Origin: Bacteroidales bacterium | GTDB lineage: Bacteria; Bacteroidota; Bacteroidia; Bacteroidales; Bacteroidaceae | DNA length: 62,601 bases | Assembly: GCA_030528885.1 (NCBI GenBank) | Contig: JAUMXY010000009.1 | Location: 1-62,601 of the forward strand | Reading direction: 5' to 3' | Shown: positions 1 through 62,601 of the stretch, one piece after another | Position numbering within the stretch: position 1 is the stretch's first letter | Layout: each line of letters begins with the position of its first letter | The notes under the pieces: generated by a model | What the model was told of the DNA's origin: nothing | Database searches by the model: none | Seen by the model: the letters and a program-made list of their open reading frames with translations, nothing else | Position numbers and translations under genes: made by a program

Positions 1-343
1 AGACCTGCATTATAATGCATCAAAACACGATTTAATGCACTGGATTTGCCACAGCGTAAAAATCACCCTAACTTTGATTACCATTCAGCCCCAACCCCTC
101 AGCCCCTCAATTTCCAGCCATGAACAGCCATCTCAAAACACTCACACTCTCCGAGTCCCCAACCCCATGCAAGCCGCAAGAACCGCCACATTTCCCCATA
201 AAACAATACATGATAATCATTATTTCAACCTTTGACATAGTGGAATCACGATGGCAGGGACGTTTGTTTTCACTTTTCAGTGTATGTTTTTCAGTCATTT
301 TATCAAAAAACTTGCAGAATTGGAATTCAGCGAAGCTAAATCA

Positions 344-373
344 TCTGCCATACAGAATAATTTTGTAACTTTG
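344..373 (+). promoter_or_regulatory. Possible Bacteroidota-type promoter of the helicase cassette
   Basis: TAACTTTG at 366-373 fits the -7 element TAnnTTTG. A weak TCTG lies 18 bases upstream at 344-347. The same arrangement, with the surrounding words TCATCTG and CATACA, occurs before the GH26 gene at 54337-54369. The start codon at 503 is about 130 bases downstream, so a long leader would be implied. This is a motif match only. Confidence 0.35.
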
Positions 374-473
374 TCTGCGGTGAACATAGCGATTATTATT
401 TGTAATTCTTTTAATTGGCACTATAAAGTTACAACAATTTCGCTAACCGACAAATTTACAAACAATTAAAATT

Positions 474-492
474 CGTCGAACTCACGTTGAAT
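474..492 (-). repeat. Solo IS982-like terminal sequence
   Basis: Read on the minus strand this is ACGTGAGTTCGACGAATTT, which begins like the ends of the IS982-family remnants at 5279, 5650 and 33028. No matching second end is seen nearby. It lies 11 bases before the helicase start codon. It is probably a scar of an element that left or was deleted; alternatively it is a chance match. Confidence 0.4.
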
Positions 493-502
493 TAAATGCG
501 AT

Positions 503-3500
503 ATGGCACAATTTCAAATAGGCAGCAAGGTTATAGAAACCAATAGCAGAAAACATGGTACGGTGGTAGGCATTGATCCTTATCGCCGTGGCAGACAAAC
601 CTATAAGGTTACGTTTGAAAAAGGCGAAGTTGAAACAAAGCTCGAAGCAGACCTCCATGCTGACTTTGATTTGAGCGACCCATTTGAGCGTTGTAAGAGC
701 GGAATCTTTGGCTCGTATTCTGAATACTCAAAGAAGAATACCACTTTCAAAATCAGCAATTCAAACAACAGTACAATTTCTTCGCTCAAAGCATCAAGGA
801 CACTTTTTAGAGCCTACCAGTTCAAACCGCTATTAAAGTTCTTGAACTCACCAAACCGTCGTTTGCTGGTTGCTGATGAAGTCGGTCTCGGTAAGACAAT
901 CGAGGCTGGACACATCATGCTTGAATTGAAAGCACGTCGTGAATTGAGAAATGTACTTATCATCTGTCCTATGTCGTTGCAAGTGAAATGGAAGGCTGAA
1001 CTCTTTGAAAAATTCGGTCTGAGTTTCAAGATATACGACAGTAATAAAGACCTGATAACCGATTTGCAAGATCATGCTCACGATGTGCACGCCATCATCA
1101 ACTACGAGAAAATACGTATGCCTCGCAGCAAGGAAAAAAAAGGCGAAGACACCAAGACTCCCAAGTCAAAGGAAACGACTAACCTTGTCAGCTACTTGAC
1201 CGAATCGGGCAACCGTTTCAGTTTGGTACTATGCGATGAAGCTCACAAGATGCGTAATCGTGAGACGCAGACATACAAGGGTGCAGAAATCATAATGAGT
1301 ACAGCGGATGCAGTACTGTTCTTGACTGCAACACCTGTTATGATTAGTGAGGAAAACTTGTATAACCTGTTACACCTACTTGACAATACACGCTACTTCA
1401 ATTATCAGATTTTCTTGAACCGAATGGCAGAGAATCGTCCATTCGTGGAAGCTCTTACATGCTTGAATAATGATAAGATGCCTCTTAAAGACATCTTGAT
1501 GCAACTTGTCACTTCAATTGTCGAAATTTCATTCTCTGCCAATGATTCTGAGATTTATTCGTCTAGTAGTAAGATTTCAGACTTGTTCCAGAATGACCCT
1601 GTCTTCAAGGAGATTATTGAGTTGATGAAAGGTGAAGAGGATACTAAAAAGATTAGAGCTCGGCTGCAATATCTTCTGTCATCAATGAGTGTGATGAATA
1701 CGGTATTTTCACGTACCAGAAAGCGTGAAGTGACAACCGATATGTCACAAGCGGAACGTAGCCCCCATGCATGTAAGGTTGATTTACACAACGATGAACA
1801 AGAAGAGTTTGATCGTGTAATTAACGATTATACAAATGACAACTCCTGGACAGACGACTGGGGTGAAGAACATATGTCGCAAGGCAAGTCACTTGGTCTT
1901 GTTCAACGTAAACGTCAGATAGCAAGTAGTGTATATGGGTTCCTGAATAATGAACAAGACCTTGACAAAGGCATTGATCGTTATCAGAATTTCCCAGATG
2001 CCAAAGTAGAAATGCTGACAAAGATTATTAATGAAGTATGGCAGAGTGGTACAAAGAAAATAGTCGTCTTTGCAGTATTCCGTCGTACTCTCAAATATCT
2101 TGCTATACGTTTGAAGAAACTTGGAATCAATGCCCTTATTATTCATGGTCAGATAGAAAACCGAGCTGAATTGCTGCATCAATTCAAGACTGATCCAAAC
2201 ATTCAGGTTCTCTTGTCATCAGAGGTTGGTAGTGAAGGTCTCGATATGCAGTTCTGCAATTCAATGGTGAATTATGATTTACCATGGAATCCAATGGTGG
2301 TAGAACAGCGTATTGGTCGTATCGACCGTTTTGGTCAAAAGGCCAAGATAGTAAACATATATAATATAGTAGTTGCAGGTTCAATTCAGGAGGAGATTTA
2401 CATGCGCTTGTTGGAGCGTATCGGTATCTTCAAGGGAACTATCGGAGATATGGAAGCAATCCTGGATGCTCCAGTTAATGGTGGCATGAGTATTCAGGAT
2501 GTATATAACAAAATGGAAAAGGAGTTCTTTACTATGGAACTGTCAGCTGCTGACCGTGAGCGTAAGATTTCAGAAGTTGAACGTGCCATTGAAAACGAGA
2601 AGGAAAATTTGCAACACTTGCAGGAAGGATTGAGCAACACATTGACCAACGATGCCTATTTCCGTGACGAGATCAACCGCATACTTTATAAAAATGCATA
2701 TGTAACCGAACATGAGTTGCAAAATTATCTAGAATCTGTCATTCGTCAGAAACTTACAACTTGTCGGTTAGAAGAAGTAGAAAAAGGTATAATGGAGTTT
2801 CAAGTGGCACAAAGTGATTCCAGTGCATTACGTAATTTCCTTGCTCAGTATGAAGATCGTTCTTCAGACGAAAGTCGCATCAATGCATCACAGTTTAAGT
2901 ATAAGGTGGCTGATTCTCAAAAGTTTTTGCTGACATTCAATCAGGAAACCGCTTACGAAGACCCAACACTTAACTATTTTAATATTTATCACCCTATGAT
3001 ACAAGCCTGTCTGAATTATTTCAAGCAGAATGATGACCAAAACAAGACTTCATTCAGTTATTCATTAAGAGCTGATGAATTATTGCATGAGGGCGAAGTT
3101 TATTATATGGGTTTATATCAGTTGACCACCAATCGTATGGTGCAAGGGGTAAAGAAAACTGCAGGTGACTTGTTACCTGTACTTTATAACATTTCAAAAG
3201 ATGAACTTGTAGAGGACCAGGATATAATTGATCGCATCTTTCGTCGTTCTCAGATAGAAGGCTATGAACGCAATGTATCAAATAAGGATGTTCAAGTTGA
3301 ACTTATCGAAAACATGAAATCTGATTTCACCTTTGCTGTATCGGAAGAGAAAAAACGTCGTATAGAGGAGAGTTCAAGACAGATAGAATCTGACCGCCAA
3401 CGCAATATCCAACAAACGATGGAGTATTACAAGTCACGTATAGAGAACCACAAGAATAATATCTCTAATTGGGAAAACGAACTGCAATGGAATTTTGATT

Positions 3501-3670
3501 ATCTTGACGAGAAAGAAATTCGTAACAAGCAAGGTGCTATTCGTTTGGCTAAGGCAAACATTGGTATTTTGGAAAAAGAACGTGACGAACGAATAGAACT
3601 GATTAATCAGGATACACCTCCAACTATTGAAGATAAAATACTATCTGTAAACCTTGTAACAATTATCTAA
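503..3670 (+). CDS. SNF2-family helicase/ATPase (RapA-like architecture), putative defence gene
   Basis: This is a 1055-residue superfamily 2 ATPase. The first ~55 residues look like a small Tudor/KOW-type beta barrel (VIETNSRKHGTVVGID). Walker A is DEVGLGKT at 125-132, the Walker B box is DEAH at 245-248 and motif III is TATP at 275-278. The C-terminal helicase lobe carries SSEVGSEGLD and QRIGRIDRFGQ, the SNF2 form of motifs V and VI. A long charged, coiled-coil-rich tail follows (about 690-740 and 985-1045). The order resembles RapA/HepA-like and phage-defence SNF2 proteins rather than chromatin remodellers. It should translocate on double-stranded DNA without unwinding it; that is family knowledge. 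The next gene starts 15 bases after its stop, so the two are probably co-transcribed. The A/T-rich codons differ from the housekeeping genes nearby and suggest transfer. The biological role is unproven. Confidence 0.85.
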   Translation: MAQFQIGSKVIETNSRKHGTVVGIDPYRRGRQTYKVTFEKGEVETKLEADLHADFDLSDPFERCKSGIFGSYSEYSKKNTTFKISNSNNSTISSLKASRTLFRAYQFKPLLKFLNSPNRRLLVADEVGLGKTIEAGHIMLELKARRELRNVLIICPMSLQVKWKAELFEKFGLSFKIYDSNKDLITDLQDHAHDVHAIINYEKIRMPRSKEKKGEDTKTPKSKETTNLVSYLTESGNRFSLVLCDEAHKMRNRETQTYKGAEIIMSTADAVLFLTATPVMISEENLYNLLHLLDNTRYFNYQIFLNRMAENRPFVEALTCLNNDKMPLKDILMQLVTSIVEISFSANDSEIYSSSSKISDLFQNDPVFKEIIELMKGEEDTKKIRARLQYLLSSMSVMNTVFSRTRKREVTTDMSQAERSPHACKVDLHNDEQEEFDRVINDYTNDNSWTDDWGEEHMSQGKSLGLVQRKRQIASSVYGFLNNEQDLDKGIDRYQNFPDAKVEMLTKIINEVWQSGTKKIVVFAVFRRTLKYLAIRLKKLGINALIIHGQIENRAELLHQFKTDPNIQVLLSSEVGSEGLDMQFCNSMVNYDLPWNPMVVEQRIGRIDRFGQKAKIVNIYNIVVAGSIQEEIYMRLLERIGIFKGTIGDMEAILDAPVNGGMSIQDVYNKMEKEFFTMELSAADRERKISEVERAIENEKENLQHLQEGLSNTLTNDAYFRDEINRILYKNAYVTEHELQNYLESVIRQKLTTCRLEEVEKGIMEFQVAQSDSSALRNFLAQYEDRSSDESRINASQFKYKVADSQKFLLTFNQETAYEDPTLNYFNIYHPMIQACLNYFKQNDDQNKTSFSYSLRADELLHEGEVYYMGLYQLTTNRMVQGVKKTAGDLLPVLYNISKDELVEDQDIIDRIFRRSQIEGYERNVSNKDVQVELIENMKSDFTFAVSEEKKRRIEESSRQIESDRQRNIQQTMEYYKSRIENHKNNISNWENELQWNFDYLDEKEIRNKQGAIRLAKANIGILEKERDERIELINQDTPPTIEDKILSVNLVTII

Positions 3671-3685
3671 ACCGAGCAATATATT

Positions 3686-4951
3686 ATGATAACCATAGGA
3701 CTAGATTTCGGAACGCACCAGACAAAAGTTTGTGCAGAGTACAAAAATGGTGTAGAATTGAACTATACGTTCTTTACCTTTCTTGATTCTACTGGAAAGC
3801 AACAATATACCCTGCCATCAATCATACATCGCAGACCTGATGGACGCATGGATTATGGTTATATCCCAGCAAACAGTAATGGAGAAATCATCCGTTATTT
3901 CAAACAAGCAACGTTTACATCCTCGAATATAGGTCTCAAACAGGCAGATGCTATGTATTATTCAGTATGGTACTTAGCATTCATATTGTTTGATTTGGAA
4001 GAAAAATATGGAACAGAGTTTACTATACAGATGGGCGTACCCACAGACGGTACAAGACTGACACATCAGAAGCAGTTGGCTGTTCGCTTACTTGCAGCAG
4101 CCTACAAGCTTGTGGAAGAAGTGTTTGAAAATGACAAACAAGCATTCCTTGATAAGACTTGGGGAGAACTTTGGGATATGACAAAGATTCCAGATTATTC
4201 TATAAATTTAAAAGAAGAATATGGCATTTTGGTTTTTCCTGAAGCCTATGCTTGTTTAATGCCGCTGATTTCATCATCAAAGGTAACAAGTGGTATGTCG
4301 TTGATGGTAGATATAGGTGGTGGTACAACAGACATATCATTCTTTACCATCATCGATCATAAACCGCGGGTTTATGATTTTACTTCGGTTAATAAAGGTT
4401 TGAACTATTTGACTTTGGCAGAGCGAAGTGCCCATGATACACGCACGGACTCAAATATTAAGATTTCATCTGAGATTGATAAAACCCGCAAAGGTGATTT
4501 TACAAATAGCGTTAATCAGGTTTGTGTTAATCTGATTAACAAACTTCGCTCTGAATTCAAACATCAATGTAATTTGCGTGTAGAACGATTGATGGATGCC
4601 CTCAAGACTAGACCTATTATTTATACAGGAGGTGGTAGTACATTCCATGAATTACGTAAGGGATATGGCGGTTTTAGAGATGTGATACATATATCACAAA
4701 AAGAATGGCGCACTAAAGCTATCATAGACATGAAGAAGATAGAGATATTAGGACTTTGCCCAATACTTTCAACCGCTTATGGTCTAAGTATTAGTGTCCC
4801 TGATGATAATATAAAGTGTAGTCCTTTCCGAGATGTTTTTGAAAGTATTCGAGGGTTAGAAGAAGAAAATTCAAAAAAGACTGTGGATTCTAACTTTGGT
4901 TCTGCTTATGACGGTTTCAATTATGCTGACGATTGGGATGCTTGGAAATAA
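3686..4951 (+). CDS. Hsp70/actin-fold ATPase partner of the SNF2 helicase
   Basis: This is a 421-residue protein of the actin/Hsp70/MreB ATPase fold. Phosphate-1 is GLDFGTHQTK at residues 5-14, phosphate-2 is DIGGGTTD at 209-216 and the adenosine-type GGGST is at 315-319. It lacks the substrate-binding domain of DnaK, so it is a free-standing ATPase domain. The last ~40 residues are acidic and probably disordered, ending in aromatic-rich DDWDAWK. It lies 15 bases after the helicase and 12 bases before the broken third gene, in one transcription unit. Such pairs of an Hsp70-like ATPase and an SNF2 helicase occur in accessory islands. A role as a nucleotide-dependent switch or assembly factor for the helicase is inference. 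Confidence 0.8.
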   Translation: MITIGLDFGTHQTKVCAEYKNGVELNYTFFTFLDSTGKQQYTLPSIIHRRPDGRMDYGYIPANSNGEIIRYFKQATFTSSNIGLKQADAMYYSVWYLAFILFDLEEKYGTEFTIQMGVPTDGTRLTHQKQLAVRLLAAAYKLVEEVFENDKQAFLDKTWGELWDMTKIPDYSINLKEEYGILVFPEAYACLMPLISSSKVTSGMSLMVDIGGGTTDISFFTIIDHKPRVYDFTSVNKGLNYLTLAERSAHDTRTDSNIKISSEIDKTRKGDFTNSVNQVCVNLINKLRSEFKHQCNLRVERLMDALKTRPIIYTGGGSTFHELRKGYGGFRDVIHISQKEWRTKAIIDMKKIEILGLCPILSTAYGLSISVPDDNIKCSPFRDVFESIRGLEEENSKKTVDSNFGSAYDGFNYADDWDAWK

Positions 4952-4963
4952 TGAACTTACAAT

Positions 4964-5158
4964 ATGAAAGAGACTCTTCGTGCTAAATTTCTCACTTTCC
5001 TTGAAAAGGACGCGCGAATCAAAGATGCTGCTCAATGTGAATGGTGGAAAAGCCGCTTGGTTTGCCCCCCCCGAAAACGTTTTTATTTTGACCCCATAAG
5101 AGCCTTGGCTGGTGGGTTATTTTTATTTCGCCTTACTTGCCTGGCTTGGCTGCATTAA
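4964..5158 (+). pseudogene. Truncated third gene of the helicase cassette (5' end only)
   Basis: The frame opens 12 bases after the Hsp70-like gene and reads well for about 34 codons (MKETLRAKFLTFLEKD then CEWWKSR), with the same codon style as the two upstream genes. At about 5063 it runs into a C8 tract and then into sequence that reads as the 3' flank and end of an IS21-type istB on the other strand. The remaining residues up to the stop at 5158 are therefore fusion peptide, not original protein. I cannot name the family from 34 residues. The gene was probably a large partner of the helicase, cut by an insertion followed by deletion. Confidence 0.6.
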
Positions 5159-5265
5159 TCTTGCGCACGCTCTCACCAATGAGCTCTATCTAATGTGCTG
5201 TATGCACGATGCGATCATGTACAGCATCTGCCACAGTTGGAACACCACTTAAACTTGGTTATGAG
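5133..5265 (-). pseudogene. istB: 3' remnant of an IS21-family istB (transposition helper ATPase)
   Basis: The minus strand reads GVPTVADAVHDRIVHTAH, a stop codon, then IELIGESVRKINAAKPGK and a stop. This is the typical C-terminus of IstB, the AAA+ helper of IS21 transposases, with one internal nonsense codon. Everything upstream of about residue -45 is missing; the sequence changes just before the IS982-type end at 5279. The bases between the istB stop and the broken third gene (about 5073-5132) would be the outer end of the IS21 element. Only the terminus is recognisable. Confidence 0.7.
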
Positions 5266-5278
5266 TCAACCTATTTTA

Positions 5279-5650
5279 ACGTGAGTTTGACGTAAGTATT
5301 ACGCAATAATCCTGTTTTTGTCTATGATTTCTATATTCATTTCTGGCTTCTTGGGCATCAAGTTGTAGGCAATAAGCCCAGCGATCAGGTTGGTGGCGAA
5401 GTTGTCGATAGAACGATGCCCGGACGGCATGGACGATTGCGGCGCTGCTTGCATGGAGTGTCAACAAAATGTTTTTTCAGGTCTGGAGTGAAATATTTGC
5501 AGAATTCATTGAGAATGCAGAAAATTTCTATTAAATTTTCAGTTGTCATAGGAGTGAGTATTGCTTGTATCTGTTTGTATTTCATCTTTAAAGATACGAA
5601 AAATACTTCCTTCTACAACTTTTAAGCACTTTTCTTACGTCGACTCACGT
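5279..5650 (-). mobile_element. Internally deleted IS982-family element with both ends
   Basis: Both tips read inward as ACGTGAGT (5279 on the plus strand, 5650 on the minus strand). From the 5650 side the minus strand encodes a transposase N-terminus starting at 5585 (MKYKQIQAIL, then ENLIEIFCILNEFCKYF), as in IS982 family members. After about 60 residues it jumps, out of frame, to a transposase C-terminus (HRSIDNFATNLIAGLIAYNL, then MPKKPEMNIEIIDKNRIIA and a stop at about 5304). Most of the catalytic part is therefore deleted, leaving about 372 bp. No clear target duplication is visible. Such a derivative could still be moved by an intact transposase elsewhere; that is inference. Confidence 0.75.
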
Positions 5651-5698
5651 TAAAAAAGGCTTATTCTTGTGTGGAGGGGAAGGTTGGGGACTTGCCGC

Positions 5699-7318
5699 TT
5701 ACTTTGTTTTTTTCTTTAGATTCTGATTCTTCTTAATGATGTTGTAAGCTTGAAATATTCCAAGTTCTCCTGCTTTTGAGAGGTCGGGAATGGCACTATG
5801 TGAATCATCTGCAAGAAGTTTCAGCAAGCCACGGTTGAAGTATGCTTCAGCGAAAGTATCGTTAATTTCTATCACTCGTGTGAAACCTGCGATGGCTTCG
5901 TTTAAATTGCCCGCTTGTGCATCTTGGAATGCTTGCTCAAAGTAGGTGATGATGCTGTCTTGCCCCGCCTCCTTATATATATTATATGTGTTTTGGTTGG
6001 GCAATATGAGTTTGGCGCTTTGTTCGCGGTTCTGTACCTTTCCTCTGTATTCGCTTTCATAGGTTTGTTCTTGCTTGCTGTTGTCTTCCTCGACAAGTTT
6101 GTTGTAGTCTTCGATGTTGAAGTCTGACTGTTTGCGGGTTTTGTTTTCTTGGCGCGAAGTAGGGGTAGAGTATCCGTAACGCTGAGCTATCCTTTCTTTG
6201 AGCACATGCTCCTCGTCTCGGTTGGCTCCAGCCGTATCTCCGACTAAGCGACGGGCAGATGCACGGCGTTCATATCCGTAGAGAAATTTGGGGTATTCAT
6301 TGATGACTGTCGTGTAGTCTCTGATAGCTCCTTGGTAGTCGCCTGTGTTTTCCAGCAAGGTTGCTCTGTTGAAGGTGGCCATCATGTCGTCAGGGTTGAT
6401 GGACAGAATGAAATTAAAATCTTCAATGGCGAGATTGTCTGCTCCAACTTGTGCACGCAGCAATCCGCGGTTGTAATGCCCAATGAAGTTGCGAGGTTCG
6501 AAATCCAAAGCGAGGTCGTAATCATTCATCGCTTCGTTATATTTGTTGAGGTGATAATAGCAGAGCGCGCGATTGATGAGACTGCTTGCGTTCTGTGGAT
6601 TAAGTCGCAGTGATTCTGTATAATATTTGATGGCCTCATCGTATTGCTCGTGGCTTATCAGTATTCCGGCTTTGGCGCTTATTGAATTGACATTGTATTT
6701 GTCAACTTTCAATGCTTGGTCAATGAGGGCTTCTGCAGCTGCAGTGTCTTTTTTCTGTAGTTGAATCTGTGCCTTGATGTTATATCCTTCAGCATGCTTG
6801 GACCACTTTTTGATGACGATGTTGGCGATGCTGTCAGCCTTGTTAAGACTGTCTAATTCGATATGGCATAATGTGAGGTTGTGCCACAAGAGACGATTGT
6901 CTGGCGATAGTTCTGTTGCTTGTTGATAGTCCTGAACTGCCAGTGAATATTGTTGCTGGTTGATATAGGCAAGACCGCGTAGTTCATAGCTGTTGGGGAA
7001 ATAAGGATTCCGTTTGATAGCTTCAGTACAGTCTAAAATGGTACCAGAGAAGTCGTCGAGATAGAATTTCGCCACACCTCTGTAGAAGTAGGGTTCGTAC
7101 AGATGAGGTTTATAGTTTATAACAATATTGAAATAGCTGATAGATAGAACATAGTCATTGTATGACAGAGCATTGCGTGCTATGTTCATCATACGATCCG
7201 TATTGATTTGTGCCAGAACGGTATATGGCGCAGAGAAGGTAAGGGTCAACAAAAAAGCCACGCATCGCACAATACGTAGAATCGAGTATCTGATGTCTGT
7301 AGCTTTTTTGCTGTTCAT
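5699..7318 (-). CDS. Exported tetratricopeptide repeat protein
   Basis: A 539-residue protein with a signal peptide or membrane anchor at about 15-36 (hydrophobic, ending in VLAQ). Residues ~40-370 carry successive TPR units with the typical pattern (for example AVQDYQQATELSPDN and AMNDYDLALDFEPRN). A charged linker rich in K, E and Q follows (about 375-440), then another TPR-like pair near the C-terminus. TPR arrays bind partner proteins; an envelope scaffold role is likely but unspecific. It is the last gene of the lptD-ruvX-def run, starting 20 bases after def, so it is probably co-transcribed. As I recall, thrS often follows this order in Bacteroidales; here IS debris follows instead. Confidence 0.85.
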   Translation of the reverse strand: MNSKKATDIRYSILRIVRCVAFLLTLTFSAPYTVLAQINTDRMMNIARNALSYNDYVLSISYFNIVINYKPHLYEPYFYRGVAKFYLDDFSGTILDCTEAIKRNPYFPNSYELRGLAYINQQQYSLAVQDYQQATELSPDNRLLWHNLTLCHIELDSLNKADSIANIVIKKWSKHAEGYNIKAQIQLQKKDTAAAEALIDQALKVDKYNVNSISAKAGILISHEQYDEAIKYYTESLRLNPQNASSLINRALCYYHLNKYNEAMNDYDLALDFEPRNFIGHYNRGLLRAQVGADNLAIEDFNFILSINPDDMMATFNRATLLENTGDYQGAIRDYTTVINEYPKFLYGYERRASARRLVGDTAGANRDEEHVLKERIAQRYGYSTPTSRQENKTRKQSDFNIEDYNKLVEEDNSKQEQTYESEYRGKVQNREQSAKLILPNQNTYNIYKEAGQDSIITYFEQAFQDAQAGNLNEAIAGFTRVIEINDTFAEAYFNRGLLKLLADDSHSAIPDLSKAGELGIFQAYNIIKKNQNLKKKTK

Positions 7319-7338
7319 TTCTCTTTGTGGTTAACGTC

Positions 7339-7896
7339 CTATCTGTTGGGCTTGCACTTATAGTGTGCAGAGAATTTACCTTTTGACATGGCTACAAGCT
7401 TAGACTTGATGATTTGTTTGCGGAAAGGAGAGAGGTGGTCTATAAACATTTTTCCGTTCAGATGGTCGAATTCATGTTGGAACACCCGTGCTTCAAAACC
7501 TTCCAGCCAACGTTCTTGCTCTGTGCCGTTTTCGTCAATATAGTTGACAAGAACTTTGGTTGGCCTTTTAACGTTTTCGTTGATGCCAGGTATGGATAGG
7601 CAGCCTTCCGACATAGAAGAGGTTTCTTCGCTTTCCTCAATTATTTCAGGATTGATAAATGTGTGCAGATACCCTTTATATTCAGGCTCATCGTCTGATA
7701 TTACATCCAAATCGATAATGAAGAGGCGAATGGGGAGTCCAACTTGTGGGGCCGCAAGACCTACGCCTTCTGAGCGGCGTAGCGTCTCAAACATATTGTC
7801 GATGAGCTCTTTGAGATTAGGGTAAGTCTCAAAATCAATCTCTTCAGCTGTTTTTCTGAGGACAGGCTGTCCGAAAATATACATAGGTAAAATCAT
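7339..7896 (-). CDS. def: Peptide deformylase
   Basis: At 185 residues it has the usual length for the enzyme that removes the formyl group from new N-termini. All three signature motifs are present: GVGLAAPQVG (motif 1), EGCLSIPG (motif 2, metal-binding Cys) and QHEFDHLNG (motif 3, metal-binding HExxH). The N-terminus MILPMYIFGQPVLRK is standard for the Bacteroidota form. It lies 31 bases after ruvX and 20 bases before the TPR gene, on the same strand, in what looks like one operon. Identification is firm. Confidence 0.97.
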   Translation of the reverse strand: MILPMYIFGQPVLRKTAEEIDFETYPNLKELIDNMFETLRRSEGVGLAAPQVGLPIRLFIIDLDVISDDEPEYKGYLHTFINPEIIEESEETSSMSEGCLSIPGINENVKRPTKVLVNYIDENGTEQERWLEGFEARVFQHEFDHLNGKMFIDHLSPFRKQIIKSKLVAMSKGKFSAHYKCKPNR

Positions 7897-7927
7897 ATCA
7901 GTAATTTTTACGTTATACGTTGTTGAG

Positions 7928-8362
7928 TTAGAATTGATGGCTCAGGCTGTTTTGCTTGCTTTGCATATAGTCTTCAAGAATGATGGTCGCGCTAATCTTG
8001 TCTACTAAAGCTTTGTTCTGCCGGGCTTTGCGATTGATACCGCTTTGCAGCATGGCTTGATGAGCGAGGATGGAAGTGAATCTTTCATCATAATAGGTCA
8101 CTTCTTTGTTGGGAAACATTTTTTTCAGTCTGTTGAAAAACGGTTCAATGCGTTTCATGTTCTCGCTGTCTTCTCCATTCATCTGAGTAGGTTTCCCTAC
8201 AACAATTGTGCATACATCCTCTTTTGCCACATAGTCCAATATGAATCGTTCTAGTTCTTTGGTTTCTATTGTAGCAAGTCCGTTGGCTATCATCTGCAAA
8301 TTGTCAGTTACAGCAATGCCTGTCCGTTTTTTTCCGTAATCTATGGCAAGAATTCTTGGCAT
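7928..8362 (-). CDS. ruvX: Putative pre-16S rRNA nuclease / Holliday junction resolvase (YqgF family)
   Basis: At 144 residues it starts with RILAIDYGKKRTGIAVTD, the first catalytic strand of the RNase H-like YqgF fold, and has YYDERFTS and QNKALVDKISATIIL further on, all typical of this family. In E. coli the homologue acts on the 5' end of 16S rRNA precursors. It lies between lptD and def on the same strand with 52- and 31-base gaps, a combination common in Bacteroidales. Confidence 0.95.
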   Translation of the reverse strand: MPRILAIDYGKKRTGIAVTDNLQMIANGLATIETKELERFILDYVAKEDVCTIVVGKPTQMNGEDSENMKRIEPFFNRLKKMFPNKEVTYYDERFTSILAHQAMLQSGINRKARQNKALVDKISATIILEDYMQSKQNSLSHQF

Positions 8363-8414
8363 GTATCACTGCGTTTGTTTAAGTATTGTACTTTTAGCCA
8401 TCTCGTTCAATTTA

Positions 8415-11312
8415 TCAATACCATTGGATTGAACTTGAATAACTTGATTTTTTGTCGTATTTGAGAGCATCTGTGAGTGTGCTAGCATTAGCACGAAGTG
8501 AAATATGGTAACTTGTATAAGTTCCAAACACAAGGCCACAAGATATGTTAAAGCAATGCATGTCTCGAGATATGTTCACCGTTGTCATTGATATGGCTTT
8601 GTTGGTGAAGTCCCAGCCGGATGAGAAACTGCAATTCCAGCTACTTGCGAGTTTCAGATTTCCTGAGAAGTTGAGATTCTGTGTGAACTTATATGGATAC
8701 CGCATATTTTTCACATTAATCTCTTTAGTTCTGTCTTCAGCCATCGTGATACCATAAGAGATGGAAAATGACCAGGGCATCTTGAATTTCATATATCCGT
8801 CTTCATCCAGTCCGTTTTCAGAATCACCTTTCTTTTTTGTGTCGCTATTGGGGTCATCGATGTTTGTTTCCAAATCATCGATGTTGCTTGTTCCTTCGTT
8901 GGAATCTTCCGTTTCTTCTTCCTCTTCAATGTCTTCTTCATGACCGAACAGGCGCAGAATCTGATTTTTTATTTTTCTGAAACTTTGGTTGTTGAATGTG
9001 TAAGAAAGGTTTTTCGACATGCCTTGAAAGCGTCCCCAACGGCCGTATGACCATTCCGTACGGTCGCCAACCACAACATTGCCGTTTTTGTCAAATTCGT
9101 AGGCGTAGGTTTGAAAGACTGCATTCATGTTGAAGGTGGTCTTGCCCCATTTCAGACGGATGCGTGTGGACAAATTTGACCAAGGTTGCCTTTTTGCAGC
9201 CATGTTATAGGACAAAGAAGCTCCCAGTTCATCGATGATGCTAATTTTCTTAATACTGTCTTCTCTGTTTTTGACCTTTGCTTCTATATTGTTTGAAATG
9301 TCAAAACTGATGGAACCAGTTTTCCCCTTTGAGGGCGTTCCATAAAGTGACCCAGCATAAGGAGAATATGATACGAGGGTCACGTTGCCTTCTTCGTCTG
9401 TCTTTGTGTATGTGTCCCAATACCCCCATTTCCCGTCTCCAAAATCTGGCGCGTAGCTAAAGCTGATGGAGGGTGTGAATACGTGGCGAACCATTTGTAG
9501 CTTGTCACCCCAAACCTTTGGATTGGGTTTATAGAATCCGTAGAGTTTGGTGTTGGCAGAAAGCGACAAATTGTAATCGAATACACGGTTGAAACCATAA
9601 ATGGTATCTCTTACAACCTTATGATCGGCTTCGTCCCAACTCTGTATGACTTTGTTTGTGTACCAACGTTCTGTATAGTTTAGGGAAGGTGTTACATTGA
9701 TGTATTTAAGTATGTTGAAAGAGGCAGAAATAGGTATGCTGTGTTTCATACCGTTTTTCCAGTCTTTGATGAGCGATGATTTCATCAGCATGTCTTCCTT
9801 TGTGCTGATGGAGTTGGATAACGTACCCGTATAGTTCATGCTGATCTTTTCATACCATCGTTCCTTTCCTGCCGCATGTTTGCGTTTGAAAGGGTAGAAG
9901 CGTGATAATGAAATGGATAACGAAGGCATTGTTAATGCGAGCGTTGAATCACGCATGTTTTGTGAAATGTTGAAGGAACTTGAAAGGGACAATCCTATCT
10001 TAGGGAAGGAATGTGAATAACTGATAGAAGATGTTCGAGTGCTTTGTGAATAAGAAGTTGGGTTGTAAAGCGACGTGAGATTGTTCTTTTCGTACGATTG
10101 TGTGGCGAAGTTGACGCTGGCTGAAAAAGAACTGTTAGGCGAAGCTTTTGCATCAGTTCGGTGGCTCCACTGTATCTTAAAGTTCTTTGTAACCGAGTAG
10201 TCTGGCATGTTTTTTTCGCCTGTTTTCGTTACTTGATAGTTGAAATAGAAGTTTCCACTGTACTTGTAACGCTTTCTATAGGTTGTTTGTGCTCCTATTC
10301 CCCATGAGCCTTTTGTGAATATTTCACCCGTTAGTTTCAAGTCCATGTAATCGCTGATAGCGAAGTAATAGCCGCCATCACGTAAGTAGAATCCGCGAGT
10401 AGATTCATCACCATATGTAGGCATGATGAATCCGCTTGAATAAGTACTTGTGATAGGGAAGTAGGCGAAAGGAATTGCCAATGGCAGGGGAACGTCCTCC
10501 ACCACTAACCATGCAGGTCCAGAGAATACGCTTTTCCCTGGCCTTACTTTGCCGCGTGACATTGCAATGTAAAAGTGAGGATGCTCTTCGTCACAGGTGG
10601 TGTATGTTCCCCTTCGCATGTAAATCTCATTTTCTGCACCTTTCTTTGAAGATTCAGCACGCAGGAATCCATCTTGTTGAGCTGTATATACATTGTTGAT
10701 GAATCCCTTTTTCGTGTCAAAGTTATAGGACATCTTTTCTGATTTGTATTCTTCTTGCCCTTCTTTGAATATCGGCAATCCGAATTTTCCTCCAATTGAA
10801 TCCTCTCCGTATATGGCATGAACAAGGGAGCTGTCCATGTTCATAATCATGTTTTCAGACGTCAGCTCAATGTTCTGGTATTTCACATTGGCGTCGCCAT
10901 AAAGAAAAGCATTTTTCGTGTCCATGAAAACAGTCATGGAGTCTTTTGCTTCGTATACAACCGGTGCTTCTAAAGCGCTTTTCTTTTTTGTTTTACGGAT
11001 AGAATCTTCCACCGCAGCAATAGAGTCATTCCATTGTATCGCGTTAGATTTGTTTTCTGGTTTAATTCCATGTTCACGGTCGAAATTCGATTTAATGGAA
11101 TCTAATACGTTAGTCAGGGAGTCCAAAGGTATTGCCGCTGTTGAATCTAAGCCTTCTGCTGTTGGTCGGGCAGGGGCGTTGGTTGTGGTAGAGTCAACAT
11201 CATAATGGCCGACAAGCCTGTGTGATTTGCCGACCAGATGTATATTGTAAGCTGCCAAGGAAAGTACCGTGAACAGTACCCCAAATGAAACAATGAACCT
11301 TTGAATACTCAT
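8415..11312 (-). CDS. lptD: LptD-like outer-membrane LPS-assembly protein
   Basis: A 965-residue outer-membrane protein. A hydrophobic export signal lies at about residues 5-25. Residues ~110-260 form the periplasmic OstA-like part (for example MTVFMDTKNAFLYGDANVKY and the YTTCDEEHPHFYI region). The rest alternates short hydrophobic and polar strands as in a beta barrel and ends in aromatic SSIQWY. An acidic, probably looped insert lies near residues 795-850. It corresponds to the long Bacteroidota version of LptD, which inserts lipopolysaccharide in the outer leaflet; that role is taken from the family. It heads the run lptD-ruvX-def-TPR. A -7 type promoter box lies just upstream at 11323-11330. 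Confidence 0.85.
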   Translation of the reverse strand: MSIQRFIVSFGVLFTVLSLAAYNIHLVGKSHRLVGHYDVDSTTTNAPARPTAEGLDSTAAIPLDSLTNVLDSIKSNFDREHGIKPENKSNAIQWNDSIAAVEDSIRKTKKKSALEAPVVYEAKDSMTVFMDTKNAFLYGDANVKYQNIELTSENMIMNMDSSLVHAIYGEDSIGGKFGLPIFKEGQEEYKSEKMSYNFDTKKGFINNVYTAQQDGFLRAESSKKGAENEIYMRRGTYTTCDEEHPHFYIAMSRGKVRPGKSVFSGPAWLVVEDVPLPLAIPFAYFPITSTYSSGFIMPTYGDESTRGFYLRDGGYYFAISDYMDLKLTGEIFTKGSWGIGAQTTYRKRYKYSGNFYFNYQVTKTGEKNMPDYSVTKNFKIQWSHRTDAKASPNSSFSASVNFATQSYEKNNLTSLYNPTSYSQSTRTSSISYSHSFPKIGLSLSSSFNISQNMRDSTLALTMPSLSISLSRFYPFKRKHAAGKERWYEKISMNYTGTLSNSISTKEDMLMKSSLIKDWKNGMKHSIPISASFNILKYINVTPSLNYTERWYTNKVIQSWDEADHKVVRDTIYGFNRVFDYNLSLSANTKLYGFYKPNPKVWGDKLQMVRHVFTPSISFSYAPDFGDGKWGYWDTYTKTDEEGNVTLVSYSPYAGSLYGTPSKGKTGSISFDISNNIEAKVKNREDSIKKISIIDELGASLSYNMAAKRQPWSNLSTRIRLKWGKTTFNMNAVFQTYAYEFDKNGNVVVGDRTEWSYGRWGRFQGMSKNLSYTFNNQSFRKIKNQILRLFGHEEDIEEEEETEDSNEGTSNIDDLETNIDDPNSDTKKKGDSENGLDEDGYMKFKMPWSFSISYGITMAEDRTKEINVKNMRYPYKFTQNLNFSGNLKLASSWNCSFSSGWDFTNKAISMTTVNISRDMHCFNISCGLVFGTYTSYHISLRANASTLTDALKYDKKSSYSSSIQWY

Positions 11313-11322
11313 AAAACGAATG

Positions 11323-11330
11323 CAAAGGTA
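11323..11330 (-). promoter_or_regulatory. Possible -7 element before lptD
   Basis: The minus strand reads TACCTTTG, matching TAnnTTTG, 10 bases before the lptD start codon. No good -33 TTTG is found at the normal distance, so only half of the promoter is supported. Transcription starting here would give a very short leader. Confidence 0.4.
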
Positions 11331-11377
11331 ATCATTTTCTAAGAAATAAAAGGTATATTAATTTTAATTAATATTAA

Positions 11378-11914
11378 TTATTTAAATAATTCTGCCCATC
11401 TGTAAAAACGCTCCACTCCTTCTTCTCCAAATTTAGCAAGTGAAAGGACGGCTTGCTCTTGTGTTTTCTCGATATTCAATTTGGTTTTTGAGAAGAATTT
11501 GTCAGCGTAGCAGATGATGATTTCCTCAATTGTTTCTGGCATTAAATCTTTTTGGGGAATGGGCAGATTTCTTTCGATAATCTGTTGGAGGGATATGCCT
11601 GTGCCTGTATGACGTTCGCAAACTCTGGCATGCTGAGGAAATCCCAAGTCGCGCAGCAATTGCGCTCCTATCGTTCCATGGCAGATGTAAGGCTTTGTTC
11701 CAAAGCATTGAATGCCGTCTGCTTGGCAACGAAAGATGCCGATGTCGTGCAGCATGGCCGCTTCTTCGACAAACTGGCGATTAGCTCGTAGCTCAGGGTG
11801 TTTGTCGACAATGCTGAGTGCTTTGTCGGCCACTTGTCTGCTGTGCACCATCAATATGTGTTTGAGTTCGTTGTCTTCTGGATAGAATTTGTCTATGATT
11901 GCTTGGTAATTCAT
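11378..11914 (-). CDS. HD-domain phosphohydrolase-like protein
   Basis: A 178-residue HD-superfamily protein. The metal-binding signature is spread as HSRQVADKA, then AMLHDIGIF (HD pair), then HGTIGAQLL and a late H in CERHTGTGIS. HD proteins of this size hydrolyse phosphate esters, often nucleotides; the substrate is not predictable. Its start overlaps the stop of the upstream trmN6 gene (ATGA), so the two are translationally coupled. It is followed by lptD 65 bases on. Confidence 0.85.
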   Translation of the reverse strand: MNYQAIIDKFYPEDNELKHILMVHSRQVADKALSIVDKHPELRANRQFVEEAAMLHDIGIFRCQADGIQCFGTKPYICHGTIGAQLLRDLGFPQHARVCERHTGTGISLQQIIERNLPIPQKDLMPETIEEIIICYADKFFSKTKLNIEKTQEQAVLSLAKFGEEGVERFYRWAELFK

Positions 11915-12633
11915 AAGTAAAATTCTGTTGTGAGTCTTGTGTATTCTGGAGTTCTGTTGTGTTCTGAGTCGTATAGCAGAAGCGTTTGGTGCTCTGTGTT
12001 TTTCATCGAAGTGGTGAATTCCAGCATGCTTCGATTGAAATTTTTAGTAGCCACAGATTGTACGTCCATGCGTCGCTGTAGATACAGATGATTTTCTATG
12101 CATAGGCTAATAAACTCTGTTGCATGAGAATGGGGGATTATGACACAGAAGACCCCGTTGTTTTCTAATAGTTTGGAGGCGTTTGAAATGAGGGTTTCAA
12201 ATGAGAGGCTGCTGGTGTGTCTGGCTTTGTTTCTTGCTGCATTTCTCCCTAAAGTGTTTTCTTTATAAAAAGGTGGATTAGAAACGATTAAGTTGTATTT
12301 ATTAGAGTATTGCGTAATATTTGTAAAGTCGTTTTTCGATATGTTGATTTGTTTTGCAAATGCCGATTCTTGTACATTCTCCTTTGCCTGAGCAATGGCT
12401 TCGTCGTCGACGTCTATTCCTTCTATGGTTGCGTGCGGAAATCTTTGGGCAAGCATAAGAGCAATAAGTCCTGTTCCTGTTCCAATGTCTAAGACTTTCA
12501 GGGAAGGGCTTGAAGGTGTGTGTGTCCCGTTCATGCTCCATGCTCCTAATAAAACACCATCCGTCCCGACCTTCATGGCGCATCGGTCGTGACGGATGGT
12601 AAATTGTTTGAATTGAAAGTAGGGGTTAGACAT
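11911..12633 (-). CDS. trmN6: tRNA1(Val) adenine-37 N6-methyltransferase
   Basis: A 240-residue class I SAM-dependent methyltransferase. The SAM-binding motif is VLDIGTGTGLIALMLAQ and the catalytic motif is NPPFYKE, typical of N6-adenine methylases of the YfiC/TrmN6 group. The N-terminal FQFKQFTIRHDRCAMKVGTD is also characteristic of that group. It should methylate A37 of tRNA1(Val). It overlaps the HD-domain gene by four bases on the same strand. Confidence 0.9.
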   Translation of the reverse strand: MSNPYFQFKQFTIRHDRCAMKVGTDGVLLGAWSMNGTHTPSSPSLKVLDIGTGTGLIALMLAQRFPHATIEGIDVDDEAIAQAKENVQESAFAKQINISKNDFTNITQYSNKYNLIVSNPPFYKENTLGRNAARNKARHTSSLSFETLISNASKLLENNGVFCVIIPHSHATEFISLCIENHLYLQRRMDVQSVATKNFNRSMLEFTTSMKNTEHQTLLLYDSEHNRTPEYTRLTTEFYL

Positions 12634-12714
12634 GATTGGCTTGGGTTTGAAAGTTTTCTGTTGATTACTTTTGAACTACTCCATCATTTCTCTGCTTTCG
12701 CTTCATGTTTTCAC

Positions 12715-14136
12715 TTAGAAATTAAAATACTGTTTTGCGTTGTTGAAGGCGATGTCTTCAATCATTTGGTTGACACGCTTTTCTTCGTATCCTACATATG
12801 GCACTTCGCCGTTTTCGATGTCTGTTCCCACCAAGTTGCAGAGTATACGACGGAAATACTCGTGGCGTGGATAGGAGAGGAATGAGCGTGAGTCTGTGAG
12901 CATACCGACAAAACGACTGAGCAGACCGAGTAGCGACAGCGCATTCATCTGTTTGGTCATACCGTCCTTCTGGTCCAAGAACCACCAGCCTGATCCCCAT
13001 TGAATCTTACCAGGGCAAGAGCCGTCTTGGAAGTTGCCAAGCATGGTTGCCAGTACTTCGTTTGCGCAAGGGTTCAGGTTGTAGAGGATGGTTTTTGCTA
13101 ATTTCCCGTCGGAATTCAACCTGTCAAGGAACTTCGAGCATTTTTTTGCAGTGTTGAATTCGCCGATGGAGTCAAAGCCTGTGTCTGGGCCTATCAGTTT
13201 GAACATCTTTGAGTTGTTGTCGCGTATGGCTCCATAATGGAATTGCTGTGCCCATCCTGCTTCTGCATCTTGAACGGCAAATATGTACATCATGGCAGAT
13301 TTGAACTTCAGAATCTCTTCTTGATTGAGTTCGTTTCCTGCGTAAACCTTGTCGAAAATAGCTTTGATTTCTGCTTCTGTGTAGTCTTCTGCATAGAATT
13401 CCTCTATGCCGTGGTCGGACAGTTTGCATCCCATTGACGCGAAGAAATCGTGGCGTGACTGTATGGCGTCAATGTAATCGTTGAAGTTGTTGATGTTCTT
13501 ACCACTAGCTTGCGAAAGTGCATCGACGTATGCCTTGAAGTTGGCTGGGACTTCTACAGCCATGGCCTTGTCGGGGCGCCATGTTGGCAGCATGCGCGTT
13601 TCCATTGTTGGGTCGTCAGCAACCTGCTTGTGGTATTCAAGAGAATCGATTGGGTCGTCTGTTGTGCATACCACCTGCACGTTATAGTGCTTCATCAATC
13701 CTCTTGGGGTGAATTTAGGGTCGTTTTTTATCTGTTCGTTACATTCCTCAAAAATTTCTCTGGCATTCTCTGGGTTCAGCGTCTTGTTGATGCCGAAGGC
13801 TGTCTTCAGTTCAAGGTGTGTCCAATGGTAGAGCGGGTTTCTGAATGTATAGGGAACTGTTTCCGCCCATTTTTCGAACTTTTCCCAATCGCTTGTTTCT
13901 TTGCCAGTGCAGAATCTTTCTGCCACTCCGTTGCTGCGCATGGCACGCCATTTGTAGTGGTCGCCTCCCAGCCAGATTTGGGTGATGGAGTCAAAACGCT
14001 TGTTTTCTGCTACCATTTGTGGCACGAGATGGCAATGGTAATCTATGATAGGCATTTTTGCCGCATGTTCGTGATATAATTTCTGTGCAGTTTCGTTTTG
14101 CAGCAAGAAATTATCGTCCATAAAAGCTTTCATCAT
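12715..14136 (-). CDS. uxaC: Uronate isomerase
   Basis: At 473 residues it has the expected length. The N-terminal PIIDYHCHLVPQ carries the HxH metal site of the amidohydrolase-type fold, followed by QIWLGGDHYKWRAMRSNG, a clear UxaC block. Further motifs are CTTDDP and TDSRSFLSYPRHEYFRR. It converts D-glucuronate to D-fructuronate and D-galacturonate to D-tagaturonate. The divergent neighbour uxaB takes the next step, with both promoters in the 350-base gap. This indicates growth on pectin or glucuronoxylan. The start could also be the Met at 14133 or 14121. Confidence 0.96.
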   Translation of the reverse strand: MMKAFMDDNFLLQNETAQKLYHEHAAKMPIIDYHCHLVPQMVAENKRFDSITQIWLGGDHYKWRAMRSNGVAERFCTGKETSDWEKFEKWAETVPYTFRNPLYHWTHLELKTAFGINKTLNPENAREIFEECNEQIKNDPKFTPRGLMKHYNVQVVCTTDDPIDSLEYHKQVADDPTMETRMLPTWRPDKAMAVEVPANFKAYVDALSQASGKNINNFNDYIDAIQSRHDFFASMGCKLSDHGIEEFYAEDYTEAEIKAIFDKVYAGNELNQEEILKFKSAMMYIFAVQDAEAGWAQQFHYGAIRDNNSKMFKLIGPDTGFDSIGEFNTAKKCSKFLDRLNSDGKLAKTILYNLNPCANEVLATMLGNFQDGSCPGKIQWGSGWWFLDQKDGMTKQMNALSLLGLLSRFVGMLTDSRSFLSYPRHEYFRRILCNLVGTDIENGEVPYVGYEEKRVNQMIEDIAFNNAKQYFNF

Positions 14137-14283
14137 AATTAATATAGAATTTGAAGATTGAAAATAGTTCTATCTGTCAGCGGCCGCAATGCAGCTCCTC
14201 GCGTTTCTTATTATGTGCAGACTTGTTAGCCTTGCTGCTGAACGTGTGGAAGGGGCTTGATGCATGGTGCAGCATTTCATTTG

Positions 14284-14315
14284 CAAAAGTAATAAAAAAA
14301 ATATGTTTGGGCAAT
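14284..14315 (-). promoter_or_regulatory. uxaC promoter
   Basis: On the minus strand the -33 element ATTG (14312-14315) is followed after 20 bases by TACTTTTG (14284-14291), a good match to the Bacteroidota consensus. The uxaC start is about 147 bases downstream, so a leader is present. It faces the uxaB promoter at 14363-14393. Confidence 0.6.
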
Positions 14316-14362
14316 ATATGGAAGAAAACTCTGATGTTTGTGCCACTTTTTCTATGTTAAAT

Positions 14363-14393
14363 TTTGAACGTTTTTTCAAATAACGTAATTTTG
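14363..14393 (+). promoter_or_regulatory. uxaB promoter
   Basis: TTTG (14363-14366), a 19-base spacer and TAATTTTG (14386-14393) match the Bacteroidota primary sigma-factor promoter. The uxaB start codon at 14485 is 91 bases downstream. A shared operator between the two divergent promoters is plausible, but I could not pick out a regulator site. Confidence 0.65.
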
Positions 14394-14484
14394 CGAAAGT
14401 TTTGGCAGGTTTATCTGTGGTTGATTTATCTTTGCCAAGGTCTTGTTGCATGAAATCATAAGAATAAAGTATAAAGAAAGAACT

Positions 14485-15963
14485 ATGGCACTCAAAGCAT
14501 TGAACGCTCGCACGGCTCCTAAAAGCCATGCTCCAGAGAGAATTATCCAGTTTGGTGAAGGCAATTTCCTTCGCTGCTTTGTTGATTGGATTGTCTATAA
14601 TATGAATCAGAAGACTGATTTCAACTCTAGTGTGGTTGTTGTGCAGCCAATCGAGCGGGGTATGGTGGATTGGCTCAATGGCCAGGATTGCCTTTATCAT
14701 GTCAATCTTCAGGGCAGGCTTAATGGTGAAAAGGTGAATTCGCTCACACGCATTGACTGCATCAGCCGTGCGCTCAATCCGTATAGTCAGAATCAGGCAT
14801 TTATGGCTTTGGCCGAGCAGCCAGAGATTCGTTTCGTCATTTCCAATACCACAGAGGCTGGTATCGCATTCGACCCGGAATGCAAGCTTGCTGATGCGCC
14901 AGCCTCTTCCTATCCTGGCAAGCTCACCCAGCTGCTCTATCGTCGTTTCAAGACTTTCGATGGCGCTGCTGACAAGGGACTTATCATTATGCCTTGCGAG
15001 TTGATATTCCTGAATGGACATCATTTGAAAGATTGCATTTATAAATATATAGAGCTTTGGAAAGAGGACTTCGGCGCTGACTATACTGCTTTCAAGGAGT
15101 GGTTCACTCAGCATAACTACGTGTGTGCAACCCTCGTTGACCGCATTGTTCCTGGCTTCCCTCGCAAGGAGATTGCTGAGATTCAGCAGAAAGTGTGCTA
15201 TGCCGATAACCTCGTGGTGCAGGGCGAGGCATTTCATCTGTGGGTGATAGAGAAGCCTGAGAATATGGATATAGATGTCCTTAAGGCTGAATTCCCTGCC
15301 GAGAAGGCGGGCTTGAATGTGCTCATAGCGCCAAGCGAGAAGCCTTATCATGAGAGAAAGGTTACTCTCCTGAACGGTCCTCATACCGTATTATCTCCTG
15401 TTGCATATCTCAGCGGCATCAACATTGTTCGCGATGCTTGCAATGACGAAGTAGTTGGCAAGTATATTCATAAAGTGCAGTTCGATGAGCTGATGCAAAC
15501 CCTCAACCTTCCAATGGAAGAACTCCAGCAGTTTGCTGCAGACGTGCTTGAGCGCTTCAACAATCCATACGTTGACCATCAGGTGACGAGCATCATGCTT
15601 AACTCTTTCCCCAAGTATGAGACGCGCGACCTGCCAGGCGTGAAGGTGTATCTCCAGCGCAAGGGCGAACTTCCCAAAGGACTCGTCTTCGGACTTGCTG
15701 CTATCATTACGTATTACAAGGGTGGCACTCGTGTTGACGGAGCGCCAATTGAGCCAAATGATGCTCCAGAAATCATGCAGATGCTCCAAGGTCTTTGGGA
15801 AACAGGCGACACGCAGAAGGTGGCGGAGGGAGTACTTGCCGCAGAGAACATTTGGAAAGAGGACCTCAACAAGACGGTGCCAGGACTTACAGCGTTGGTT
15901 AAGCAATACCTTGACCTCATTCAGGAGAAAGGGATGTATGAGGCTGTGAAGACCATTTTGTAA
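14485..15963 (+). CDS. uxaB: Tagaturonate reductase (altronate oxidoreductase)
   Basis: A 492-residue polyol dehydrogenase of the mannitol dehydrogenase family. IIQFGEGNFLRCFVDWIV is the nucleotide-binding start typical of UxaB, and TLLNGPHTVLSP is the conserved C-domain block with the catalytic region. It reduces D-tagaturonate to D-altronate using NADH. I place the start at 14485 (MALKALNART) because the upstream in-frame Met at 14443 adds residues that do not fit the family and lies close to the promoter. It is divergent from uxaC and closed by a strong terminator. Confidence 0.93.
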   Translation: MALKALNARTAPKSHAPERIIQFGEGNFLRCFVDWIVYNMNQKTDFNSSVVVVQPIERGMVDWLNGQDCLYHVNLQGRLNGEKVNSLTRIDCISRALNPYSQNQAFMALAEQPEIRFVISNTTEAGIAFDPECKLADAPASSYPGKLTQLLYRRFKTFDGAADKGLIIMPCELIFLNGHHLKDCIYKYIELWKEDFGADYTAFKEWFTQHNYVCATLVDRIVPGFPRKEIAEIQQKVCYADNLVVQGEAFHLWVIEKPENMDIDVLKAEFPAEKAGLNVLIAPSEKPYHERKVTLLNGPHTVLSPVAYLSGINIVRDACNDEVVGKYIHKVQFDELMQTLNLPMEELQQFAADVLERFNNPYVDHQVTSIMLNSFPKYETRDLPGVKVYLQRKGELPKGLVFGLAAIITYYKGGTRVDGAPIEPNDAPEIMQMLQGLWETGDTQKVAEGVLAAENIWKEDLNKTVPGLTALVKQYLDLIQEKGMYEAVKTIL

Positions 15964-16004
15964 AGAAGGCATGTGCTGTTTGGAACCTACAAGACCTGAA
16001 AGAT

Positions 16005-16046
16005 ACAAGGAGGACGCTTGTCGCAAAGCGCCCTCCTTGTTTTTTA
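16005..16046 (+). terminator. Rho-independent terminator of uxaB
   Basis: ACAAGGAGG-a-CGCTT pairs with AAGCG-c-CCTCCTTGT around a short loop, and a T6 tract follows. The stem has 14 paired bases with a single mismatch. Confidence 0.85.
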
Positions 16047-16101
16047 TGTGCCAGTTCTTGACGTGTCTTGAAAAATGGTACGCCCTCTGCTATTCATTTA
16101 A

Positions 16102-16170
16102 TACAAGGTGTATCAAATTTATAGTACACGGCGCATCGAAATTACGATACAAGGTGCATCGTTTATGCGT
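16102..16170 (+). repeat. Three tandem 23-bp imperfect repeats
   Basis: Units start at 16102, 16125 and 16148 with exact 23-base spacing. The common pattern is TACAAGGTGCATCGAAATTA with a few changes. The third unit runs over the stop codon of the Cys-rich FeoB-associated gene on the opposite strand. The array lies between convergent genes, after the uxaB terminator. Confidence 0.6.
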
Positions 16171-16369
16171 TTTTTTCAGTCATGCATCCACAGCATGCCT
16201 TCTCTTGTTTATCCGTGGGACAGCATTTCTTTGCATGGTCGCATTTCTTGTTGCAAGAGCCGCAATTGCAGCATTGGTCTTTCCCCTTTAACTGCCGATA
16301 GATGCGTCGAAAGATGAAAAAGATTGCGCAGCCAATGATGGCATATACGATGATGTCTTGAATTCCCAT
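16163..16369 (-). CDS. FeoB-associated Cys-rich membrane protein
   Basis: A 68-residue protein with one N-terminal membrane helix (IIVYAIIGCAIFFIF) and a cytoplasmic tail containing many cysteines (QCCNCGSC, KKCDHAKKCCP, CCGCM). This is the FeoB_associated family, which in Bacteroidota sits directly after FeoB; a function in iron handling at the pore or in transporter assembly is assumed from context. It starts one base after the feoAB stop, so it is translationally linked. Confidence 0.9.
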   Translation of the reverse strand: MGIQDIIVYAIIGCAIFFIFRRIYRQLKGKDQCCNCGSCNKKCDHAKKCCPTDKQEKACCGCMTEKNA

Positions 16370-16370
16370 G

Positions 16371-18686
16371 TTAGAAAAGGCTTCCTATTTGATAAATGAG
16401 CATTGAGGCGAGCCATGCAAGCAGAGTGGTGTAGAGGGCGGTTAGACCTGCCCAACTCCATTTGCCCGACTCGTTTTTGATGCCAATGCATGTGGCGAAG
16501 CAAGGCATGTATAGAAGAACGAATATCATGAAGCAGAATGCCGTCAATGCGCTCATGCCGCTGGCCGCTATGTCGCCATGGTAGAGGACCGACATGGTGC
16601 TGGCAACGATTTCTTTGGCACCAATGCCTGTGACGAGCGCCACGCCCTCCTTCCATTGCAATCCGCATGGTTCGATGACGGGTTCTATGAATTTGCCTAT
16701 CTGCCCTATGTAGCTGAGTTCCATCTGTTGCTCTTCCGTTGCATCCTCGTGATGGGGGAAGTAGCTGAGCGCCCAGATGGCGATGCTGGCCACGAGAATG
16801 GTCGTCCCCATCTTCTTGAGGTACTGCTTTCCCTTTTCCCAAGTGTGCCTGCTCACGCTTTTCATAGACGGCATGCGATAAGGGGGTAGCTCCATGACGA
16901 AGGGACTGCTTTCACCTTTGACGACGAAGCGGCTGAATATCTTCGCCATCAATACGCTGAACAATATGCCCGTCAAATATAGCCCCAGCAAGATGAGCGC
17001 TGAATGATTGGGGAAGAATGCGCCAATGATGATGATGTAGACAGGCAAGCGTGCAGAGCATGACATGAGAGGGAGGATAAGCATTGTGATGAGCCTCGAT
17101 TTCCTGTCCTCAATCGTGCGTGTAGCCATGATGGCAGGGATGTTGCAGCCGAATCCCATAATCATGGGGATGAAGGATTTGCCATGCAATCCCATGCGAT
17201 GCATGATGCTGTCCATGATGAAAGCTGCTCGTGCCATATAGCCGCTGTCTTCCATCCATGAGATGAACGCGTAGAGTATCAGTATGTTGGGCAGGAAAAT
17301 AATCACACCTCCCACGCCTCCAATGATGCCGTCCACCAGCAGCGCCTTCAACGGGCCCTCAGCCATCTGCGAGCCGATGAGGTCGCCCAGCCACCCGATG
17401 ATAGCATCAATCCAATCCATAGGGTATTGGCCTATGTTGAAGGTGCAGAAAAACATGATGTACATCAGGAGAAGGAAGATAGGGTAGCCCCAGAGTTGGT
17501 GCGTCACTACGGCGTCAATCTGCTTGGTCATAAGCCTTTTGTGCCGGTTCGCCTTCTTGAAGGTCTCTTTCAGCGCACCCTGTATGAAGCCGTATTTGGC
17601 GTCTGTGATAGTTGACTCGCTGTCTTCGTTTATTTCTTTCAGGATATTCTTCTGGCACAACTCTCTCTGCGCAAAGATTTCGTTGCAGTTGTCAAGCTGT
17701 CTGACGATGCCCTCCACCTGTGAGTCGTTTTCCAGCAGCTTGATGGAGAGAAATCGTGCAGAGTAGTTTTGATGAGGTTCAGGATTCTTGCGTATCAAAC
17801 GTTCTATTTGTGCGATGTTCTCTTCAAGCAAAACTCCATGATTGATGTGTATGTGCCTGGCTATTCTTTGCTTACCTTCCGCGATTTTGATGGTTTGTCG
17901 AAACAGCTCCTTGATGCCTTCGCCCGTCTTTCCAATAGTTGGAACGATAGGGGTTCCCAGCAAGGCTCCCAGCTGGTCAGCATCGAGATTGTTGCCACTC
18001 TCGCGCAATTCGTCATACATGTTAAGTGCAATAATCATAGGCACGTCCATGTCGATGAGCTGCGTTGTCAGGTAAAGGTTTCTTTCGATGTTGCTGGCGT
18101 CGATGACATTGATGATGATGTCTGGATGCTGCTCAATGATGTACTTGCGCACATACAGCTCTTCAGGCGTGTAGGTGGACAGCGAGTAAGTTCCAGGCAA
18201 ATCTACAAGATTGAAATGATACCCCTCAAAATCAAAATGCCCCACTTTGGCATCGACTGTGACGCCGGAATAGTTGCCAACACGTTCATGCGCCCCGCTG
18301 GCAATGTTGAAGAGGCTGGTCTTTCCACAGTTAGGGTTGCCGACAAGCACAATGTTCAGTTCCTTTTCCTTTTCTTGCGCCACCCTGTGGAGAATATCTT
18401 CACATCCGTCTTCCAATATGCCTTGCGAGGTGAGATGTTGCGCTTCCCACGCTCTTGCTTCCTCTTCGCTCACTACTTCAACTAATTCAGCTTCAGCACG
18501 TCGCAGGCTTACTTCATAGTCCATTATTTTATATTTCACAGGGTCGTGCAGAGGTGCATTGAGAAGCACTTCCACACTTTTGCCTTTGATAAATCCCATT
18601 TCGACAATGCGTTTCCTGAATCCGCCATGTCCTTTCACGCGCACGATGACGCCTTTCTCTCCTGTATGCAGTTCTGACAGTTTCAT
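16371..18686 (-). CDS. feoB: Ferrous iron transporter, FeoA-FeoB fusion
   Basis: A 771-residue fusion. Residues 1-73 form an SH3-like FeoA domain (MKLSELHTGEKGVIVRVKG). The GTPase domain follows with G1 LVGNPNCGKTSLFN, a G2 Thr in the GNYSGVTVD region, G3 DLPGTYSL and G4 ALNMYDE. The membrane part (about 380-771) has the gate motifs GCNIPAIMATRTIE and CSARLPVYI of FeoB. It imports Fe2+ across the inner membrane. The fusion places the regulator in cis, as usual in Bacteroidales. The Cys-rich partner follows, and a hemerythrin-like regulator is divergent upstream. A well-formed promoter lies at 18735-18766. Confidence 0.97.
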   Translation of the reverse strand: MKLSELHTGEKGVIVRVKGHGGFRKRIVEMGFIKGKSVEVLLNAPLHDPVKYKIMDYEVSLRRAEAELVEVVSEEEARAWEAQHLTSQGILEDGCEDILHRVAQEKEKELNIVLVGNPNCGKTSLFNIASGAHERVGNYSGVTVDAKVGHFDFEGYHFNLVDLPGTYSLSTYTPEELYVRKYIIEQHPDIIINVIDASNIERNLYLTTQLIDMDVPMIIALNMYDELRESGNNLDADQLGALLGTPIVPTIGKTGEGIKELFRQTIKIAEGKQRIARHIHINHGVLLEENIAQIERLIRKNPEPHQNYSARFLSIKLLENDSQVEGIVRQLDNCNEIFAQRELCQKNILKEINEDSESTITDAKYGFIQGALKETFKKANRHKRLMTKQIDAVVTHQLWGYPIFLLLMYIMFFCTFNIGQYPMDWIDAIIGWLGDLIGSQMAEGPLKALLVDGIIGGVGGVIIFLPNILILYAFISWMEDSGYMARAAFIMDSIMHRMGLHGKSFIPMIMGFGCNIPAIMATRTIEDRKSRLITMLILPLMSCSARLPVYIIIIGAFFPNHSALILLGLYLTGILFSVLMAKIFSRFVVKGESSPFVMELPPYRMPSMKSVSRHTWEKGKQYLKKMGTTILVASIAIWALSYFPHHEDATEEQQMELSYIGQIGKFIEPVIEPCGLQWKEGVALVTGIGAKEIVASTMSVLYHGDIAASGMSALTAFCFMIFVLLYMPCFATCIGIKNESGKWSWAGLTALYTTLLAWLASMLIYQIGSLF

Positions 18687-18734
18687 CCTTTCTCGTTTTG
18701 TGGATGTTTTTTATGCTTTTGTTGATTTTCGCTA

Positions 18735-18766
18735 CAAAGTTACAACCTTTCAGACAACTAAACAAT
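18735..18766 (-). promoter_or_regulatory. feoAB promoter
   Basis: On the minus strand ATTG (18763-18766), 20 bases, then TAACTTTG (18735-18742), about 50 bases before the feoAB start. It agrees well with the Bacteroidota promoter consensus. No clear Fur box was picked out by eye. Confidence 0.65.
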
Positions 18767-18923
18767 ACCCAATTTTCAGTATTTGTACCTATTTCTTTCA
18801 GAAAATGCTACATTCTTCCTTTTTTTTAACTAACTTTGTCACCATAATTAACAATTACTTGCATATTCCGTGCGATTGCTAAACGCAAAGCGCGAAAGAT
18901 GCAGTTTGTAAGAGAGAGAAGAA

Positions 18924-19877
18924 ATGGCAAGTCTTTATAAATCCACAGACAAGTTGAGCAATGTCCTTGCAAATGATTACCGTTTGCTGCAAGTGATGAG
19001 CCGTTTTGGTATATCCTTGGGCTTTGGAGAAAAGACAATAGCAGAAGTTTGTTCCCAATGCGGCGCAGATGCAGACACCTTTCTTGCCATCATCAACTAT
19101 ATCAAAAATGGAGCTGAAGATAAGCTGCAGAATGTAGATGCCGTCAGGGTCTCGTCCGTATTGAGCTATCTGAAGCGAACCCACACCTATTTTCTCGACT
19201 ACCTGTTCCCAAGCATCAGGTTCCACTTGCTTAACGCTATAGATTGCTCTGTACGGAACGAGATAGCCTTCCTCATATTGAAATTCTTTGACGAATATGT
19301 GGAAGAAGTGCGCAAGCACATGGAAAGCGAGGAAAGCACCATCCATGCCTATGTGGAGAAAATGCTGGACGGCGATAGCGTGACGATAGAAAACAGCCAA
19401 TTGCTGTCGCGCCACCACGAAATCATTGAGGCAAAACTGAAAGAACTCAAGAATCTCTTCATACAGTACTATCCTCAAAAAGAGAACAACGAGAAGCTCA
19501 ACTCTGTCCTCCTCTCCATTTACCAGGCAGAAGAAGACCTGAGCATCCATTGCTTAGTCGAGGACAACATCTTCTCTCCAGCCGTTCGCCGTCTCGAGCA
19601 TCAGGCAAAAACACGCGCGCTCAACAAAAGCGAAAAGCCAGCCGCGTCGCCGCAATCAGCAGAGGAACAGCTCTCGGAAAGAGAGAAAGAAATCGTTGTC
19701 TGCGTAGCCAAAGGAATGTCAAACAAAGAGATAGCGGATACGCTATTCCTCTCTGTCAATACTGTGACAACCCATCGACGCAACATAGCACGAAAGTTGC
19801 AGATACACTCTCCTGCCGGCATAACCATCTATGCCATCGTCAACAAATTGGTGACGCTCGACGAAATAAATGTGTAA
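18924..19877 (+). CDS. Hemerythrin-like / LuxR-type fusion regulator
   Basis: A 317-residue protein with an unusual domain order. Residues ~1-65 resemble the N-terminal segment of RIC/ScdA iron-sulfur repair proteins (EVCSQCGAD). Residues ~80-215 are four helices with spaced metal-ligand candidates H87, H101, H122, E126, H154/H155 and H199 with D204 (HCLVED), as in hemerythrin HHE domains. The C-terminus (about 240-310) is a LuxR-type HTH (LSEREKEIVVCVAKGMSNKE, then NTVTTHRRNIARKL). It could sense oxygen, NO or iron through a di-iron site and control the divergent feoAB operon; that is inference. TAACTTTG at 18831-18838 may be its -7 box. gmd follows after 38 bases. Confidence 0.8.
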   Translation: MASLYKSTDKLSNVLANDYRLLQVMSRFGISLGFGEKTIAEVCSQCGADADTFLAIINYIKNGAEDKLQNVDAVRVSSVLSYLKRTHTYFLDYLFPSIRFHLLNAIDCSVRNEIAFLILKFFDEYVEEVRKHMESEESTIHAYVEKMLDGDSVTIENSQLLSRHHEIIEAKLKELKNLFIQYYPQKENNEKLNSVLLSIYQAEEDLSIHCLVEDNIFSPAVRRLEHQAKTRALNKSEKPAASPQSAEEQLSEREKEIVVCVAKGMSNKEIADTLFLSVNTVTTHRRNIARKLQIHSPAGITIYAIVNKLVTLDEINV

Positions 19878-19915
19878 AATCAAATGATGAATTGATATAT
19901 TAACTATTAATTATT

Positions 19916-21025
19916 ATGGAAAGAAAAGTTGCATTAATCACAGGTATCACCGGTCAAGACGGTTCATACCTTTCTGAATTCCTCTTGGCAAAAGGCTACG
20001 AAGTGCATGGCACCATCCGTCGCTCCTCTGTTGACTATCGCGAGCGCATCGCCCACCTCGAAGGCACACCTAACTTTCACCTCCACTACGCTGATTTGGG
20101 AGACTCCATGTCCATCCTCCAGGTAGTGAGCAAAGTAAAGCCAACAGAGATATACAACCTGGCTGCCCAGTCGCACGTGCAGGTCAGCTTCGACTCTCCT
20201 GAGTTCACAGCCGACGTAGACGCTGTTGGCGTGCTCCGTGTGCTCGAAGCCGTGCGCCTTTGCGGCTTGGCCGACAAGTGCCGCATCTACCAGGCATCCA
20301 CTTCAGAGCTTTACGGCAAGGTAGAAGAAGTTCCACAGAACGAAAACACACCATTCCACCCATATTCACCTTATGCTGTAGCAAAGCTCTACGGCTTCTG
20401 GATAGTAAAAGAATACCGTGAAGCATACAACATGTACTGCTGCTCAGGCATCCTCTTCAACCACGAGTCAGAGCGCCGTGGCGAAACCTTCGTGACAAGA
20501 AAGATTACGCTTGCTGCCGCACGCATCGCACAGGGCAAGCAAGACAAGCTCTACCTGGGCAACCTCTCCTCGCTTCGCGACTGGGGCTATGCCAAGGACT
20601 ACGTGGAGTGCATGTGGCTCATTCTCCAGCAGGAAAAGCCGGAAGACTTCGTCATCGCCACAGGCGTTCAGCACTCTGTTCGTGAATTTGCCTACTACGC
20701 ATTCAAGGCTGCAGGCATCGAACTGAAGTTTGAAGGCGAAGACATGAACGAAAAGGGCATCTGCGTAGCAGGACCTGAACACCTTATTGGCAAGACTCTG
20801 GTCGAGGTGTCAGAAGACTTCTACCGTCCAACCGATGTGGTCAACCTGTGGGGTGACCCGACCAAGGCGAAAGAGAAGCTCGGATGGAACCCTCAGACAA
20901 CCTCTTTCGAGCAGCTCGTTTCTATTATGGTAAAGCATGACATGGAGAAAGTAGCAGCCGACCACGTGGCGTCAGTCATGAGAACAAACCTGGCAGAGTA
21001 CCTCGAAAAGGGACTCGTAAAGTAA
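19916..21025 (+). CDS. gmd: GDP-mannose 4,6-dehydratase
   Basis: A 369-residue short-chain dehydrogenase/reductase of the extended type. The NADP-binding motif [19 protein letters not shown] is at the N-terminus, [10 protein letters not shown] carries the catalytic Thr/Ser-Glu, and [19 protein letters not shown] holds the YxxxK pair. [20 protein letters not shown] is a Gmd hallmark. It turns GDP-mannose into GDP-4-keto-6-deoxymannose for the next enzyme. fcl starts 7 bases later. Confidence 0.97.
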
Positions 21026-21032
21026 AGAACCT

Positions 21033-22232
21033 ATGGCATTAGATAAGACATCCAAAATATTTGTAGCAGGTCATCGCGGCTTGGTAGGTTCAGCCATCTG
21101 GAATAACCTCAAAGCACGCGGTTACGAAAACCTCGTGGGTAAATCCCATTCAGAGCTCGATTTGCTCGATCCGGTGGCTGTCAAGCGCTTCTTCGACGAG
21201 GAACAGCCCGATGCCGTAGTGCTGGCTGCAGCACACGTGGGAGGCATCATGGCCAACCTCCAGTATCGCGCAGACTTCATCTACCAGAACCTGCAGATAC
21301 AGCAGAATGTCATTGGAGAAGCTTGGAAGCATGGAGTCAAGAAGCTCCTCTTCCTCGGCTCCACCTGCATCTATCCAGGCGAAGCTCCGCAGCCAATGCC
21401 AGAAGACTGCCTGCTCACCTCGCCGCTTGAATACACCAACGAGCCTTACGCCATCGCCAAGATTGCAGGATTGAAAATGTGCGAATCCTTCAACCTCCAG
21501 TATGGCACCAACTACATAGCTGTCATGCCGACCAATCTCTATGGTCCCAACGACAACTTCCATCTCGAAAACTCCCACGTCCTCCCTGCCATGATACGCA
21601 AGATACATCTGGCAAAATGCCTGAACGAAGGCAATTGGGAAGCTGTGCGCAAAGACTTGGGACTTCGACCCGTATCCATGAAAGTGCCCAAGATGGTAGA
21701 CGGACAAGGAGCGCAAGACGAACACGACTCCAAAGCCACCCAAACCATCATGGCAACAGCCATGAGCGACGAATACACCATCCTTCAAGTCTTACGCCAC
21801 TATGGCATCACGCCAGAAGCCGTAACCCTTTGGGGAACAGGCGCTCCCATGCGTGAATTCCTCTGGAGCGAAGAGATGGCAGATGCCTCCGTTCACTGCC
21901 TGCTCAATGTCGATTTCAAAGATGTTGTCGAGAAGAGCGACTTCGTTGTCAATCGCGACGGAATTCAAGAAATACGCAACTGCCACATCAACGTAGGTAC
22001 AGGCAAGGAAATCTCTATCAGAGAGGTAGCAGAGCGCATTATGCAGGAAATAGGTTTCAAAGGAGAGCTGCGGTGGGATACCACCAAGCCAGACGGAACG
22101 CTCAAGAAACTCACCGACGTGAGCAAGCTCCATCGTCTCGGCTGGCACCACACCATCGAGATAGATGAAGGCGTCCGCCGCCTCTACGAATGGTATCTGC
22201 AAGGCATCTGCATCAACCATCAGCAAGGTTAA
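21033..22232 (+). CDS. fcl: GDP-L-fucose synthase (long Bacteroidota form)
   Basis: A 399-residue epimerase/reductase completing GDP-L-fucose synthesis. KIFVAGHRGLVGSAIW is the NADP site, FLGSTCIYPG the Ser region and YAIAKIAGLKMCE the YxxxK pair. It is about 75 residues longer than the E. coli enzyme because of an insert near residues 195-265 (KDLGLRPVSMKVPKMVDGQG and after), common in this phylum. GDP-fucose feeds capsule, LPS or protein glycosylation. It follows gmd by 7 bases and is closed by a terminator. Confidence 0.96.
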   Translation: MALDKTSKIFVAGHRGLVGSAIWNNLKARGYENLVGKSHSELDLLDPVAVKRFFDEEQPDAVVLAAAHVGGIMANLQYRADFIYQNLQIQQNVIGEAWKHGVKKLLFLGSTCIYPGEAPQPMPEDCLLTSPLEYTNEPYAIAKIAGLKMCESFNLQYGTNYIAVMPTNLYGPNDNFHLENSHVLPAMIRKIHLAKCLNEGNWEAVRKDLGLRPVSMKVPKMVDGQGAQDEHDSKATQTIMATAMSDEYTILQVLRHYGITPEAVTLWGTGAPMREFLWSEEMADASVHCLLNVDFKDVVEKSDFVVNRDGIQEIRNCHINVGTGKEISIREVAERIMQEIGFKGELRWDTTKPDGTLKKLTDVSKLHRLGWHHTIEIDEGVRRLYEWYLQGICINHQQG

Positions 22233-22276
22233 GACTCCCATCCTCGCCCTCAGGCGCATTGGATACATATAAGCAA

Positions 22277-22312
22277 GAGAATCTGTGCAACCATGTGCAG
22301 GTTCTCTTTTTT
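22277..22312 (+). terminator. Terminator of gmd-fcl
   Basis: GAGAATCTGTGC pairs over 12 positions (three G-T pairs) with GTGCAGGTTCTC, followed by T6. Confidence 0.75.
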
Positions 22313-22447
22313 GCGAGCACTCGCAAATGGGAAGGTTGCGCAGAGAAGGGCGTTAGGAAAGGCTTGTATGATGTATATGACCCTGCTGGACTCGACAAAT
22401 CTGAGCGACTTCTTATTGTAGAAATATTTGGTGTATAATCTTCAATA

Positions 22448-22874
22448 AACGTGAGTTCGATATAACAAAGCTATGTTTTTTGTAGTGCCTCGCAAAGCGA
22501 CTCCTTATATCGAACTGACGTTTTAGATAACGTGTCGTACCCGAGGGGTGCGCTTTTTGTGCCCTTTTTTCTCCAAAATTCCAAATCGTTGATACTCAGA
22601 CATGCCGCCCGTGTCGGAAATAATAGGCACAGGGTGTTCGTGTTATTATGCACACGGTGTCTGAAACCTTGTCTGCACGGTGTGCGTTTGCAGCCACTTG
22701 CCCAGCCCTCCTCAAAAAGAAAAGAGGCACAAGGTGAAAATGCCCTGTGCCTCCATGCTGAAGTGTCAGTGCCTGACAAGTGTCGTGAACGTTTGGAAAG
22801 GTGAGTTCGATACGACAAAAATAAGTTTATTGTAGTGCCTCTACGAGGCGGAATATTCATATCGAACTGACGTT
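22448..22874 (+). repeat. Interspersed composite repeat, copy A (complete)
   Basis: Two palindromic ~75-bp units (22448-22522 and 22801-22874) flank a ~280-bp core. The left unit runs from AACGTGAGTTCGATATAA to TTATATCGAACTGACGTT, its inverted complement with one mismatch. The flanks show TCAATAA at 22442-22448 and again at 22874-22880, a likely 7-bp target duplication. The tips match those of the IS982-family remnants. Open frames in the core exist on both strands and look incidental. Copies B and C lie at 33296 and 45273. I read it as a non-autonomous mobile element. Confidence 0.8.
22625..22778 (+). other. Folded core of copy A
   Basis: AGGCACAGGG (22625-22634) pairs perfectly with CCCTGTGCCT (22743-22752). 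The same 3' arm can instead pair locally with GAGGCACA (22724-22731). TGTCAG-TGC-CTGACA at 22764-22778 is a separate hairpin. All arms are kept in the three repeat copies. Whether RNA is made from it cannot be seen. Confidence 0.5.
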
Positions 22875-22934
22875 CAATAAGAAGGAAAGGGTGAGTTTTT
22901 GAGTTTTTTAAGTTGTTGCAGTTCTGGAAAAAGG

Positions 22935-22964
22935 AAGAGGGAGTGTTTGATGACACTCCCTCTT
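22935..22964 (-). terminator. Terminator of the GH35 gene
   Basis: AAGAGGGAGTGT pairs perfectly with ACACTCCCTCTT around a 6-base loop, followed on the minus strand by a pyrimidine-rich, T-rich tract. It lies 24 bases after the GH35 stop. Confidence 0.8.
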
Positions 22965-22988
22965 TGGTCTTGTGTATGGATGTTGCTC

Positions 22989-25358
22989 TTAGTAGAGGTA
23001 AACCTTGTAGTTCTTGACGCTGCCTGGGGCACCTTGCTCTGCGCGTGGGAGGTATTCCAGGGCGGTGATGGTCTGCTGGCTGCCGAGGTCGATGACGAGA
23101 AGGTGGGGCAGGGATGCGCTCTTCTCTGTCTGCCAGTAGGTTGACTCCTGAAGGTCGAACACCTTATCGCCAGTGTGGTTGCCGTTTTCTTCTTCGCTGT
23201 TGGCGTACTTGGTTCTCCAAGGTTCGCGTGAGATGCGCTTGCCGTCAGCGCCTTGCAGGTAGAGCTCGGCTATGGCTACGCGGTCGTTTTCCTTCTGTGT
23301 GGAGAGGCACTCGATGGCGAGGTATCGTCCCTTGGCTGGGGCGTTGAACTGGATGGTTTGCCAGCCGTTTCCTGTTTTGAATGCTCCTGTGGCAGCAGGT
23401 GTGGCGCTGTTGAGGTCGGGCTTGTCGCCGATGTTGTTGTGCTTGTTGCTCTTTTCGAGCTGCAGCTTGTTGAGCTCAGGCTCAGCCTGTCCCCATACGA
23501 CGGTTTCTTTTGGACCTGTAACATCGAGCACGATGATTTCGTTCTTTCCCTTCTTCAGCCAGCATCCAGGAATGAAGAGTGTCTGCTGAGGGCCGATTGA
23601 CCAGATGCGTCCCATTGCATGGCCGTTGACATACACTTGTCCTTTGCCCCATGTCTCGAAGTTAAGGAAGGTGTCGCCCACTTTCTTTAGGTTGAAGTAT
23701 CCACGATAATATCCGCGGTTGCCCCATGCCTTGACCTCGTTCTTGAAATAGTTGGAGTGGTATTCGTCAGCTTCTTTTCCATTGTAGCTGTCGAGCGCCT
23801 TGACCGCCACTTCGTAGTCATCAGGAATGCCCCATTTTTCCCATCCCTTGAGGGTGTAGCATACATCGTTGTTGTCAATTGTCGTTTCAATCTTCACATC
23901 GCCCACGATGCCCTTGAAGTCCTTGATGGCGCGTCCGAAGTTGATGCGTCCCATCGCTTCGACGAGGATGGTGAGCTTGTCGCCCTTCTTGACAGCAGGC
24001 AAGGTGACAGTCTTCTCGTTCTTCACGCGGTCCGTCTTGCCTACGAATGTGCTGTTGACGAATACTTGCGCATAATCGTGGCCTTCAAATGTGAGGGTGC
24101 TTGGCACAGGTATCTCAGGGAGCGCAACGGTGTAGAACATAGTTCCCCATCCCATGTCGGCATACTCGAAGGTGAGGTCGTTGGCGTCTTCGCCTGTTTC
24201 TTGTCCTCCACAGCCATAGACGAGTGGGGCGAATTCGTTGAGCTCGAACTTAGGCACGGTGATGATTGGCGCTACAGGCTTGGGCACAGCTGGAAGCTTC
24301 TTGTCGCTGTACTTCTGCATCATGTTGCGCAGTTCGTAGTACTTGGGGGTTGCCTGGCCGTATTCGTTGATGGGGGCGTCGTAGTCGTAGCTGGTCACAT
24401 CGGGCGCGAAGCCTGGTGAGTTGGCGCCTGCCCAATGGCCGAAGGATGTGCCTCCGTGTGTCATGTAGAGGGAGAAGGAGATGCCCTTGGAGAGCATTTC
24501 GTCAAGACCGGCCACCATATCCTTGGCTGAGCGTGTCTCGTGGCGTGCGCCCCACTTGTCGAACCATCCGCTCCAGAATTCAGAGCACATGAGGGGGGAG
24601 TTAGGACGCACCTCCTTGAGTTTGCGGAACTGGTCGTCGATGTTGGCGCCTGTGCCGAAGTTCATGGTCCAGACGAGGTCGTCAAGACCGTTGTTGAGGA
24701 AGTTGGACGCCCAGTCGCACTGGAAGAGGGCTACCTTGTCGAATCCTACAGAACGGAGGCAGTCACGTATCTCACTCACGTATTGCTTGTCAACGCCGTA
24801 GGAGCCGTATTCGTTCTCTACCTGCACCATGATGATAGGTCCGCCGTTCTGGATGGTGAGGGGCGCAAGCTGCTTGCCCACCTCAGTCTCAAATATTTTG
24901 ACGCGTTCCATGAAGTAAGGGTCGCGCTCGCGCAGACGTATGTCTTTCTTCTTCAAGAGCCACCAGGGCAGGCCGCCCATTTCCCACTCTGCACAAACGT
25001 ATGGGCCCGGACGCACGATGACGTACATGCCGTTTTTCTGGGCAAGGCGGCAGAATGCAGCTACGTCGTTGTTGCCTGTCCAGTCAAACTGGCCTTCTCT
25101 CTGCTCGTGGATGTTCCAGAAGATGTAGATGCAGACGGTGTTCATGCCCAGCGCCTTGCACATCTTCAGGCGGTGTTCCCAGTATTCTCGTGGAATGCGA
25201 GGGTAGTGTACTTCTGCGGCTTTCACGATGAAGGGTTCGCCATTCAGCAGGAATGTACCTTCACCAGCTTCGAATGTCCCCTTTGCTTTCTGTGCGCTGG
25301 CAGGAGCCGCAAGCATCAGCGCAAAAAGCAAGGAGAGGGAAAATAGGATTTTTCTCAT
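22989..25358 (-). CDS. Secreted beta-galactosidase, GH35
   Basis: A 789-residue exported enzyme. The signal peptide covers about residues 1-22 (FSLSLLFALMLAAPASAQ). The GH35 TIM barrel (about 30-340) has the acid/base Glu in QVENEYGSYG and the nucleophile Glu in MCSEFWSGWFDKWG. Galactose-binding jelly-roll domains follow, and the last ~130 residues form an F5/8 type C-like domain (VAIAELYLQGADG). It removes terminal beta-galactose from plant or host glycans; the exact linkage is not predictable. It is a single transcription unit with its own promoter and terminator, not part of a SusCD locus. Confidence 0.93.
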   Translation of the reverse strand: MRKILFSLSLLFALMLAAPASAQKAKGTFEAGEGTFLLNGEPFIVKAAEVHYPRIPREYWEHRLKMCKALGMNTVCIYIFWNIHEQREGQFDWTGNNDVAAFCRLAQKNGMYVIVRPGPYVCAEWEMGGLPWWLLKKKDIRLRERDPYFMERVKIFETEVGKQLAPLTIQNGGPIIMVQVENEYGSYGVDKQYVSEIRDCLRSVGFDKVALFQCDWASNFLNNGLDDLVWTMNFGTGANIDDQFRKLKEVRPNSPLMCSEFWSGWFDKWGARHETRSAKDMVAGLDEMLSKGISFSLYMTHGGTSFGHWAGANSPGFAPDVTSYDYDAPINEYGQATPKYYELRNMMQKYSDKKLPAVPKPVAPIITVPKFELNEFAPLVYGCGGQETGEDANDLTFEYADMGWGTMFYTVALPEIPVPSTLTFEGHDYAQVFVNSTFVGKTDRVKNEKTVTLPAVKKGDKLTILVEAMGRINFGRAIKDFKGIVGDVKIETTIDNNDVCYTLKGWEKWGIPDDYEVAVKALDSYNGKEADEYHSNYFKNEVKAWGNRGYYRGYFNLKKVGDTFLNFETWGKGQVYVNGHAMGRIWSIGPQQTLFIPGCWLKKGKNEIIVLDVTGPKETVVWGQAEPELNKLQLEKSNKHNNIGDKPDLNSATPAATGAFKTGNGWQTIQFNAPAKGRYLAIECLSTQKENDRVAIAELYLQGADGKRISREPWRTKYANSEEENGNHTGDKVFDLQESTYWQTEKSASLPHLLVIDLGSQQTITALEYLPRAEQGAPGSVKNYKVYLY

Positions 25359-25397
25359 GGTTGTTATAAATAGGTTTTAAAAGTTGTTATCTGTTGA

Positions 25398-25428
25398 CAA
25401 AGGTAAGACAATTTGAATAAAAAACAAA
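25398..25428 (-). promoter_or_regulatory. Promoter of the GH35 gene
   Basis: On the minus strand TTTG (25425-25428), 19 bases and TACCTTTG (25398-25405), 40 bases before the start codon. It lies between the trmD stop and GH35, showing that GH35 is transcribed separately. Confidence 0.65.
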
Positions 25429-25449
25429 ATTCTGCCGTTTTTTTCAACG

Positions 25450-26145
25450 CTATTCGAGCAGGTCGGGGCGCAGTTTGCGTGTGCGAGAGAGGGCTTGCTC
25501 GTGTTCCCACTCCTTAATTTTCGCCTCATGCCCAGAGAGTAAGATTGAGGGCACTTCCCAAGTCTCGTCAGGGTTGGATACAGGGTGGTACTGCGCTGGG
25601 CGTGTATAGACAGGGGGCTCGAGCAGGTTGTCTTGGAAGGAGTCGGAGAGAGCGCTCTCCACGTCGCCTATGACGCCAGGGATGACGCGCACGATGGAGT
25701 CGGCCATCACAGCGGCAGCCAGCTCGCCGCCAGTGAGAACGTAGTCGCCAATGCTGACTTCGCGAGTGATGAGATGCTCGCGTATGCGATAGTCAATTCC
25801 TTTGTAGTGCCCGCAGATGATGATAATGTTCTCCTTCAGACTCAGCTCGTTAGCCATAGGCTGGTTGAATGTCTCGCCATCAGGGGCGGTGAAGATGATT
25901 TCGTCATATTCGCGCTCTGCCTTCAAGGCTGAGATGCAGGCATCGAGCGGCTGGCATTGGATGAGCATGCCTGCCGCACCACCAAAGGGGTAGTCGTCCA
26001 CACGTTTGTGCTTGTCGGTGGTGTAGTCGCGAAGATTGTGCACATGAATCTCTGCCAATCCTTTCTTCTGTGCCCTGCCGAGGATGGACTCCCGGGTGAA
26101 GGGCTCTATCAATTCGGGCAGAACGGTAATGATATCGATACGCAT
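25450..26145 (-). CDS. trmD: tRNA (guanine-37-N1)-methyltransferase
   Basis: A 231-residue SPOUT methyltransferase. The start [16 protein letters not shown], the block [15 protein letters not shown] and the knot loop [13 protein letters not shown] are diagnostic of TrmD. It makes m1G37 in tRNAs reading CNN/CGG codons and prevents frameshifting. The rpsP-rimM-rplS context of other bacteria is absent. A TAACTTTG box at 26232-26239 on the minus strand could be its promoter. Confidence 0.97.
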
Positions 26146-26294
26146 ACTTGTCTTGTTTAAGGGGGCGCACTAAGCCTCGTCAAGGGTGTCTCGCTTTTGG
26201 CTCATGGCGTGAATTGTGGCATTTAGGGTTACAAAGTTACGGATTAATTTTTGTTTAAACTTATAAATGCTCGACTTTTTGACTTCAAAAGAAA

Positions 26295-26330
26295 ATCTGC
26301 CCCACGTCTTGGTTCAGACATGGGGCAGAT
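26295..26330 (-). terminator. Terminator of htpG
   Basis: ATCTGCCCCA and TGGGGCAGAT form a perfect 10-bp stem, with TTTTCTTTT following on the minus strand. It lies 30 bases after the htpG stop. Confidence 0.85.
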
Positions 26331-26359
26331 GATGTGTGTATGCTAAGGGCGTGCCAGCA

Positions 26360-28216
26360 TCAGATCAGGCTGATGCTGCGCTTCACGAAGCTGTCGAGGG
26401 CCTCGCCGCGAAGGAGTCCGTTCTGCAGCAGCGCAAGGTCGATGAGCTGGCTTACCACCTCTGGCTTGGCGTCCTTGATGCTCTGCTTGATGAGCGGATG
26501 GTCTGTGTTGAGCACAAGGTTGAGCATGGTTGGCATCTCGCCGTAGAACGCCATTCCAGGCTGCAGGCGCGACATGTCTTTCATGCGTCGCATGTACTCG
26601 CTCTGTGTCATGATGACAGGCGCAGCGCTCTCGCCCAGCGACTGGGGCTCTACGTTGAACTCAATCTTGTCGAGCTTGGGAAGTGCGTTCTTGAAGGTTT
26701 CAGAGAGTGACTTCTTGTCATCTTCTGGCAGTTCTTCCTTTTTATCGTCGCTCTTCACGATGAGACGGTCAACCACGTCTGAATCAACACGTGTGAAGCG
26801 GCTCTTCTCAAACTTCTCTTCATAGAGGTTGAACATGGCAGGGTCCAGCTGCCCGTCCATCAGCAGCACGTTGTAGCCCTTGGCGTTGGCTGCGTTGATG
26901 TAGCTGTACTGGTCATCCTTGTTGTTGGCATACAGATAGATGAGGTTGCCGTCCTTGTCAGTCTGCTCGCCCTTGATGAGGGTCTGGTACTCCTCGAAGG
27001 TGTACATCTTGCCATCTGTATCCTTGAGCAGGGAGAAGTTCTTCGCCTTGTCGTAGAAGTCGCTTTCAGAGAGCATTCCGTAGTTGATGAAAATCTTGAT
27101 GTCGTCCCACTTCTCCTCAAACTGCTGGCGGTCGCTCTTGAAGATGGATGAGAGGCGGTCGCTCACTTTCTTGGAAATGTAGGTAGAAATCTTCTTCACG
27201 TTGGAGTCGCTCTGCAGGTAGCTTCGGCTCACGTTGAGAGGAATGTCTGGCGAGTCGATGACGCCATGCAGCAGGGTCATGAAGTCGGGCACAATACCCT
27301 CGACGTTCTCTGTGACGAACACCTGGTTGCAGTAGAGGTTGATTTTGTTCTTCTGAATGTCAAGGTTGCTCTTCACCTTTGGGAAGTAGAGCACGCCTGT
27401 GAGGTTGAACGGATAGTCAACATTGAGGTGAATCCAGAAGAGCGGCTCGTCACTCATGGGGTAGAGCTTCTTGTAGAACTCCTTGTAGTCCTCGTCCTTC
27501 AACTCTGATGGCTTGCGAGTCCAGAGCGGGGTGGTGTCGTTGATGACATCGTCCTCATCTGTTTCCACACTCCTCTTCTCCTTGTCGTCCCACTGAGTCT
27601 TCTTGCCAAAGGCAACAGGAACAGGGAGGAATTTGCAGTACTTGTTGAGCAACTCGCTGATTTTGTACTTCTCAAGGAAGTCCTTACAGTCGTCATCGAT
27701 GTACATGACAATGTCAGTGCCACGTTCAGCCTTGTCTGCATCCTCGATGGTAAACGATGGGCTTCCGTCGCAGCTCCATTTGACAGCCTTGCTGCCTTCC
27801 TGCCAGCTCTTGGTGATGATTTCCACCTTCTTGCTCACCATGAACGACGAGTAGAAGCCCAAGCCGAAGTGTCCGATGATGGCGTTTGCGTCCTCCTTGT
27901 ACTTGTCCAAGAAGTCGTTGGCGCCTGAGAATGCAATCTGGTTGATGTACTTGTCAATCTCCTCCTCAGTCATGCCGATGCCGTGGTCGCTTACTGTCAG
28001 CGTGCCAGCCTCCTTGTCCAGCTTCACGCGTACAGTCAAGTCGCCAGCCTCCTCCTTCAGCTCCCCCTTGCTTGCCAGCGTTTTCAGCTTCTGCGTAGCG
28101 TCAACCGCATTGCTCACAATCTCGCGGATGAAGATGTCATGGTCGCTGTAGAGAAACTTTTTGATGACGGGGAAGATGTTCTCAGTCGTAACCCCGATGT
28201 TACCTTGCTGTGCCAT
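26360..28216 (-). CDS. htpG: Hsp90-family chaperone HtpG
   Basis: A 618-residue GHKL ATPase chaperone. The N-terminal ATP site is shown by FIREIVSNAVDATQKL, VSDHGIGMTEEEID and IIGHFGLGFYSSFMV. The middle domain has the conserved IPLNVSRSYLQSD with the catalytic Arg. The C-terminal dimerisation domain is present, so the protein is complete and close to the E. coli length. It acts in the cytoplasm on client proteins under stress. It is transcribed alone with its own terminator; no clear TAnnTTTG promoter was found upstream on its strand, so another sigma factor is possible. Confidence 0.97.
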   Translation of the reverse strand: MAQQGNIGVTTENIFPVIKKFLYSDHDIFIREIVSNAVDATQKLKTLASKGELKEEAGDLTVRVKLDKEAGTLTVSDHGIGMTEEEIDKYINQIAFSGANDFLDKYKEDANAIIGHFGLGFYSSFMVSKKVEIITKSWQEGSKAVKWSCDGSPSFTIEDADKAERGTDIVMYIDDDCKDFLEKYKISELLNKYCKFLPVPVAFGKKTQWDDKEKRSVETDEDDVINDTTPLWTRKPSELKDEDYKEFYKKLYPMSDEPLFWIHLNVDYPFNLTGVLYFPKVKSNLDIQKNKINLYCNQVFVTENVEGIVPDFMTLLHGVIDSPDIPLNVSRSYLQSDSNVKKISTYISKKVSDRLSSIFKSDRQQFEEKWDDIKIFINYGMLSESDFYDKAKNFSLLKDTDGKMYTFEEYQTLIKGEQTDKDGNLIYLYANNKDDQYSYINAANAKGYNVLLMDGQLDPAMFNLYEEKFEKSRFTRVDSDVVDRLIVKSDDKKEELPEDDKKSLSETFKNALPKLDKIEFNVEPQSLGESAAPVIMTQSEYMRRMKDMSRLQPGMAFYGEMPTMLNLVLNTDHPLIKQSIKDAKPEVVSQLIDLALLQNGLLRGEALDSFVKRSISLI

Positions 28217-28528
28217 ATTTCAATATAGTATTTGTTATTTTATGATAGTATTTGCCAATTGCATAGTTGTTGGCAGATTATTTCCGTTTTGAGGTTGAAA
28301 CAAAAAAAATGCCAGTCATGAACACGACTGACATTTTGTCTGTACAACATGATAGCTGATAAAAAATGGCTGATTTCCTTGCTGTATATCCAAGAGCTTG
28401 CCAATTATTCTATATGATTTGAATGATACAAATCCAGCAGATAATCCATCTTTTCATGTGCAGCAAGCCCGAACAAATAACTCAGGTCTCGCTCAAAGTC
28501 ACGCATCCCCGTCCCTCTATTTCCATCA
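28217..28528. other. Intergenic region between htpG and the HIRAN gene
   Basis: No gene is seen. It holds the 5' leader of htpG and a hairpin at 28302-28334 that could end transcription from the HIRAN gene. The TAGTATTTG words at about 28230 and 28250 are on the wrong strand for either gene. Confidence 0.6.
28302..28334 (-). terminator. Possible terminator of the HIRAN gene
   Basis: On the minus strand ATGTCAGTC pairs with GACTGGCAT (one mismatch), followed by T8. It is nearly 200 bases after the HIRAN stop, which is far, but no closer stem was seen. Confidence 0.6.
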
Positions 28529-28894
28529 TCAATTCCTTTCTTTACCATTATTCATGTTTCTCTTTATCTTGATAGTCAGTTGTACCTGCTGTTCAGGGTG
28601 AGCCGTTTCGTCAACCTTACTGATACGACACTCAAAAATTTCGGTCCATCCCATGTCGAGCAGATTGGCAATCAATACATTCTCTAGGCGCGGGATATAT
28701 CCAATTATATAAGGCTCCTTTTCACCCTCTTTCCTATAGGTGACAGCCACGGCATTTGGGTCGTATTTGTTGCTGCTATCGCGTTCCATCTGTAAGATTG
28801 TTCCCACCTTCAAGTCGCTCCACACTTCGTCTGCGTCGTGATACTTTCTGCCAGCCAGGTGGCAATCTGTAAAATAGAGTTTTCTTACTTTCAT
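28529..28894 (-). CDS. Stand-alone HIRAN-domain protein
   Basis: A 121-residue protein that is essentially one HIRAN domain. The pattern is FTDCHLAGRKYHDA at the start, then VGTILQMERDSSNKYDPNAV and YIIGYIPRLENVLIANLL, which matches the fold. HIRAN domains bind DNA 3' ends or damaged DNA and are usually fused to SNF2 helicases or nucleases; single-domain versions are common in Bacteroidota and uncharacterised. There are no obvious operon partners. Confidence 0.8.
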   Translation of the reverse strand: MKVRKLYFTDCHLAGRKYHDADEVWSDLKVGTILQMERDSSNKYDPNAVAVTYRKEGEKEPYIIGYIPRLENVLIANLLDMGWTEIFECRISKVDETAHPEQQVQLTIKIKRNMNNGKERN

Positions 28895-29047
28895 TACACT
28901 TCTTTTTTAGGGTTACACATGTTTTTTCAAAAATCACGCTGCAAAGTTAGGTGTTGGTTGTTCCAAATCGCGGTACAAGTTCGGACTTTTTTACTTTTTG
29001 ACTCCAAGACATGCACCAAGACGCTACAAAGCCTGTTGTGCCACGAA

Positions 29048-29081
29048 AAAGACAACGAGCGGCATGCCGCTCGTTGTCTTT
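29048..29081 (-). terminator. Strong palindromic terminator between the PepSY-like and HIRAN genes
   Basis: GACAACGAGCGGC and GCCGCTCGTTGTC form a perfect stem that is extended by AAA/TTT, with T-rich sequence on both sides. It can work in both directions and follows the PepSY-like gene by about 65 bases. Confidence 0.85.
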
Positions 29082-29143
29082 CTAATATCAGTAGATTTTC
29101 TTGATAGCCATCCTCTGCTGGCAACAGAAAATCAGTCTGTTCC

Positions 29144-29593
29144 TTATAAATCAATGTCTTTTACTTGGAAACTCTTGTTGAATGTGATTTCCGTTCCATT
29201 CTCTAGTGTCACCTCATACTCTCTAGCGTCGCGCTCAATCTTTTTAACCTTCACATTGGGAAAACTTGCATTCAGGTAAGTCTTGACGCCCTCTGGAATC
29301 ACCTTGCCAGGAACCTCGCCTTTAGGGCAGTTCACATCCGTCCACTCACCTTTTCCGTCAAACTCCAGCTTCGTCCCATTAGCAAGAGCCACATCATAAC
29401 TCTTCTCCAACAGCTCTTTCTCGTAGGTCACCACCAGTACCTTCACATTCGCAAAATGAGTTTTCACAAAATCTTGAGCCAGCACAGGAAGCTGCTCAAA
29501 TGCAATAGGCTTGCCATTGTCAGCAAAAGCATTAAAAACTGAAGTTGTGAGGCAAAAAGCCAATACTGCTAAATTCTTAAATAAAGTCTTCAT
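29144..29593 (-). CDS. Exported PepSY-like (DUF2874-type) protein
   Basis: A 149-residue protein with a signal peptide (about 1-24, LAVLAFCLTTSVFNAFA) followed by two similar ~55-residue halves. Each has the form of an approach helix (LPVLAQDFVKTHF; IPEGVKTYLNASFP) and a strand pair ending in LANGTKLEFD or LENGTEITFN. This is the PepSY-like periplasmic family common in Bacteroidota gut species. Its role is unknown; PepSY-like folds often inhibit or bind proteases. It is monocistronic with a strong terminator. Confidence 0.85.
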   Translation of the reverse strand: MKTLFKNLAVLAFCLTTSVFNAFADNGKPIAFEQLPVLAQDFVKTHFANVKVLVVTYEKELLEKSYDVALANGTKLEFDGKGEWTDVNCPKGEVPGKVIPEGVKTYLNASFPNVKVKKIERDAREYEVTLENGTEITFNKSFQVKDIDL

Positions 29594-29919
29594 AACAAAA
29601 TTGGTTTTTTAAGATTAATACTAGTTTTATATTTGTAAAAAAGTCTTCTTTTGTGCTCTTTATTTCTTTTTTGTGGCAAAAATAAGGAGAAAAAAAATAA
29701 GAAAAATAACCTTTTAGTTAAAAAAACTTTTACAAAACATCTTTTAACCAAAACGCCCAAAAGCGTAAAAAACTGTTATTCACCCTCAAAGTCTCCAGCA
29801 AGCAGCCTTTTTTCTCGTATACGCTTGCAAGATTCATTCTTTTGCCCTAAATTTGCTACAGAAATTCAAGAAAAAACACATATTAAATAAAAAGTAAAAT
29901 CAAGTAAAAAAACAACCCA
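29594..29919. other. A/T-rich divergent intergenic region
   Basis: No gene is seen. The region is very A/T-rich and serves as the upstream DNA of two divergent genes. A candidate promoter for the plus-strand esterase is at 29824-29855. Confidence 0.6.
29824..29855 (+). promoter_or_regulatory. Candidate promoter of the SASA-type esterase gene
   Basis: CTTG (29824-29827), 20 bases and TAAATTTG (29848-29855), about 65 bases before the start codon. The -33 element has one mismatch to TTTG. Confidence 0.5.
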
Positions 29920-30819
29920 ATGAAACACGTTCCATCACACACGCACATGCAAGGTGTACGACACACCAGAGCCCTTGCATTTCTCATCATGATAGCCATC
30001 CCTCTGATGGCATTTGCACAGAAACCTGATAAGAACTTCCACATCTTCCTCTGCTTTGGCCAATCCAATATGGAGGCTGGCGCGCGTCCAGCAGAGCAAG
30101 ACAAAGATTTTAACGACCCACGCTTCCAGTTCCTCGCAGCAGTTGACATGCCACGCATGCAGCGCGAGAAAGGCAAGTGGTATACAGCCACCCCTCCCAT
30201 CTGTCGTGAAGGCAACAATTTGGGTCCTGTCGACTTCTTTGGCCGCAAGATGATAGAGCGCATCGACAAGAAATATCGCATTGGCGTCATCAACGTCTCT
30301 GTGGCTGGAGCCAAGATTGAACTGTGGGACAAAGACGATTATAAGGACTACATTGACAACGAGCGCGACTGGATGAAGGGCATTGTCAGCAACTATGACG
30401 GTAATCCCTACCAGCGACTCGTCGAGATGGCACGCATCGCACAGAAAGACGGCGTCATCAAGGGCATACTCATCCATCAGGGCGAATCCAACTCAGATGA
30501 CCCCAAGTGGCCAGAGCGCGTCAAGAAGATATACGACAATCTCTGTCACGACCTCAACCTCAAGCCCAAAGACGTGCCCCTCCTCGCAGGTGAGCTGAAG
30601 CACCAAGAGCAAGGAGGAGTGTGCTGGCGATTCAACGTTGACATATTACCCAACCTGCCCAAGACACTGCCCAACTCCTACATCATTTCAGCCAAAGATT
30701 GCGAAAGCACAGGCGACCAGTTCCACTTCAGCACAGAAGGCATGCGCACGCTTGGATACCGCTATGCAGAGCAGATGCTCCAGCTGCACAAGTATAAACT
30801 TATCAAAACAAAGAAATAA
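29920..30819 (+). CDS. Secreted sialate O-acetylesterase-type (SASA) carbohydrate esterase
   Basis: A 299-residue SGNH-fold enzyme of the SASA/DUF303 group. The catalytic Ser lies in FLCFGQSNMEAG, the glycine block is VINVSVAGAKIELW, and ILIHQGESNSDD is the family-specific motif. The late Asp/His pair would be near DQFHFSTEGM. An N-terminal hydrophobic stretch ending in MAFAQ is a signal peptide. The start could be Met10 (29947). The family removes acetyl groups from sialic acids or from xylan; given the plant-polymer genes nearby, xylan acetyl esterase is the more likely role, but this is inference. Confidence 0.85.
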   Translation: MKHVPSHTHMQGVRHTRALAFLIMIAIPLMAFAQKPDKNFHIFLCFGQSNMEAGARPAEQDKDFNDPRFQFLAAVDMPRMQREKGKWYTATPPICREGNNLGPVDFFGRKMIERIDKKYRIGVINVSVAGAKIELWDKDDYKDYIDNERDWMKGIVSNYDGNPYQRLVEMARIAQKDGVIKGILIHQGESNSDDPKWPERVKKIYDNLCHDLNLKPKDVPLLAGELKHQEQGGVCWRFNVDILPNLPKTLPNSYIISAKDCESTGDQFHFSTEGMRTLGYRYAEQMLQLHKYKLIKTKK

Positions 30820-31020
30820 GCAATTAAATTTACGTTCCATGTACATTCGTCGCCTGTGAAGGTTGCGAATGCTTTTTCCCCATTTCCGGCAGCCCATTCA
30901 CAAAAATGCAAGCCATTCGCAAAATAACTCCCTCTGCGTTTCATAAATACGCAGCATATTCATATCTTTGCATCAGATGAACACATCTAATATATATCTA
31001 TTAACTAACTAATCACTAAC
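30820..31020 (+). promoter_or_regulatory. Intergenic region with possible promoter of the two-domain hydrolase
   Basis: TATCTTTG at 30963-30970 fits the -7 consensus; no good TTTG is at -33. The start codon at 31021 lies 50 bases downstream. Confidence 0.4.
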
Positions 31021-32685
31021 ATGAACATCAAAAAACTCACATGGGCACTCGCAGCCCTCCTTGTCAGCCTCCACACTTGGGCGCAGACAAGCGCCATCGG
31101 CGGCAAGCAGATTACTATTACAGAAAACATCCCTTATCGCACAGACAAAGGGCCTAACACCCTCCTCGACCTCGCCCAGCCAGCCAATTTTGGCGAAAAA
31201 GAAGGCAGTCCTGTCATCATGATTATTCATGGAGGCGGCTGGTCTGCAGGTTCCAAAAACGACATGGTCTATCGCAACCTCATGCTCGACTACGCCCTTA
31301 AAGGCTACGTCACCGTCAATGTCGAATACCGCCTCACAGGTGAAGCCCCCTTTCCTGCCTGCATCGAAGACGTGCGTTGCGCCGTCCGCTGGGTCAAGGC
31401 ACACGCCAAAGAACTGCGCATCAACCCTGAGCGGATAGGGTGCTACGGCCACTCTGCAGGCGGTCACCTCACCCTCATGCTTGGTGTGGCAGCCGACAAC
31501 AAAGAGCTTGATGGCACAGACGCTCCATGGAAAGAATATAGCAGCAGCGTCACCTGTGCAGCAGGAGGTGCGCCACCCACAGAGCTGGGCAATCCCAACA
31601 TACCCCTCGCGCAGCATACAGAATGGTGGCCCATCGGCTACATAGGCAAGCAGAGCGCACCCCTCCTTGTGCTTCAGGGAGGAGAAGACCCCATCGTCAA
31701 GCCCAACCTCACAGAAGACTTCGTCAACAAGATGCACAAGGCAGGCGCAGCCGTCGATTACGTCAAAGTACATGGCAACCACGGCGTAGCCTTCGACCAG
31801 CAGCTTGAGTTCACACGCCCGGCCATGGACGCCTTCTTCGCACGCCACCTCAAAGTCAACGACCCAAGCATCACCATCGAACAGATGAAAGTGCCCAACT
31901 ATGGAGGCAGTGGTCCACAGAAAGCCATCGCAGTCAAAGAAAAGACACTCCCCAACTTCGTTGTCTACCGTCCCCTCAACATGCAGGCAGCTACAGCCAG
32001 AGGCAGCAAGCTCCCCGTCCTCATCTTCGGCAATGGCGGCTGCTCAGACACCTCTATCGGCTATGAAAACATGCTGACCGACCTTGCCTCCTACGGCTAC
32101 GTCGTCATAGCCCTTGGCGAGCTCGACATGTACGCCAACCACAGCCAAGACAAGCAGACACCCTCCAGCATGATAGCAGAGGCTCTCGATTGGATTTGCC
32201 ATCAGGCTGCCACCCCATCCACCATCTACGCAAATCGTGTTGACACAGGCAAGATAGCAGCAGCTGGGCACTCCTGTGGAGGCGCACAAGTGCTCGCCAA
32301 TGCCAAAGATCCACGTATCAAGACCTACCTCATCCTCAATGCCGGCATGGGAGACATGGAAATGGCAGGTGCAAGCCCCAAGTCGCTGAAGAACCTCCAT
32401 GCACCAATCCTCTACCTCGTAGGAGGCAAGGGAGACGTAGCATGGCCCAATGCACAGAAAGACTATGATGCAATCAAGAGAGTGCCCGTCGTGCTGGCCG
32501 ACAACACCCAGTCAGGTCACGACGGAACCTACCGTCAAGAGTTTGGAGGAGATAACTCACGCATGGTGCGCAGTTGGCTCGACTGGCTCTTTAAAGATGC
32601 CAAGGAGCATGATGCACTCTTCAAGCAAGGTGACCTCAAAGGCTATACAGGCTGGACCATCAAATCCAAAAACTTTAAGGAATAA
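31021..32685 (+). CDS. Secreted two-domain alpha/beta hydrolase (probable polysaccharide esterase)
   Basis: A 554-residue protein with a signal peptide (1-22, ending in HTWAQ) and two complete alpha/beta-hydrolase domains. Domain 1 (about 25-275) has the oxyanion motif IIHGGGWSAGSKND and the nucleophile elbow GCYGHSAGGHLTLM, like BD-FAE and acetylxylan esterases. Domain 2 (about 300-550) has VLIFGNGGCSDTS and the elbow AAGHSCGGAQVLAN, closer to dienelactone hydrolase or chlorophyllase-like esterases. Both appear catalytically complete, so a bifunctional esterase removing two kinds of side group from hemicellulose is likely. It follows the SASA gene by 200 bases on the same strand, and a clear terminator comes after. 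Confidence 0.85.
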   Translation: MNIKKLTWALAALLVSLHTWAQTSAIGGKQITITENIPYRTDKGPNTLLDLAQPANFGEKEGSPVIMIIHGGGWSAGSKNDMVYRNLMLDYALKGYVTVNVEYRLTGEAPFPACIEDVRCAVRWVKAHAKELRINPERIGCYGHSAGGHLTLMLGVAADNKELDGTDAPWKEYSSSVTCAAGGAPPTELGNPNIPLAQHTEWWPIGYIGKQSAPLLVLQGGEDPIVKPNLTEDFVNKMHKAGAAVDYVKVHGNHGVAFDQQLEFTRPAMDAFFARHLKVNDPSITIEQMKVPNYGGSGPQKAIAVKEKTLPNFVVYRPLNMQAATARGSKLPVLIFGNGGCSDTSIGYENMLTDLASYGYVVIALGELDMYANHSQDKQTPSSMIAEALDWICHQAATPSTIYANRVDTGKIAAAGHSCGGAQVLANAKDPRIKTYLILNAGMGDMEMAGASPKSLKNLHAPILYLVGGKGDVAWPNAQKDYDAIKRVPVVLADNTQSGHDGTYRQEFGGDNSRMVRSWLDWLFKDAKEHDALFKQGDLKGYTGWTIKSKNFKE

Positions 32686-32699
32686 CCCCAACCTATACA

Positions 32700-32740
32700 A
32701 CACAAAGGCGGTTCGTTATGAGCCGCCTTTGTTGTTTTTT
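32700..32740 (+). terminator. Terminator of the two-domain hydrolase gene
   Basis: ACAAAGGCGG and CCGCCTTTGT form a perfect 10-bp stem extended inward by TTC/GAG, then TTGTTTTTT. Confidence 0.85.
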
Positions 32741-32801
32741 CAGCATACAGCAAAAAGAGTGGGGCAGCGCCCATTTGCTCCCTGACCCTAGCACACTCGC
32801 G

Positions 32802-32996
32802 CTAATGCCCCACACAAAGCTCAGATACCCTTTCTATTACCTCATTTTCAGAAGGATTCTCATCCTCAATGAACAGAATCAAATCATCTAGAGCTGCCCG
32901 TTCCAGTCCAACAATTGCCATCGTTGCCTGAATGCAAGCATAACTATAGCCCTGTTCCTCCATCAGTGCATAAAGAGCATTTTGTTTCGGTGTCAT
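32802..32996 (-). CDS. Small acidic hypothetical protein
   Basis: A 64-residue, mostly helical, acidic protein (MTPKQNALYALMEEQGYSYA at the start, then IEDENPSENEVIERVSEL). It has reasonable codon use and no competing gene on the other strand. I do not recognise the family. It is isolated between a terminator and an IS982 remnant. No signal peptide or membrane segment is seen. Confidence 0.55.
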   Translation of the reverse strand: MTPKQNALYALMEEQGYSYACIQATMAIVGLERAALDDLILFIEDENPSENEVIERVSELCVGH

Positions 32997-33027
32997 GAGA
33001 GAAAACTATTTTTTTATCTTAAGAACA

Positions 33028-33240
33028 ACGTGAGTTCGATGTAAGAAAAGTGTCCTCAAAGTTGTAGGAGTGAATTTTTCATATCTTTACAGATGAAATA
33101 CAAACGGATACAAACCATAGCCACTCCTAAGACAACGCAAATTTAATAGAAACTTTCTGCATTCTCGACGAATTCTGCAAATATTTCACTTCAGAGTTGA
33201 AAAAAACATCTTGTTGTACTTGTGCCGGACAAACATTGTT
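33028..33240 (+). mobile_element. IS982-family remnant (left end and start of transposase)
   Basis: It begins with ACGTGAGTTCGATGTAAG and has an ATG at 33093 followed by MKYKRIQTI, nearly the same as the transposase start at 5585. A one-base shift then breaks the frame; in the shifted frame NLIETFCILDEFCKYF is readable. After about 33210 homology ends. A matching right end may be TCATATCGAACTTACGT at 33725-33741, which would make the composite repeat B an internal insertion. Confidence 0.7.
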
Positions 33241-33295
33241 TTGCGATGTAAGTTCTGTATGGTTGTTTCACCTCTCTTTTTGTATCTCAAAACAG

Positions 33296-33720
33296 GTAGG
33301 TTCGATATGACAAAGATTTGTTTTTTTTGTAGTGCCTCGCAAAGCGACTCCTTATATCGAACTGACGTTTTAGATAACGTGTCGTACCCGAGGGGTGCGC
33401 TTTTTGTGCCCTTTTTTCTCCAAAATTCCAAATCGTTGATACTCAGACATGCCGCCCGTGTCGGAAATAATAGGCACAGGGTGTTCGTGTTATTATGCAC
33501 ACGGTGTCTGAAACCTTGTCCGCGCGGTGTGCGTTTGCAGCCACTTGCCCAGCCCTCCTCAAAAAGAAAAGGGGCACAAGGTGAAAATGCCCTGTGCCTC
33601 CATGCTGAAGTGTCAGTGTCTGACAAGTGTCGTGAATGTTTGGAAAGGCGAGTTCGACATGACAAAATATGTTTTTTGTCGTGCCTCTACGAGGCAGAAT
33701 CTTTATATCGAATTTCCGTC
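33296..33720 (+). repeat. Interspersed composite repeat, copy B
   Basis: Nearly identical to copy A over its length, including the left palindromic unit (33296-33375, with a decayed outer tip), the core starting with the GTACCCGAGGGGTGCGC word at 33384-33400, and the right unit (33650-33720). Most differences to copy A are transitions. It lies inside or next to the IS982 remnant on the same strand. Confidence 0.8.
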
Positions 33721-33853
33721 TTTCTCATATCGAACTTACGTGATTTTAGGTATAAAGTATGGCGTTTCTATGGGAGTGTTATCTTTGATTTTAAAAGGGG
33801 GGGGATGGCTGATTTCAAGAAATGCCACCAGCTCTTGAGTCATTTGACAGATT

Positions 33854-33875
33854 TTGCCCAAAGCGAATCGGGCAA
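33854..33875 (-). terminator. Weak hairpin after the CE2-like gene
   Basis: TTGCCC and GGGCAA form a 6-bp stem about 100 bases after the esterase stop; only a short A/T tract follows. A possible weak terminator of the GH51-esterase operon. Confidence 0.3.
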
Positions 33876-33971
33876 TTCCTCAATGACAAATAAAAAGAAG
33901 TCCAAATGGAGTTTGGAGGAAATTGTGTTTTTCAAGAAAGCAGATTCGTCTGTTGGGTGTGCTGTCGAAAA

Positions 33972-35060
33972 TCACCACCCCATCAGCTGTTTCAGGTATG
34001 CTGTCAGTTCGCTGGCCATCTTTTCGTGCTGCTGCATGGAGGGATGATAGGAGGCACCATAGCCTAGGGTGCCGTCTTGGGGAGGAAGGTCGAAGCGATA
34101 GATTTCTTTGTCTCCTCTCAGGCGGGCATAAGAAAGGGTGGCGTCCATGGCCTGCCGGGCTGCGCATAAAGCCTCTCCGCTCATCATGGTGCCGCTAAGG
34201 AATACGATTTTTGCGTCGGGGTTGTGGCTTCTGACCTGATGGTATAGGCGCTGAAAACCTTGCTGGAGAAGCAGGGAGTCTGCCCCTTGTGTGGAGGTGT
34301 CGTTTGTGCCTAGGTTGATGCAGACAACATCGGGCTTGTAGCGCTTGAAGTCCCATGTGTACAGATTGTTGTACAGCAGGGTGTAGGGGTACTCTGTGTT
34401 CATGTTGACTGCATCGCCTGTCTTAGGACCGTTGTAGTTGCGATAGACTCCTATGCCGCTGCGTGCTACGACAAGGGCTTGAGCATGAAGGTTGCGTGCT
34501 GTGCGTGCTGCATAGGTGTAGTAATAATTGGCTGTTTCCTCCTGATAGGGGGCTGTAGGGGAGTCTGCCTCAATGCCGTAGCCGCAAGTGATTGAGTTGC
34601 CTATGTATTCAATCTTTTTTGTTGGGACAGAGGTGGCAGGGCATAGTTTCTTCCCTTTGTCGATGAAGAATCCCCAAAACTCAGGGAGTCTTTCATATCC
34701 TTCGCCTGCATAGGTAATTACTACTTGGTGAGAGGTGTCTGCCAAATCGGACGCCAATTCGACGACAGAGTCTGTTTCGTTGTCGAGACAGATTTTGAAG
34801 GCTTCACGTCCATCGATTTCTGCCATGAAATAGCCGCTATTGGGTTTGGCGACCATTTTCAGTGAGGTGCCTTCAAATCCGCTTCTTATTTGAAAACCCG
34901 GGTATGTGAATATAGGACGTTCGAGGTTTTTTGCCTCGTAACGTCCTATATATTGAATATGTCTATCTGTAGGCATTATCCTTTGCATTTCCTCATCCTC
35001 TGCGTGAGCAGTCAGGATGGAAAACAAAGAGAAAATGGATACAAGATGGATTTTCGTCAT
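33972..35060 (-). CDS. Secreted CE2-like acetyl esterase (SGNH hydrolase)
   Basis: A 362-residue protein with a signal peptide (1-20, IFSLFSILTAHA). The N-terminal ~130 residues form a jelly-roll as in CE2 enzymes (YIGRYEAKNLERPIFTYPGF at the start). The SGNH domain has the nucleophile in EYIGNSITCGYGIEAD, the block VCINLGTNDTS and a late His in GYGASYHPSMQQHEKMAS. CE2 members deacetylate xylo- or gluco-oligosaccharides. The start overlaps the GH51 stop by four bases (ATGA), so translation is coupled and the two enzymes probably work on the same arabinoxylan fragments. Confidence 0.87.
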   Translation of the reverse strand: MTKIHLVSIFSLFSILTAHAEDEEMQRIMPTDRHIQYIGRYEAKNLERPIFTYPGFQIRSGFEGTSLKMVAKPNSGYFMAEIDGREAFKICLDNETDSVVELASDLADTSHQVVITYAGEGYERLPEFWGFFIDKGKKLCPATSVPTKKIEYIGNSITCGYGIEADSPTAPYQEETANYYYTYAARTARNLHAQALVVARSGIGVYRNYNGPKTGDAVNMNTEYPYTLLYNNLYTWDFKRYKPDVVCINLGTNDTSTQGADSLLLQQGFQRLYHQVRSHNPDAKIVFLSGTMMSGEALCAARQAMDATLSYARLRGDKEIYRFDLPPQDGTLGYGASYHPSMQQHEKMASELTAYLKQLMGW

Positions 35061-37528
35061 TTCGTTTGGATTTTCTTGATACGGATAATGGAGAAGGAGT
35101 ATTTGGGCAGCGTGAGGCTGAATCGGGCACCTATCTCCAATGGCTTGGTTTCGTTCACTCTCCAGTCGCGTTGACGGTTGGGGTCGCCTTCTCCTGACAT
35201 GACGGTGAGGTCGGCTGTTGAGCTGTATCCCTTCATGTCGATGTCTCCAAGATTGATTTCCATGCTGGATGGCTTGGGGAGCATGCTGACCAGCTTGATG
35301 ATGATGTCGCCTGTCTCACTATCAACCACGACGGACTTGTCCAGACGTTCCTGAATCTCTCTGCTTGCTCTTTGCTTGTTGCCCTTGGAGACGCTTTCTG
35401 TGCGGATGTCTGAGTAAATGTATTCGTCGCCTGCATTCTGTCCAAAGGCGCGCTGGACGTAATAGTTGGAAGTTGGATACACCGTTTCGTTGTCGAAATA
35501 AATCAAGTCGGGGTTCCAGTTCGTATGTCCGTTTTTGGCGAGAAGTGGTGCGTAAGAGGTCATCACGACAACATCTCCATTTCGCTCAACGTTGGTGAGA
35601 TAAGCGGCTTCGACCAGTGCGTTCACTACGTTGTTGCCTTTTGAAGCATATTCGCCAAGATATACCTTTGTGCCGTTTCGGTCGTAGTTGTCATAGAAGT
35701 CGCGATGGTGGAAGTACCAGCCTGTTGAGTTGTAGTAGTGCTCGTCCACAATTTCAATCTTCTTTTCTTTGGCTTCTTTCCAACCGAATTCGTAGTCGCT
35801 TCCTTCCCAGAATGGTCCCACGGTGCCTATGACAGTGATTTCGGGGTGTGCTTTCTTGATGCCCTCAATCAGGAAGTTATATCTTTCAAGGAATACGTCG
35901 CTGATGAGGTCTTCGTTTCCAATGCCCAGATATTTCATGTTGAAGGGCTTGGGGTGGCCTGCTTTAGCGCGAAGTTTCGCAAGTTCAGAAGTTTTGGCGT
36001 CGCCATTTGCCCACTCGATGAGGTCGAGCAGTTCTTGCAGATAGCTCTCCATTGTAAGCGGCTTTCCATTGTAAGTATATGGCGAAGGCTTTCCCTTCAA
36101 GTCCTTCTCAAACGGGATGCCTCCTTGCTGGCCATTGCCTCCCTTCCAAGAGTTTTGGCAAGGTACGCCAGCAGCAAGTACAGGGAGTGGCTCAGCGCCT
36201 ATGTCTTCGCAGAATTGGAAATATTCATAGAAGCCAAGTCCTCGGGTTTGGTGGTAGTTCCAGATGTTCATGTCAGGCTGGCGCTCCCAAAGTTCGCCAA
36301 CTGTTGCTTGCCAATGGTAGATGTTGTCGATGCCTTGGCCATGTGTGGCGCACCCTCCGGGGAAACGGACAAAGCGTGGCTTCAAGTCAGCGATTACTTG
36401 TGCCAGGTCTTTGCGAAGTCCATTTTTACGTCCCATGAATGTGTCTTGTGGGAAGAGGGAGATGAAGTCAATGCAGATTTTTCCTTCTTGAAGCGGCTCT
36501 ACAACAAGAACGGCCTTTTTTGCCGAAGATGTTGGTCTTATGGTTGCTTTAGCTTGTTTCCAGTCGGCTGAGGCTTTGACTGTGGTTGAAGCGATGGTGT
36601 TGCCGTTTTCAACAAGAGAAACTCGAAGTGCGCCCTTACCCTTGATAAACATGCTGAAGTCATATTTCTGTCCTTTTTTCACAAGGATTCCATCCCAGCC
36701 TTCATTGATGAGTTTGGCTCCCTTGGCTGTTGTGGTGAGAACAGAGTAGTGTGCATTATTCGCGTGAATAGGAGCATCGGTGGCAATCGTCCATTCTGTG
36801 TCCTTGCCCTCTAGTTTCCAAGCGGTTTTAGCGTTCCATTCTCCTCGGTCGTTGTTTGTATATTCAAAATCGCGATTCTGAATCAGCTCTGCGTACAAGC
36901 CGCCATCGGCAGCATAACTGATATCCTCGAAAAAGATGCCCATCAGCTCAGGAGAAATCTCTTTGCTATCATTCCAGTTGATGGTCAACTCGGACTGAAT
37001 CTCATCAACGGCATTCTCGATGAATGCGCCTTTGGCAATAAAGTCGTCTCTATCCCATTCGCCATTCTGGGCTGCGATTCTCTGCTTTGTGAGCAGATTC
37101 TTCAATCCAGAGTAGGGGATACGGATTGTGTTGCTTTCAGACGCCTTCTTCTGCTTCTCTAGAAGTGCTCGGAATTCCTCTTTTGCTATATAAGGATAAT
37201 CCTGAGGCTTCCACAATGCGAAATTGTCTGAGCGAGTTGTGGCAATCTGCGGGTGGTTGGGGTTGGGGATAAATGTTGCATGGTACATCTTCCCATCATA
37301 AGAAAGCACAGGGTAATAAAGTTTCTTCTCGCTTCCCCATGTGCCGTAATCACTCTCGAAGAGGTTGCAAGACACGTGCGTCCAATGGTTGCCATCAATA
37401 GAGTAGGCAATTTGGAAATCTCTAACTCCGTTCCTTACATCAGGACGCACATACACAGAGTCGGGGTGGTTGGCAAAAGCAGGTAATGCACAAACTGCAA
37501 TAAATGCTGAGATAAATAGGTTTTTCAT
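35057..37528 (-). CDS. Secreted alpha-L-arabinofuranosidase, GH51, with extra N-terminal domain
   Basis: An 823-residue exported enzyme (signal peptide 1-19). Residues ~20-110 resemble a beta-propeller-like blade piece (DFQIAYSIDGNHWTHVSCN), unusual in GH51. A CBM4/9-type region (about 215-350) precedes the GH51 barrel. The acid/base Glu is in MKYLGIGNEDLIS and the nucleophile Glu in KVYLGEYASKG. The C-terminal beta domain ends in YSFSIIRIKK. It removes arabinose side chains from arabinoxylan or arabinan. It lies between a small lipoprotein gene (34-base gap) and the coupled CE2-like gene. Confidence 0.92.
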   Translation of the reverse strand: MKNLFISAFIAVCALPAFANHPDSVYVRPDVRNGVRDFQIAYSIDGNHWTHVSCNLFESDYGTWGSEKKLYYPVLSYDGKMYHATFIPNPNHPQIATTRSDNFALWKPQDYPYIAKEEFRALLEKQKKASESNTIRIPYSGLKNLLTKQRIAAQNGEWDRDDFIAKGAFIENAVDEIQSELTINWNDSKEISPELMGIFFEDISYAADGGLYAELIQNRDFEYTNNDRGEWNAKTAWKLEGKDTEWTIATDAPIHANNAHYSVLTTTAKGAKLINEGWDGILVKKGQKYDFSMFIKGKGALRVSLVENGNTIASTTVKASADWKQAKATIRPTSSAKKAVLVVEPLQEGKICIDFISLFPQDTFMGRKNGLRKDLAQVIADLKPRFVRFPGGCATHGQGIDNIYHWQATVGELWERQPDMNIWNYHQTRGLGFYEYFQFCEDIGAEPLPVLAAGVPCQNSWKGGNGQQGGIPFEKDLKGKPSPYTYNGKPLTMESYLQELLDLIEWANGDAKTSELAKLRAKAGHPKPFNMKYLGIGNEDLISDVFLERYNFLIEGIKKAHPEITVIGTVGPFWEGSDYEFGWKEAKEKKIEIVDEHYYNSTGWYFHHRDFYDNYDRNGTKVYLGEYASKGNNVVNALVEAAYLTNVERNGDVVVMTSYAPLLAKNGHTNWNPDLIYFDNETVYPTSNYYVQRAFGQNAGDEYIYSDIRTESVSKGNKQRASREIQERLDKSVVVDSETGDIIIKLVSMLPKPSSMEINLGDIDMKGYSSTADLTVMSGEGDPNRQRDWRVNETKPLEIGARFSLTLPKYSFSIIRIKKIQTK

Positions 37529-37562
37529 TATGGTGTTAAATTAGTTAATGATGTTAAATTAG

Positions 37563-38003
37563 TTATTCAACTCTGAATGTGGTAGATATGCTTCCCATTT
37601 CAGAAGGGTCAATATATGGCGAGTAGCCAGCAAAGGCACTCATCCTTATTGGTGTAACGACCAGCGTGTATGCCTGTCCGTTGTTGTCTTCTTCTGTTTC
37701 TGCATCATCTCGTGCTGGAACAACGATGTCGAATGTGATTGAAGACCTGCTGCTGCCGCAATCGAATTGCCCCTGTGCAAGGGTTGGAGTTGTTGCAAAA
37801 GCATAAGTTCCTTTGACGTATTCCCCAGGGTCGCTAAACTTCAATGTTGCCTTTAATGTGTCGCCAGGATGCGCAACTGATGACGAAAGAACTATCTTGT
37901 CAAATACAGGCAGGCGAGATACTTTGTCTTCGTCTTCGCACCCTGTCAAGAACAAGCCGACAGCTATCAAAAGAGCTGTAAGCGCAAGTTTGTTTTGTTT
38001 CAT
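37563..38003 (-). CDS. Small predicted lipoprotein of the GH51 operon
   Basis: A 146-residue protein with a lipoprotein signal, ALLIAVGLFLTGC, so Cys22 would be lipidated. The mature part is a single beta-rich domain (FDKIVLSSSVAHPGDTLKAT at about 34-53) of unknown family. It is the first gene before GH51 and the CE2-like esterase, 34 bases apart, so it may be a surface glycan-binding or accessory protein. That role is inference. A TAACTTTG box on its strand lies at 38044-38051. Confidence 0.75.
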   Translation of the reverse strand: MKQNKLALTALLIAVGLFLTGCEDEDKVSRLPVFDKIVLSSSVAHPGDTLKATLKFSDPGEYVKGTYAFATTPTLAQGQFDCGSSRSSITFDIVVPARDDAETEEDNNGQAYTLVVTPIRMSAFAGYSPYIDPSEMGSISTTFRVE

Positions 38004-38043
38004 TGTTAATGGTAGTTTGTTTTTTTATTTGGTATTTTTGCTG

Positions 38044-38081
38044 CAAAGTTATTGAATTTTGTGGAAAAACGAGTATCTTTG
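38044..38081. promoter_or_regulatory. Overlapping divergent promoters for ribE and the lipoprotein-GH51 operon
   Basis: For ribE: ATTG (38051-38054), 19 bases and TATCTTTG (38074-38081), 28 bases before the start codon. For the minus strand: TAACTTTG at 38044-38051 with no good -33. The two boxes touch, so the promoters could compete. Confidence 0.6.
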
Positions 38082-38109
38082 CACACATATTTAAAATAAT
38101 TTAGAAATT

Positions 38110-38712
38110 ATGTTTAGTGGTATTGTAGAAGAATTCGCTACAGTCGTATCTGTGGAGAAAGAGCAGGAAAACATGCATTTCACACTTACGTGTTCTTTTG
38201 TGGATGAATTAAAAATAGATCAAAGCGTGGCTCACAACGGCGTTTGTCTGACTGTCGTTAAAATTGAAAATGGGAATTATGTGGTCACAGCCATGAAAGA
38301 GACGCTCCAGAAAAGCAATCTCGGGTTGCTGAAAGCAGGTGATAAAGTGAACGTGGAGCGTTCCATGATGATGAATGGCCGACTGGATGGACACATTGTC
38401 CAAGGCCATGTTGACCAAACAGCAGAATGTGTGGCTAAGATAGACCAGCAGGGAAGCTATACGTTTCGCTTTAAGTACTTGTTCGACAAGGAAATGGCGA
38501 AGAAGGGGTATATGACTGTTGATAAGGGAAGCGTAACGGTCAATGGTGTAAGTTTGACGGTATGTAATTCGCAAGACGACAGCTTTGAAGTGAACATTAT
38601 CCCATATACTTATGACAACACCAACTTTCATCAGATAGAAGTGGGAACTGTCGTTAACCTCGAATTTGACATCATTGGCAAATATATCGCCAGAATCCAG
38701 TCGTTTAGCTAA
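38110..38712 (+). CDS. ribE: Riboflavin synthase alpha chain
   Basis: A 200-residue protein made of two lumazine-binding domains. MFSGIVEEFATVVSVEKE is the standard N-terminus; SVAHNGVCLTV and the second-domain KGSVTVNGVSLTV are the paired ligand-binding motifs. It converts two molecules of 6,7-dimethyl-8-ribityllumazine to riboflavin. It is not in a rib operon here, and no FMN riboswitch was recognised upstream. Confidence 0.96.
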   Translation: MFSGIVEEFATVVSVEKEQENMHFTLTCSFVDELKIDQSVAHNGVCLTVVKIENGNYVVTAMKETLQKSNLGLLKAGDKVNVERSMMMNGRLDGHIVQGHVDQTAECVAKIDQQGSYTFRFKYLFDKEMAKKGYMTVDKGSVTVNGVSLTVCNSQDDSFEVNIIPYTYDNTNFHQIEVGTVVNLEFDIIGKYIARIQSFS

Positions 38713-38780
38713 TTATAACTGCATCACAAGAGGTTTCGGCATCGTCTGGATTGGGCAAGGAATCCGTCTTGGTATTACAC

Positions 38781-39461
38781 ATGAAACATCTCTCCTTACT
38801 TCTGTTATTCCTGCTTGCGCAATTCGCAACGAACTCTGTTTCTGCACAGAAGATGCTGAATGTAATAGGGGATAGTTATGTAGCTAACCATCGGCGTCCC
38901 CAAGAAGAAACTTGGCATAGCAAACTTGCAGAAAGGCTGGGTTACACTTACAACAACTATGGAAGAAATGGCTCGTGTGTCGCTTTTGATCGAACGCACG
39001 ATGGAAAGTGGAACTTTGGTCCTGCCATGCGGGTTCGCTATAAAAGCATGGATTCTTCAGCCGACTATGTGCTGATTATCGCGGGGCATAACGATGCTGA
39101 CAAAGTGAAAGAGAATGCAGACTCCCTTCAGATGTTTGCCGATTCTCTCGATGCTCTTCTTGCAGGCATAAAAGTTCATTGTCCTAATGCTAAAATAGGC
39201 TATATAACGCCTTGGTATGTAGAGCGTGAAGGCTTTTCTTCTGTATGTAGAGTCATTGAGAAAGTATGCAGAAAACATCAGGTTCCAGTCATGATGAACT
39301 ACACAGAGAAGAGCGTCATCAAAGTCAGAGATGCCGAGTTTCGCAAGCAGTATTTTCAAAGGGAAAACGATACAGCCCACCTTAACGAAAAAGGACATGA
39401 TTTGTTTCTCCCTTATGCTATGGAATGGTTCTTGAAAAAGGTGGCAAGCCCCTCCAAGTGA
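38781..39461 (+). CDS. Secreted GDSL/SGNH hydrolase
   Basis: A 226-residue exported esterase. I choose the Met at 38781 because it opens a clean signal peptide (HLSLLLLFLLAQFATNSVSAQ); the in-frame Met at 38751 only adds residues in front. Catalytic blocks: NVIGDSYVANHR (Ser), NYGRNGSC (Gly), IIAGHNDADKV (Asn) and HLNEKGHDLF (His). The substrate may be an acetylated sugar or lipid; this cannot be decided. It follows ribE after 68 bases. Confidence 0.82.
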   Translation: MKHLSLLLLFLLAQFATNSVSAQKMLNVIGDSYVANHRRPQEETWHSKLAERLGYTYNNYGRNGSCVAFDRTHDGKWNFGPAMRVRYKSMDSSADYVLIIAGHNDADKVKENADSLQMFADSLDALLAGIKVHCPNAKIGYITPWYVEREGFSSVCRVIEKVCRKHQVPVMMNYTEKSVIKVRDAEFRKQYFQRENDTAHLNEKGHDLFLPYAMEWFLKKVASPSK

Positions 39462-39569
39462 AATCTCTTATTTATGTTTGCAAACACCATTTGTTTGTGT
39501 TGAAATACGGAAAAAACAGGAAGGAAGCCTTTATTTGAGCAGGTTCCTTTCTGTTTTTTATTAAAAAGA

Positions 39570-39601
39570 TGTGATAATGTCGTTCTATTTTTGTAATTTT
39601 G
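39570..39601 (+). promoter_or_regulatory. Candidate promoter of the ilv operon
   Basis: TGTG (39570-39573), 20 bases and TAATTTTG (39594-39601), 106 bases before ilvD. The leader that follows contains the hairpin CCCATC-TT-GATGGG near 39617-39630. No leader peptide rich in Ile, Leu or Val was found. Confidence 0.5.
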
Positions 39602-39707
39602 CAACGTTTTAGCCCTTTCCCATCTTGATGGGGGAGGTGTTTTTCATAATAAAGAGCGAGGGCTCACTCCTCAAAGAGTAAAAAGATAATAAGAATTCAA
39701 CAATTAA

Positions 39708-41510
39708 ATGAAACACCAGTTACGAAGTGCTGTTTGTACAGAAGGACGCCGCATGGCAGGCGCGCGCGCGCTATGGGTCGCCAACGGCATGAAGCGCGAG
39801 CAGTTTGGCAAACCAATCATTGCCATTGTTAATTCATTCACTCAATTCGTACCCGGCCACACCCATCTCCACGAAGCGGGACAGATTGTTAAAGAGGAAA
39901 TAGAAAAGATGGGATGCTATGCTGCCGAGTTCAACACCATCGCCATAGATGACGGCATCGCAATGGGTCATGATGGTATGCTATATTCCCTTCCGTCACG
40001 TGACATCATTGCCGATTCTGTAGAATACATGTGCAACGCCCATAAGGCTGACGCCATGATTTGCATCTCCAATTGCGACAAGATTACCCCTGGCATGCTG
40101 ATGGCAGCCATGCGTCTCAATATCCCTGCGGTATTTGTTTCTGGTGGTCCTATGGAGGCTGGCAAATACAAAGGTGAGAACCTCGACCTTATCGCTGCCA
40201 TGATTAAAGGGGCTGACCCAACCGTTGATGATGCCGAACTGGCAGAAGTGGAGAATCGTGCATGCCCTGGTTGTGGATGTTGTTCTGGCATGTTTACAGC
40301 CAATTCCATGAACAATTTGACTGAAGCGATAGGATTGTCCCTTCCTGGAAACGGTACCATCCTTGCCACTCATGTCAATCGTCGTGAGTTGATGAAAGAG
40401 GCTGCACGTCAGATTGTCAAGAACGCATTTGCATATTATGAAGATGGAGACGAATCGGTTCTTCCACGCTCCATAGCTACACGCACAGCATTCCTCAACG
40501 CCATGACGCTTGACATAGCGATGGGTGCTTCAACCAACACGGTTTTGCACCTTCTTGCAGTAGCGCAGGAGGCTGGGGTGGATTTCACCATGAAGGATAT
40601 TGATGCGCTTTCGCGAAAGACCCCTTTCTTATGCAAACTCGCTCCAAACTCACAAAAGTACAGCGTGCAAGAATGCGGTCGTGCAGGCGGTATGTTGAAT
40701 CTCTTCGGCGAATTGGCTAAGGGAGGGCTTATCGATACGTCAGCCAAGCGTGTCAACGGCTCCACACTAGCCGAAGACATCGAACGCTACTCCATTCTTA
40801 AAGACAATGTTGATGCAGAGGCGAAGCGCATCTACTCAAGTGCGCCAGCAGGTGTATTCTGCAATCAGTTAGGAGTGCAGAACACATCCTACGAAACCCT
40901 CGATACGGATCGTACCAACGGCTGCATTCGCGATATAGAGCATGCCTACACCAAGGACGGAGGAATGGCCGTTCTCTTTGGCAATATTGCCCAAGACGGC
41001 TGTGTGGTCAAGACTGCAGGTGTTGATGAAAGCATTTGGAAGTTCTCTGGCCCTGCCGTCGTGTTCGACTCTCAGGAAGACGCTTGCGAAGGCATTCTTG
41101 GTGGCAAAGTCAAGAAAGGCGACGTGGTTGTCATCACTCACGAAGGTCCCAAGGGAGGTCCAGGCATGCAAGAGATGCTCTATCCAACATCATACATCAA
41201 GAGTATGCACATGGGTAAAGAATGCGCTCTCATTACAGACGGCCGTTTCTCGGGAGGAACATCAGGCTTGTCAATTGGCCACATCTCTCCCGAAGCTGCA
41301 TCAGGTGGCAACATTGGCAAGATTGTTGATGGCGACATCATCGACATCGACATTCCCAACCGCTCTATCAATGTGCGCCTGTCTGATGAAGAGCTGGCAG
41401 CACGTCCTCAGCAGCCTCTGAAGCGTAATCGCATAGTCAGCAAGGCGCTCAGAGCATACGCACAGAGTGTGTCAAGTGCTGATAAAGGAGGAGTAAGAAT
41501 TATTGATTAG
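39708..41510 (+). CDS. ilvD: Dihydroxy-acid dehydratase
   Basis: A 600-residue Fe-S dehydratase of the IlvD/Edd family. Cluster-ligand cysteines are in [15 protein letters not shown] and [39 protein letters not shown] is the C-terminal signature. It makes 2-oxo acids from 2,3-dihydroxy-isovalerate or -methylvalerate for Val, Leu and Ile. It is the first gene of ilvD-ilvB-ilvN-ilvC; ilvB starts 14 bases on. Confidence 0.97.
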
Positions 41511-41524
41511 AAAAGAACAGAAAC

Positions 41525-43219
41525 ATGGCAGAAAAAATAACAGGTGCAGAAGCGCTGATGAGAGCTCTTGAACACGAAGGAGTTGACGTTCTCTTCGGCT
41601 ATCCAGGCGGTTCCATCATGCCTACTTATGATGCACTTTATGACCACAAAGACACTCTCAATCACATTCTTGTTCGCCATGAGCAAGGAGCTGTACATGC
41701 AGCACAAGGTTATGCTCGCGTGAGCGGAAAAGTTGGCTGTGCCATTGTTACCTCAGGTCCAGGAGCAACCAATACGGTCACAGGCATAGCGGATGCCATG
41801 ATAGACTCAACCCCTATGGTTGTCATTTGTGGACAAGTTGGAGTTGCGATGCTTGGCACTGATGCATTTCAGGAAGTTGATGTCGTAGGTGTCACCTCGC
41901 CTATTTGCAAATGGAGCTACCAGATACGTCGCCCTGAAGATGTGGCGTGGGCTGTTGCTCGTGCATTCTACATCGCCAAGAGCGGTCGTCCTGGTCCTGT
42001 TGTGCTTGACTTTGCAAAGAATGCGCAAACGGGAACTGTGGAATACGAACCTGCTACAGTTGATTTCATCCGAAGCTACGATCCTGACCGCCAGGCTGAT
42101 TTGAGCGATATCATGTGTGCAGCAAAGATGATAAATGATAGCGTCAAGCCATTCGCTCTTGTCGGACAAGGCGTCGAATTAGGCGATGCATGCCCGGAGC
42201 TTCAGGCGTTTTTGGAAAAAGCCGACATCCCGTGCGGCACAACCTTCCTTGGATTGTCGGCTATTCCGTCCGACCATCGGTTGAATATGGGCATCCTTGG
42301 TATGCATGGCAACCTGGGACCTAATGTAATGACCAACCAGTGTGACTTGCTTATAGCTATAGGCATGCGATTCGACGACCGCGTGACAGGAAATCTGGCC
42401 ACTTATGCTAAGCAAGCCAAAATCATACACTTCGACATCGATCCTGCCGAGTTTAACAAAAACGTGCAGGTTGACCTCAAAGTGCTAGGCAATTGCAAGC
42501 AGACTCTCGCTGCTGTTACCCAAAACATCGACTCAGCAACACACTCTGCATGGATTGACAGCTTTAAGCCTTATGCAGAGAAAGAATATAATAAAGTAAT
42601 AGACAAGGCCATTCATCCTACAGAAGGGCCGCTTCTCATGGGCGAGGTAATCCGCAAAGTCAGCGAAGCGACCGGCAACGCAGGTATCCTTGTCACAGAT
42701 GTTGGGCAGAATCAACTGATGGCTTGCCGATACTTCAAGTTCACAGAAAAACGCTCTGTCGTCACCTCTGGTGGTTTAGGCACGATGGGATTCGGATTGC
42801 CAGCAGCAATTGGCGCCACTTTTGGAGCTCCTGACAGGACCGTGTGTCTCTTCGTCGGTGACGGAGGTCTCCAGATGACCATCCAAGAGTTAGGCACCAT
42901 TATGGAACAGGGAGCGCCCGTCAAGATTATACTTCTCAACAACAACTACCTTGGCAACGTGCGCCAATGGCAAGAGATGTTCTTTTCTCGCAGGTATTCC
43001 TTCACGCCAATGAACAATCCAAACTATGATCTCATAGCGCAAGGATACAACATCCCTACAAGGATTGTCATTGAGCGGACAGAACTTGACGCAGCCATAC
43101 AGGAGATGCTTTCCACGCCTGGTCCATTCCTCCTCCATTGCGCTATCAAAGAAGAGGACAACGTGCTTCCGATGACCCCTCCAGGCGCCAATGTGGACGA
43201 AATGCTCCTTGAGGTGTGA
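41525..43219 (+). CDS. ilvB: Acetolactate synthase, large subunit
   Basis: A 564-residue thiamine-diphosphate enzyme. The catalytic Glu is in ILVRHEQGAVHAAQGYAR, FAD-binding features lie in the middle domain, and the TPP motif is GDGGLQMTIQELGTI with LLNNNYLGNVRQWQ. It makes acetolactate or acetohydroxybutyrate from pyruvate. It is followed by a tiny Cys-rich frame and ilvN, the regulatory subunit. Confidence 0.97.
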   Translation: MAEKITGAEALMRALEHEGVDVLFGYPGGSIMPTYDALYDHKDTLNHILVRHEQGAVHAAQGYARVSGKVGCAIVTSGPGATNTVTGIADAMIDSTPMVVICGQVGVAMLGTDAFQEVDVVGVTSPICKWSYQIRRPEDVAWAVARAFYIAKSGRPGPVVLDFAKNAQTGTVEYEPATVDFIRSYDPDRQADLSDIMCAAKMINDSVKPFALVGQGVELGDACPELQAFLEKADIPCGTTFLGLSAIPSDHRLNMGILGMHGNLGPNVMTNQCDLLIAIGMRFDDRVTGNLATYAKQAKIIHFDIDPAEFNKNVQVDLKVLGNCKQTLAAVTQNIDSATHSAWIDSFKPYAEKEYNKVIDKAIHPTEGPLLMGEVIRKVSEATGNAGILVTDVGQNQLMACRYFKFTEKRSVVTSGGLGTMGFGLPAAIGATFGAPDRTVCLFVGDGGLQMTIQELGTIMEQGAPVKIILLNNNYLGNVRQWQEMFFSRRYSFTPMNNPNYDLIAQGYNIPTRIVIERTELDAAIQEMLSTPGPFLLHCAIKEEDNVLPMTPPGANVDEMLLEV

Positions 43220-43220
43220 T

Positions 43221-43394
43221 ATGGCACAGAAGAGATTTGGAGGGCAATGCGGAGAATGTACCTCGTGCGGCAAGTGCGACCAGCTGCTGTCTCGCAAGTC
43301 ACAGCCAGTCGAGACAGCTATTCGCTCCTCTGTTCAGACAGAAACTCAACATACAAACGACAAACTCCAACTATGGAACAAGATAACAGCATAA
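43221..43394 (+). CDS. Possible small Cys-cluster protein between ilvB and ilvN
   Basis: A 57-codon frame starts one base after the ilvB stop and ends 22 bases inside ilvN in another frame. Residues 9-18 are QCGECTSCGK with a further C, giving Cys spaced CxxCxxCxxC, like a minimal Fe-S or zinc site; the rest is polar. It could be a real small protein or only a coupling frame that brings ribosomes to ilvN. I do not recognise it. Confidence 0.35.
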   Translation: MAQKRFGGQCGECTSCGKCDQLLSRKSQPVETAIRSSVQTETQHTNDKLQLWNKITA

Positions 43395-43939
43395 AACTTT
43401 ACACATTCCTGATTTATTCAGAGCACGTGCCAGGAATGCTGTCACAGATATCCTCCCTGTTTACCCGTAGGCAGGTAAACATCGAGACGCTGAACGTATG
43501 TGCTTCAAGCACCCCAGGTGTGCACAAATACACCATCACGGCCTATTGCGACGAGCATGTGGCACAGATGCTCACCGTTCAGTCAGAAAGACGCATCGAG
43601 GTGCTTCAGGCAAACTACTACTCCGACGATGAAATCTTCATCAACGAGACAGCCCTTTACAAAGTGTGCTCCTCTGTGCTTGTCAACAACAGCGACGTCA
43701 GCCGCATGGTTCGCCTCTACGACGGCCGCATTATCGAGGTCAACACCACCTATGCAGTCATCGAGAAGACTGGTCTCACCAAGGACATTCTCTCGCTCTA
43801 CGAAGAACTGAACAAATTCGACTGCGTGCTCCAATTCGTGCGTTCTGGTCGCATTTGCATCACCAAGAGCCGCACAGAGCATCTCGATGAGTACTTGGCG
43901 GCTCGCGAGGCAGCAAGAGCATTGAAAACAATAAAATAA
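43373..43939 (+). CDS. ilvN: Acetolactate synthase, small (regulatory) subunit
   Basis: A 188-residue protein with an N-terminal ACT domain (KLYTFLIYSEHVPGMLSQIS then RRQVNIETLNV) for valine feedback control, and a C-terminal ACT-like half that activates IlvB (RIIEVNTTYAVIEKTG). I start it at 43373 (MEQDNSIKL); the longer frame from 43247 adds non-family residues that overlap the Cys-rich frame. ilvC follows 51 bases later. Confidence 0.93.
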   Translation: MEQDNSIKLYTFLIYSEHVPGMLSQISSLFTRRQVNIETLNVCASSTPGVHKYTITAYCDEHVAQMLTVQSERRIEVLQANYYSDDEIFINETALYKVCSSVLVNNSDVSRMVRLYDGRIIEVNTTYAVIEKTGLTKDILSLYEELNKFDCVLQFVRSGRICITKSRTEHLDEYLAAREAARALKTIK

Positions 43940-43990
43940 CTAAATAAATAACCCGCAGGGTCAGAAGCCCTTGCATAAAAAACTTTTAAC

Positions 43991-45034
43991 ATGGCAAAAA
44001 TGAATTTTGGTGGCGTTATCGAAGAGGTAATGACACGTGAAGAATTCCCACTTGACAAAGCTCGTGAAATCCTCAAGGACGAGACAATCGCAGTTATCGG
44101 CTATGGCGTACAAGGCCCAGGTCAGGCTTGTAACCTTCGCGACAACGGCTTCAACGTCATCGTAGGTCAGCGTCAGGGCAAGACATTCGAGAAGGCAATC
44201 AACGACGGCTGGGTGCCAGGCGAAACACTCTTCTCTGTTGAAGAGGCTGCAGAAAAGGGTACAATCGTCATGTGCCTCCTTTCCGACGCAGCAGTTATGT
44301 CAGTATGGCCAACCCTTAAGCAGTACCTCACTCCAGGCAAGGCCCTCTACTTCTCACACGGTTTCGCCATCACATGGAGCGATCGCACAGGCTGCGTACC
44401 AGCCAACGATATCGATGTCATCATGGTAGCTCCAAAGGGCTCAGGCACATCACTTCGTACAATGTTCCTCGAAGGTCGCGGTCTCAACTCTTCATACGCA
44501 GTATATCAGGACGCAACAGGCAAGGCGCTTGAGCGCACACTCGCACTTGGTATCGGCATCGGCTCCGGCTATATGTTTGAGACCACTTTCCAGCGCGAAG
44601 CAACATCAGACCTCACAGGCGAGCGCGGTTCACTCATGGGTGCCATCCAGGGACTTCTCCTCGCTCAGTACGAAGTTCTCCGCGAGAACGGACACACACC
44701 ATCTGAGGCATTTAACGAGACGGTAGAAGAGCTCACACAGTCACTCATGCCACTCTTTGCACAGAAAGGCATGGACTGGATGTATGCCAACTGCTCTACA
44801 ACAGCACAGCGCGGTGCGCTCGACTGGATGGGTCCTTTCCACGATGCAATCAAGCCTGTAGTAGAGAAGCTCTACGCATCAGTTAAGTGCGGAAACGAGG
44901 CACAGATTTCTATCGATGCTAACTCCAAACCTGACTATCGTGTAGGTCTTGAGAAAGAGCTTGCAGCACTTCATGAATCAGAAATGTGGCGCACAGCAGA
45001 AGTTGTTCGTCAGCTTCGTCCAGAAAACAACTAA
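43991..45034 (+). CDS. ilvC: Ketol-acid reductoisomerase
   Basis: A 347-residue class I enzyme. IAVIGYGVQGPGQACNLRD is the NADPH motif with the following GQRQGKTF loop, and the C-terminal knotted domain has the metal-binding acidic residues (SDLTGERGSLMGAIQG and later). It performs alkyl migration and reduction of acetolactate. Codon use is strongly biased, as for highly expressed genes. It closes the operon; two hairpins follow. Confidence 0.97.
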   Translation: MAKMNFGGVIEEVMTREEFPLDKAREILKDETIAVIGYGVQGPGQACNLRDNGFNVIVGQRQGKTFEKAINDGWVPGETLFSVEEAAEKGTIVMCLLSDAAVMSVWPTLKQYLTPGKALYFSHGFAITWSDRTGCVPANDIDVIMVAPKGSGTSLRTMFLEGRGLNSSYAVYQDATGKALERTLALGIGIGSGYMFETTFQREATSDLTGERGSLMGAIQGLLLAQYEVLRENGHTPSEAFNETVEELTQSLMPLFAQKGMDWMYANCSTTAQRGALDWMGPFHDAIKPVVEKLYASVKCGNEAQISIDANSKPDYRVGLEKELAALHESEMWRTAEVVRQLRPENN

Positions 45035-45059
45035 TCAGTTTTTCCCATCATATAGCAAT

Positions 45060-45133
45060 GGGGCTCTCCGTCTGGAGCGCCCCAAAAGCTGGGAGTCAGC
45101 ACCCGTGCAGCACCATGTCGCACGGGTGCTTTT
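45060..45133 (+). terminator. Double terminator after the ilv operon
   Basis: The first hairpin is GGGGCTCTCC with GGAGCGCCCC (45060-45083, one mismatch) followed by only AAAA. The second is a perfect stem of GCACCCGTGC and GCACGGGTGC (45099-45129) followed by TTTT. The second should terminate; the first may be a processing or anti-decay structure. Confidence 0.8.
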
Positions 45134-45242
45134 ATATTTGAGATGTTCGGTCTTTCTCTTCCGATACTTTTTGTTGTCGCTGTCGTCTTAAGTTGCGACC
45201 TCCTGGTTATCCCGTAAGATGTGCGGAACTGTCGCTGTTCCA

Positions 45243-45259
45243 AATTCGACGAACTTACG
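45243..45259 (-). repeat. Solo IS982-like terminal sequence next to repeat copy C
   Basis: On the minus strand ACGTAAGTTCGTCGAAT, very close to the solo end at 474-492. It sits 14 bases outside the tip of copy C. Confidence 0.4.
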
Positions 45260-45272
45260 TTAATATATATAA

Positions 45273-45546
45273 ACGTCAGTTCGATATAAAGATTCTGCCT
45301 CGTAGAGGCACTGCAAAAACCATATTTTTGTCATATCGAACTCGCCTTTCCAAACATCCACGACACTTGTCAGATGCTGACACTTCAGCACGGAGGCACA
45401 GGGCATTTTCATCTTGTGCCTCTTTTCTTTTTGAGGAGGGCTGGGCAAGTGGCTGCAAACGCACACCGTGCAGACAAGGTTTCAGACACCGTGTGCATAA
45501 TAACACGAACACCCTGTGCCTATTATTTCCGACACGGGCGGCATGT
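45273..45546 (-). repeat. Interspersed composite repeat, copy C (inverted, truncated)
   Basis: Relative to copies A and B it is inverted and keeps the right palindromic unit (45273-45347) and most of the core up to ATGCCGCCCGTG. The left unit and the first ~80 bases of the core are missing. The core hairpins are intact; the loop of the TGTCAG/CTGACA hairpin (45368-45382) is changed to CAT. Confidence 0.78.
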
Positions 45547-45622
45547 GCCAGCATCATTTCCTTGCACCCTTTATCGTAATTGAGGTAAAGGGCATAACGT
45601 AATTAGGGTGAGGGGTGTAAAT

Positions 45623-45656
45623 AAAGAGAGGATGTGGCGATACACACCCTCTCTTT
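45623..45656 (-). terminator. Terminator of serS
   Basis: AAAGAGAGG and CCTCTCTTT arms, extended by TGTG/CACA with one mismatch, form a stem ending 16 bases after the serS stop on the minus strand. Confidence 0.75.
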
Positions 45657-45672
45657 GTAAGGTTAGATATTG

Positions 45673-46986
45673 TTATTTGATGATGTCAAATCCTGTATAC
45701 GGCTGCAGCGCCTTAGGAATGCGTATGCCTTCAGGGGTTTGGTTGTCTTCGAGAAGGCATGCGACAATGCGAGGCAGAGCAAGCGCTGACCCGTTGAGTG
45801 TGTGGCAGAGCTGCACTTTTTTGTCGGCGTTGCGGTAGCGACACTTGAGGCGGTTGGCTTGGTAGGTGTCGAAGTTGCTGACGGAGCTGACTTCGAGCCA
45901 TCGCCCTTGTGCTTGGCTATATACTTCGAAATCGTAGCATATGGCTGAAGTGAAGGATTGGTCACCGCCGCAGAGTCGAAGAATACGGTAGGGTAGTTCG
46001 AGCTTCTGGAGGAGTCCTTCTACATGCTGAAGCATTTCCTGATGGCTTTGCTGTGAGTGCTCAGGGGTATCGATGCGTACGATTTCTATCTTGGAGAATT
46101 CGTGGAGTCGGTTCAGGCCGCGCACGTCTTTTCCGTAAGAGCCAGCTTCGCGACGGAAACACTGGGTGTAGGCGCAATTCTTGATGGGGAGGTCGCGCTC
46201 GTCGATGATGACGTCGCGGTAGATGTTGGTAACGGGCACTTCGGCAGTGGGGATAAGGTAGAGGTCATCTACTTCGCAGTGGTACATCTGGCCTTCCTTA
46301 TCGGGGAGTTGGCCTGTGCCGTATCCGCTGGCTGCATTGACTACGGTTGGCGGCATGATTTCGGTATATCCAGCCTTGTTTGCTTCAGCGAGGAAGAAGT
46401 TGATGAGTGCTCGCTGGAGCTGCGCTCCCTTACCTATATAGACAGGGAATCCTGCACCTGTGATTTTGACACCGAGGTCGAAGTCTATGAGGTTGTATTT
46501 CTTGGCGAGTTCCCAGTGTGGGAGATTTGCTTCATTGTTCTGTGGTATGGTATCCCAATTACCTACGGTGTCGCCGGGTTTGCACTCGCGAAGTGATGAC
46601 TTGACAACTTGGTTGTCTTCTGCACAGCTGCCTTCAGGCACCTCGTCGTAGGGGATGTTGGGGATGGTGCAGAGGTGTGCTGTGAGTTCGCTCTCAGCGT
46701 TGCTCTTGGCTGCCTCGAGTGCTGCTGCCTCAGCCTTGAGATTTGCCACTTGTGCTTTGGCTGCTTCGGCTTGCTCTTTTTGCCCAGCTTTCATAAGCTG
46801 GCCTATCTGCGCAGCAAATTTTTTGCTTTCGGCCAAGATGGCGTCAAGTTTTGTTTGTGCTTCACGGCGTTGCTTGTCAATAGCGATGGCTTTGTCAATG
46901 GCTTCGGCAGCGCCAGAAAAGTGTTTCTTTTCGAGACCTTTGATGACGCATTCGGTCTCTTCGGTGATTAACTTAAGTGTAAGCAT
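45673..46986 (-). CDS. serS: Seryl-tRNA synthetase
   Basis: A 437-residue class II synthetase. The N-terminal ~110 residues form the long tRNA-binding coiled coil (rich in A, E, K: AKAQVANLKAEAAALEAAK). Motif 2 is CFRREAGSYGKDVRGLNRLHEFSKIE and motif 3 is in NGSALALPRIVACLLEDNQ (partly quoted). It charges tRNA-Ser. It lies downstream of spt on the same strand; the gap between them holds a large inverted repeat at 47014-47075. Confidence 0.96.
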   Translation of the reverse strand: MLTLKLITEETECVIKGLEKKHFSGAAEAIDKAIAIDKQRREAQTKLDAILAESKKFAAQIGQLMKAGQKEQAEAAKAQVANLKAEAAALEAAKSNAESELTAHLCTIPNIPYDEVPEGSCAEDNQVVKSSLRECKPGDTVGNWDTIPQNNEANLPHWELAKKYNLIDFDLGVKITGAGFPVYIGKGAQLQRALINFFLAEANKAGYTEIMPPTVVNAASGYGTGQLPDKEGQMYHCEVDDLYLIPTAEVPVTNIYRDVIIDERDLPIKNCAYTQCFRREAGSYGKDVRGLNRLHEFSKIEIVRIDTPEHSQQSHQEMLQHVEGLLQKLELPYRILRLCGGDQSFTSAICYDFEVYSQAQGRWLEVSSVSNFDTYQANRLKCRYRNADKKVQLCHTLNGSALALPRIVACLLEDNQTPEGIRIPKALQPYTGFDIIK

Positions 46987-47013
46987 ATCTTTTTTATTTC
47001 ATTCATAAAGAAA

Positions 47014-47075
47014 CGTGGTTAATTCATGGAAATTTATGTTAAAGAGAAAACATGAATTGTCATGAATCAACCACG
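47014..47075. repeat. Inverted repeat between spt and serS
   Basis: CGTGGTTAATTCATG (47014-47028) is the inverted complement of CATGAATCAACCACG (47061-47075) with one mismatch, around a 32-base A/T-rich loop. The right side also contains short direct repeats (CATGAATTGT, CATGAATCAA, CCACGAATTA). It may end spt transcription, stabilise serS mRNA, or be a REP-like repeat. Confidence 0.6.
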
Positions 47076-47106
47076 AATTATGATGAGCTTTTATTTTGTC
47101 AATTGA

Positions 47107-48294
47107 TTACTTGAGCAACCCGAGTTCCTTGAACACATCGACGAGGATGGCTACGCAGCGGTCAACTTGCTCTTTAGTGTGGGTTGACATCAGTGCGACG
47201 CGGATAAGGGTGTCTTGCGGCGCGCATGCTGGTGGTACAACCGAGTTGACGAAGACGCCCTTGTCGAATGCCATCTTGGTAACTTGGAATGTCTTGAAAG
47301 CATCGCGAACATAGAGCGGGATGATGGGGCTCTCAGTGTCGCCGATTTCAAATCCAGCTTGCTGGAACTGCTCAAGGGCGTAGTTGGTAATATTCCAGAG
47401 GTTCTCCTGTCGCTCAGGCTCTTGCTTGAGAATATGGAGGGCCTCGAGCGCTGCAGCTGTGGCTGCTGGTGTGTTACTAGCACTGAAGATGTAGGTGCGG
47501 CTATTGTGACGAAGCCAGTTAATGGTGTCACTGTCGGATGCGATGAAACCGCCGATAGATGCGAGGCTCTTGGAGAATGTGCCCATGATGAGATCAACAT
47601 CTTCTGTCACTCCGAAATGGTCGCATACACCACGTCCATTGCGTCCGAATACACCAAGACCATGTGCTTCATCCACCATAACGGTGGCATTGTACTTCTT
47701 TTTCAGCTCGATAATTTCAGGAAGCTTTGCAAGGTCACCTTCCATAGAGAAAAGTCCATCGACGACAATAAGCTTGAGCGATTCTGGATTGCATCGCATG
47801 AGCTGATGCTCAAGGTCTTCCATGTCGTTGTGCTTGTAGTGGAAGAACTGAGAGAAGGAAAGGCGGCGTCCGTCCACGATGGATGCGTGGTCGCGGTCAT
47901 CGCCGATGATGTAGTCGTTACGACCTGTCAGACAGGATACGACACCAGAGTTGACTGTGAAACCTGTGGAGTAGACAAGAGCTTCGTCCTTGCCAACAAA
48001 TTCAGCAAGTTCCTTCTCGAGTTGGATGTGGAGGTCGAGTGTTCCGTTGAGAAAGCGTGAGCCTGCGCATCCAGTGCCGTATTTCTCAATTGCTTTGATA
48101 GCAGCCTCGCAGATTCTCTTGTCGTAGGTGAGACCCATGTAAGAGTTGGATCCGAACATGAGCACTCGCTTGCCGCTCATGGTCACCTCTGTGTCCTGAT
48201 GGCTGTCAATTTCTCTGAAGTAAGGATAGACACCCGCATTAATGAACTTCTGCGGCTCTCTATACTTACTCATTCTTTCTTGTAATAAACCCAT
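47107..48294 (-). CDS. spt: Serine palmitoyltransferase (sphingolipid synthesis)
   Basis: A 395-residue alpha-oxoamine synthase. VMVDEAHGLGVFGRNGRG contains the PLP-stacking region, and the PLP lysine is in GTFSKSLASIGGF. The start MGLLQERMSKYREPQKFI matches the Bacteroidota Spt type more than KBL or BioF; the longer frame to 48354 adds an unlikely leader. It condenses serine with acyl-CoA to 3-ketosphinganine. Sphingolipids are a known feature of Bacteroidales. A lipid kinase is divergent upstream, which supports lipid metabolism. The alternative, 2-amino-3-ketobutyrate CoA ligase, is less likely but not excluded. Confidence 0.82.
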   Translation of the reverse strand: MGLLQERMSKYREPQKFINAGVYPYFREIDSHQDTEVTMSGKRVLMFGSNSYMGLTYDKRICEAAIKAIEKYGTGCAGSRFLNGTLDLHIQLEKELAEFVGKDEALVYSTGFTVNSGVVSCLTGRNDYIIGDDRDHASIVDGRRLSFSQFFHYKHNDMEDLEHQLMRCNPESLKLIVVDGLFSMEGDLAKLPEIIELKKKYNATVMVDEAHGLGVFGRNGRGVCDHFGVTEDVDLIMGTFSKSLASIGGFIASDSDTINWLRHNSRTYIFSASNTPAATAAALEALHILKQEPERQENLWNITNYALEQFQQAGFEIGDTESPIIPLYVRDAFKTFQVTKMAFDKGVFVNSVVPPACAPQDTLIRVALMSTHTKEQVDRCVAILVDVFKELGLLK

Positions 48295-48643
48295 AGTTAA
48301 TTTTCTGCATTTCAGCACTGAAGTTGCCGTCAACGTGCTCATTCGCATGAGCACCGGGTTTGAAAGCGAGCGCTGAAAGGGGCATTCTATTTGTTATTAT
48401 TATTTTCCTTTCTTTGTCTAAGCCATAAAAACGGCTATGAATACAAAATTGGTGCAAAGTTAATAAAAAAGATGTACCAAATGTAAATGTTTGCCAAAAA
48501 AAAACAAATATTGCGAAAAAAGCAAGAGATATTTTGAGGATTTGGGGGTAAAAGTTGTAATTTTGCAGTGAAATTAACAAAACAGTTAGCAACAGGCAAC
48601 ATTTCGGCCTATTAATAATATTGTAGGGAAGCGGACAGAGGAC
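48295..48643. promoter_or_regulatory. Divergent promoter region of spt and the lipid kinase
   Basis: Toward the kinase: TTTG (48533-48536), 21 bases and TAATTTTG (48558-48565), 78 bases before the start codon. Toward spt: TAACTTTG on the minus strand at 48455-48462, about 160 bases before its start, without a clear -33. No gene lies in between. Confidence 0.6.
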
Positions 48644-49711
48644 ATGAAGGAACAGAAGAAGCACATCGTATTTATAGCCAATCCCATTTCGGGAACTGCC
48701 GGCAAGCAGTTTGTCGTGAAACTCATCGAGGAGTATCTTGACAGAAGCCGCTATACCTACAGCATCGCTACAACCGAGCGGGTGGGGCATGCGACAGAGC
48801 TTGCGCAGAAAGCAGTAAGAGAGGGGGCGGACATTGTATGCGCCATTGGTGGAGATGGAACGGTGAACGAAGTGGCGAATGGTCTTGTGCATACGCAGAC
48901 GGCATTGGCCATCATTCCTTCGGGTTCGGGCAATGGTTTGGCAAGACACCTGCGCATTCCAACCGACCCGCTCAATGCCATCAAGATTCTGAATCGTGGC
49001 ATGACACAAGTCATGGATTACGGCATCGTGAACGGTAAGTCTTTTTTCTGTACTTGTGGTGTGGGATTCGATGCATTCATCTCACAGAAGTTTGCGGAAT
49101 CAGGCAAACGCGGACCTGTTTCTTATCTTGAGAATGTTTTGAACAACAGCTTGAAGTATCACCCGGAAACGTATGATGTTGAAATTGTTAACAATAAAGA
49201 TAATGAAGAGATACATCAGGCTTGCAAGGCATTTCTTATCTCGTGTGCCAATGCCTCGCAATATGGCAACAACGCCTATATCGCACCCTCGGCCTCTGTG
49301 CGTGATGGCATGATGGACGTCACCATCATCGAACCATTTACTGCTATTGAGGCGCCGCTAATTGCCACCCAACTTTTCAGCGGGACCATCGAGCAGAATT
49401 CGCGCATTAAGACATTCCAATGCCAGAAGGTGAAGATACACCGATCACAGCCAGGAGCGGTGCACTACGATGGCGACCCCATCATGATGGGTGAGGATGT
49501 GGAAGTGGAGTTGATGGCTGGTGGCTTGTTGTGCGTTTGCCCCGCAGAGGAGGGTATGCCAGAGGTGGAAGTGAGGGTGCAAAATTTCATTACCGAACAC
49601 TTCCGAAATATGTACAATAAGACAGAGGAGCTGATTCAGCAGAACATGCTCAAGACGCAGCGCATTACGCAGTTGAACAAGGACATTCTACGCAAACTGT
49701 CCGGGAAATGA
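48644..49711 (+). CDS. YegS/diacylglycerol kinase-like lipid kinase
   Basis: A 355-residue kinase of the DAGK/sphingosine-kinase catalytic fold. The nucleotide motif is CAIGGDGTVNEVANGL, then IIPSGSGNGLARHLRIP. The start IVFIANPISGTAGKQF is typical. The C-terminal beta domain contains AVHYDGDP, with a conserved DG. Substrates could be diacylglycerol, undecaprenol or, given the divergent spt, a sphingoid base; the last is inference. Confidence 0.87.
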   Translation: MKEQKKHIVFIANPISGTAGKQFVVKLIEEYLDRSRYTYSIATTERVGHATELAQKAVREGADIVCAIGGDGTVNEVANGLVHTQTALAIIPSGSGNGLARHLRIPTDPLNAIKILNRGMTQVMDYGIVNGKSFFCTCGVGFDAFISQKFAESGKRGPVSYLENVLNNSLKYHPETYDVEIVNNKDNEEIHQACKAFLISCANASQYGNNAYIAPSASVRDGMMDVTIIEPFTAIEAPLIATQLFSGTIEQNSRIKTFQCQKVKIHRSQPGAVHYDGDPIMMGEDVEVELMAGGLLCVCPAEEGMPEVEVRVQNFITEHFRNMYNKTEELIQQNMLKTQRITQLNKDILRKLSGK

Positions 49712-49740
49712 GCCCTTTTTTATTAAAAAAATGGCTTTTT

Positions 49741-49772
49741 TTTGTTAATTATAAATAAAAGTTCTACATTTG
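49741..49772 (+). promoter_or_regulatory. ppdK promoter
   Basis: TTTG (49741-49744), 20 bases and TACATTTG (49765-49772), a near-ideal match. A 137-base leader follows before ppdK, fitting a strongly expressed gene. Confidence 0.7.
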
Positions 49773-49909
49773 CATAACAAATGCTATAGCATGCGGCTGA
49801 AGGTTGCAAAAGTGCTGCATGCGGGAGCTAAAACAGATTAGTGAACTTTATAGAATAGTTTTGAAAATATTCATAAAAGAACCTTAAATAACAAAAACAG
49901 TTAACGATT

Positions 49910-52630
49910 ATGGCTCAGAAAAGAGTTTACACCTTCGGCAACGGACAAGCTGAAGGAAAGGCAGACATGAGAAATCTGCTTGGTGGCAAAGGTGCTAACT
50001 TGGCAGAGATGAACCTCATCGGTGTACCTGTTCCTCCAGGTTTCACTATCACAACAGACGTTTGTAACGAATACTACGAAGTAGGGAAAGACAAGGTAGT
50101 TGAACTGCTGAAGGACGACGTGCTCAATGCAGTGAAGAATGTGGAAAAGCTGATGAACTCAAAGTTCGGCGACGTGGAAAACCCACTGCTCGTTTCAGTT
50201 CGTTCAGGTGCTCGCGCTTCAATGCCAGGCATGATGGACACAATCCTCAACCTCGGTTTGAACGATGAGGTTGTTGAAGGCATGATTCGCAAGACTGGTC
50301 GCCCACGTTTCGCTTGGGACTCTTATCGCCGCTTCGTACAGATGTATGGTGACGTGGTGCTCGGCATGAAGCCTGTAAACAAGGAAGATATCGACCCATT
50401 TGAGGCAATCATCGAGGAAGTGAAGGAAGCAAAGGGCGTGAAGCTTGACAACGAACTCGAAGTGGAAGACCTTCAGGAACTCGTAAAGAAGTTTAAGGCT
50501 GCAGTGAAGGAGCAGACAGGTCACGATTTCCCAACCGACGCTTACGAGCAGCTTTGGGGTGCAATCTGCGCTGTGTTTGACAGCTGGATGAACGAACGCG
50601 CTATTCTATACAGAAAGATGGAAGGGATTCCAGCAGAGTGGGGTACCGCTGTAAACGTTCAAGCCATGGTTTTCGGTAACATGGGTGACACATCTGCTAC
50701 AGGTGTATGTTTCTCTCGTGATGCAGGAAACGGTGAAAATCTCTTCAATGGTGAGTACCTCATCAACGCACAGGGCGAAGACGTTGTAGCAGGTATCCGT
50801 ACTCCACAGCAGATTACTAAGATTGGTTCACAGCGTTGGGCTGAGCGCGCAGGCATCTCTGAAGAAGAGCGTGCGAGCAAGTATCCTTCTATGGAAGAAG
50901 CTATGCCAGAAATCTACAAGGAACTTGACATGCTTCAGAACAAGCTCGAAAACCACTACCGCGATATGCAGGACATGGAGTTCACCGTACAGGAAGGCAA
51001 GCTCTGGTTCCTCCAGACTCGTAACGGAAAGCGTACAGGTTCTGCAATGGTGAAGATTGCTATGGATCTTCTTCGCGAAGGACTCATCGACGAAAAGACA
51101 GCCTTGCAGCGTTGCGAGCCAAACAAGCTCGACGAGTTGCTCCACCCAGTATTTGACAAGAAGGCGCTCGCTGCGGCTAAGGTGCTCACACGCGGTCTTC
51201 CAGCTTCTCCTGGTGCTGCATGCGGACAGATTGTTTTCTTTGCAGACGATGCTGCTAAGTGGGCAGAGGATGGCAAGAAGGTTGTCATGGTTCGTATCGA
51301 GACTTCACCAGAAGACCTCGCAGGTATGGCTGTAGCAGAAGGTATCCTGACTGCACGCGGTGGTATGACTTCTCACGCAGCCGTTGTGGCTCGCGGTATG
51401 GGTAAGTGCTGCGTTTCAGGTGCAGGTGCACTCAACGTTGATTATAAGGCTCGTACAGTAGAAATCGACGGCGTAGTATTGAAGGAAGGTGATTTCATCT
51501 CTATCAATGGTACAACAGGTGAAATCTACGCAGGACAAGTTGAGACAAAGGCTGCTGAGGTGTCTGGCGACTTCGCTGACCTCATGGCGCTTTGCGAGAA
51601 ATATACTAAGCTCGTTGTTCGTACAAATGCCGACACTCCACACGATGCACAGGTAGCACGCAACTTTGGTGCTGTAGGTATCGGTCTCTGCCGTACAGAG
51701 CACATGTTCTTCGAAGCTGAGAAGATTGTTGCAATGCGCGAAATGATTCTTTCACAGGATGCAGAAGGCCGCAAGAAGGCACTCGCTAAGCTCCTCCCTT
51801 ACCAGAAGGCTGACTTCTACGGAATCTTCAAGGCAATGGACGGATGCCCTGTAAACGTGCGTCTGCTTGACCCACCACTTCACGAGTTCGTACCACACGA
51901 TTTGAAGGGACAGGAAGAAATGGCTAAGGCTATGGGCGTAACAGTTCAGTACATCCAGCAGCGCGTTGAAAGCCTTTGCGAGGCTAATCCAATGCTTGGA
52001 CACCGTGGCTGCCGCCTTGGTAACACCTACCCAGAAATCACAGAGATGCAGACACGTGCCATCCTCGGTGCAGCTGTTCAGCTGAAGAAGGAAGGTTGCG
52101 ATCCACATCCAGAAATCATGGTTCCACTCACAGGTATCCTCTACGAGTTCGAGGCTCAGGAGAAGGTTATCCGCGAAACTGCTGCTGCTCTCTTTGCTGA
52201 AGAAGGAGTAGAAGTAGAGTTCAAGGTAGGTACAATGATTGAGATTCCACGTGCAGCCTTGACAGCTGACCGCATCGCAAGCCGCGCTGAATACTTCTCA
52301 TTCGGTACAAACGACTTGACACAGATGACATTCGGCTACTCACGTGACGACATCGCTTCATTCCTCCCAGTTTACCTGGAGAAGAAGATTCTGAAGGTTG
52401 ACCCATTCCAGGTTCTCGACCAGAACGGTGTTGGTCAGCTCGTTGATATGGCTGTAAACAAGGGTCGCAGCGTACGTCCAGACCTCAAGTGTGGTATCTG
52501 TGGCGAGCACGGAGGCGAGCCATCATCAGTCAAGTTCTGCCACAAGGTAGGTCTCAACTACGTTTCATGCTCTCCATTCCGTGTGCCAATCGCACGTCTT
52601 GCTGCCGCGCAGGCTGCTGTTGAAGAGTAA
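49910..52630 (+). CDS. ppdK: Pyruvate, phosphate dikinase
   Basis: A 906-residue enzyme. The N-terminal nucleotide-binding domain starts KRVYTFGNGQ and has LLGGKGANLAEM. The phospho-His is in GGMTSHAAVVARGMGK. The C-terminal PEP/pyruvate barrel has GIGLCRTEHMFFE and SFGTNDLTQMTFGYSRDD with the catalytic Cys in CGICGEHGGEPSS. It interconverts PEP + AMP + PPi with pyruvate + ATP + Pi; in anaerobes it can serve PPi-dependent glycolysis. Codon use is highly biased. A perfect terminator follows. Confidence 0.98.
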   Translation: MAQKRVYTFGNGQAEGKADMRNLLGGKGANLAEMNLIGVPVPPGFTITTDVCNEYYEVGKDKVVELLKDDVLNAVKNVEKLMNSKFGDVENPLLVSVRSGARASMPGMMDTILNLGLNDEVVEGMIRKTGRPRFAWDSYRRFVQMYGDVVLGMKPVNKEDIDPFEAIIEEVKEAKGVKLDNELEVEDLQELVKKFKAAVKEQTGHDFPTDAYEQLWGAICAVFDSWMNERAILYRKMEGIPAEWGTAVNVQAMVFGNMGDTSATGVCFSRDAGNGENLFNGEYLINAQGEDVVAGIRTPQQITKIGSQRWAERAGISEEERASKYPSMEEAMPEIYKELDMLQNKLENHYRDMQDMEFTVQEGKLWFLQTRNGKRTGSAMVKIAMDLLREGLIDEKTALQRCEPNKLDELLHPVFDKKALAAAKVLTRGLPASPGAACGQIVFFADDAAKWAEDGKKVVMVRIETSPEDLAGMAVAEGILTARGGMTSHAAVVARGMGKCCVSGAGALNVDYKARTVEIDGVVLKEGDFISINGTTGEIYAGQVETKAAEVSGDFADLMALCEKYTKLVVRTNADTPHDAQVARNFGAVGIGLCRTEHMFFEAEKIVAMREMILSQDAEGRKKALAKLLPYQKADFYGIFKAMDGCPVNVRLLDPPLHEFVPHDLKGQEEMAKAMGVTVQYIQQRVESLCEANPMLGHRGCRLGNTYPEITEMQTRAILGAAVQLKKEGCDPHPEIMVPLTGILYEFEAQEKVIRETAAALFAEEGVEVEFKVGTMIEIPRAALTADRIASRAEYFSFGTNDLTQMTFGYSRDDIASFLPVYLEKKILKVDPFQVLDQNGVGQLVDMAVNKGRSVRPDLKCGICGEHGGEPSSVKFCHKVGLNYVSCSPFRVPIARLAAAQAAVEE

Positions 52631-52657
52631 AAGAATTATAGACAATTACTAAATAAT

Positions 52658-52700
52658 ACGAGGCAAGGACTTGGTGAACGGGTTCTTGCCTCGTTTCTTT
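52658..52700 (+). terminator. Terminator of ppdK
   Basis: ACGAGGCAAG pairs perfectly with CTTGCCTCGT (52685-52694), then TTCTTTTT. Confidence 0.88.
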
Positions 52701-52786
52701 TTGTTTCATTTTGGCGTTAAAGAAATCATAGAAAATCTTACGTTTTCAGCCTCCTTTTTATTCTTTTGTTGTTTTTAGTAAAAACT

Positions 52787-52818
52787 ATTGTCGGAGTGAA
52801 GATATTTATGTAATTTTG
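52787..52818 (+). promoter_or_regulatory. Promoter of the DUF4932-like gene
   Basis: ATTG (52787-52790), 20 bases and TAATTTTG (52811-52818), 52 bases before the start codon at 52871. Confidence 0.6.
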
Positions 52819-52870
52819 CCCTCACAATTCAAAAGGATTGCAAAAACATCAAACATTAAAAGACCTCAAT

Positions 52871-53968
52871 ATGAAAAGAATATCAATCTTCATCACAGCT
52901 TTCCTGCTTGCTTTCACCTTGAGAGTGGAAGCACAAATCAAAGTAGAGGTATCTGAAACTGTCGAGTTGATGAGTATACTTTCACGGATGGCTGGATTTA
53001 GGGAATATTCTATGGATATGGCAGGCCAGTATACAAAAGATACAGAAATGTGGTTTGCTCCGTACAAAGAGCATCCCATCATCGCCTATTATCAAGGGCT
53101 TCACAACAATCATAGCATCGGATACGATGCCGTTATGAGTATGGCTATCCATCTTGACATCAACAAGGGTGAAGTCAGGTTCCTAGGCGAAAAGTCTGAC
53201 CTTGAAAAGCGTTGGCATAATGTGGATACAGACGATTTCGTCGCTCGGCTGAATCAGTTTTATACAGACACTCGTTTCCATGAGTTTTACCAGCAGCACC
53301 AAGAGTTCTATGAGGAAGGCTTGCGTACCTACGAGACTAATGTGATGCAGTATTTCCATCAGGAATGGTACGCACGGTTCTACGGTTCTGAACCAACGGA
53401 GAAGTTCCGAGTCGTTATCGGTTTCACAAACGGTGGAGGCAACTATGGACCCCACCGACAGCTTTCAGATCTGCCCAAGGAGGTATTTGCCATTGTAGGG
53501 TATTATGTTAATCCGCAGACAGGCAAAGCCTACGAGAAGGGGCTGGATTATGCTTCTACGCTCATCCACGAGTTCAATCATTCGTTCGTCAACCCTCTGC
53601 TCAATGACGACTCAAACATAGCAATGCTGAAGGAAATCGGCCAAAATCTGCTAAAACTATCACCCATAGGCATGCAGCGGCAGAACTATGCCCAATGGAA
53701 CATCGTAGTCAACGAGAGCATTGTCCGTGCTGCTGTCATCATTTACATGCTTGACAATGGTTTTAGCGTTGAGCAACAGTTGAAAGAGATTTTCGATAAT
53801 GTTTGCCGTGACTTCCGCTGGATGCCAGAATTGGTTGTAGCTCTTCGCACTTATGCCTCCCATCGTGAGCAATATAAGACCTTGAATGATTTCTATCCAG
53901 AGATTGCCCGTTGCCTTGGCAAGTATCTTGATGATGAAAAAGGAAGAATCGAAAAGGCATTGAAATAG
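52871..53968 (+). CDS. Exported DUF4932-like protein, putative zinc metalloprotease
   Basis: A 365-residue protein starting MKRISIFITAFLLAF with a signal peptide ending near VEAQ; the Met at 52838 only adds residues in front. The region STLIHEFNHSFVNPLL contains HExxH (HEFNH), the zinc-binding pattern of gluzincin-type metallopeptidases, and a later acidic residue in IVVNESIVRAAV could be the third ligand. The upstream VVIGFTNGGGNYGP is another conserved block of the family. A periplasmic or secreted peptidase is likely, but activity is not established. Confidence 0.75.
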   Translation: MKRISIFITAFLLAFTLRVEAQIKVEVSETVELMSILSRMAGFREYSMDMAGQYTKDTEMWFAPYKEHPIIAYYQGLHNNHSIGYDAVMSMAIHLDINKGEVRFLGEKSDLEKRWHNVDTDDFVARLNQFYTDTRFHEFYQQHQEFYEEGLRTYETNVMQYFHQEWYARFYGSEPTEKFRVVIGFTNGGGNYGPHRQLSDLPKEVFAIVGYYVNPQTGKAYEKGLDYASTLIHEFNHSFVNPLLNDDSNIAMLKEIGQNLLKLSPIGMQRQNYAQWNIVVNESIVRAAVIIYMLDNGFSVEQQLKEIFDNVCRDFRWMPELVVALRTYASHREQYKTLNDFYPEIARCLGKYLDDEKGRIEKALK

Positions 53969-54086
53969 TTTTAGGTGACAAATAATGCACATTATAATAT
54001 AACATACCATCATGCGTTACCGCCGCACAGGCTGCCGTTGAGGGATAATGAACCATGATATCATACTAAAAACGCATCAGTCTTAA

Positions 54087-54190
54087 GGGTACGCTTTTTT
54101 GTTTTTTCATGCTACTTTGAAAAGCGTACCCCTCGAGTCCGCTACACCGTACCCGAGGGGTACGGCATGTCGCACCCCTCGGGTACGCTT
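54087..54190. repeat. Cluster of five palindromic arms (GGGTACGC type)
   Basis: GGGTACGCTTTT (54087-54098) pairs with AAAAGCGTACCC (54120-54131) over 12 bases. CGTACCC and GGGGTACG form an inner hairpin (54148-54164). GGGTACGCTT (54181-54190) can pair with the arm at 54122-54131. Several exclusive folds are possible. The word CGTACCCGAGGGGT is shared with the composite repeat. Confidence 0.65.
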
Positions 54191-54339
54191 AAAAACTATT
54201 GGAAAAATGTTAATATTTAACCCAGACGTTTGTATATAATCGCGGTTATGTTAAATAATAAAATAAGGTAATAAAAATAATAATAGCCAACCTATCGTCT
54301 TTGTACATAGAGAAATTATCAAAAAACTTGCGGTAGTCA

Positions 54340-54369
54340 TCTGTCATACAAAATAATTGAGTGACTTTG
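54340..54369 (+). promoter_or_regulatory. Possible promoter of the GH26-TonB receptor unit
   Basis: TCTG (54340-54343), 18 bases and TGACTTTG (54362-54369). The block is shared with the helicase upstream region (344-373). Confidence 0.35.
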
Positions 54370-54455
54370 TTGACCATCACTATGGATTGTTGGTTTGCAA
54401 ATAGCCATAATTAATAGAACTCGTACTTAAAAACTAACATTTAATTTTTTTATTT

Positions 54456-55434
54456 ATGCTCAAACGAATCTTGTATAGTACGACATTTCTTCTGATGCTA
54501 TTAAATCTACAGGTATCTGCACAGAATGTGAATGAATCACCACGACCTATTGAGAAACTTTCAAATCCTAAAGCGAGCAAGCAGGCAAAAAAGCTGTACA
54601 AGAAACTGCTAAAGTATTCGGCAGACAAGAAGATGCTTTCTGGACAGATGTGGGCACCTTGGGGAGGAATCGATGAAATCGAGTATGTGCATGAAGTGAC
54701 AGGCAAATATCCGGCTGTAAGGGGGCATGATTTGATTCACGATGGTAGCAACAAGCGAGAACTGGAGCTGCTGATTGAGTGGTATCGCAAAGGCGGCATC
54801 CCTACTCTCATGTGGCATTGGGGTGCTCCAACAAAAGGTGAAGGATATGAACAGAGCAAGATGCGTATTGACGTAGAGAAATGTTTTATAGAGGGTACAC
54901 CAGAATATCATGCCATGTGGCAGGATCTGAGGCGTGTAGCTGACTGGCTGACCGTTCTTAGAGATGCAAAAGGTGCCTGTGCTTTGGCGTCCAATGCATG
55001 AATTTGATGGCAAATGGTTTTGGTATGGCAAAGGTGGCGGAGAGCTGTTTGTAAAGCTGTGGGTGACGATGTATGAATATTTTACAGAAGAACGAGGGCT
55101 TAACAACCTCATCTGGGTGCTTTGCCACAGCGGCAATATTGATGATGAATACAAGGTTGACAGAAAGTATTATGACATTTGCGGCCCTGATACTTACTCA
55201 AAGGAGGAACAAAAAAGACTCTATCGAGAGATAGAGCGGTTGTATGGCAAAGATATCGCTATTCCTCTCCATGAATGCGGCACTTTGCCCGACCCTGACG
55301 AATGCTTGAGAGATAACACCGTTTGGCTATGGTGGATGCTTTGGCACACTTCCCACTTGCAAGAGCATGACAAGGATGAGTTGAAACGCATTTATCATCA
55401 TTCGTCTGTCATCACTCTTGACGAACTGGAATAA
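54456..55434 (+). pseudogene. Secreted GH26 beta-mannanase, interrupted by a frameshift
   Basis: The two overlapping frames 54456-55001 and 54964-55434 together give one 325-residue GH26 enzyme. The signal peptide ends in LQVSAQ. Deleting one A from the A4 run at 54968-54971 restores RDAKVPVLWRPMHEFDGKWF, where the Glu is the GH26 acid/base; the nucleophile is probably the Glu in IPLHECGTLPD. The enzyme would cut beta-1,4-mannans. As read, translation stops soon after the shift, so the gene is broken, is a sequencing error, or depends on slippage. The TonB receptor gene starts 32 bases later. Confidence 0.85.
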
Positions 55435-55466
55435 TAAAACCGCATTTTATTCGTTATTCATTTTAT

Positions 55467-57863
55467 ATGAGACGATACATTGCTAATTTATATATATTGT
55501 GTGCCATGCTGTTTGGCGCATCAATGTGCCTGAAGGCTCAGTCGGTGTTGATAAAGGGAAAAGTGATTGACGACCAGAGAAGCCCTATCGAGTTGGCGCA
55601 AGTGCGTGTGGAAGGAACCGGATTTGGCGCTGTTTGTAATTTACAAGGAGAATACAGACTTACGTGCGAGAGTAGCGACTCTGTTGTCGTTGTTTTCTCT
55701 ATGATTGGCTATGAAACTCGCAAACGTGTCTTGAAGAACCCTGTGGATTCTGTAACGCTGAATGTCACACTCCCCCCTCTTGGATATCAGCTGGGGGAGG
55801 TGCAGGTGAATGAAATTCGACGTCAAACAAGTACGATGACGGACGTAAGCATGGAAGACATGAAACACATGGGCAATGCAAGCGGAGGTGGCGTGGAAAA
55901 ACTCATTACGAGCCAAGCAGGTGTTTCCACGCACAACGAGTTGTCATCGCAGTATAATGTAAGAGGTGGCTCGTTTGATGAGAATTCTGTGTATATCAAT
56001 GGTATAGAAGTTTATCGCCCCCTACTCATTCGCAGCGGTCAGCAAGAGGGGCTCAGCATTATCAACCCTGACATGGTGGAGCGAATAGGCTTTTCTGCTG
56101 GCGGTTTCGAAGCACGCTATGGCGAGAAAATGTCGAGTGTGCTGGACATTACTTACAAGAAGGTGAAAGGGTTTGAAGGGAGTGTGAGCGGGAGTTTGCT
56201 GGGAGCAAGTGCCTATTTGGGATTTGGAACTGAGAAATTCTCTATGACTCACGCGCTTCGCTATAAGACAATGAAGAACTTGCTTGGTACGCTTGACACC
56301 AAAGGAGAATATGATCCTAAAAACTTTGATTATCAAACTTATTTGAGCTGGATGCCGAATCAACGGTGGAGCATCGACGCCATAGGTGTAATCTCTACCA
56401 ATGACTATGACTTTACGCCTAGCGACCGCACCACCAAGTTTGGTACATCGGAAGACGTGAAGGAATTTAAGGTGTACTTTGATGGTAGTGAACAAGACAA
56501 GTTCCATACGTATTTTGGTGCACTTTCAACTACTTACCACTTCAACAAGCTCAATTCTTTAACCTTCAATCTTTCTGCCTTTAAGACTCAGGAGCGAGAG
56601 ACTTTCGACATCAACGGAGAGTATTGGTTGAATAATGATGGCGATGATGAGAGCTTGGGTATAGGCACTTACCATGAACATGCGCGCAACAGGTTGAACG
56701 CAAGCATGGTGAATGTGGGATTGGCAGGAGAAAGCCGTTTTACCAGCCATCAGCTGCGCTATGGACTTCTGATGAAGATGGAAGACGTGGACGAGACGAT
56801 GCGTGAATGGGAAATGCGCGACTCTGCAGGCTATTCACTTCCCCACTCTCCTGATCGCCTTGACCTCATCTACAACATGGTTTCTGCCAATAGCGAAAAG
56901 TCAAAGCATTATGAGTTTTTCGTTCAGGACACTTACAGGAAACATTTCAACGAGGGTGAATTGGTGCTCAATTACGGCGCTCGCTTGACACATTGGGATT
57001 GGAACAAGGAAACGCTCTTCTCGCCACGTGCAACCTTAGCATTCACTCCCGCTAAAAATGAGAATCTCCTCTATCGTTTCTCTACAGGGGTTTACTACCA
57101 GACGCCCTTCTACAAGGAGATGCGCGACACGACAACCGTCAACGGCAACACTACGGCTTTTCTGCACCCCAATATCAAGTCGCAGCAAAGTATACATTTC
57201 GTATTGGGCATGGAGTATAAGTTCCGCCTCAGCCAGCGCCCCTTCAAATTCACAGCTGAAGCCTACTACAAGGCGCTCAACAATCTCATCCCGTACAACA
57301 TAGACAATGTGCGAGTGGTTTATTATGGCGGAAACATATCCAAAGGATACGCCATGGGACTTGACATGAAAATCTACGGTGAATTCGTGCCAGGAACTTC
57401 TTCGTGGCTGAGTGTCGGCATCATGAAAACGGAAGAGAAAATAAACGGAGGCGATTATGTGCCTCGCCCAACTGACCAGCGGCTTAACTGCGCGGTCTTC
57501 TTCAGCGATTATTTTCCCAACACCGACCGCTGGAAGATGACTATACAAGGACACTATGCAGGAGGACTCCCTTTTGGCCCTCCTCACTCAGGACGCGAGA
57601 AGCAGGTGTTCCGCATGAAAAGCTACCGTCGTGTTGACTTAGGGTTGAGCTATCGCCTGCTGAACAACGAAGACGAGCACATTTATAACGGCATAGGCAG
57701 ACATTTCAGAAACATCTGGCTTGGCATCGATGCATTTAACATTCTTGGCATCTCCAACGTAAACAGCTATTATTGGGTGACCGACATTACAAATAACCAA
57801 TATGCAGTACCCAATTACCTTACAGGAAGGCAAATTAATGCACGTTTGTTATTCGAGTTTTAA
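55467..57863 (+). CDS. TonB-dependent outer-membrane receptor
   Basis: A 798-residue receptor with a signal peptide (1-24). Residues ~25-105 form a carboxypeptidase-regulatory-like domain (IKGKVIDDQRSPIELAQVRV), followed by a plug (SSQYNVRGGSFDENSVYING, then GFSAGGFEARYGEKM) and a barrel of aromatic strands ending in INARLLFEF. It is shorter than SusC, and no SusD partner follows, so an oligosaccharide SusCD role is not supported; a metal chelate, peptide or vitamin substrate is possible. It follows the mannanase by 32 bases. Confidence 0.9.
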   Translation: MRRYIANLYILCAMLFGASMCLKAQSVLIKGKVIDDQRSPIELAQVRVEGTGFGAVCNLQGEYRLTCESSDSVVVVFSMIGYETRKRVLKNPVDSVTLNVTLPPLGYQLGEVQVNEIRRQTSTMTDVSMEDMKHMGNASGGGVEKLITSQAGVSTHNELSSQYNVRGGSFDENSVYINGIEVYRPLLIRSGQQEGLSIINPDMVERIGFSAGGFEARYGEKMSSVLDITYKKVKGFEGSVSGSLLGASAYLGFGTEKFSMTHALRYKTMKNLLGTLDTKGEYDPKNFDYQTYLSWMPNQRWSIDAIGVISTNDYDFTPSDRTTKFGTSEDVKEFKVYFDGSEQDKFHTYFGALSTTYHFNKLNSLTFNLSAFKTQERETFDINGEYWLNNDGDDESLGIGTYHEHARNRLNASMVNVGLAGESRFTSHQLRYGLLMKMEDVDETMREWEMRDSAGYSLPHSPDRLDLIYNMVSANSEKSKHYEFFVQDTYRKHFNEGELVLNYGARLTHWDWNKETLFSPRATLAFTPAKNENLLYRFSTGVYYQTPFYKEMRDTTTVNGNTTAFLHPNIKSQQSIHFVLGMEYKFRLSQRPFKFTAEAYYKALNNLIPYNIDNVRVVYYGGNISKGYAMGLDMKIYGEFVPGTSSWLSVGIMKTEEKINGGDYVPRPTDQRLNCAVFFSDYFPNTDRWKMTIQGHYAGGLPFGPPHSGREKQVFRMKSYRRVDLGLSYRLLNNEDEHIYNGIGRHFRNIWLGIDAFNILGISNVNSYYWVTDITNNQYAVPNYLTGRQINARLLFEF

Positions 57864-57916
57864 TAATAATACTTAAATTTGCATCCTATTGTTGACTGAA
57901 TATTAAAAAAGATAAA

Positions 57917-58738
57917 ATGGCAGGATATTTGGTAGATGACCAACGCAAGGTCACGACACACCGACTGATTCAGATGAAAGCTGAAGGCAAGAAGATTGCC
58001 ATGCTCACATCTTACGACTATACAACAGCAACTATCACCGATGGCGCAGGCATTGACATCATCCTTGTTGGCGACTCAGCCAGCAATGTCATGGCTGGCA
58101 ACTGGACAACGCTCCCCATCACGCTCGACCAAATGATTTACCACGCAAAAAGCGTCGTAAGAGGCGTCAAGCGCGCATTGGTTATATGCGACATGCCATT
58201 CGGAACTTATCAGGTAAACGAAACGGAAGCTGTCAGCAACGCCATCCGAATCATGAAGGAGACGCATTGCGATGCCCTTAAGCTCGAAGGTGGTGTGGAA
58301 ATCATTCCAGCGGTTAAGAAAATCCTTGATGCAGGCATCCCTATCTGCGGACATCTTGGGCTCACACCACAGGCAATTAACAAGTTCGGCACCTATTCCG
58401 TTCGTGCGAAAGAAGAAGCCGAGGCGCAGAAACTGATTAGTGATGCACATGCGCTTGAAGAGGCTGGATGCTTCGCCGTAGTGCTTGAGAAGATACCTGC
58501 CGCACTTGCTACACGAGTAGCGCAAGAGCTCACCATTCCCGTCATTGGTATCGGAGCTGGAGGCGGATGTGATGGTCAAGTGCTTGTCATTGCCGACATG
58601 CTTGGCATGACACGCGGATTCTCCCCCAAGTTCCTCCGCCGTTACGCCGACCTCAATACCATCATGACTGATGCCATCGGCCGCTATGTAGAGGATGTCA
58701 AGCAGGGAGCATTCCCTAATGAAAACGAACAATACTAA
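57917..58738 (+). CDS. panB: 3-methyl-2-oxobutanoate hydroxymethyltransferase
   Basis: A 273-residue enzyme of the PEP mutase-like barrel type. [32 protein letters not shown] (metal-binding Asp), CDALKLEGG and [19 protein letters not shown] are PanB signatures. It adds a hydroxymethyl group from methylene-THF to 2-oxoisovalerate, the first step to pantoate. A TAAATTTG box at 57874-57881 may be its promoter. pgk follows after 36 bases. Confidence 0.97.
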
Positions 58739-58774
58739 AAGCATTATTTACAAATAATCATTAAAATTACAACT

Positions 58775-60043
58775 ATGACAATTAATGAGTACAGCTTTGC
58801 CGGCAAAAAGGCTATCGTACGCGTTGACTTCAACGTACCCATCCAAGACGGTAAAATCACAGACGACACTCGTATCCGCGGTGCCCTCCCTACCCTCAAG
58901 CTCATCCTTGAGAAAGGTGGTGCACTCATCATCATGTCCCACATGGGCAAGCCAAAGGGCAAGGTTAAGCCAGAGCTTTCACTCAAGCAGATTGTACCTG
59001 CAGTAAGCGAAGCGCTCGGCGTTCCTGTACAGTTTGCTGACGACTGTCAGAAAGCTGACGCACAGGCAGCTGCGCTCAAGCCAGGTGAAGTTCTCCTGCT
59101 CGAAAACCTCCGCTACTACCCAGAAGAAGAAGGTAAGCCTGTAGGCGTAGAAAAGGGCACTCCTGAGTTTGACGAAGCTAAGAAGGCAATGAAGGCAAGC
59201 CAGAAGGAGTTCGCTAAGAAACTCGCTTCATACGCTGACTGCTGGGTAATGGATGCATTCGGTACAGCTCACCGCAAGCACGCTTCAACAGCTGTCATCG
59301 CTGACTACTTCGACAAGGACAACGTGATGCTCGGTCTCCTTATGGAAAAGGAAGTGCAGGCAGTAGATAACGTTCTCTCTAACATCAAGCGTCCATTCGT
59401 TGCTATCATGGGCGGTTCAAAAGTATCTTCAAAGATTGGTATCATCGAGAACCTCCTCGGCAAGGTTGACAAGCTCATCCTCTGTGGTGGTATGACATAC
59501 ACATTCTCTAAGGCACACGGCGGTGAAATCGGTGACTCTATCGTAGAGCTCGATAAGCTGGATGTAGCACTTGGCGTAGAAGAACTCGCTAAGAAGAACG
59601 GCGTTGAGCTTGTTCTTGGTGAGGATTCTGTATGCTGCACAGGTTATGACTTCTCTTCTTTCTCTGTTAAGCCAGGAGCTGAAATCAAGGTATTCCCATC
59701 TACAGCTATCGAAGCTGGCTGGGATGGTCTTGACGCTGGTCCTATTAGCCGCGAGAAGTTCGCTAAGGCTATCGAAGGCGCAAAGACAATCCTTTGGAAT
59801 GGTCCTGCAGGTTGCTTCGAGTGTGACGACTTCACAGCAGGTTCTCGTGCAATCGGCGAAGCTGTAGCAAAGGCAACAGCTGAAGGCGCATTCTCTCTCA
59901 TCGGTGGTGGCGACTCTGTTGCATGTGTTAACAAGTTCGGCCTTGCTGATCAGGTATCATACATCTCTACAGGTGGTGGCGCTCTCCTCGAAGCTATCGA
60001 AGGTAAGGTGCTTCCAGGCGTAGCAGCAGTAAAGGGCGAATAA
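58775..60043 (+). CDS. pgk: Phosphoglycerate kinase
   Basis: A 422-residue enzyme. [16 protein letters not shown] is the N-terminal substrate motif, [14 protein letters not shown] the hinge region and [13 protein letters not shown] the nucleotide-binding block. It converts 1,3-bisphosphoglycerate + ADP to 3-phosphoglycerate + ATP. Codon use is strongly biased, as in ppdK. A perfect terminator follows. Confidence 0.98.
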
Positions 60044-60078
60044 TTCATTCTCCCTTGCAGCCAACTGCATAAATAGAT

Positions 60079-60114
60079 AAAGGAATCGTGTCAAAGTGGC
60101 ACGATTCCTTTTCT
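60079..60114 (+). terminator. Terminator of pgk
   Basis: AAAGGAATCGTG pairs perfectly with CACGATTCCTTT, and TTCTTGTT continues the T-rich tail. Confidence 0.88.
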
Positions 60115-60182
60115 TGTTATATGCTGTGATTATTGTATGCTTTCGGATTGGAAGAAAGAAGGTAGCATGAAATGGAAGGGCG

Positions 60183-61787
60183 TTAGAGGTCGCCGATGAT
60201 GTTCATCTCCTTCCAATGGTGCGCCTTTCTGTATTTATCTACAGAGGCGGCAGGCACATGGATGTTGATGTCTTTGCGGTTAAAAATGACGGAAACCGTC
60301 TGTGGCTCAATTGAGTAATTGTAAACATCCTTGAGGCTGTCGCAGCGGTAGAATGCGTATTCGCCAATGGTCGTGACGTTTGCAGGGATGTCGATTTCTT
60401 TCAAACTCTTGCATTCCCAAAACACACCGCGGCTGATTTCCTTTAGTGTTGACGGCATGCTGACGCCTGTCAAGTTGAAGCAGCAAGCAAAGGCGTCAAG
60501 CTCCAGCAATACCACCCCTTCTGGTATGTGGATTGTCTTCAGATTACAGCATTCTGCAAATGAAGCATGACCGACTATTTCCAGATTTTTCGATAGCAGC
60601 ACGTTCTTTATGCCCGTTCTCTTGAAACTGGCGAATTCGGTTTTTGTCATGCCTTCGGGGATGGATAGGTTTGTGAGTTGGGTGCATCCCAAAAATGCTT
60701 CTTCGCCAATTCTCCCCAAGCTATTGGGCAAGAATGCGCTTGTAATCGCAATCATGTTCTCCTTGAATGCGCAGTCCTCTATCTCGGTTGTGTGGTAAGT
60801 CTTGCCGTCAATCTTTATGCTATCTCTGATGTAAAGATTGATGAAGTCTGTAGTGACCTCCTTTCCCATTTGTGCGCCAATTACCATGCAGGTGGCGTTG
60901 TCTTCCGAAGTAATCTTGTAGTGTATTCCGTCAATTGTCGCGTCCTTCCTCATCTCCAGCACCAGCAACCTGTGCTCCTCGGTTCCCTCAAACTGTTTCC
61001 AGCCATATAGGGCAGCGCTAAGTATCGTGATGGTGAGGAGGATGGTCATGGCAATCTTGTCTCGCCTGTTCAACGCTTTGATTACCTCGTCGGCTGTGGC
61101 ATATCGCTTTGCCTTGTCTTCGTGAAGGCAGTGCTTCATGATATTGCTCAGGTGTTTGGGAAGTTTCTTTTCTGTTTTCTGCTCGATGTATTCCAACAGC
61201 TTTCCTATGCCATAGATGTCTGTACGGGCATCTACATCGTCGAGACGTTCTTCTATAAGCTCTGGTGCTGCATACTTGTGTGTACTTTCAGCCGTATAGT
61301 CGTTGCAGTCGGCAAAGCAGCCGCCTAAATCTGTCAGTTTCACGTCATTGCTGATTTGTGTCAGCATGATGTTTTCGGGCTTCAAATCCAGATAGGCGAT
61401 GTTCTTGCTGTGCAATGCCTTGAGTGCTTCCAGCAGTTGCTTGAGCATCTTGACCGTATTGCGTTGGTTACGAAAGTAGGCAGGTTCCGTTTCCATTTTC
61501 TCTGCCATGCTCATGCCGTTGATGTGCTCCATCAGCACATAGAGGCCTTGCTCGTCTTCGTTGATTCCTACATATTTCACAATATGGGGAGAGCTTATTT
61601 GCCTTCCTGCATCAAACTCCTTGTACATGGCCATTCGATGCCGCAGGTCATTCTTGCAGCTTTCAGCCAGTTGCTTCTTGAAATAGTTCTTTCCGTCGAT
61701 TACAACAACCGACGTGATTGCCTTTCCGCAGTTCTTTTCTTTGGATGTATGGCTGTCCTTAGCCAGGATGAAATCAGAAGAGTTCAT
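60183..61787 (-). CDS. Membrane Ser/Thr protein kinase with exported leucine-rich repeats
   Basis: A 534-residue protein. Residues ~1-240 form a eukaryotic-like kinase: the invariant Lys region is VIDGKNYFKKQ, the catalytic loop is IAYLDLKPENIML (HRD changed to YLD) and the metal motif is DLGG in place of DFG. One membrane helix follows (AMTILLTITILSAALYG, about 250-267). The C-terminal ~250 residues are BspA-type LRR_5 repeats (LPNSLGRIGEEAFLGCTQL, IPANVTTIGEYAFYRCDSL), which would face the periplasm. I choose the Met at 61787, four bases after the stop of the upstream gene. It could transmit an outside protein contact to the cytoplasm; that is inference. Confidence 0.82.
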   Translation of the reverse strand: MNSSDFILAKDSHTSKEKNCGKAITSVVVIDGKNYFKKQLAESCKNDLRHRMAMYKEFDAGRQISSPHIVKYVGINEDEQGLYVLMEHINGMSMAEKMETEPAYFRNQRNTVKMLKQLLEALKALHSKNIAYLDLKPENIMLTQISNDVKLTDLGGCFADCNDYTAESTHKYAAPELIEERLDDVDARTDIYGIGKLLEYIEQKTEKKLPKHLSNIMKHCLHEDKAKRYATADEVIKALNRRDKIAMTILLTITILSAALYGWKQFEGTEEHRLLVLEMRKDATIDGIHYKITSEDNATCMVIGAQMGKEVTTDFINLYIRDSIKIDGKTYHTTEIEDCAFKENMIAITSAFLPNSLGRIGEEAFLGCTQLTNLSIPEGMTKTEFASFKRTGIKNVLLSKNLEIVGHASFAECCNLKTIHIPEGVVLLELDAFACCFNLTGVSMPSTLKEISRGVFWECKSLKEIDIPANVTTIGEYAFYRCDSLKDVYNYSIEPQTVSVIFNRKDINIHVPAASVDKYRKAHHWKEMNIIGDL

Positions 61788-61791
61788 TTGC

Positions 61792-62382
61792 CTATTTCTG
61801 TCCCAGCAGTTCAAATTCTATGCCGCCAATTTTTCCGCAGATGTAGTCACACGATTCGGTGAGCGACCCGCCTTTCACGTTCTTGAGCAGCAACGCCTCG
61901 TTCTTTGTAAATGTTTCGCAATGAAGCGTCATCCCTGGTTCCATCTTGCTGTTTTCTGATGACACGACGCTGAAGAGGTCGCCGTCCCCTTCGTGACGAA
62001 GCACCAGCACACGCTGAGGGTACCAACTGATTTTTATCATTTCGCCGTTTCCCATCAGAAAGCACAGCTGGGTGTCGTGTTTTACAAACTCGCTCGAATA
62101 GCGGTTCGTTTCATCCTGATAGTTGCAAAAGTCTTTATAATCCTTGAATCCGAGCATATCCGAGAGGATGTTCAGCGTTCTTGTCTGAGGAGTTGGCGTC
62201 TCTTGCTTCAGGTATCCCCACATACGCTTCAAAGTCGTAGGGCTTATCAGTTCATGCCGCTCGGCATGTATTATGTCTGCCAGATACACGAAGTCGCCAT
62301 GCACACGTGGTTGCTTACCTAGACGCTCCTCCACCTTCTCTTTCAGAGTTTCAATATATCTATCCATTTTTGCCCTTTTCAT
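61792..62382 (-). CDS. Putative HTH-type protein paired with the kinase
   Basis: A 196-residue protein. The first ~90 residues are helical with LISPTTLKRMWGYL, resembling the recognition part of an HTH fold seen in Bacteroidota proteins of this type. The rest is beta-rich (SWYPQRVLVLRHEGDGDLFS). It ends four bases before the kinase start, so the pair is an operon and the protein may be a substrate or regulator of the kinase. An alternative start is the Met at 62367, preceded by a purine-rich AAAAGGG. Confidence 0.72.
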   Translation of the reverse strand: MKRAKMDRYIETLKEKVEERLGKQPRVHGDFVYLADIIHAERHELISPTTLKRMWGYLKQETPTPQTRTLNILSDMLGFKDYKDFCNYQDETNRYSSEFVKHDTQLCFLMGNGEMIKISWYPQRVLVLRHEGDGDLFSVVSSENSKMEPGMTLHCETFTKNEALLLKNVKGGSLTESCDYICGKIGGIEFELLGQK

Positions 62383-62601
62383 TTATGTCGAGTTATTCCC
62401 TTGCAAATATAAAAAGAAAATCCAAATAAAAACCCTTTTGTTCGGCAGAAAATAGCACAAAAGCATAAATGGACAAAATGGACAGGAAAGGAGGCACAAA
62501 ACAGTATCCTGTGGCTACAAATTTTGGGGAAGGAACAGGGTAACGTGCGTTAATGATACGCCCTTTGTCTAAATTATGATGCACGGCTTACCTAAATTAC
62601 G
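62383..62601. other. Right edge, upstream region of the kinase operon
   Basis: No gene is seen. On the minus strand TATATTTG at 62404-62411 fits a -7 element just before the operon; no good -33 was found. Confidence 0.45.

Follow-up and report, generated by a model that had tools for sequence, protein, structure and literature searches.

A probable composite MITE with IS982-type ends and a constant non-coding core in a Bacteroidales genome

How a 425-bp non-coding segment that appears to lack a transposase of its own came to be dispersed through the genome of a gut-dwelling Bacteroidales bacterium is the question raised by a locus within the 62,601-nucleotide stretch of DNA analysed here (the window), which represents contig C37 of a host assembly of 2.62 Mb (73 contigs, ~89% complete). 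We consider it probable (roughly 0.8) that this unit is a composite MITE, which was founded once and then multiplied by an IS982-family transposase supplied in trans.

Direct reading of the sequence showed that the unit, designated copy A (22449-22873), is non-coding and is flanked on either side by TCAATAA, and that its two palindromes (73 and 75 bp) surround a core of 277 bp (Table 1), as a preliminary description of the window had proposed. The left palindrome, which reads ACGTGAGTTCGATAT...ATATCGAACTGACGT, is complete at both its ends in this copy, and the core is not one block, as it includes a GC-rich REP-like palindrome. The tip motif ACGTNAGTTCGATAT (allowing up to three mismatches) was matched 21 times in the window, compared with 3.67 +/- 1.79 times in shuffled sequences, with none of 100 shuffles reaching the observed number. 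The same description had assigned two further copies to the window, and these were indeed shown to share the core of copy A: copy B is 99% identical to it over 300 bases, and copy C, encoded on the opposite strand, is 93% identical to copy A and 94% to copy B. The boundaries of copy B required correction, however, and its degenerate tips are not accompanied by a duplication discernible by eye. Copy C is inverted, as had been stated, yet incomplete at the left, where the palindrome and the beginning of the core are absent, so that no duplication can be read for this copy.

Table 1. Positions of the composite unit, its parts and related features in the window
Feature	Position	Strand	Remarks
Degenerate IS982 element	5279-5651	-	L089 transposase matched by two fragments (78% and 60% identity)
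Left target duplication TCAATAA	22442-22448	.	7 bp; direct reading and duplication scoring
Left IS982-type mini-palindrome	22449-22521	+	73 bp; tips ACGTGAGTTCGATAT / ACGTCAGTTCGATAT
Core	22522-22798		277 bp; between the two palindromes of copy A
REP-like GC-rich palindrome remnant	22536-22552	+	With the CTTTTT after it, a terminator-like site on the + strand
Core segment	22600-22753	.	154 bp; whole in 31 of 33 listed matches touching the segment
Least diverged block of the unit	22600-22700		Within core segment 22600-22753
Hairpin and T-run	22723-22754	-	Terminator-like, - strand
Right IS982-type mini-palindrome	22799-22873	+	75 bp; inner tip degenerate (AGGTGAGTTCG), outer tip intact
Right target duplication TCAATAA	22874-22880	.	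7 bp; direct reading and duplication scoring
IS982 left-end remnant adjoining copy B	33028-33211	+	26-residue transposase match, 58%
Copy B	33294-33719	+	Complete; both outer tips degenerate; by eye no target duplication
Copy C	45273-45546	-	Without left palindrome and without start of core

Among the 49 matches listed for the host genome, 33 touch the core segment 22600-22753 and 31 of these hold it whole, the two incomplete ones being a match that holds part of the segment (C55:27358) and another that lies where a contig ends. Palindromes or short pieces make up the other 16 matches. As 40 of 127 candidates were scored, the number of copies is a lower bound, and the host genome is thus populated by at least 31 whole-core copies. 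The core was found in two of 61 genomes (up to 11 candidates scored per genome), i.e. the host and its sister species G018, with a third genome (G033) displaying core-like matches of 51 and 41 bases. When the search was extended across the order, the host itself was the only one of 295 genomes with the core, based on two candidates scored per genome and on listed rows that did not include G018. A 22-base core pattern produced three exact matches in genome contigs, all in MAG RGIG5573 (sheep colon), and none in viral contigs, and comparison of copy A with plasmids gave no match. Host copy L004 and L031 of G018 were shown to have an identical duplication and site, and to align over 2.9 kb at 95.6%; the alignment of L114 with L017 extends over 457 bp (93%). 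L113 (G018) and L024 (host) have 482 bp in common at 90%, with differing flanks; these two (L113:1438-1915 and L024:1299-1769) are of a variant form, in which another insertion appears to be nested within the left palindrome.

Target duplications were scored by script at both outer tips of 12 host copies. Exact 7-bp duplications were identified in five of these (L001, L004, L006, L008 and L012) and partial ones in L007 (6/7) and L014 (5/7), with the other five copies matching at three positions or fewer (including L002, which was scored at tips not its own), so that six of the 12 are without even a 6-of-7 duplication. No exact duplication of 4, 5, 6, 8, 9 or 10 bp was observed in the same 12 copies, and a control in which left flanks were paired with the right flanks of other copies yielded one exact duplication in 132 pairings and four with at least 6/7. 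The duplications are mostly A+T-rich, and their location outside the entire unit in five of the 12 copies indicates that the whole unit moved as one, in agreement with the preliminary description. The unit therefore exhibits features of a MITE, namely a length of 425 bp, inverted tips at both ends, duplication on insertion and two longest ORFs that match nothing in Pfam, the last of these being consistent with the earlier claim that it moves without a transposase of its own. Flanks forming an inverted instead of a direct repeat, which lengthens the hairpin, were encountered at L010 and L238 (unit or mini-palindrome), with flank pairs CTGATTA/TAATCAA and CTTTCAT/ATGAAAG, respectively.

Matches to PF13612 were obtained in 13 of 37 genomes searched, and three loci of sister species (L087, L089 and L090) were shown to represent IS982-family elements of 1024, 1035 and 1051 bp, each bounded on both sides by ACGTGAGTTCG tips. 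For L087 and L089, the encoded proteins matched NCBIfam NF033520 (transpos_IS982) at 1e-83 and 9.5e-80, respectively, far above the cut-off, and L090 was assigned by its PF13612 match. The first 11 tip bases of the unit are common to all three elements at both ends, which bears out the tips having been called IS982-like, and beyond the tips the palindromes of the unit are, by eye, unlike IS982 ends. L089 and L090 are flanked by the 7-bp duplications TAACTTA and TAAGATA, respectively (the contig ends at L087, hence no duplication was read there), and the unit thus corresponds to IS982 elements of sister species in both its tips and the length of its duplications.

The host assembly was shown to contain a single PF13612 match, L056, which belongs to the same IS982 family and has different tips: this gene (L056:1357-2340; C14:70315-70743, - strand; 327 aa) has the ends ACCTGTTG... 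on both sides. The L089 transposase gave four short matches in the host, three of which are located in the window (5302-5424, 5424-5549 and 33134-33211) and one at C24:31172-31324. The last, located just downstream of unit L015, is a piece of an IS982 transposase gene with 45% identity and two stops. An intact IS982 element with matching ends, which the preliminary description had put forward as a check, was not encountered among the 73 contigs, where L056 and the four short remnants were found instead; because the assembly is ~89% complete, such an element may be missing from it.

Sites lacking the unit were sought by joining the flanks of four copies and comparing them with 36 relatives, and by doing the same for three further copies in 20 relatives; neither search produced a match across the junction, and a clean empty site was thus not found among these genomes. 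At the places in G018 corresponding to L006 and L008, the neighbouring genes align and the gap between them does not. Upstream of the gene which in the host (G000) adjoins unit L008, G018 carries a different GC-rich palindrome (GTGTGCCCCACAGCG...; L149, C12). The unit at L003 (C56:25207-25654, - strand) begins within the stop codon of the conserved gene on its left, the unit's first base supplying the last A of the TAA. In all six relatives examined this gene ends one codon earlier, with no unit within the 160 bases shown and a right side that is not alignable.

For the composite MITE, we propose that a non-coding passenger was enclosed, on a single occasion, by two IS982-type mini-palindromes of ~73 bp. 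An IS982-family transposase, presumably supplied in trans, would recognise the outermost tips ACGT[GC]AGTTCGATATAA, move the entire segment and leave 7-bp duplications. Use of the outer tips only is suggested by the right inner tip, which is degenerate in all 21 rows that retain it. The right core junction, common to 21 of the 23 rows shown, likewise favours this reading. Copies would then decay through loss of palindromes, and would persist chiefly between convergent genes, probably because they do least harm there.

The same features may be read differently, in that the unit could be a single long MITE with palindromic sub-terminal regions rather than two MITEs and a passenger. Such a structure would accommodate the right core junction, which reads G[GA][CT]GAGT in 21 of the 23 rows shown (L022 and L024, the exceptions, having lost the palindrome), as well as the degeneracy of the right inner tip, the duplications observed at the outer tips and the solo palindromes displayed from the host, for which no duplication of their own is evident by eye. 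However, the ~73-bp palindrome is present in the host genome apart from the unit and, in a search with up to 11 candidates scored per genome, was matched without a full core in six other species of the genus (G002, G003, G012, G014, G017 and G026), so that the ends also occur independently of the core. Moreover, the left palindrome, complete at both ends in copy A, is by eye inverted in L013, L024 and L109 of the host and in L113 of G018. Solo palindromes and duplications outside the outermost ends are the properties of a composite MITE, with the reservation of the degenerate right inner tip and of solo palindromes showing no duplication; a single long element is considered rather unlikely. 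Spread via recombination or inside longer duplications is very improbable: L015 and L021 have more than 150 bp of duplicated right flank in common, but this explanation is contradicted for the five copies with exact whole-unit duplications, the flanks of which differ by eye, and the copies are accordingly not confined to segmental duplications.

A further set of explanations concerns the core. Most probably it is a strongly folding passenger, with opposite-facing terminator-like hairpins (one per strand), and it may stop transcription arriving from either side. That it represents a selected functional module (a structured RNA or bidirectional terminator) which hitched a ride is possible, if doubtful. 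The lowest-divergence 101-column window of the unit, 22600-22700, exhibits 3.7% divergence compared with 7.9% over the unit (eight full-length host copies), a value as low being reached in 34 of 2000 column permutations. Folding was assessed for 24 of the 34 cores aligned, after removal of ten whose ends were incomplete or non-homologous, and the consensus fold obtained z-scores of -3.07 on the + strand and -0.45 on the - strand relative to column shuffles, with single-sequence values of -3.76 and -2.29, respectively. Retention of the whole segment 22600-22753 in 31 of the 33 matches touching it, many of them without ends, also favours a functional core, as does the location of copies between convergent genes. 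The latter was observed for 17 of the 28 copies with a gene called on both sides (31 host copies examined; seven tandem and four divergent), compared with convergent gaps making up 20% of the intergenic length (397 kb of host genome without the listed units). The associated binomial p of about 3e-6 assumes independent copies, an assumption violated by L015 and L021, and relies on neighbours called by a crude longest-ORF script rather than a gene finder. Three of nine solo palindromes with both neighbours called are located between convergent genes, a set too small, and partly too fragmentary, to serve as a contrast.

Against a functional module, covariation is weak (three two-sided pairs, with 31 of 500 shuffles giving as many), and the wobble changes that favour the + strand in the RNAalifold structure (19 versus 8 pairs) are balanced (15:14) or only slightly skewed (21:15) in two Watson-Crick-only structures. 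The full core is, with up to 11 candidates scored per genome, limited to two species, and placement mostly between convergent genes is usual for such repeats, an enrichment of this kind being known for the ordinary parasitic repeats BOX, RUP and SPRITE of pneumococcus (PMC3049150). It is unlikely that the passenger is a structured RNA or two-way terminator that is selected after its ends decay and acts as a mobile insulator between convergent genes. That the core encodes a small protein is extremely improbable: three of the six frames of 22600-22753 are stop-free in 24 of 24 copies, but variable sites are spread evenly across codon positions (16, 13 and 14) and the two ORFs tested have no Pfam match, and the core does not look protein-coding. 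Rfam returned no hit at the gathering threshold over the window; a Ysr224 match in a relaxed search of 22400-22920 was discarded as being at chance level (15.2 bits, E 1.2).

The GC-rich palindrome of the core (GTACCCGAGGGGTGCGCC...GGCGCACCCCTCGGGTAC) is mostly deleted in copy A and spans ~60 bp in some other copies. It is related to a REP-like family with 49 pattern matches in the host genome, some of which fall inside composite units, and, among 21 genomes searched, 12 matches in G002, ten in G003 and one in G011; the reversed pattern, used as a control, was matched in none. A relative of the REP-like GGACCCGAGGGGTACGGTGCAT family is thus a module of the composite unit. GGACCCGAGGGGTACGGTGCAT itself occurs letter for letter 14 times in the host list, often as paired palindromes (e.g. 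L221:7676-7728, L227:8317 and L230:13898-13950).

The preliminary description had regarded composite MITEs as uncommon. As such they are known, since TIME-COMP and IMU (integron mobilization unit) are composites bounded by Tn3-derived MITEs (PMC13367494), but a literature search by title, in which subscription journals were thinly covered, found none bounded by IS982-type ends. According to that paper, TIME-COMP and IMU resemble the unit in that two non-autonomous mini-elements carry intervening DNA, with the transposase acting in trans and the duplication located outside the outermost repeats; they differ in having Tn3-type ends with duplications of 5 (sometimes 6) bp, and, as treated in that paper, resistance genes as cargo in place of a constant non-coding core present in at least 31 copies (PMC13367494). 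The unit is not a TIME-COMP proper, as its tips match IS982 elements rather than the Tn3 family and its duplications measure 7 bp rather than 5-6 bp. By analogy of organisation, TIME-COMP is its closest functional counterpart.

Cardinium and Porphyromonas gingivalis, the host of BrickBuilt, are both members of the Bacteroidota. MITECca01/02 of Cardinium are IS982-derived MITEs with 169 copies, and are thus comparable to the unit in combining IS982 ends with high copy number; in the accessible part of PMC9769881, they are simple MITEs of ~240 bp that descend from a resident IS982 still present in intact form, and a passenger between two MITEs, unlike in the unit, is not described there. BrickBuilt is likewise an intergenic MITE with a special interior, which, in contrast to the unit, is a minisatellite of 23-nt repeats, and its duplication length varies from copy to copy (PMC4596501). 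BOX, RUP, SPRITE and Correia elements are similarly small interspersed repeats, some of them modular or terminator-like (PMC3049150), but BOX consists of tandem modules and Correia elements have 26-bp repeat boundaries, neither being bounded by two complete MITEs. This comparison is one of descriptions, with no sequence relation to the unit seen.

Composite MITEs (TIME-COMP and IMU) and IS982 MITEs (Cardinium) are therefore already known, and what appears to be new is a multicopy, IS982-bounded composite MITE with a constant non-coding passenger, a modest variation on bacterial mini-transposons. With it, mobilisation of DNA between two MITEs comes to include IS982-type ends and a non-coding passenger present in at least 31 copies in one genome. 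If the core is active, this would represent a regulatory cassette dispersed by the transposition machinery of another element.
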